Shown: one piece after another, positions 1 through 23,110 of the stretch
Layout of the letters: every line of letters begins with the position of its first letter
Numbering within the stretch: position 1 is the stretch's first letter
Virus record (IMG/VR): IMGVR_UViG_3300034198_009128
Span: 1-23,110 of that record
Source: a virus
Length of the DNA: 23,110 nt
Reading direction: 5' to 3' (one strand)
The notes under the pieces: model-generated
The model's database searches: none
The model's input: only the letters and a program-made list of their open reading frames with translations
What the model was told of the DNA's origin: nothing
Position numbers and translations under genes: made by a program

Positions 1-949
1 ATTCTTGAACTACATTTCCCGTGCCTTCAAACAATACACGTCCAACAGTACCCGAGGCTATCGGTGTAGTGCCTATGGTTAAGCCTGTTGATAAAACCTT
101 ATTTTTCCAAAGCTGATCAGCAGAATCGTATTGTAAGATGTTATTATTGGCAAGTGTGGCCGAATCGATATAAACATTGTGAAGCTCATCAAGCTCCCAC
201 CCATTCATAATCTTTACGTATATTTTGCCGTTGACCGCATGAGCATATTCAACGTAACCCATTACCACAATATGGCCCGTCAATCCAGTAGGTTTAATGT
301 TGGTTAGCGCGCCTGGTGTTGTAGGGCTTAGGTATAGAACGTCGCCATCTACCCATGTTTCACCTTGAAGACTACCTGTTGTGTTAATACCATCAAGTTG
401 ACCAACGGTCATAATAAAGCCTTCTTGATTGGTGGCAATTGTCTCTATTACTAAACCAATTGTGTCGGCGCTATTGTTGTCATTATTTGCTTGCGCGTAT
501 GCAACAGCCAGGCGCTGACCTTGCGCGCCGCTTACTCTTACGGCGGTATAGTTTGCCTTTGTAAGCGTAGTGTTAGGAGTAACTTTGTTAACTACTCTGG
601 CAACCAAATCAACACCATTTTTTAGAATAACGCTACCGCCTTTTAAAGTCGTTTCGCTAGTTCCAGTTGCGTTGTTCCATCTTGTGGTACCCACTGCAGC
701 CGTGCCTGTCGGTGATGTGTCTAGCGTTATTTGACCCGCTTTTAACTCGTTTTCACCTAAATCAACATTTCCTGTTGCGCCTGTGTAAGGCACTTTGTTG
801 CTGTCTGATAAACCAACATAAGACAGGCCGTTCCAATAATATTGATTGCTTGTAGCCTCATCAATATAGATGGTTTTTACTTGACCTGTGGCAGGGAAAT
901 CACCAAAGGTTGCAAAGGTTTTTACTTGTGATTCTATGAAAAAGTCCAT
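1..949 (-). CDS. Phage tail fibre / receptor-binding-like structural protein (C-terminus cut by window edge)
   Basis: The reading frame is open from the ATG at 949 to the left edge, giving 316 full codons with no stop. The N-terminus contains GDFPATGQVKTIYIDEATSN followed by QYYWNGLSYV, a short motif that recurs in fibre and appendage proteins of phages from many hosts. The rest is rich in Gly, Thr, Asn and Val, with short beta-like stretches, as expected of a trimeric fibre shaft. It starts 3 nt after the stop of the 1135-residue tail-tip gene, so it is probably the next and most distal gene of the tail operon. It could carry a chaperone or carbohydrate-binding domain beyond the edge, which cannot be seen. 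The fibre role is inferred from position and composition; the ORF itself is certain. Confidence 0.8.
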   Translation of the reverse strand, partial: MDFFIESQVKTFATFGDFPATGQVKTIYIDEATSNQYYWNGLSYVGLSDSNKVPYTGATGNVDLGENELKAGQITLDTSPTGTAAVGTTRWNNATGTSETTLKGGSVILKNGVDLVARVVNKVTPNTTLTKANYTAVRVSGAQGQRLAVAYAQANNDNNSADTIGLVIETIATNQEGFIMTVGQLDGINTTGSLQGETWVDGDVLYLSPTTPGALTNIKPTGLTGHIVVMGYVEYAHAVNGKIYVKIMNGWELDELHNVYIDSATLANNNILQYDSADQLWKNKVLSTGLTIGTTPIASGTVGRVLFEGTGNVVQE

Positions 950-952
950 GTT

Positions 953-3900
953 TTATTGCCAAATTACGTTAATAGTTGCTGCGCCCAAAGTTACCACATC
1001 CTGAGAATCCACAAGCGCGCCATCAATGTACAAATTTACGGTTGTATCTGGTAACTCCAAATCACCGCCACTCGGAACGCTTACATTATAACTGAAATCC
1101 GAATTGAACACCTGTGCATTTTCACAAATGCCCCCACCGCCTGTTGTTACGGTTGGCAATTGTAAAATAATGTTTTCAGAGCCTTTAATTGAGCCGTCAT
1201 ATTTGCTTTCATAGTAGGCTACTTTGTCTACAAAGGCGGCTTTTACTTTTGCATAAACGCTGTCAGTGTATTCAAACGTTGGGCTTTCCTCCTCGCTTAG
1301 AATTACAGGGTAATCATAATATAAATCCTGAACGTGGTTATTTGCGTTGTGATCCGAAATGTAAATTTGATTTGCTGTGAGCAACGTTTCCTCATCAATC
1401 AAACGGGTCATGCAGGAAAGCAGGTAACTTGAGCGTAGTTCGTAAGTTCTAAGCGACTCATTACGCACCTTTTCACGGCGTCTGTCCGTGTAAATAATAT
1501 TCTCAGTTTCATACTTAGGTTGCATGTAGCCGAATTGGCCCCGAAATCTAAGCGTAGTCGCAAAACCCGAATCTTTGTAATTAATGCCTTGCTTGCGTAC
1601 TAAATCGTCAAGCACAACAAATAAACGAACTGTGCCAAGCGCATTGAATGGGGAGTATTCTACTAGGTTGTAGCTGCCAAAATAGAACCATCCTGAATTG
1701 CCTTGCAGCTCCCAATTGACGCGCACTTTGTAGCAGCCTTGAGTAAGTACCGAACCAACAGCAACTTGGCGCCAATCAATTACAAATCCCTTTGCATCGG
1801 GTTGGTGCGGAAAGTTTACGCTTATTCCAGGTGCAGCTGATAAATTGCCTTGCTTATCCTCAAGCTCGATTGTCATTTCATCAAACTTGTAAGCAATGCC
1901 TGTTCGGTCATTTTTATAATACGCAGCATCCTCCAAAGAGGCTAATACTAATTGCGGCTCAGAACAAAAGACTGCCCCTTTATCCTCACGTATTGCATCG
2001 CTTGGAAGTGTTATTTTTGCAAAGTTTTCTTTGTGAACCATTGCAAAGTTACCCTTTTCGCTCACTTGGTTTATGCGCGCAACTAGTGTGTTGTTAACGC
2101 CAGCAACAACAGTTGTATCTATGTCGCAAACTAGATGCACAACAGTTGCCGAAATGATGTCTATTTTAAGATTTGTAAAGCCTGCAACAGGTTGCAACGG
2201 CTTGTCTTGGGCTGACCAATCCCAAACGGTTGAAAGGCGTTTATTCGGGTCTGCTTCATTTGGCCTAATGGAAAACCAACCCCAAATAAATGGAGCGTCC
2301 CAAAGGCCAGCGCCTCCACCAATTGTAAAAACCGCTTTAGCTCTCATTATTTGATTAGCTAAAAGGGTGTTTTGCGCGTTGCCCTGCGCGTCAAAAAGCT
2401 GAATATCGCACGTTACATTCTCCTCGCTGTCATAATCGCTTAAAATAAAAGGTGTTTCAAAGTAAAATTCTGTGTTGTCCTGGTCAATAATGTTGCACTT
2501 GACTTTGATGTCATAGCCTGCAATGCGTAGGTATCGCATCCATTCAGCATTAAGGCCGTTCAATGGGAGGGCATTATCAAAGAAATCATTGAACGCGTTG
2601 CTTTGCGCTATCCAATAACGCCAGTTGGCCATCAATGACCAGTTGAGTTCTACTCCATAAAGCTCAGATGTTTCAGAACCATCCAAAGCCAATGTGAGTT
2701 TGTTGGCGTCAGGGTTGTCAAGGAACTGCTGTATCGGTTCATTGAACTGAATTTGTATGATCCCGTTAGGCGTTGTTACATAGTTTGCAAATGGAATCAA
2801 ACGAGAAAGTAACTCAAACTCGGCACCATCCGAGACGCGCTCAATCACAACTGTGGTTTGTAAAGATTGGTAAGCATTGAACTTGTCAAGGTTAAAAACC
2901 GCTTTATATCGAAAATCGTCCTCGGTTGTGAATCTTGGTGTTGCCAACTCACCGGCATGGTTGTAAAATTCTTGGGTTTCTATTCCGGGAAACACGCCGC
3001 CTTGCACAGGGTTCTTTGTTAACTGCCCTTGCTTTAGGTTTAATGTTACCGCGTTATTGTTGTTTGCAGTTCCTGAATCGTCCTGCACGTTTATTGTGAG
3101 GCGGTATTGTCTTTGGCCCTCGGGAAGAGCGTCAACTAGCTGCGTGAAATCGCTGTTTGGTGTTAGCTTGCAACCAACCTCAATAATTGAAGGGCTTATT
3201 AACGTTATTGAAACATCGCTAAACTCCATTAAATCACCACCAATGCCATATGCTTGTGATGTTTCTCCGGCATCAAAAAAGCTGTTGGCTAAATTGATGA
3301 GTTGCGCGTGGCTTTGTGGTTTATTTTTATAGTCCTGCGCTGTTGGTATACGGTAAAATTCAAGCTCGAAAATTTCGGAAATAGCGCCCGTACTTGCTAC
3401 TTTGAAACGCACAGTGTTCTCAGCGCTATAATCAATTTCATCAACTGGGTCTCCTGCGTTATTTGTAATGGAAACGCCAGTTACCAAGAAATCATTTAGG
3501 CCTTGATTGTAGTTTTCATTCAGCCAACCCGTGTTGCCTAAATAAGCCCCGTAAACATATCTTAGCTGAGCGTTTGGATTGTTTACTTGTGGTATCACTA
3601 AAAGCTCAAAATATGGCTTTAATGACTGCGCGGCCGTAAAGAATGAAGGCTCTGCAAAATCTCCATCCTCAAACTTATAAGGGAAGTCGTAAACAAGCTC
3701 TATTGAATAGGCTTTTTTACCTGAAACGTCCGCTTTCCTGGTTACCGTAGAACCAAAATAGCTGCCTCCTGAGCGGTCGCCAAGTTGCAATAACTGTAAA
3801 TCACCACCAACAACTAAGGTTGCGAGCTGGTCTGTGCTAAATCTATTGACCTCTCCATCTATTAAGCTGTTCACGCTGCCTGCTACTGAATTTGGCACAA

Positions 3901-4360
3901 TGTTGTGCCAATACTCCAAGGCTTGCGGCGTCGAGGCTGTTACGTTTACAATTGAAAGCGCGGTATTGCCAACAGATGTTTGAGGCATAATTGCACCGAT
4001 TAGAATACCCGAGCTTGCGGGGTCTAGTGTGGTGTCAACTGTAATGGTATCGCCGTTTAAATCTGTAATTGTAACCGAATATCCCGAATAATTGATTGTT
4101 GAGCTGCCTTGTATAATCGTGCCGGTAAGCTCTATTTCATCACCAATATTAAAGCCAAAGTCAGACCAATTCGAGCCGAGCAATTGAATTTGAAAAAGCG
4201 AAGGAAATGTTATGAGGTTTTGGGTGGTGCTAATGAAATCAAAGTCAACTATAAAGTTGAGCGTTTCAGTTACAATTTGACCGCTATTTGCAAGTAAAAA
4301 GTTATTGCCAGCAGGATAATTGCGTGTCGCGTAATTCTTACTTATAACCGTCAATGCCAT
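953..4360 (-). CDS. Large tail-tip/baseplate-associated structural protein, function unassigned
   Basis: This 1135-residue protein is the second-largest gene in the window, after the tape measure. It has no signal peptide and no clear membrane segment, and appears to be a chain of beta-rich domains. A segment near residues 155-215 (HNIVPNSVAGSVNSLIDGEV, then an LQLGDRSGG stretch) resembles a type of large structural protein that follows the tape measure in Bacteroidota phages. The last 50 residues (SVPSGGDLELPDTTVNLYID and following) look like a repeat-type C-terminal module common in such proteins. The start at 4360 overlaps the preceding 71-residue gene by 23 bp, which suggests coupled translation. 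By position it should belong to the tail tip, baseplate or host-recognition apparatus. No enzymatic motif was recognised, so the exact role is open. Confidence 0.85.
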   Translation of the reverse strand: MALTVISKNYATRNYPAGNNFLLANSGQIVTETLNFIVDFDFISTTQNLITFPSLFQIQLLGSNWSDFGFNIGDEIELTGTIIQGSSTINYSGYSVTITDLNGDTITVDTTLDPASSGILIGAIMPQTSVGNTALSIVNVTASTPQALEYWHNIVPNSVAGSVNSLIDGEVNRFSTDQLATLVVGGDLQLLQLGDRSGGSYFGSTVTRKADVSGKKAYSIELVYDFPYKFEDGDFAEPSFFTAAQSLKPYFELLVIPQVNNPNAQLRYVYGAYLGNTGWLNENYNQGLNDFLVTGVSITNNAGDPVDEIDYSAENTVRFKVASTGAISEIFELEFYRIPTAQDYKNKPQSHAQLINLANSFFDAGETSQAYGIGGDLMEFSDVSITLISPSIIEVGCKLTPNSDFTQLVDALPEGQRQYRLTINVQDDSGTANNNNAVTLNLKQGQLTKNPVQGGVFPGIETQEFYNHAGELATPRFTTEDDFRYKAVFNLDKFNAYQSLQTTVVIERVSDGAEFELLSRLIPFANYVTTPNGIIQIQFNEPIQQFLDNPDANKLTLALDGSETSELYGVELNWSLMANWRYWIAQSNAFNDFFDNALPLNGLNAEWMRYLRIAGYDIKVKCNIIDQDNTEFYFETPFILSDYDSEENVTCDIQLFDAQGNAQNTLLANQIMRAKAVFTIGGGAGLWDAPFIWGWFSIRPNEADPNKRLSTVWDWSAQDKPLQPVAGFTNLKIDIISATVVHLVCDIDTTVVAGVNNTLVARINQVSEKGNFAMVHKENFAKITLPSDAIREDKGAVFCSEPQLVLASLEDAAYYKNDRTGIAYKFDEMTIELEDKQGNLSAAPGISVNFPHQPDAKGFVIDWRQVAVGSVLTQGCYKVRVNWELQGNSGWFYFGSYNLVEYSPFNALGTVRLFVVLDDLVRKQGINYKDSGFATTLRFRGQFGYMQPKYETENIIYTDRRREKVRNESLRTYELRSSYLLSCMTRLIDEETLLTANQIYISDHNANNHVQDLYYDYPVILSEEESPTFEYTDSVYAKVKAAFVDKVAYYESKYDGSIKGSENIILQLPTVTTGGGGICENAQVFNSDFSYNVSVPSGGDLELPDTTVNLYIDGALVDSQDVVTLGAATINVIWQ

Positions 4361-4553
4361 GCTGCTTCAATTTTTCTTTTTTGTCCTTTAAATCGGCCAT
4401 CACCTCGTCAAATTTAGTCAATAAATCCGCAGGAATGTGCTCTCTTTGCGCATTGAGCTTTATCAATTCGGGCGTTAGCTTATTCTCTAATGCTTTGAAT
4501 TGCTTTAAGATATTGGGAATGTCCTTACCTAAAATGTCATTAAATGCCGTCAT
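4338..4553 (-). CDS. Small helical/coiled-coil protein between tail-tip genes
   Basis: A 71-residue, highly charged protein. Residues about 10-65 alternate Lys/Glu/Asp with Leu and Ile (for example LTTKFDEVMADLKDKKEKLK-like spacing), predicting two amphipathic helices or a short coiled coil, with no hydrophobic membrane segment. Its ATG at 4553 overlaps the end of the 567-residue tail gene by 14 bp, and its own stop overlaps the start of the 1135-residue gene by 23 bp. It is therefore embedded in a translationally coupled tail operon. It may be a small adaptor or chaperone for one of its large neighbours. That is inference only; I do not recognise a family. Confidence 0.75.
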   Translation of the reverse strand: MTAFNDILGKDIPNILKQFKALENKLTPELIKLNAQREHIPADLLTKFDEVMADLKDKKEKLKQHGIDGYK

Positions 4554-6243
4554 CTATTATCACCGTTTTTTCGTTAATTGATTGCTGTGGTACACGCAAA
4601 GAAACTGTTGCGTAATGCTCTCGCTCAGACCATTGAATATTTGTGATCTCTACAACTTGACCATCATCTGCAACAATGTAATTATTTTGCATCAAGGCAA
4701 ACAACTCGCTTTCAGTCATTGCAACCGGCACATTTTCGTAAATGCGACGCTGATTGTTTTGAATATAGCGAGAGTACCAATAGTTATTTGCAATGGCTTG
4801 GCAGCCTATGAAATTGGTTTGTTGAGGGTGCAACCTCGAGCCTTGCATCCACAGTAATTTTGTATTGTTGAAATACTGCGAACTGATTTGTAGGGCGTTT
4901 TTTCGAGCCTCAATTTTTGCTGATAAATTACTGCTTGTAAATACGTCGATTGCCTTAGCGTAATTCTTGGCCGCTTCTTCTAAAAAATTCAGTATGCCTT
5001 TATTGGTGCCCCTAGCAAATGGAATGTCGACTAAATCAAAGCCTTTAAAAAGCTCATAACTACGATCTGGAGAACTAAGTGTTTCGCTTGATATTTCATA
5101 AAGGTTTTGGAACGTGTCATCAAACGTATTAAAGTCGCTCGGGTCAACTTGGTACTGCACAACCATGCGCTTAAATAGCTCATCACTATTCAAAGTGTAT
5201 TCGCTTTGCATGGCATCCTGTAAATTGAACGCGTTTAATAAACCTGTGTTTGGCGTGTTCTCAAAAAAAGTTTCCTGCTCAATGCGTACCACCCCATCAA
5301 TTACAGAGGTTTTGGCATTGAATGTGTTTTCTATCGCCTTAACGGCTTGACCTAGCGTTTGCACGCTATCTCTGCTTGATGGATAGCCATTTGTGTAACC
5401 AGAGGTGTTAACACCCAAGAGCTCAAAAAACCATGTGCCATCCTTTGGCTTTAATGGAACCGGTAAAATTGTTAGCGGTGCAAGTTGACTAAGTAGATTA
5501 GATTGCAGCGTATAGCCTAATTGGCCACATCCTTTTTGAATTAAACGACGGTAGCTAATGCCTTTAAATTGCCTAATCGGTTGAAAAATAACATTGATTA
5601 TTTCAATACTTAATTTTACCAAAGCAACAACAATGCTAATTGCATAGGCAATGCGCGCAGCTAGTTTTATAGCAGCAACGGCAATAGCTCCAAAATCAGG
5701 CGCAGGCGGTATGCCAACAGGAACAGACGCCTTTGTCAAATCTGCAATGCCTTCTGAAATTGATTTTACAGCCTCAATGAGCTCTTTTGTAAGTGCATAG
5801 GTTGCTAATGACAACGAAAGGTAATAGCTTGATTGTTGCTCCGGAATAATTACGTAATCAATTAGCGTGAAATCGTTTTCTTGCCAAGTGATTGAGCCAA
5901 AACTAAGGCCGTCGGCATTGTCAAAAAAATTATCAATAGCCTTGTATCTTTTGAGTTTTACAGAACAGCCTCGCTCGCGCATTGTAAAAGATGGGTCAGC
6001 AAAATCAAGTAGGTATTTGACAACTTGGCCGTTTGAGTATTGAATGTCTAAAGGCATCCCAACAAAATTGCCGTAAAGGCTCAACCATTGCTTAATGGCA
6101 TCAAAGTCCTCACGTACAAATTCGAGCGTATCAACCGACAACTCAAGCTCGCGAAGCTGACGATCAGTAAAATCAAAGACGTAGTTAACCGAATCCTTAT
6201 TTTTAGGATTGCACTCGGTGCCATTTAAAAAGTAACGTATCAT
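4540..6243 (-). CDS. Tail protein following the tape measure (possible distal tail / tail hub component)
   Basis: A 567-residue protein directly downstream of the tape measure gene, joined by a 4-bp ATGA overlap (6240-6243). The N-terminal part (about residues 1-110) looks like a beta-rich domain containing RQLRELELSVDTLEF and YGNFVGMPLDIQYSNG. A long hydrophobic, Ala/Ile-rich stretch lies near residues 185-220 (IAVAAIKLAARIAYAISIVV), which could be a membrane-active or buried helix. In siphoviruses the gene after the tape measure usually encodes the distal tail protein or the tail hub, so this is the best positional guess. No Dit-specific signature can be proven by eye. The hydrophobic helix is unusual for a plain hub protein and could hint at a role during DNA ejection. 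Confidence 0.8.
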   Translation of the reverse strand: MIRYFLNGTECNPKNKDSVNYVFDFTDRQLRELELSVDTLEFVREDFDAIKQWLSLYGNFVGMPLDIQYSNGQVVKYLLDFADPSFTMRERGCSVKLKRYKAIDNFFDNADGLSFGSITWQENDFTLIDYVIIPEQQSSYYLSLSLATYALTKELIEAVKSISEGIADLTKASVPVGIPPAPDFGAIAVAAIKLAARIAYAISIVVALVKLSIEIINVIFQPIRQFKGISYRRLIQKGCGQLGYTLQSNLLSQLAPLTILPVPLKPKDGTWFFELLGVNTSGYTNGYPSSRDSVQTLGQAVKAIENTFNAKTSVIDGVVRIEQETFFENTPNTGLLNAFNLQDAMQSEYTLNSDELFKRMVVQYQVDPSDFNTFDDTFQNLYEISSETLSSPDRSYELFKGFDLVDIPFARGTNKGILNFLEEAAKNYAKAIDVFTSSNLSAKIEARKNALQISSQYFNNTKLLWMQGSRLHPQQTNFIGCQAIANNYWYSRYIQNNQRRIYENVPVAMTESELFALMQNNYIVADDGQVVEITNIQWSEREHYATVSLRVPQQSINEKTVIIDDGI

Positions 6244-9200
6244 TTGACTCTGAATCTATTAGTGATTTTTCGACCGCTTACGTTTTTATGTTGCACGATT
6301 TCAGCAATGCCACTACTAAAGCTCTCCCAATGCACGTTGCTTTCTGATTTGTTGCTAACTATCTGCTGCAATGCTTTTAATTCACGCGTAATTGTAGCCG
6401 TTTCGAAGCCTCCTGAGCTCGTTAATGCCTTAGGAATTTTGGACATATTGCCAACGTTATCAAATGCACTTAAAAGCGAGCTTGTTTGGGTTGCTGTGTA
6501 GACTTTATCACCTGGTGAAAGCATCGTGAAGCGTGCTCCTTTTCCTGCGCCTAGTTCTTTTATATTGCCTCGGCGGTCAGTAATAAGCTCTGCCCCTTTT
6601 TCATCCACAACAGAAAGCCCGCCCGGTGCGTTCATGGTACCTTTTTCAAAGAATTGTAAGTTTTTGAGAAAGCCTGTGAGCACTTGTGTATTTACAACGG
6701 TTGCCGCTAAAGCCTCCGCTGGTGTTTTTCCCTCACTCAACGAGGCTTCAAATGTTTTCAATCCTGCACTTATCAGCTCAATAGATTGCTTTTGACGCTC
6801 TAAACGCAACTGCTCTTGTTGTGCTTCACGCTGTATGCGTATCTGTTCGGCAATGGATTGCTGTGCGTAAATATTGCCGTTGGCAGCTAGATTCTGCAAA
6901 AAGTCCTGTTGCGTTTTGGCTGCATCAGCCTCTTTTTGCAATAACTCAATTCGCTTATCAATTTGCTCTTTGAGCGCATCCGTTGCCGCTTGCTGAATGC
7001 CTTGTATTAGGTCGTAACGCTCTTTGATTGTATCAACATCCTTGTCGCTACCCTCTTTGTTTACATTGTTTACCTCTGCTGAAAACTCTTTTTGACCTTC
7101 AATAATAGCATCATTTACGCGGTTTATTTCGTCGTGCTCTTTCTTTTTTAGGTCGGTAACTTGGTCTGTGGCTTCCTCTGTTACAATGGTTTTTTGAAGC
7201 TGCAAATCTTCATAACGCAAGGCTTCGTCTGCGTCAAGCTGCTTTTTCTTTGCGTCGTAGTTAGTATTGATTTTTGCAATAGCTTCCGCGTTACCATCTG
7301 CCGCCGCAATTAAATCCGCTTTCTCATCGTTGAGTTCTTGCAAGCGTTTGGCTTTATTAAGCTGGTAGTCGGCCTCCAGTTGCTGTAATTGAAAGTCGCG
7401 TTTTTGCTCAATGTAGTCCTTTTCTAATTGAAACATTGCAGCGATTGTTGCCTCTAACTGATCAACCTGCGCTTCACCTGTTTCGCGAGCCGCTTTAACT
7501 TGGTTTGCAAGCATGTCATCAATGTTCTGCTGCTGACCTTCAAGCGTGCGTTCTTGCTGTATTTCCTGCAGCTTTTGAAGCAAATCCGTTTGCTCTGATA
7601 TGTACCCATTGAGGTCTTTAAACTCGGTTTTGTACTCTTTGACTGTCTTTGTGTTTGACTTTGTTATGTTGCCGCTTCTAACCTGTTGAGCATCATATGC
7701 CTCAATCTCGCTAGTCGCATCCTTGGTGGTTTCGCCTACATCAGAAAGCTCTTTGTTGTATTCAATTAGCTTGGTATTGCTTGCAGCAATGGATGCTCGC
7801 AAAGATTGTATCTTTCCGATTACGCCCTCTCCGCTCAAATATTTTGCTCTTAAATTAGCCTGCTCTTCAGTTAAAGCGCTTCGCCCTCCTGATTGATAAA
7901 CCCTTTCAGACTCTTCAAGCGCGGCAAGCTCATCCTTATATCCTTGCTTTCTCGCATTCACGGCTTTTATGTCTTGCCTAACTTGTTCATTTGTTTTCTT
8001 AATTGCCTGCTCTTTACGCTTTAAAAACTCATCTTCTGTAATCTTGTTTTCATTACGCAAGCGTTGCAAGGCGCTGATTTCTTTTTGCAGGTTATCGCTT
8101 CTTTCAGAAACGCGCTTGTCGGCTTTTTTGGCTGCGCTCGCGGTGTATTTATCTGTAAGCTCTTGCTGTCTACGTGCCTCGGCTGCACCGCTGGCCACAT
8201 CATAAAACGCAGTGGCAAGCTCAACAACAACTCCAATGATTGCCATCCATGGAACGGCACCAAGTGCGCGGCCTGTGTTTTTCACAGCTTCACCGCTTGC
8301 TGTTGTGGCTCTAGCTAGTTGAATTTGCTCTAATCGATACGCGCGAGTTGAAGGTATGCTTTTTAAAAAGCCTTGTAAGGTGTCTTTAAGCCCTCCATTA
8401 AATAGAAATTGAGCGGCATTTGCAGCAAGTAAACCTGCGCGGTATAAGAGCCATGCGCGGCCAACCTTTGCAACCGTGTTTAAAATGGTTGTGAGGTTTT
8501 GCGCTAAGAATTGAATTGCATTTGCAAAGATGGCTCCCGCTCCTGACGCTTCATTTAGTTGCAGTAAATAACCTTCAAATGAGCCTTGTAATTCGATAAA
8601 TGATTGAGATAGGGTTTTTGTTCTATCCTCTGCTTGCTTGGTTGCGGTACCTTGCGTTTCCATTTGCTTGGTAAGCTCTGCAACACGCCCTGAATTTCTA
8701 ATTAAGTTTGTGGCTGCAACAGCGTTCTCAGTTCCAAATACCTTAACAAGTGCTGCGTTGTCATTAAGCAAAGGCTTTAAGGCCTGTAATCGCGTGCTAA
8801 ATGGCTGCGAGGTGTCCTCTAGTGTAGCAAATGAAATACCAAGCTCATCAAGGCGTCTTTTAGCCTCTCTTGGCAACGCATCCGGTGCGCTTAGCTTGAG
8901 CATTACATTTCGCAAAGCGGTTCCTGCATCCGCTCCCTTGAGTCCTTTTTCAGCCAATGCCTCAATTAATGCGGTCGATTCCTCAACGCTTACATTTGCT
9001 GTTTTTGCAACGGCTCCAAATCGCAACAAAGCCTCTGTTACTTGCGGTATCTCGGCAGCTCCAAACAAAGCCCCATTTGCAAGCACATTGATGAACTTAC
9101 CCGCTTGCTCGGCGGGCGCTCCAAATTGGTTCATTGCATCTGTAAGCGCAGTAGCGGCAGCAGGCAACTCCATTCCGGATGCTTGACTTAATGTTACAGC

Positions 9201-10127
9201 CGCCTTTGTTACCTCATTTAAAGCCTCGGCATTTTGCAAAAGCTCTGGCTGTGCCGAACCTATCAATTTATAGGCCTCAATAACGGCAGAAGCCCCACCT
9301 TGAACCTCTTTACCTAAGCCAATAGCTTGCTCTTTGAAGAACTCTAAATCTTTGCCTCCTGCGCCCGTAATAGAAACCAAGTCTGCAATGGCCTGGTCAA
9401 ATTCACGAATGGTTGTAACCGCTCCCTGTATTACTGTGGATGCTCCAAATGCAATACCTAGATTACCCAATACATTGCGAAGACCACCAATTGCGCTTTG
9501 ATAGTTACCTACGTTGCGGAAATTATCCCCAACGGTCTTATCGAGTTTTTTTAACTGAACATCGCCAGCCTGCGCGGCTTTGGTAACCGATTTGTATTGG
9601 CTTTCTAGCTTGCGATATTCCGCTGTGTTACGCTTGCCTGACTGCTCTAATTTGAGCATTTGAGCCCCTAGCTCTTTACTTTGGTTTTTAAGATCTCTAG
9701 TGTTGCGTTCTAGTTGCTTGTATGCACTTGCCTCATCTCTTGCAAGTTTAGCGGCTCTTTCAGATTGTTTGTTTGCTTTTTCTTTTTCGCGTGCCTCTCT
9801 TTCAAGTGCCCTTGCCTGCTGTTCAGCTTGTTTTGCCGATTGGGCATTGAGTTGGTTTTGCTTGGCTTGTAAATCAAGTTGCAGCTTTGAGGTGCGTATT
9901 TTAGCTTGCACTAGTTTTTCGCTTTCAATCTCCGCTTTGTTAATCGCTTCAATGTCTTGAACAGTCTTTTTGGCGGCCTTAGAAAGGTCGTTTTGCATTG
10001 TGTTAGCAATGCTTTTTATCGACTTATCGTACTTGTCTAACGCTGCAAGCGTTTCGGTAATATCAGCGGCGATTTCCCCAAATGGGTCGCCTTGTACTAT
10101 ATCACTTTTCTTTATTGCTTCTGACAT
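6240..10127 (-). CDS. Phage tail tape measure protein (TP901-type core)
   Basis: The 1295-residue length fits the scaffold that sets tail length and takes part in DNA ejection. Residues about 30-195 are long Lys/Glu/Gln/Ala coiled coils. Residues about 235-510 are the conserved tape-measure core of the TIGR01760 type, with landmarks FDQAIADLVSITGAGGKDLE, GMELPAAATALTDAMNQFG and LKGADAGTALRNVMLKLSAP. A hydrophobic stretch follows (WMAIIGVVVELATAFYD), then more coiled coil. The C-terminus has a Gly-rich segment (MNAPGGLSVVDEKGAELITD) typical of Bacteroidota tape measures. The start at 10127 overlaps the preceding 164-residue gene by 26 bp, and its stop shares ATGA with the next tail gene. Identification is firm. 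If the tape-measure rule of about 1.5 angstrom per residue holds, the tail is long (inference). Confidence 0.97.
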   Translation of the reverse strand: MSEAIKKSDIVQGDPFGEIAADITETLAALDKYDKSIKSIANTMQNDLSKAAKKTVQDIEAINKAEIESEKLVQAKIRTSKLQLDLQAKQNQLNAQSAKQAEQQARALEREAREKEKANKQSERAAKLARDEASAYKQLERNTRDLKNQSKELGAQMLKLEQSGKRNTAEYRKLESQYKSVTKAAQAGDVQLKKLDKTVGDNFRNVGNYQSAIGGLRNVLGNLGIAFGASTVIQGAVTTIREFDQAIADLVSITGAGGKDLEFFKEQAIGLGKEVQGGASAVIEAYKLIGSAQPELLQNAEALNEVTKAAVTLSQASGMELPAAATALTDAMNQFGAPAEQAGKFINVLANGALFGAAEIPQVTEALLRFGAVAKTANVSVEESTALIEALAEKGLKGADAGTALRNVMLKLSAPDALPREAKRRLDELGISFATLEDTSQPFSTRLQALKPLLNDNAALVKVFGTENAVAATNLIRNSGRVAELTKQMETQGTATKQAEDRTKTLSQSFIELQGSFEGYLLQLNEASGAGAIFANAIQFLAQNLTTILNTVAKVGRAWLLYRAGLLAANAAQFLFNGGLKDTLQGFLKSIPSTRAYRLEQIQLARATTASGEAVKNTGRALGAVPWMAIIGVVVELATAFYDVASGAAEARRQQELTDKYTASAAKKADKRVSERSDNLQKEISALQRLRNENKITEDEFLKRKEQAIKKTNEQVRQDIKAVNARKQGYKDELAALEESERVYQSGGRSALTEEQANLRAKYLSGEGVIGKIQSLRASIAASNTKLIEYNKELSDVGETTKDATSEIEAYDAQQVRSGNITKSNTKTVKEYKTEFKDLNGYISEQTDLLQKLQEIQQERTLEGQQQNIDDMLANQVKAARETGEAQVDQLEATIAAMFQLEKDYIEQKRDFQLQQLEADYQLNKAKRLQELNDEKADLIAAADGNAEAIAKINTNYDAKKKQLDADEALRYEDLQLQKTIVTEEATDQVTDLKKKEHDEINRVNDAIIEGQKEFSAEVNNVNKEGSDKDVDTIKERYDLIQGIQQAATDALKEQIDKRIELLQKEADAAKTQQDFLQNLAANGNIYAQQSIAEQIRIQREAQQEQLRLERQKQSIELISAGLKTFEASLSEGKTPAEALAATVVNTQVLTGFLKNLQFFEKGTMNAPGGLSVVDEKGAELITDRRGNIKELGAGKGARFTMLSPGDKVYTATQTSSLLSAFDNVGNMSKIPKALTSSGGFETATITRELKALQQIVSNKSESNVHWESFSSGIAEIVQHKNVSGRKITNRFRVK

Positions 10128-10596
10128 ATTCCTCTAACATTTCTTTAAATTCTACGACCGTAATCGCTCTGGTGTCTACTCGATAGCCTATCCACTTAGA
10201 AAGATGCACGACAACCTGCGCTGTGCTCATTCCTTCATGCTTTGACGGGTCTAGTTGCTCGAGTTCAATCTGGGCAATTTCAATGTTGTTCAACAAAAAT
10301 ACGTTGTTTGTTTGGACATATTGAAGCCGCAGCTTTGCAAGGTGTATTTTTTGACTCAAATACCTATCTAATTGTTCACCAAGTCCGTAACGATCTAAAT
10401 ACTCATTGTACAAAACAAGCCACACATCGGCATCATATTGCCTTGGCTTGCGGTCTTTGTTTACAAATTGCAATTTACCCTCTTGGCACTTCTCCCAAAA
10501 GTACAAAGGCATCTCATCAATGGAGGCCCAGTAGTGTTTTGAATTGCTTAATGTAGCTTTCGCGAACTTTGATTTGAAGGATTGCCAAATTTTCAT
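10102..10596 (-). CDS. Hypothetical protein in the tail-assembly-chaperone position
   Basis: A 164-residue protein immediately upstream of the tape measure, where siphoviruses normally encode tail assembly chaperones that load the tape measure. It is soluble, aromatic-rich at the N-terminus (HYWASIDEMPLYFWEKCQEG) and helical at the C-terminus, ending in a Glu/Lys-rich tail. Its ATG at 10596 lies inside the end of the preceding gene, with an unusually long overlap of 80 bp in a different frame. It overlaps the tape measure start by 26 bp. The overlap invites comparison with the frameshifted chaperone pairs of lambda-like phages, but no convincing slippery heptamer is visible and an independent start codon is present. 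The chaperone role is positional inference. Confidence 0.75.
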   Translation of the reverse strand: MKIWQSFKSKFAKATLSNSKHYWASIDEMPLYFWEKCQEGKLQFVNKDRKPRQYDADVWLVLYNEYLDRYGLGEQLDRYLSQKIHLAKLRLQYVQTNNVFLLNNIEIAQIELEQLDPSKHEGMSTAQVVVHLSKWIGYRVDTRAITVVEFKEMLEEYVRSNKEK

Positions 10597-10960
10597 CTGT
10601 GAGTGTTAATATTTTATCTGTGAACCAGCTTTGCTCCTCCATTTTTTGCGTGTCAGCTTCTATAATGATTGCGTTTTGCAGTACACGAACATACATGGAG
10701 CGGTAAAAATCACCCGTATCAAACAAGGTGAAAGGCGAATTAAATTTCTTTTTTGGATTGATAAGAGAGGTGAGGCGCGAATAATAGCCAATTACTTGGC
10801 CGGTGCCATCTATTCCCTTTTTCATCAACTGCTCCTGGCGTACTAAGTCAAGAACTTCGGTCTTTGTTTTTGGCGAAAACGCGTTGTACCATGCAACTGC
10901 CTCATTTAGCAATTTGCCCTTTCTTAACATCTCATGCAGCTTACTCGTACCTATTGCCAT
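10517..10960 (-). CDS. Hypothetical phage protein upstream of tape measure (overlaps next gene by 80 bp)
   Basis: I place the start at 10960 (protein MAIGTSKLHEMLRKGK..., 147 residues). A longer frame opens at 11020, but it would read through the terminator stem at 10980-10995, so the internal ATG is preferred. The middle contains SPFTLFDTGDFYRSM, and the C-terminal part has LTDENLAILQIKVRESYIK. Both resemble an uncharacterised family frequent in Bacteroidota phages. The DTG-x-F segment is loosely reminiscent of HK97 gp10-like head-tail proteins, but the resemblance is weak. It is the first gene after the terminator that follows the tail tube gene, so its expression should depend on read-through or on an unseen promoter. 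Its last 80 bp also encode the start of the 164-residue protein. Function unassigned. Confidence 0.75.
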   Translation of the reverse strand: MAIGTSKLHEMLRKGKLLNEAVAWYNAFSPKTKTEVLDLVRQEQLMKKGIDGTGQVIGYYSRLTSLINPKKKFNSPFTLFDTGDFYRSMYVRVLQNAIIIEADTQKMEEQSWFTDKILTLTDENLAILQIKVRESYIKQFKTLLGLH

Positions 10961-10973
10961 AATACAAAGTAAC

Positions 10974-10999
10974 AAAAAAGGGGAGTTGCCTCCCCTTTT
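10974..10999 (-). terminator. Intrinsic terminator after the tail tube gene and its small follower
   Basis: On the minus strand a perfect GGGGAG/CTCCCC stem (10995-10990 with 10985-10980) closes a GCAA loop, a GNRA-type tetraloop, and is followed directly by six T (10979-10974). Four A before the stem can pair with the T run, so the fold is nearly symmetric. It lies between the 50-residue gene (ends 11028) and the next gene (starts 10960). It would cut most transcripts after the tail tube, leaving less mRNA for the tape measure and tail-tip genes. Confidence 0.85.
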
Positions 11000-11027
11000 C
11001 ACATCAAACAAAACAAACAAAAAAGTC

Positions 11028-11180
11028 TTATAATGCTTTTAAAATCGGCTGCGCTTGTTTCCAAGCCTGCTTAACAACATCGGCAGGAAAACTGCCAAAA
11101 TGCGTAACCGCTTGCTTTTGTGTCATCCCTTCAAATGCTAAGGCATTGAATTGATAGCGGCCGATTGTTATCACTTTCAT
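11028..11180 (-). CDS. Small 50-residue protein directly after the tail tube gene
   Basis: A short frame with an ATG at 11180 and TAA at 11028-11030. It begins 2 nt after the tail tube stop (11183), so it is almost certainly translated as part of the same operon. The protein starts MKVITIGRYQFNALAFEGMT and continues with QKQAVTHFG and KQAWKQAQPILKAL, a mostly helical basic peptide. It ends 28 nt before the terminator stem, so it shares the high-level transcript of the tail tube gene. Small proteins at this position are seen in other Bacteroidota siphoviruses, but I do not know their job. A role in tail assembly is inference. Coding is supported by tight spacing and by the way it fills the gap exactly. 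Confidence 0.7.
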   Translation of the reverse strand: MKVITIGRYQFNALAFEGMTQKQAVTHFGSFPADVVKQAWKQAQPILKAL

Positions 11181-11182
11181 GA

Positions 11183-12121
11183 TTATTGAGCTACGAAGGT
11201 TGTTGACTCACCTTCAAAGCCATTTACCAAGTTGCCTGATGCTGCACGGAATGCAGATAAAGCAACAACATCAGCTGCAGTTTGAGCTGGGAATGTCAAG
11301 GTGTAAAGACCTGGTGTTACAGCAGACTCAACAACAGCAGAAGGAGTTACAGCCAAGTTGGTTGTTTGGTTAAACAACGCGAAGTCAGCCAAGGCAGCAC
11401 CTCTCCATGGTAAACGATTTACTGCGTTTCCATACTCATAGTTAGCTTGGAACTCGATTTCAGTTGCAGAGTTGACAGTAATGTCAAATGTAACATCGAT
11501 AAGTCCGTTCAACTCAAGAGCAGAGAAAGGAGATAAAAGGCTATCCGGAATCATCCATTGACCACCGTCAGAAGTCAATAAAGAATAGTCCATTGAGAAC
11601 ATAACTTTTGCACCTGTGTCGGCAGTTGCATCCATGTACTTAGCAAAGAAACTGTATTGGTTTACAGGACGTGGTGCCAATAAATCCAAAGCCTCTTCTA
11701 ATTGACCTTTTACGTTACCGCAAACATCAACCAAGAAAATACCAAAGTTCACGCAGTTTTCAGACGCTTTAGCAAAGAATTGCTCGTTTACGCCCCATGC
11801 CTCAAACGTTACGGTTTTGATACCGTTACGAGTCTTGAAACGCTCACCATTGTCAGCAGTTTCAAAGTTCGGGTCAGCCTCTTCAAACGTTACATTGCGT
11901 AAGTTGTTAAAAGGGTAAATGCGTTTTGATGGGTCAGGGTTATTGATTCCATCCAAAAGAGCTTGACCGAGGTCTACACTCGTTAAATCGATACCATTAC
12001 GGGTACCATCGTTTGCAAGAATCGGCATCATGTACAAACCAGCAGTAACGCCGAACGGCTTTACTCCAGGATAACCAGTGTTACCAATTCGACCGTTGCA
12101 GTTACATCCAGCTGTGGCCAT
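11183..12121 (-). CDS. Major tail (tube) protein, putative
   Basis: A 312-residue protein placed between the connector/terminator genes and the tape measure, which is the standard position of the tail tube subunit. The composition is acidic and rich in Ala, Asn, Thr, Val and Phe, with regular beta-strand patterns (for example GLIDVTFDITVNSATEIEFQ). A C-terminal part of about 70 residues (from about 240) looks like an added Ig-like or decoration domain ending in FEGESTTFVAQ. The N-terminus holds Cys6 and Cys8 (AGCNCNG), an unusual feature for a tube protein. The gene has its own candidate -7 promoter element 41-48 bp upstream and a strong terminator downstream, consistent with high expression. 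The assignment rests on position, size and expression signals, not on a recognised motif. Confidence 0.75.
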   Translation of the reverse strand: MATAGCNCNGRIGNTGYPGVKPFGVTAGLYMMPILANDGTRNGIDLTSVDLGQALLDGINNPDPSKRIYPFNNLRNVTFEEADPNFETADNGERFKTRNGIKTVTFEAWGVNEQFFAKASENCVNFGIFLVDVCGNVKGQLEEALDLLAPRPVNQYSFFAKYMDATADTGAKVMFSMDYSLLTSDGGQWMIPDSLLSPFSALELNGLIDVTFDITVNSATEIEFQANYEYGNAVNRLPWRGAALADFALFNQTTNLAVTPSAVVESAVTPGLYTLTFPAQTAADVVALSAFRAASGNLVNGFEGESTTFVAQ

Positions 12122-12161
12122 AATTTCTTGTTTTTTAAGGGTTAAATAATAATTACTTGTT

Positions 12162-12169
12162 CAAAATTA
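12162..12169 (-). promoter_or_regulatory. Bacteroidota -7 element upstream of tail tube gene
   Basis: The minus strand reads TAATTTTG, an exact match to the Bacteroidota TAnnTTTG element. It sits across the very end of the preceding gene, 41-48 bp before the tail tube ATG at 12121. The predicted leader is about 30-35 nt of AT-rich, unstructured RNA. No TTG at the preferred -33 distance is seen. The 9-mer TAATTTTGA is identical to that of the candidate protease-operon promoter at 15919-15927. Confidence 0.5.
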
Positions 12170-12886
12170 GCAATTTTCACAATAAGTGCTAATGATTTTA
12201 AAGTTTGCATCCAACTCAACAGCAGAAAGTGAGCTATCAAAAATTGCTTTATCAATTCCGTTTTCGTTTTCAGTACCAAATTTAGGGAAGTCCCTGCGTA
12301 AATGACCAAGCGTATTGCCATCAAATGTCGCGCTTTGTCTAAGCATTGTATTTACAAACTCATCAACCAAAGCATAAAGCGGCTGTACGGCTTCATCTTG
12401 CCTATCGGCATTTAACTTAGTCCAATCGGACCAATGAACAAACCAAATCTTTGCATCTACATTGCGCCCGCCACCTTCATTGTAGCTATCAATTCGCTCA
12501 TCAGTTGGTGAAATCAACCAAATGAATGGCAGCTTATCTCGCTCGCTGTTGATGTTTGTCTGCGGGTTAACGTACTTGCTCCACTCCCATTTGGTGTTGG
12601 AAAGGGTGCCGTTAAAAAATAGCGGTATAGGCAAGGTAAACACCTCATCTCCTATCAATTCAGCACCTAATTTAATGGTAACGGTTTTGCCGTTTATGGC
12701 TGTAACAAGGTGTGCAACATTGTTGATTTGCAAGCGGTCAAGGTATAATTTAAGCCACTTTAGATCACAAAAGGTAACGTCTTGTGTTTGCTCTTCTGGA
12801 TTAAATACTCCAAACTCAATAGCAACCAAAGTGTTGTTGAGCTTATTGATTACTTCGGTCTGTAAAATTGATGAAATCAGCTTCAT
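12167..12886 (-). CDS. Putative tail completion/terminator or head-tail joining protein
   Basis: I choose the ATG at 12886 (MKLISSILQTEVINKLNNTL, 239 residues). It shares a 4-bp ATGA overlap with the stop of the preceding connector gene; a TTG three codons further upstream is less likely. The gene lies between the head-tail connector and the tail tube, where tail terminator or tail completion proteins are encoded. The protein is soluble and mixed alpha/beta. A conspicuous central segment (KLPFIWLISPTDERIDSYNE and IWFVHWSDWTKLN) resembles a family seen at this position in Bacteroidota phages. It is longer than the classic gpU-type terminator (about 130 residues), so it may combine functions. 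Function is positional inference. Confidence 0.75.
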   Translation of the reverse strand: MKLISSILQTEVINKLNNTLVAIEFGVFNPEEQTQDVTFCDLKWLKLYLDRLQINNVAHLVTAINGKTVTIKLGAELIGDEVFTLPIPLFFNGTLSNTKWEWSKYVNPQTNINSERDKLPFIWLISPTDERIDSYNEGGGRNVDAKIWFVHWSDWTKLNADRQDEAVQPLYALVDEFVNTMLRQSATFDGNTLGHLRRDFPKFGTENENGIDKAIFDSSLSAVELDANFKIISTYCENC

Positions 12887-13386
12887 ATAAACCAAGTAGT
12901 TTGAATGCGCTCACCTGCATACTGAGGGTAATCAGCTTTATTTTCTTCAACATACTTTTGTAAGGCCAAAGCATTACGGGCAGCAGCATTGTAAAACGTA
13001 AATGCAACAGTGTTGTTGTCATTTGCAGGCGTTCCGGCTTCAACTTTTGCAGCCATTTGGCCAATGCTTGTATTGGTGTTGATATTCTCGCGTACATAGT
13101 GCGAGTAAATGAATGAGCTGATAATATCAATAAAGCCAGTCGAGGTGTAAATATCATGGCAATTACTTACAACTGTTGGCACTGAGAGCGCTTGATAAAG
13201 CGGCTCATCATCAAAATTTAAGTAAATCAAATCACACAATTCTTGCCCAAATAAGCGGTAGATGTACGGCTTTTCGTACATCTTAATATATTGCTCAATT
13301 AAGGCATTGCCATCGTTAAATGCTACGCTCAACTTATAGCGCAGGATAAAATCTTGAGGCTGTATGAATTGTGTAATTGCAGGCAT
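12883..13386 (-). CDS. Head-tail connector (gp6-like / DUF6712-like), putative
   Basis: A 167-residue protein located after the capsid gene and before the tail completion candidate. It is mostly helical: the N-terminus MPAITQFIQPQDFILRYKLS is followed by helices around LFGQELCDLIYLNF, IIDIISSFIYSHY and FTFYNAAARNALALQKYVEE. This pattern, with the YVRENIN and NAAARNALALQKY segments, resembles the connector/adaptor family (DUF6712-like) common in Bacteroidota phages and prophages, which binds the portal as the head-tail adaptor. It starts 5 nt after the preceding small gene's end (13391) and couples to the next gene by ATGA. Assignment is by family resemblance and position, moderately certain. 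Confidence 0.7.
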   Translation of the reverse strand: MPAITQFIQPQDFILRYKLSVAFNDGNALIEQYIKMYEKPYIYRLFGQELCDLIYLNFDDEPLYQALSVPTVVSNCHDIYTSTGFIDIISSFIYSHYVRENINTNTSIGQMAAKVEAGTPANDNNTVAFTFYNAAARNALALQKYVEENKADYPQYAGERIQTTWFI

Positions 13387-13390
13387 GTTG

Positions 13391-13594
13391 CTACTCGATT
13401 ACAATGTTTTCAGTTGCGTCAGTCGCAGGCTCTTCTTTACCTTCTTCTTGCTTTTTATCTTTTGATCTAGTTGCCTTGGCACCAACTGCGGTTGCCTTAC
13501 CTTCTTTAATCAATTGCGTTGCTGTTAGCTCGCTTACTTCGATAACATCACCTTGTCTTTTAAGGCTAAATTTTGCGGTTAATTTGATTTTCAT
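13391..13594 (-). CDS. Small basic/acidic-tailed phage protein after capsid gene
   Basis: A 67-residue protein. The N-terminal half (MKIKLTAKFSLKRQGDVIEV, then SELTATQLIKEGKATAV) folds plausibly as a small beta-alpha domain. The second half is a low-complexity Lys/Glu-rich tail (KKQEEGKEEPATDATEN). Proteins of this type occur between the capsid and connector genes in many phages and are of unknown or accessory head function. It is the first gene after the hairpin that follows the capsid gene and is spaced 4 nt from the connector gene, so it belongs to the same operon. No catalytic motif. Function not assigned. Confidence 0.75.
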   Translation of the reverse strand: MKIKLTAKFSLKRQGDVIEVSELTATQLIKEGKATAVGAKATRSKDKKQEEGKEEPATDATENIVIE

Positions 13595-13629
13595 GATCGT
13601 TGTTTTATGGTGGTTGTTTACGCCACAAA

Positions 13630-13660
13630 CCCCGACAAACCGCTTGGGTTAATGTCGGGG
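13630..13660 (-). terminator. Terminator-like or attenuator hairpin after the capsid gene
   Basis: On the minus strand CCCCGACA (13660-13653) pairs with TGTCGGGG (13637-13630). An inner AACC/GGTT stem (13650-13647 with 13641-13638) closes a 5-nt loop, with a 2-nt bulge. The trailing sequence is TTTGTGG, a weak T tract, so termination may be partial. It lies between the capsid stop (13681) and the next start (13594) and would raise capsid mRNA relative to downstream genes, or protect its 3' end. Confidence 0.65.
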
Positions 13661-13680
13661 CAAGTGTAGCGGTTTAATTA

Positions 13681-14886
13681 CTATGCAGGCGTAGTAATCA
13701 ATTCTAGTGCGTCAGCCATTACGCCTTTGACAAGCACTTGCGTGTCATTAGCAGAAACGAACTGAACAAGAGATTGCTCTGCGCGGATGGTTTTCAAGTT
13801 ATTAGAGAAGTCATTGCCGTCCTCACCGATTTCAAGGGTTAAGCCCTCACGGAAACGAACGTTGACAACTGTAAGGTCTCCACCAACGAAATCAAAATCA
13901 GAACCAACCAAAGCAACATCTGGAATCAACTCCATTCCTGCAACCTCGCGGCCGTCAGCAGACTTAAATGGTGGGAGCAGATAGATGCCATCAACTGATT
14001 TTTGAACGTCCATAGCAGCCAAGATTTCAGGGTTAACGAATACAGCAGTTGCCGTACCGAAAGCCAATTCAACTTGCAATGCAAGTGCGCGGAATACGTC
14101 AGCATATGACGGTGTTTCGGTTGTTAGGCCACCGCCTGTAAAGGCAGTTGCGTAATCGAAAAGACCGTTAAGCATAGTTCCATCACCGGCAAAAAGCTCG
14201 GTAATTGTAGCCACCTCAATGCGACGCAACAAGTTAGATTGAATATAAGAAGTCAACTGCGGCAAATCGCGGAGCATCTCCATTGTTACTTTGCAAGTAA
14301 CAGCGATTTTTTGGACCTTAGCATCACGCTCTTCGTAACGTACAGAAACAGGTGTTTTTGCAGCTCCTTCAGAGATGAAAATAGGTGTTCCTTGCTCATC
14401 CAATTCCTCAACCCACATTGCAACGCGGTTGTTGATTGTGCCAACTGATACCAAAGAAAGGTAACGGCTCACGCGGCTACGAATCTTAGAGATAACACCG
14501 GTGAAAGCAGTCAACAAATAGTGGCTATCAGAACCCTCTGCAAACAAAGTAGCTCCTTCAGAGATGGTAATAGCAGCTTTAATCTGCATAGTTACGCTCT
14601 CGCCTTTTTTGTTGGTGCTCTCGATGATTGCCTCTTTGTTATCCTCGAGTGTTGCGCGTAACGCTTCACCAAAAGATTTGAAGGTTTTTTCAGTCTTAGC
14701 AGCAGGCTCTTTTAAGCTCGCAATTTCCAACTCAATTTTTGTGATTGCCTCTTTAATCGCGGTGGCATCATTCGCGCTTTTCAACTCTTCGATGGATGCT
14801 TTGATAGCCTCAACATCTGATTTGCTTGCAAAGCCTTTGGATTCTAATTTATCCTCTAAGGCTTTAATTACTTCTTCTGTGTTCAT
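13681..14886 (-). CDS. HK97-fold major capsid protein with N-terminal delta/scaffold region
   Basis: A 401-residue protein of standard length for the HK97-type capsid family (Phage_capsid, TIGR01554). Residues 1-60 form a Lys/Glu-rich coiled coil (MNTEEVIKALEDKLESKGFA), the typical built-in scaffolding delta domain, which the adjacent protease would remove at roughly residue 100. The mature part shows family landmarks: EGAAKTPVSVRYEERDAKVQ, the AVTCKVTMEMLRD spine region, ELFAGDGTMLNGLF, and the ATAVFVNPEILAAMDVQKSV segment followed by the C-terminal strands. It lies 12 nt downstream of the protease gene and is followed by a stable hairpin. It forms the icosahedral shell. Identification is strong. 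Confidence 0.93.
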   Translation of the reverse strand: MNTEEVIKALEDKLESKGFASKSDVEAIKASIEELKSANDATAIKEAITKIELEIASLKEPAAKTEKTFKSFGEALRATLEDNKEAIIESTNKKGESVTMQIKAAITISEGATLFAEGSDSHYLLTAFTGVISKIRSRVSRYLSLVSVGTINNRVAMWVEELDEQGTPIFISEGAAKTPVSVRYEERDAKVQKIAVTCKVTMEMLRDLPQLTSYIQSNLLRRIEVATITELFAGDGTMLNGLFDYATAFTGGGLTTETPSYADVFRALALQVELAFGTATAVFVNPEILAAMDVQKSVDGIYLLPPFKSADGREVAGMELIPDVALVGSDFDFVGGDLTVVNVRFREGLTLEIGEDGNDFSNNLKTIRAEQSLVQFVSANDTQVLVKGVMADALELITTPA

Positions 14887-14898
14887 TTGTACAGTTGT

Positions 14899-15819
14899 TT
14901 AGAAGTTACTAATTACTTTGCTCCAATCCAAGGTAGAAGCATTATCCCTTTGAGTGTCATTAGACGGCTCTGTTTTATCAGAAGTGCTGCTGCCAGCGGC
15001 TTCTTTTCTTTGCGTACCGCAACCCTTACAAATGCTTTTTGCATTGTCTAGTTCAATGCTATCTGTATCGGTTTGGCAGGTATCGCAATATTGCTTGTCA
15101 GTGTATTCTGAAATAGATACAACCGGAGTAATTGTGTTGCTGCCTTTTACAACAGCTGAACCCTCGATAACTTTTGCTTCGGTAACTGCCCAAAAATAGC
15201 CTCTTGTATCGGCCACGTCCTTATTCACTACTTGTGGGTAGTATTTGTCCCAATTTGCTTTTTCACTTGCGTAGCTCGGTTCATTTGTATCTACACAAAG
15301 AAACATTTTAACGTAGCGCATGCCAACCGAATGATTCAAAACGTAACCACTTTTGTATTGGTTGAACATAAACTCATTGCGCTTTTGGTCAATCGTTACG
15401 TCAAACATCAACGCCTCAGTGTCTCCAGGGTAGTTGACACCAAGGTCAGACCATGGCATGCGCTTGGCATCGGCTTTGAACTGATTGTTTTTCGAGTCGG
15501 CAATTACATACTCGAACTCCATTTCATGCTCCTGGAGCAAGAACAACAATTTTGTTTCCTTTAGTGATTTTTTCCAAAGACCAGGAATGTGGCAGTCCAT
15601 GTGTGAATCAATCACGTTTGTGGTGTTGATGCAAAGCTCTAATTTAAGCATACCCAACATCGTGTCATCACTGCCCTCCGCTTTTGTGATCAGATGCTTT
15701 TTATTTACGCTGCCATAATCGCCAAACACAACATCGCCGTGCTTAATCGCTGCCGTTTTTTTAGCGTGCAAAATCTCTTTGTTAGCTAACACGTGCTTAA
15801 TTTCTTGCTCTCTGGTCAT
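14899..15819 (-). CDS. Prohead maturation protease (S78-like) with C-terminal zinc ribbon
   Basis: A 306-residue protein immediately before the capsid gene, the normal place of the HK97 prohead protease. The sequence DSHMDCHIPGLWKKSL (residues 71-86) matches the catalytic-His region (His73 or His77). Residues 162-169, NHSVGMRY, match the catalytic-Ser motif (Ser164), as in Peptidase_S78. These assignments are by pattern only. Residues 245-267 hold two CxxC pairs (Cys245/Cys248 and Cys264/Cys267) forming a zinc ribbon, which classic HK97 proteases lack. A Ser/Thr/Asp-rich linker then ends in DWSKVISNF, which could be a scaffold-like or capsid-binding tail. The ATG at 15819 overlaps the preceding 28-codon ORF by ATGA. 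It should cleave the capsid delta domain and itself. Confidence 0.8.
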   Translation of the reverse strand: MTREQEIKHVLANKEILHAKKTAAIKHGDVVFGDYGSVNKKHLITKAEGSDDTMLGMLKLELCINTTNVIDSHMDCHIPGLWKKSLKETKLLFLLQEHEMEFEYVIADSKNNQFKADAKRMPWSDLGVNYPGDTEALMFDVTIDQKRNEFMFNQYKSGYVLNHSVGMRYVKMFLCVDTNEPSYASEKANWDKYYPQVVNKDVADTRGYFWAVTEAKVIEGSAVVKGSNTITPVVSISEYTDKQYCDTCQTDTDSIELDNAKSICKGCGTQRKEAAGSSTSDKTEPSNDTQRDNASTLDWSKVISNF

Positions 15820-15902
15820 TTCTTTACAGTTTCATTTTCGGCCATTTGTTTGGTCTTAACGTCCTTAATAGCCTCTAGTTGTTTGGGTGTCAATTTGTCC
15901 AT
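15816..15902 (-). CDS. 28-residue leader ORF coupled to the protease gene
   Basis: A short frame with an ATG at 15902 and TGA at 15816-15818, overlapping the protease ATG as ATGA. The peptide is MDKLTPKQLEAIKDVKTKQM plus AENETVKK: strongly charged and probably helical. It is the first ORF after the minus-strand -7 element at 15920-15927, with a leader of only about 10 nt. This makes it a candidate leader peptide or small head protein translated in the coupled operon. Its small size makes the coding call tentative; the ATGA coupling is the main support. Confidence 0.5.
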   Translation of the reverse strand: MDKLTPKQLEAIKDVKTKQMAENETVKK

Positions 15903-15919
15903 TGCTTACCTTTAAGCCT

Positions 15920-15927
15920 CAAAATTA
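15920..15927 (-). promoter_or_regulatory. -7 element for the protease-capsid operon (divergent with portal promoter)
   Basis: The minus strand reads TAATTTTG, an exact TAnnTTTG match, 18-25 bp before the ATG at 15902. A TTTG lies 14 nt further upstream, closer than the usual 19-21 nt, so the -33 box is weak. It sits 3 bp from the oppositely directed element of the portal gene. Confidence 0.55.
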
Positions 15928-15930
15928 TTA

Positions 15931-15938
15931 TAAATTTG
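15931..15938 (+). promoter_or_regulatory. -7 element for the inverted portal gene
   Basis: The plus strand reads TAAATTTG, an exact TAnnTTTG match, 21-28 bp before the portal ATG at 15959. No TTG at the ideal -33 distance is present; the nearest is 26 nt upstream. It is the only promoter-like element that could serve the plus-strand portal gene within this short gap. Confidence 0.55.
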
Positions 15939-15958
15939 TTGCAAATAAACTTTTTTCA

Positions 15959-17140
15959 ATGGATTTAATGACGAGGTTGCGCGGTTTGCTAGGATGGTCT
16001 AACCCAAATTATTACACAACTCAGCAAATTGGCGTTGTCTCTCCTGTATGGGTATCAACAACAGACAAGTTTGCCCTTTACTATGAAATCCCCGAGCTTC
16101 ACGCTGTGATTAATCGCTATGCAAAGATGGTGGCTTCGGCAAATCCAATGATTGTAAATGACAAAGGTGAGCGCATTGAGCCAAACGGCAACAACATCTT
16201 TGGATTGATTGACCGCCCTAACGCTATGCAGTCATGGGGAACCATGATTTACATGACAGCGGTGAATAAATGCGTTACAAATAACGCATTGATTTATGCT
16301 CCAATGGGCTCATTTGGTGCTAAACAGATGCTGCCTTTGTCGTTCAATAACGTCAAGATTGTGCCAACAGGCAAGAACCTCATCAGTGTAGATATGGGTA
16401 GCTTCATTGAGAAATTTCAAATACCTACATCGGTTGTTGATACGTATAAAGATTTTTATCCTCAGGATGTCATTTACCTAACCGAACCGGATGGTATTAA
16501 TTTGTTCAACACAAAGTCAAAGATTGACTCTTTGCGCTACCCTATCAGCAACCTAAAAAAGCAGTACGAAAAAAGAAATGTGCTACTTGCAAACCTCTTC
16601 AGTTTGGGTATTTTATCGAGCGATAACAAAGACGGTATCTCAGCTATGCCTTTAGAGCCTAAAGACATTAAGCAAATACGCGAAGACCTTAAGGCCAGGC
16701 ATTCAGGCGAGATTGTGGTAACTGATAAGCCTTTGAAGTTTGACCCAATGACATTTCCAACAAAAGATTTGATGCTTTTTGAGGAAATGACCGCCGATAA
16801 AATAGCCATCATTGATGAATACGGCCTGAACCAACACATGTTTGGTCAAGGTGAAGGCGGTAAAGGTTCCACATTTTCCAACGTTGAAATGGGGGAGCGT
16901 CAGGCGTACAACTCAACGATCATTCCCGACACACAAATCATGTACGATGAGTTTACAAAGCAACTCGGGCTCGATAAACAAGGTATGTACCTGGTTCCTG
17001 ACTTTTCGCACATATCGGTATTGAAAGCAGATGAGAAAAAAGATGCCGAATCATTGCTTAAACGTGCTGAGGCAGTGTCTAAAATCAACGAACTTACTCC
17101 ACTTAACACTGAGGAGATGCGCAAATTACTCGGAATCTAA
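15959..17140 (+). CDS. Phage portal protein (HK97-type), encoded on the opposite strand to its neighbours
   Basis: The portal is the dodecameric DNA gate of the head. I take the ATG at 15959 (MDLMTRLRGLLGWSNPNYYT, 393 residues), since the frame's earlier opening at 15887 lies upstream of the promoter element. The family landmarks are an N-terminal amphipathic stretch, the PELHAVINRYAKMVASANP core helix, LIDRPNAMQSWGTMIYM, the RNVLLANLFSLGILSSD segment and the C-terminal EMTADKIAIIDEYGLNQHMF plus STFSNVEMGERQAYNSTI. All fit the HK97-type portal of about 400 residues. It is the only confident plus-strand gene in the window: terL converges on it with a 15-bp overlap and the protease operon diverges from it. 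The identity is certain; the reason for the orientation is unknown. Confidence 0.95.
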   Translation: MDLMTRLRGLLGWSNPNYYTTQQIGVVSPVWVSTTDKFALYYEIPELHAVINRYAKMVASANPMIVNDKGERIEPNGNNIFGLIDRPNAMQSWGTMIYMTAVNKCVTNNALIYAPMGSFGAKQMLPLSFNNVKIVPTGKNLISVDMGSFIEKFQIPTSVVDTYKDFYPQDVIYLTEPDGINLFNTKSKIDSLRYPISNLKKQYEKRNVLLANLFSLGILSSDNKDGISAMPLEPKDIKQIREDLKARHSGEIVVTDKPLKFDPMTFPTKDLMLFEEMTADKIAIIDEYGLNQHMFGQGEGGKGSTFSNVEMGERQAYNSTIIPDTQIMYDEFTKQLGLDKQGMYLVPDFSHISVLKADEKKDAESLLKRAEAVSKINELTPLNTEEMRKLLGI

Positions 17141-18481
17141 GCTCGGCAAGAAAGCGTTTACCATCAATGCAAGACCCGTTGTTGCGTCGGGCGCATCATC
17201 ATTTTTATTCTTACCCTCTTTTTGATAGCCTTTAAGCTGGTGAATGTACTGCGCGTATTCGCCTATTGGCTCGGCTCTAAATCTAAATTTGCGCAGCACA
17301 TAGCTGCTATTCATCAGTATTCTGGTTTCCTTGTTTTGGTTGTTGATAATAGGCAAAATACCCGTCTTAGTTTCCTTACGCAAAGACTTCACGAATATTG
17401 CGCCCATGCCGTTGGTTTCGACACGACAATACGGCACTTTGTGTTTATTGAGTAGCTCGGCGCACATCGGAATAGTTACGTCAGTATTTGCCTTTGTGAA
17501 TACCACATCTGTAATGTACACGTCTTTATTGACCACATGGCCCAAAACCATGCAAAGATAGTCGTTACCCTCGTCAGCTACGTCAATGTAGGCAAATGCG
17601 CCTTGGCTGTGTTTATAAACCGCGTCAAGGTCTTTGAACGTGCGTAAGTGCTCAAATAAACGGCCTTTAATGTCAACAGGCTGCTGCATGTATTCGGCCA
17701 TCCAAATCTCCTCACGGGTCTTTTGGCGTTTACGCAAATACTCCTCGGTTGTCATTACAGCCTCACAAAAGGAATGCAACTCACCATCTTGCTCAATTAG
17801 TGCTGGCACAATGATTTGCTTATCGTAATAACCTTGCTCGGTATTTTTACCAATGACATCATCTCGGGTCCAACGCGTGCCAATATCAATCTCAGCGCAT
17901 CCGCTTTCTTTACGTGAATCATGTGTTGACTCTTTCCATGAGTGCGTTTTTTCGCGTATGGTTTCGCTCATTGCGTCCTCCATGGATTTAAAAAGGTCAT
18001 CGGTAATAGCTAACTTGCTTGCACCAAAACCAATAATTGTACCGCCAACGCCTCGGCCAAAATAACCGACTTGCTTTGAGTAATTAGTCGACCAAGCGTC
18101 AACACTACCTCGGTCATCCGATAGCCTTACTTCGGGAAATACCTGCATGAATTTTTCTGATCGCACAATGTCGCGTGCATCGTACGACAGTTTTTGAGCA
18201 AGAGTAGCAGTACAGGTGTTTCTCATTACGCTTTCAGTTGGATGCTTTCCAAGCGTCCAAGCACAAAACAATGAGGTTATGTAGGATTTACCTGCTCGGG
18301 GTGGTAATGACACTGCTAACGTTCTGATTTTTCCATCATCAACGTCCTGAAATGCTTGTGCAATTTCTTTGAGATATGGCCGTGATTTGAAGAACCTCCA
18401 ATCCATGTAATAACAAAAAGCCACAAAGTTAGACCTTGAAGCTATTTTTAATACAGGCGCTATTTCGTCATAATTTATCAA
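17126..18481 (-). CDS. terL: Terminase large subunit (ATPase and nuclease)
   Basis: The packaging motor of 451 residues. Walker A is PPRAGKS at 60-66, and a Walker B-like segment is KLAITDDLF at 156-164. The C-terminal nuclease domain has Asp300 in AYIDVADEGNDY, Glu355 in CRVETNGMG and the paired acids Asp428/Asp429 in KNDDAPDA, matching the RNase H-like catalytic triad. The start overlaps the putative small subunit gene by 14 bp. The stop (17126-17128) lies inside the last codons of the portal gene on the other strand. In most tailed phages the portal gene would follow in the same direction. It assembles on the portal and translocates and cuts DNA. The assignment is strong. Confidence 0.95.
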   Translation of the reverse strand: MINYDEIAPVLKIASRSNFVAFCYYMDWRFFKSRPYLKEIAQAFQDVDDGKIRTLAVSLPPRAGKSYITSLFCAWTLGKHPTESVMRNTCTATLAQKLSYDARDIVRSEKFMQVFPEVRLSDDRGSVDAWSTNYSKQVGYFGRGVGGTIIGFGASKLAITDDLFKSMEDAMSETIREKTHSWKESTHDSRKESGCAEIDIGTRWTRDDVIGKNTEQGYYDKQIIVPALIEQDGELHSFCEAVMTTEEYLRKRQKTREEIWMAEYMQQPVDIKGRLFEHLRTFKDLDAVYKHSQGAFAYIDVADEGNDYLCMVLGHVVNKDVYITDVVFTKANTDVTIPMCAELLNKHKVPYCRVETNGMGAIFVKSLRKETKTGILPIINNQNKETRILMNSSYVLRKFRFRAEPIGEYAQYIHQLKGYQKEGKNKNDDAPDATTGLALMVNAFLPSLDSE

Positions 18482-18881
18482 TCAACTTCTCGATTAGCTT
18501 TTCAGATAGCGGCTTTTCTGTTGGTGCTGTTTTTACGTCTACATCCATTTTTTGCTCTGCCTTACCAAATAGCCAGTCCCTATAATCAGCCATTAATCGG
18601 TGTCTAATTTGCTTGTTGTTTAGATCTATAATCAAAAGCCTAATCCAATACGGGTTTTCTTTTCCTGTAGCAAATTCTTTAAGGTCATCCTCTGTCATGG
18701 ACAGCAACAATCCAATCATATCGAAGTACTCCACTTTAGTTGGAACTTGATAACCTTTTAGCTTTATATCTGTTATATGGTCCGAATATGTTTTCTTTGG
18801 AGCTCCTTTAATATTCCTTCGGGAATCAACTCCTTTTTTGAATGGCTTAAGGCCTTTTGTATTCGGGTTTCTATTTGCCAT
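18468..18881 (-). CDS. Putative small terminase subunit
   Basis: A 137-residue basic protein directly upstream of terL, with a 14-bp overlap. The N-terminus (NPNTKGLKPFKKGVDSRRNI, then KGAPKKTYSDH) matches the basic DUF5681-like start often found in phage terminase small subunits. The middle is helical (YFDMIGLLLSMTEDDLKEFA), followed by LIIDLNNKQIRHRLMADYRD. The C-terminus is a Lys/Leu helix (LSEKLIEKLIDKL) that may contact TerL. Small terminases bind pac or cos sites and are poorly conserved, so position and the basic N-terminus are the main support. Confidence 0.7.
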   Translation of the reverse strand: MANRNPNTKGLKPFKKGVDSRRNIKGAPKKTYSDHITDIKLKGYQVPTKVEYFDMIGLLLSMTEDDLKEFATGKENPYWIRLLIIDLNNKQIRHRLMADYRDWLFGKAEQKMDVDVKTAPTEKPLSEKLIEKLIDKL

Positions 18882-18891
18882 TATATCTCAG

Positions 18892-19068
18892 TTATTTCAC
18901 AGTTGTTTTTTGCTGTTTTAAGTAGCTCATTTTGACATCAACCGCCTTTTCAAATGCTTTTAACTTGCTGATTTTGTTTAAGTTATAAGTGAAGCACTTG
19001 CCGTTTTCACCAAACTTATAGCCGCTCTTTCCATCAAAATTACACTCAATTATGGTAGGGTTTTCCAT
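18892..19068 (-). CDS. Small 58-residue phage protein before the terminase genes
   Basis: A short frame with an ATG at 19068 and TAA at 18892-18894. The protein starts MENPTIIECNFDGKSGYKFG, continues with ENGKCFTYNLNKISKL and ends in a helical Lys-rich stretch (KAFEKAVDVKMSYLKQQK). Its start overlaps the end of the methyltransferase gene by 23 bp, and it stops 10 bp before the small terminase start, so it fills the gap in the operon completely. Two Cys (9 and 25) are too few for a zinc finger. Function unknown. Confidence 0.65.
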   Translation of the reverse strand: MENPTIIECNFDGKSGYKFGENGKCFTYNLNKISKLKAFEKAVDVKMSYLKQQKTTVK

Positions 19069-20224
19069 TTTTTAGAATTTTTATACTCGGATCAACCTTA
19101 ATCATTCTGTCAACAATAACTTGGCAGTACTTCGGGTCAAACTCCACAAGATAGCCAATTCTTCCCATTTGATGAGATGCAACCATTGTTGTTCCTGAAC
19201 CACCAAATGCGTCGCAAACAATATCTCCTTTTTTAGATGAATTGTTTATTTGATAAGCAATCAAAGGTATTGGCTTCATTGTTGGGTGTTCTGCATTTCG
19301 TATTGGCTTGTCAAATTCAAGTATTGTTGTTTGCTTTCTATCCGAATACCACTTGTGAGAAGCGCCCTCCTTCCATCCATAAAGGCATGGCTCATGTTTC
19401 CATTGATAATCTTGGCGGCCCATAACCATTGTATTTTTTACCCAAATCAAGCATTGCTTTACCATGATGCCAGCGTCTTTCATTGCTCTTCTGAAGTTTG
19501 CGCCTTCTGAATCCGCGTGCCAAACGTACCATGCCCCCCCCGGTTTTGAATACTGACCAAGCGCAGAGTAGAAGTTAAAAAGGAATTGATAAAAATCAGA
19601 ATCTCCCATTGAATCGTTTTGAATTGTAAGCGCATCTTTTGTTTTACCTTCGTATGCTACGTTGTATGGCGGGTCGGTTACCACCAGATCTGCCATGGCG
19701 CCATTCATGAGCTTCTCAAATGTTTCGGGCAATGTGCTATCTCCACAAATCAATCTATGTTGGCCTATTTCAAAAATATCTCCAAGCATAATATCTGTTT
19801 GAACGTGATCAGGTAATTCAAAGTTGTCGTCTTCAACTTCGGATTCGTCTTCTTGGTTCATATCTGGAACATCCAAACCCCAAGCATCCAACTCTTCAGT
19901 ATCCCATTCGTTAGCTAACATATCCCAGTCCCATTCACCGCCTGAAACATTGTCTTTAATAATAAATTCGCGCTGTTGCTCTTCTGTAAGGTCATCTACA
20001 TAAATGATAGGAACTTCTTTTAGGCCTGCAGAAATCGAAGCTTTTAGGCGCATATTACCACCAAGAACGATCATGTCTTGGTTTACTACAATAGGTCGTA
20101 TTTCAAGCATTTTAGGAAATGCCTTGATTGATTCAACTAGCTTTTTGAATTTATCGTCCTTGATTACTCGCGGGTTATTTGGGTTATTTTTTACCTCGCT
20201 GATTTTTACTTTTTTCCATTCCAT
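19046..20224 (-). CDS. ParB-like domain fused to N6/N4 DNA methyltransferase
   Basis: A 392-residue two-domain protein. Residues 1-100 are a ParB/Srx-type domain: VKISEVKNNPNNPRVI at the start and VVNQDMIVLGGNMRLKASIS with the GGNMRL box at 55-60. Residues about 145-385 are an amino-methyltransferase. Catalytic motif IV DPPY is at 184-187, HPTMKP at 313-318, and the SAM-binding DAFGGSGTT at 338-346. The motif order (catalytic before SAM) fits the beta class. It would methylate adenine or cytosine amino groups, perhaps to protect phage DNA from host restriction or to mark packaging sites (inference). The ParB-methylase fusion is a known phage and mobile-element arrangement. No partner restriction enzyme is visible. 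It starts 4 nt after the preceding gene's end. Confidence 0.92.
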   Translation of the reverse strand: MEWKKVKISEVKNNPNNPRVIKDDKFKKLVESIKAFPKMLEIRPIVVNQDMIVLGGNMRLKASISAGLKEVPIIYVDDLTEEQQREFIIKDNVSGGEWDWDMLANEWDTEELDAWGLDVPDMNQEDESEVEDDNFELPDHVQTDIMLGDIFEIGQHRLICGDSTLPETFEKLMNGAMADLVVTDPPYNVAYEGKTKDALTIQNDSMGDSDFYQFLFNFYSALGQYSKPGGAWYVWHADSEGANFRRAMKDAGIMVKQCLIWVKNTMVMGRQDYQWKHEPCLYGWKEGASHKWYSDRKQTTILEFDKPIRNAEHPTMKPIPLIAYQINNSSKKGDIVCDAFGGSGTTMVASHQMGRIGYLVEFDPKYCQVIVDRMIKVDPSIKILKNGKPYHN

Positions 20225-20227
20225 AAT

Positions 20228-20467
20228 TTACCTTTTTTTCACCAATCGAAACATCTTTACAAGCATTCTCGCTTTCTTTTGCTTTGGGTGCTGATTGATT
20301 ACTTCAAGCAATTGCGGGTATAAAGGCAGGCGAGAAATAGAGCGGTTGAAATTGCGGTCGGTCATGGCTCCATGTGCAACAATGCGGCCGATTCTTTCGT
20401 ATTGTTCACGCTTTAATTCGGCGCGGTCTTTGGGTTTTTTCTTGAATAGTGCTTTAAAAAATTGCAT
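20228..20467 (-). CDS. Small basic hypothetical protein
   Basis: I take the ATG at 20467 (MQFFKALFKKKPKDRAELKR, 79 residues), because the longer frame from 20521 would overlap the preceding gene by 68 bp. The chosen start overlaps it by only 14 bp, as elsewhere in the operon. The protein is very rich in Lys and Arg (C-terminus RMLVKMFRLVKKR), with a central helical part (YPQLLEVINQHPKQKKAR). This suggests nucleic-acid binding, but no fold is recognised. It ends 3 nt before the methyltransferase start and should be co-translated with it. Confidence 0.65.
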   Translation of the reverse strand: MQFFKALFKKKPKDRAELKREQYERIGRIVAHGAMTDRNFNRSISRLPLYPQLLEVINQHPKQKKARMLVKMFRLVKKR

Positions 20468-20705
20468 TGTAAGTGTATTTGATGAGGTGATAAAATAAAA
20501 TAATGATTGCTGAGGTTGCAAAGCGGTAACCGGTGATTATCCAAACCCATTTTTTTGGATTGGTTGATTGCTTTAAATGCCATTCATTGGTGATAAACCA
20601 AAATATTTTGAGCGTGATGTTGTCGGAAATATGAAAGTAAATAAGCGCCAGCATTGACAAAATACCGCCGATTGCGATTGCTATTTTTTTAATGATTTTA
20701 ATCAT
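20454..20705 (-). CDS. Small membrane protein with two predicted transmembrane segments
   Basis: An 83-residue protein. The first hydrophobic segment is about residues 8-25 (AIAIGGILSMLALIYFHI), preceded by positive charges (MIKIIKK). The second is about residues 53-78 (WVWIITGYRFATSAIIILFY and following). The loop between them is polar (NEWHLKQSTNPKKW). It starts 2 nt after the ParB-like gene's end and lies in the packaging operon, so it is a phage protein. It might act in superinfection exclusion or as a holin-like protein. No lysin is nearby, and function cannot be decided. Confidence 0.65.
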   Translation of the reverse strand: MIKIIKKIAIAIGGILSMLALIYFHISDNITLKIFWFITNEWHLKQSTNPKKWVWIITGYRFATSAIIILFYHLIKYTYNAIF

Positions 20706-20707
20706 GT

Positions 20708-21457
20708 CTAATGAATAATGATGCGGTTTTTTGCGCGGTGATTAATTATCTGCTCCATTTCCTGAATGATTGTTTTGACTGTCTTAACGGATTCAATGCG
20801 CATGCCTGTTTCCTCTAGTTTACGCAACATTTGTGAATGATCGTAAAGCCCGTTTGACTGGAGCTGCATCATGACTAAAAAGAAACGCGAGCTGAAAGGA
20901 TTGTCAGTGTATGGCTTTAGAGTTTGCAAGGTGTTGGCTAGAGAGTAACTAAACGCCATGTGTTTATCGCTCAGGTTGCCATCTCTGAAATGCTCAATTG
21001 CGGCGCCGTCTTGTGGAGTTCCTGAATGAAACATTTTGATTGCCGTGTTTAAGCTAATGCCGTGAAATTCATTGATGAAATTTTGCAGCGCCAAATATGC
21101 GGGTTTTTTCAAATCCAAATAGCTGTTCAGAAAGTCCACGTTGCGCCACTTGGTGTGATTGCTATTTATTGTTGGCACAATGCTAAGCGTTGCCTCTTTG
21201 TGCATGACGTAATACACGTTGGTTCTAAGCTGCATTGATACAGTGAAACGATGCTGGCCATCGATTATTTCCATGTCTTCATTTACGATAATTGGCGCGT
21301 ATCGCAGCACGTCAACACCAGCTTCAATAACCTCTTTAATTTTATTGACCTTGGATTCATTGATGTCGCGGTTACCTTTCAAGAATTTGAAGCGCCCGTA
21401 ATCGGTTGTGTAGTAAATTTTTGTGTTTGATTCGACATGGTTAAAAGTAACATCCAT
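20708..21457 (-). CDS. ParB-like nuclease-domain protein
   Basis: A 249-residue protein. Residues about 25-95 form a ParB-type domain: NRDINESKVNKIKEVIEAGV, the PIIVNEDMEIIDGQHRF segment with the GQHRF box near residues 66-70, and a following hydrophobic strand. The C-terminal region (about 100-249) is helical, with Phe/Met-rich segments (FFLVMMQLQSNGLYD), and is typical of phage ParB-like proteins rather than chromosome-partition ParB; no ParA partner is present. It is the first gene of the packaging unit, downstream of the -7 element at 21484-21491. This second ParB-type domain three genes from the ParB-methylase is notable. Function may be DNA binding, CTP binding or nuclease; I cannot decide. 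Confidence 0.8.
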   Translation of the reverse strand: MDVTFNHVESNTKIYYTTDYGRFKFLKGNRDINESKVNKIKEVIEAGVDVLRYAPIIVNEDMEIIDGQHRFTVSMQLRTNVYYVMHKEATLSIVPTINSNHTKWRNVDFLNSYLDLKKPAYLALQNFINEFHGISLNTAIKMFHSGTPQDGAAIEHFRDGNLSDKHMAFSYSLANTLQTLKPYTDNPFSSRFFLVMMQLQSNGLYDHSQMLRKLEETGMRIESVKTVKTIIQEMEQIINHRAKNRIIIH

Positions 21458-21483
21458 AGCGCATTATTTTAGGTTATTCACAT

Positions 21484-21491
21484 CAAAGGTA
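21484..21491 (-). promoter_or_regulatory. Bacteroidota -7 element for the ParB-terminase operon
   Basis: The minus strand reads TACCTTTG, an exact TAnnTTTG match, 27-34 bp before the ATG at 21457. It begins at the end of the T tract of the upstream terminator, so one operon stops and the next starts within about 40 bp. A clear -33 TTG at standard spacing is missing. Confidence 0.55.
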
Positions 21492-21522
21492 AATAAAAAG
21501 CCAATCCGATTGAATTGGCTTT
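21491..21522 (-). terminator. Intrinsic terminator after the early/accessory block
   Basis: On the minus strand AAAGCCAAT (21522-21514) pairs with ATTGGCTTT (21505-21497) around an 8-nt loop. It is followed by TTATTT, so the T-rich tail is continuous with the stem. It lies 8 bp after the stop of the 136-residue gene and immediately before the -7 element of the next operon. It separates the early/accessory block from the packaging block. Confidence 0.8.
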
Positions 21523-21529
21523 GAGGTTG

Positions 21530-21940
21530 TTACTTATTTCTATTGCGAAATTCATAAATTATTCGCGTTGCTTTTTGAAGTGAAATATATTCAATAGGAA
21601 CGCCACAAACAAAAATCCTGAGCTGATGCGTTTCAATATCCCATTCAATAATGAACTCCTTTGATTCAAAATTGACAAGAAAATACGGATAGCCGTGTTC
21701 ATTCTCGAAAGCCTCATCGCTAGCCTCTTCACGTTTAAAGCCTATTGCGATTACCTCTTCATAGGTTGGGGTTAGTTGCTTCCTGCGCTCTTCAATGGTT
21801 TTATCATTGAGCTCACTTTGTGAATCCGCAAAAATTGGTTTAATAGTCGATGTGTAATTGTTGCGGTTTTTGTAAATTATTTCACGAAGTTTTTGCATTT
21901 GCTTTTCCTGCCATTCTCTTACTTGTTCTTGTGCTGCCAT
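21530..21940 (-). CDS. Hypothetical protein, last gene of the early/accessory block
   Basis: A 136-residue soluble protein. The N-terminus is a Gln/Glu/Arg-rich helix (AAQEQVREWQEKQMQKLREI). The C-terminal half appears as mixed beta strands and helix (YPYFLVNFESKEFIIEWDIE, then HQLRIFVCGVPIEYISLQKA). No motif is recognised. It is the last gene before the terminator at 21491-21522. It starts 17 bp after the HTH gene's stop and so is co-transcribed with it. Function unknown. Confidence 0.7.
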   Translation of the reverse strand: MAAQEQVREWQEKQMQKLREIIYKNRNNYTSTIKPIFADSQSELNDKTIEERRKQLTPTYEEVIAIGFKREEASDEAFENEHGYPYFLVNFESKEFIIEWDIETHQLRIFVCGVPIEYISLQKATRIIYEFRNRNK

Positions 21941-21957
21941 TTTACTTGGTTTTTAGG

Positions 21958-22158
21958 TTACTTATTCTTTTTCATGTATTCGTCAATCAATCCCATGGTT
22001 TGCGCGCTGATAGTGCCCTCACCTGTCAAAAATCGTCCAATGGCTTGCATGTTGGTGTAGCCAAATGAGCTGCAAATTATCCACGGGGTCGTTTGCTTTT
22101 GCAAACAATAGCGCTCCACTTTTTTAGCGAAGCGCTTTTCGAGTTTGGTTTGGGTCAT
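21958..22158 (-). CDS. Small Cro/XRE-like helix-turn-helix protein, putative
   Basis: A 66-residue protein. Residues about 8-40 are helical (RFAKKVERYCLQKQTTPWII). A typical Cro-type ending follows: MQAIGRFLTGEGTISAQTMG then LIDEYMKKNK, where the FLxGxGxISAxTxxxIxxYM pattern is that of small phage repressor and Cro proteins. The start shares ATGA with the stop of the DUF4494-like gene, so it is translated with it. It probably binds DNA and may regulate this block, but no operator repeats are obvious nearby. The fold is inferred by pattern. Confidence 0.6.
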   Translation of the reverse strand: MTQTKLEKRFAKKVERYCLQKQTTPWIICSSFGYTNMQAIGRFLTGEGTISAQTMGLIDEYMKKNK

Positions 22159-22589
22159 TCCTCAATTGTTTCTGCACTTTGGAAATAGTCCAAAATTTTG
22201 GTTTCTACTATTGAGTTGATTTCAGGCTCAAACACAAATACCTCCGCATTGTATTGTGTAGCGATTTCTTTGGCTCTTTCGATGTTTGGCGCGTTAACTA
22301 GCATTTTCATTTTGATTTCACGGTTGTCAATATCGGTGTGAATTTGCTTGACTAAAAAGAACTTTTCAAATTGATTTTCTTTGTCTCCAATGATTTCATC
22401 AACAGCAAACCTATCCATCTTAATGATTGTGAACTCTCCACGTATGAGCTCCCCTAAATGGGTGTAAACGTTAGCCTCGCAGTCAGTGAATGTGTGGCCA
22501 TCGAATAGGTATTGTTCAACAACGCGCTTGAATGTGCCGTTATCGAATTGCTTGGTGTAGCTTACTTTGGTTAAAAATGTTTGTTTCAT
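22155..22589 (-). CDS. DUF4494-like protein
   Basis: A 144-residue soluble protein that resembles the DUF4494 family of Bacteroidota and their mobile elements. Its start (MKQTFLTKVSYTKQFDNGTF, then KRVVEQYLFDGHTFTDCEAN) matches the pattern V-EQYLVDA-SFT-AEA at the family's N-terminus. The following strands (ELIRGEFTIIKMDRFAVDEI) and the C-terminal half with EKFFLVKQIHTDID also fit. The family's function is unknown. It sits 5 nt after the preceding membrane-protein gene. In other phages such genes lie in the early or replication region, which agrees with this location. Confidence 0.7.
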   Translation of the reverse strand: MKQTFLTKVSYTKQFDNGTFKRVVEQYLFDGHTFTDCEANVYTHLGELIRGEFTIIKMDRFAVDEIIGDKENQFEKFFLVKQIHTDIDNREIKMKMLVNAPNIERAKEIATQYNAEVFVFEPEINSIVETKILDYFQSAETIEE

Positions 22590-22594
22590 TTTAC

Positions 22595-22876
22595 TTATTT
22601 ATTTTCTTTGTTAATAATTTCTACTATTGTCCATGTGGTAAATGTAAGGCCAGTGAGTAGCCAAATCCAATGACGCACACCCCAATGCCATGTAGATGGG
22701 TGGTGTTGGTCTATTCCGTATTGGCAGCCTATGTATTCATCTGATTTGTACTCGTGATAAATTACATGGCCGCCTTTGCATCTCCAGTCTCCAAATAATT
22801 CATGATTAGATTCTGGAACAAATGACGCAAAAAACATCATTACGAAAATTGCGAAAATCTTGATTTTGTTTTTCAT
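22595..22876 (-). CDS. Small membrane/exported protein
   Basis: A 93-residue protein with a basic N-terminus (MKNKIK) and a hydrophobic segment at about 7-20 (IFAIFVMMFFASFV) that could be a signal peptide or anchor. A polar middle with two Cys (WRCKGGHVIYHEYKSDEYIG then CQYG) and several His/Trp follows. A second hydrophobic helix lies at about 69-87 (HWIWLLTGLTFTTWTIVEII). The start shares an ATGA overlap with the MBL-fold gene. Function unknown; perhaps an envelope-located phage protein. Confidence 0.65.
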   Translation of the reverse strand: MKNKIKIFAIFVMMFFASFVPESNHELFGDWRCKGGHVIYHEYKSDEYIGCQYGIDQHHPSTWHWGVRHWIWLLTGLTFTTWTIVEIINKENK

Positions 22877-23110
22877 AACTCAATTACTTGGTTTTTGTCA
22901 GCGCAGATTGTCGGAATCCCGAAAGCCTTTTCAGTGTCCTGAATGAAGCGTTTTTCGTCCGTATATCCATCGCTGAGGTGAATTAAAATGATTTGTTTGC
23001 ACTCGCTTAAGTCGAGCGTTTTTAGGGTTAATAAAGCGGTTTGAAAGCTCATGTGCGAGCGAAAGCGTCTTTTGTTTACAAAGTCGTCGGCTTTGCCTTT
23101 GATGAGCTCC
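22873..23110 (-). CDS. MBL-fold metallohydrolase, C-terminal fragment at window edge
   Basis: Only the last 78 residues lie in the window; the gene continues past the right edge. The visible part reads RSHMSFQTALLTLKTLDLSE and later KQIILIHLSDGYTDEKRFIQ, then ending in a short C-terminal tail. SHMS followed by the HLSD motif is typical of the final portion of metallo-beta-lactamase-fold proteins of the YycJ/WalJ-like type, where the HLSD His is a metal ligand. Such proteins often have nuclease or phosphodiesterase activity and occur in phage replication regions. The stop at 22873-22875 shares ATGA with the next gene. Confidence 0.85.
   Translation of the reverse strand, partial: ELIKGKADDFVNKRRFRSHMSFQTALLTLKTLDLSECKQIILIHLSDGYTDEKRFIQDTEKAFGIPTICADKNQVIEL

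Follow-up and report, generated by a model that had tools for sequence, protein, structure and literature searches.

A ParB-methyltransferase fusion closely linked to terminase, and a separate ParB-fold gene upstream of it, in a probable Bacteroidota phage

We analysed a 23,110-nucleotide stretch of viral DNA (IMG/VR record IMGVR_UViG_3300034198_009128, positions 1 to 23,110; the window) in which two ParB-type genes precede the terminase genes. The gene nearer to terminase encodes a ParB domain fused to a DNA methyltransferase, and is likely to be an orphan enzyme that methylates phage DNA against restriction before packaging, the stand-alone ParB-fold protein further upstream being separate and probably part of a recombination module. 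This reading is based on the domains of the fusion, its intact catalytic motifs, its tight linkage to the terminase large subunit gene (TerL) across divergent terminases, and its absence from close sister phages. The arrangement is that of the ParB-Tls locus, for which fusions of this kind have already been published and modification during packaging suggested. Our analysis adds a probable Bacteroidota phage to that class, supplies controlled figures for the linkage between fusion and terminase, and tells apart two ParB-fold genes that resemble a pair.

Table 1. Features of the packaging region of the window
Feature	Position	Strand	Basis
Terminase large subunit (TerL)	17126..18481	-	phrog_38 E 1e-80; Pfam Terminase_6C E 8e-8
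TerS candidate, 137 aa, distantly grouped with DUF5681-type proteins	18468..18881	-	role inferred from position
Segment at the place where sister phage L083 has a single Sf6-type TerS gene	18479..20225	-	BLASTN homology ends at both points
58-aa ORF overlapping the 3' end of the fusion	18892..19068	-	53-aa homologues in L004, L057, L061, L071, L078, L079
ParB_N + beta-class N6/N4 DNA methyltransferase fusion, 392 aa	19046..20224	-	Pfam, phrog_498, PADLOC, motifs, AlphaFold/Foldseek
N6_N4_Mtase domain of the fusion, residues 179-371	19112..19690	-	Pfam PF01555 E 3e-23
ParB_N domain of the fusion, residues 4-93	19946..20215	-	Pfam PF02195 E 5e-8
79-aa small ORF; methylase-TerS segment starts directly after	20228..20467	-	
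83-aa small ORF between both ParB genes, retained in relatives	20454..20705	-	
Stand-alone ParB-CTPase-fold protein, DGQHR-type motif, 249 aa	20708..21457	-	phrog_12305, structure model
Terminator-like hairpin upstream of the stand-alone ParB	21497-21522	-	

Both ORFs that the initial annotation had described as a ParB-type protein and a ParB-methylase fusion were confirmed at the positions in Table 1, their domains being assigned by Pfam, PHROG and structure models. The fusion ORF is open and intact; phrog_498 matches it with an E value of 2e-145, PADLOC assigns residues 3-376 to MTase_II, and phmmer aligned the PDB ParB 7bnk with its ParB_N domain (E 9e-7). A Foldseek search with the AlphaFold model of the fusion returned, for the methyltransferase domain, 8s9m (E 1.5e-15) and CcrM (6pbd, E 1.4e-14). 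DPPY (residues 184-187) precedes GGSGTT (341-346), a permuted order, and both are conserved in alignments of 20 and 30 sequences. We take these to be the catalytic and the SAM-binding motif, respectively, and judged from the sequence both are intact. Arg59, within GGNMR, is invariant in the alignment of 30 and at least 90% conserved in the more diverse 20; we read it as the putative Box II (P-motif) arginine needed for nucleotide binding (PMC12704722). GC content gives no pronounced sign of foreign origin (fusion 0.397, TerL 0.436, record 0.418).

As had been noted before, ParA, a restriction enzyme and parS are not apparent. Neither ParA nor a cognate restriction enzyme gave a match above threshold among the ORFs scanned in this 23-kb record fragment, some small ORFs lying outside the scan, and a parS consensus had 0 matches in the fragment with up to three mismatches allowed. 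A ParABS partition system was rejected on the absence of both a ParA match and a parS-like site from the ORFs and record fragment searched.

Counting from the stand-alone ParB, the fusion is the third gene downstream, in agreement with the earlier description, and is followed by the 58-aa ORF, the TerS candidate and TerL. The TerS candidate had no match in the Pfam scan and a single one elsewhere, phrog_15125 of unknown function (E 8e-5). In an iterative search it grouped with small genes preceding TerL in relatives, and the member of this group in L039 is a Pfam DUF5681 protein (E 2e-16). Sister phages carry the stand-alone ParB and a different TerS, without the methylase fusion. Two weak direct repeats lie near the TerS candidate.

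The tie of the fusion to terminase is real. Among the best 80 of 598 confirmed fusion loci, which are mutually related, the start of TerL lies no more than 800 bp downstream in 69 of the 76 that could be assessed. The corresponding counts are 6 of 68 for a control phage methylase that lacks ParB and 0 of 65 for the stand-alone ParB. The initial annotation had made conserved linkage of both genes to terminase its test; this holds for the fusion and fails for the stand-alone gene, which has TerL within 1.5 kb in 10 of 62 loci, all ten from the window's own clade. The control methylase has TerL within 5 kb in 21 of 39 loci, and loose proximity is therefore not special to ParB. Linkage is weaker for more distant fusion relatives in bacterial genomes (within 800 bp in 10 of 69, within 5 kb in 35 of 52; 80 of 579 loci kept). 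The remaining sets comprised 79 of 126 TerL, 80 of 476 stand-alone ParB and 80 of 435 control methylase loci.

Five of the 80 fusion loci were short of downstream DNA, and an ORF of 300 aa was within reach in 71 and missing in four; in L037, one of the four, TerL follows a second copy of the methylase. By single linkage 69 of the 71 ORFs form one TerL cluster, those of L006 and L016 not being TerL. Sixteen of 18 representative ORFs hit phrog_2, and among the 19 families listed 17 carry the annotation "terminase large subunit". TerLs in this cluster are linked via intermediates, and two of them are called "divergent" here if they fail to match each other directly at E 1e-5 across 70% of the shorter protein. 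We also consulted annotated records, comprising a non-random choice of 12 of 60 together with three fusion matches (one without annotation) and two stand-alone ParB matches. The fusion immediately precedes terminase, or is separated from it by a few genes, in phages of Lactobacillus, Latilactobacillus, Streptococcus, Staphylococcus, Verrucomicrobia and Porphyromonas (the last matching in the methylase part only), and in archaeal HSTV-1 if the map ends join. Seven genes separate the two in AcaML1, and adjacency is absent or unclear in Gordonia Jambalaya and three gut phages. In phiStag1 the fusion stands alongside a SAM synthetase and a C5 methylase.

The TerLs beside the fusion are highly divergent, and the fusion has therefore kept its position while its partners changed. 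At the BLASTP limits chosen, TerL similarity was absent in 72% and TerS similarity in 55% of fusion pairs 70-80% identical, in 53% and 31% of pairs at 80-90%, and in 38% and 4% of the 47 pairs at 90-99%. On a quick fusion tree with many weak forks, TerL changed at least 19 times over 12 types and TerS eight times over four groups (49, 14, 3 and 1 of 67). Pairs and tree used 67 rows, window included, leaving out L006, L016, L023 and L062 (the latter two with split methylase frames), L015 (where no ORF was selected as TerS) and nine loci without an ORF. Constant company of the methylase with one TerS family is thus not upheld, although close fusions mostly keep their TerS.

These figures bear on the earlier proposal that the ParB proteins may recognise or mark the packaging site. 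The frequent dissimilarity of TerS and TerL beside fusions 70-80% identical argues against site-specific co-adaptation, an argument qualified by the retention of the same TerS beside most very similar fusions. A more specific possibility is that the fusion methylates sites in or near pac or cos and that TerS cuts only methylated DNA. Phage P1, whose pac is reportedly cleaved only when methylated (Sternberg and Coulby 1990, as discussed in PMC4190342), offers a precedent and resembles our reading in linking methylation to packaging, in P1 through GATC methylation of a defined pac site. Such gating would fit the close placement of the fusion beside TerS-TerL and the TerS candidate of the window's clade, unlike that of the sister phages. 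TerS similarity is also lost in fewer close-fusion pairs than TerL similarity, so that TerS stays with the fusion longer, though it is also the nearer gene. The numerous changes of TerS and TerL counted above speak against it, as do the absence of the fusion from sister phages and of inverted repeats from 18300-21600, and Murphy et al. considered it unlikely that the methylases in the packaging modules of their phages have a regulatory function (PMC4190342). We judge gated packaging to be improbable.

The slot ahead of terminase might also have no functional bearing on packaging and be only a hotspot, between the early module and the packaging module, at which cargo inserts. In relatives it is sometimes empty or occupied by a DNA-repair-exonuclease-like gene, and Murphy et al. 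termed the packaging module an insertion hotspot (PMC4190342, available text). However, the methylase without ParB seldom occupies this exact slot, and the ParB core recurs in it with another modification chemistry, so we regard a bare hotspot as rather unlikely. This second chemistry consists of a ParB core with a DpdA-type protein and genes for QueD, QueE and GTP cyclohydrolase. All eight DpdA loci contain the ParB core and all four that are long enough continue into TerS-TerL, representing about three independent lineages. The DpdA-type proteins of L349 and L350 are 91% identical and their ParB tails 85%, but their ParB cores are only 64% alike, and each core has its own, different methylase-fused counterpart at 79-80% identity. 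This mismatch is as expected if cores recombine between methylase and 7-deazaguanine chemistries. From these comparisons, fusion-type ParB cores appear to have been exchanged between methylase and 7-deazaguanine (DpdA-type) loci, which may be new and provides a testable case of one ParB core serving two DNA-modification chemistries. More tentatively, and with considerable doubt, the core might be an exchangeable loading cassette that delivers either a methylase or a DpdA-type guanine transglycosylase, the latter with its own precursor pathway, to DNA awaiting packaging.

The stand-alone ParB ORF is likewise open and matches phrog_12305, "ParB-like partition protein" (E 5e-26). Pfam gave no ParB_N match, only sub-threshold GmrSD_N (E 0.0017) and DUF7143, and there was no significant match among PDB sequences or, with PADLOC, among known defence families. 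In its AlphaFold model (pLDDT 83) residues 13-101 superpose on ParB 7bnk (VIA Z 10.9, rmsd 2.0, 85 residues), and the modelled protein has the ParB-CTPase fold. Its IDGQHR motif is invariant across 26 aligned sequences. The claim that this gene opens the operon stands in part: a terminator-like hairpin precedes it, but same-strand genes lie further upstream. A matching hairpin is found about 66 bp upstream of ParB in five of six relatives checked, is absent from L192, and by eye shows one compensatory pair change in L083.

Within 3.5 kb of the stand-alone gene we found an ERF cluster at 49 of 80 loci, an exonuclease cluster at 39 and a NinG cluster at 27, each named from one representative; in sister phage L083 a RecT gene lies nearby. 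The stand-alone ParB is a separate protein that probably belongs to this adjacent recombination module, made up of an exonuclease and either RecT or ERF, and probably lies outside the methylase unit. Marking of packaging by this protein is weakened by its distance from TerL together with its ERF and exonuclease neighbours. Related phrog_12305 proteins of Flavobacterium lillamy9 and pneumococcal IPP69 (25-28% identity) lie in early phage regions, near single-strand-binding, recombination or methylase genes, whereas in the window's clade the gene sits just ahead of the terminase segment.

Alternatively, the stand-alone protein could be the ParB partner of the ParB-Tls locus, acting with the fusion and loading on the same DNA. 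Its place in the window, three genes before the fusion and behind a hairpin also found in relatives, means that it may share a transcript with the methylase and terminase. A fusion lies several kilobases downstream at six of 80 stand-alone loci, and a further eight have a related methylase that lacks the ParB core. At four stand-alone loci with a fusion, the latter lies 328-330 bp before TerL and the stand-alone gene kilobases upstream. Partnership sits poorly with the different family and recombination neighbours of the stand-alone protein and with sister phages that retain it without the fusion. A genuine stand-alone ParB ORF was found at 0 of the best 80 of 598 fusion loci, a weak argument because only 32 of the 80 have at least 3 kb upstream; the two stand-alone-like matches, from L023 and L062, are the N-terminal parts of fusions whose frame is split. 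We see little chance that the two act as partners. The methylase does without the stand-alone ParB, and because sister phages keep the latter alone the two are not an obligate pair, contrary to their earlier treatment as one.

The initial annotation is thus partly supported, and its suggestion that DNA is protected before packaging is the best-supported reading, in agreement with ideas in the available texts of PMC6536676 and PMC4190342. The fusion would be an orphan exocyclic-amino DNA methyltransferase acting on adenine-N6 or cytosine-N4, the most likely role of its N-terminal ParB domain being that of a nucleotide-controlled DNA-loading module. Presumably expressed together with the terminase genes, it would methylate a short motif in phage DNA before or during packaging, and progeny genomes would therefore resist restriction in the next host.

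The ParB-Tls locus (Iyer et al. 2013 NAR 41:7635, as described in PMC6536676) places a ParB domain with a DNA-modifying gene ahead of terminase. The available description covers ParB-methyltransferase fusions, suggests that ParB directs modification during packaging, and reports 36 ParB-MTases in Paracoccus prophages, all upstream of terminase. The window likewise has ParB_N and N6_N4_Mtase in one ORF upstream of terminase and shows no essential difference from this description. Its additional features are the stand-alone ParB-fold gene of another family and the small ORF between the fusion and the TerS candidate. Kaljevic et al. 2025 describe, in the available text, the same pairing of ParB-CTPase fold and N6_N4_Mtase as enriched in phages and prophages and perhaps anti-defence; the word terminase is absent from the main text (PMC12704722). 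There, N6N4-methyltransferase fusions are among the candidates for nucleotide-binding tests, and binding (ATP) is stated only for a bacterial SAM-dependent methyltransferase fusion. Lactococcal 936 phages also carry an orphan methylase in the packaging module, with demonstrated protection against HphI and DpnII; unlike in the window it lies between terS and terL, and a ParB domain is unmentioned in the available text (PMC4190342). The available part of a Streptococcus equi methylome paper holds nothing on the ParB-methylase fusion family. M.SpyI was rejected as a member of this family, being a C5-cytosine methylase whereas the window protein is an N6_N4_Mtase; in phi1207.3, M.SpyI is orf12 and the ParB-MTase is orf32 (PMC4260502).

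To establish how the ParB-methylase fusion and the stand-alone ParB-like protein relate to the terminase genes, we evaluated their structures, neighbours and relatives. Profile scans of the ORFs identified the 23,110-base window as a fragment of a tailed-phage genome encoding portal, capsid and tail proteins, and its gene set (DUF4494) and relatives suggest a Bacteroidota host. Both ORFs were found where the initial annotation had placed them. The catalytic motifs of the fusion are intact and conserved across aligned relatives, and comparison of the predicted structure of its methylase part with known structures matched beta-class N4-cytosine and N6-adenine methylases. As the DPPY motif is typical of adenine methylases, m6A would be the likelier product predicted from the sequence. 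The stand-alone protein gave no match to the Pfam ParB model when scanned; its structural model nevertheless has the ParB-CTPase fold.

Coordinates of features in the window and in related loci
Sequence	Feature	Coordinates	Strand	Basis
Window	ParB_N + N6_N4_Mtase fusion, 392 aa	19046-20224	-	Pfam, PHROG profile matches
Window	Stand-alone ParB-CTPase-fold protein, 249 aa	20708-21457	-	Predicted structure
Window	58-aa ORF between fusion and TerS candidate	18892-19068	-	
Window	Portal gene	15887-17140	+	Pfam Phage_portal, E 2e-26
Window	Terminator-like hairpin ahead of stand-alone ParB	21497-21522	-	
L103	Slot gene, 610-611 aa	4570-6402		
L104	Slot gene, 610-611 aa	1549-3384		
L122	ParB core without methylase, 189 aa	5462-6031		
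L187 (phiStag1)	Gene row before terminase	3363-8016		
L348	ParB core and DpdA-type cluster	2275-9000		

Linkage was counted in loci whose downstream sequence reaches 1250 bases or more, as a same-strand TerL start no more than 800 bp downstream, with TerL detected by iterative searches seeded with 30 sequences. Such a start was found in 69/76 loci for the fusion (nearest relatives on viral contigs, best 80 of 598 confirmed), compared with 6/68 for a control phage methylase lacking ParB (best 80 of 435 loci) and 0/65 for the stand-alone ParB (best 80 of 476 loci). The conserved terminase linkage proposed for both ParB genes is therefore borne out for the fusion and not for the stand-alone protein. 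Consistent with their identity as terminases, 16 of 18 representative downstream ORFs matched phrog_2, 17 of the 19 PHROG families listed for these 18 are annotated as terminase large subunit, and 69/71 downstream ORFs were connected via intermediates in similarity clustering, the pattern that a single TerL superfamily would give. Among distant relatives in bacterial genomes (40-53% identity; best 80 of 579), TerL lay within 800 bp in 10/69 and within 5 kb in 35/52, and was not found upstream. The control methylase has TerL within 5 kb in 21/39 loci, so these phage methylases commonly lie loosely near TerL; tight spacing characterises the window fusion's subfamily and some others.

A ParB-methylase fusion ahead of terminase is an already published kind of locus, to which the window adds a case. 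PMC6536676 describes methylases of Paracoccus prophages, each of the 36 having a ParB domain at its N-terminus and terminase downstream; following Iyer et al. 2013, it calls this the ParB-Tls locus and passes on the suggestion that ParB steers DNA modification during packaging; PMC12704722 reports the fusion as enriched in phages and suggests an anti-defence role; PMC12783734 notes ParB-domain proteins next to another phage DNA-modifying enzyme; and in PMC4190342 lactococcal packaging-module methylases shield against restriction enzymes. The initial proposal, in which the ParB proteins recognise or mark the packaging site or protect DNA before packaging, thus closely resembles a published idea; only its pairing of the two ParBs differs.

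Several annotated phages (six records) carry the fusion ahead of terminase with 0-2 small genes besides TerS between them. These are Lactobacillus CV244, Latilactobacillus TMW 1.2272 P1, Verrucomicrobia P8625, Porphyromonas 030a (where the match is to the methylase part), Staphylococcus CUB-EPI_14 (reading across the start of the circular record) and, provided that its linear map is joined end to end, archaeal HSTV-1. Several genes separate the two in Javan639, phiStag1 and AcaML1, the methylase of Javan492 is split in two pieces ahead of terminase, and in Gordonia Jambalaya and three gut phages fusion and terminase are not adjacent or the arrangement is unclear. In streptococcal phiStag1, the row before terminase comprises SAM synthetase, HNH, HTH, ParB-methylase and C5 methylase genes.

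The terminase partners themselves vary. TerLs beside fusions fall into 12 types at 40% identity, and these require at least 19 changes on a quick tree of the fusion, compared with a mean of 32.7 after shuffling. TerLs are thus clustered on the tree yet often exchanged. Within the set limits, a TerL match was missing from 72% and a TerS match from 55% of fusion pairs that are 70-80% identical; at 90-99% identity these values were 38% and 4%. The lower rates for TerS indicate that this gene, which adjoins the fusion, is retained longer than TerL. Six further fusion loci have a 53-aa homologue of the intervening 58-aa ORF. On the far side of TerL, the portal gene lies on the strand opposite to TerL and capsid, as in 29/33 TerL-relative loci (same strand in 3, no portal match in 1); three short inverted-repeat pairs lie within it, and a repeat search found none flanking it.

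The sister phage L083 matches the window in flanking blocks of 90% and 92% DNA identity. Similarity ends at the base before the fusion start and resumes at the TerL start, and a single 184-aa TerS (Pfam Sf6_terminase, E 1e-24) replaces the window's fusion, 58-aa ORF and 137-aa TerS candidate. In the 26 TerL-relative loci whose TerL begins past base 900, a homologue of this TerS without any fusion near TerL was seen in 20, the fusion together with the window-type TerS candidate in one (L004), and neither in five. Six relatives carry a different gene in the slot: it encodes 294-302 aa in L105, L106, L109 and L110, the L110 copy matching 'DNA repair exonuclease', and is longer in L103 and L104, where it precedes TerS. 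By eye, the roughly 300 extra residues of these two exonuclease-like genes are intein-like; L105, L109 and L110 are uninterrupted. In L122, a ParB core without methylase lies about 0.9 kb before TerL.

A fusion-type ParB core without methylase also occurs in the TerL relative L121, followed by genes for a queuine tRNA-ribosyltransferase-like (DpdA-type) protein, QueD, QueE and GTP cyclohydrolase, then a TerS candidate and TerL. Searching with the DpdA-type protein gave eight loci, one on L121's contig; since L350-L355 are near-copies, these represent about three lineages. The ParB core is directly upstream of the DpdA-type gene in 8/8, and TerS-TerL ends the cluster in 4/4 that reach far enough. 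ParB cores, tails and DpdA-type proteins differ in their histories, and a tree of the core (117 columns, six of the eight loci) has at least two switches between methylase and DpdA-type partners on well-supported branches. In L348 and L349-L351, the core and its 7-deazaguanine cluster directly precede TerS-TerL, and the ParB and DpdA-type genes overlap by 14 bases.

The stand-alone ParB has other neighbours. Within 3.5 kb, the commonest clusters (each named from one representative; best 80 of 476 loci) were ERF annealing protein (49/80), exonuclease (39/80) and NinG (27/80). Upstream of it, L083 has genes for an SMC/SbcC-like ATPase, RecT and a metallo-beta-lactamase-fold protein, and the window's first base falls inside the last of these. 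This suggests an accessory role for the stand-alone ParB in phage recombination or replication. A ParB-methylase fusion lies downstream in 6/80 of these loci, 328-330 bp before TerL in four of the six, and a related methylase without ParB core in another 8/80; the stand-alone ParB was not found in any of the 80 fusion loci, only 32 of which extend 3 kb upstream. The two ParBs can therefore share a genome, yet belong to different modules. The hairpin ahead of the stand-alone ParB is present in 5/6 relatives checked and is compatible with co-transcription with the following genes; by eye, the L083 copy has a compensatory T-A to C-G change.
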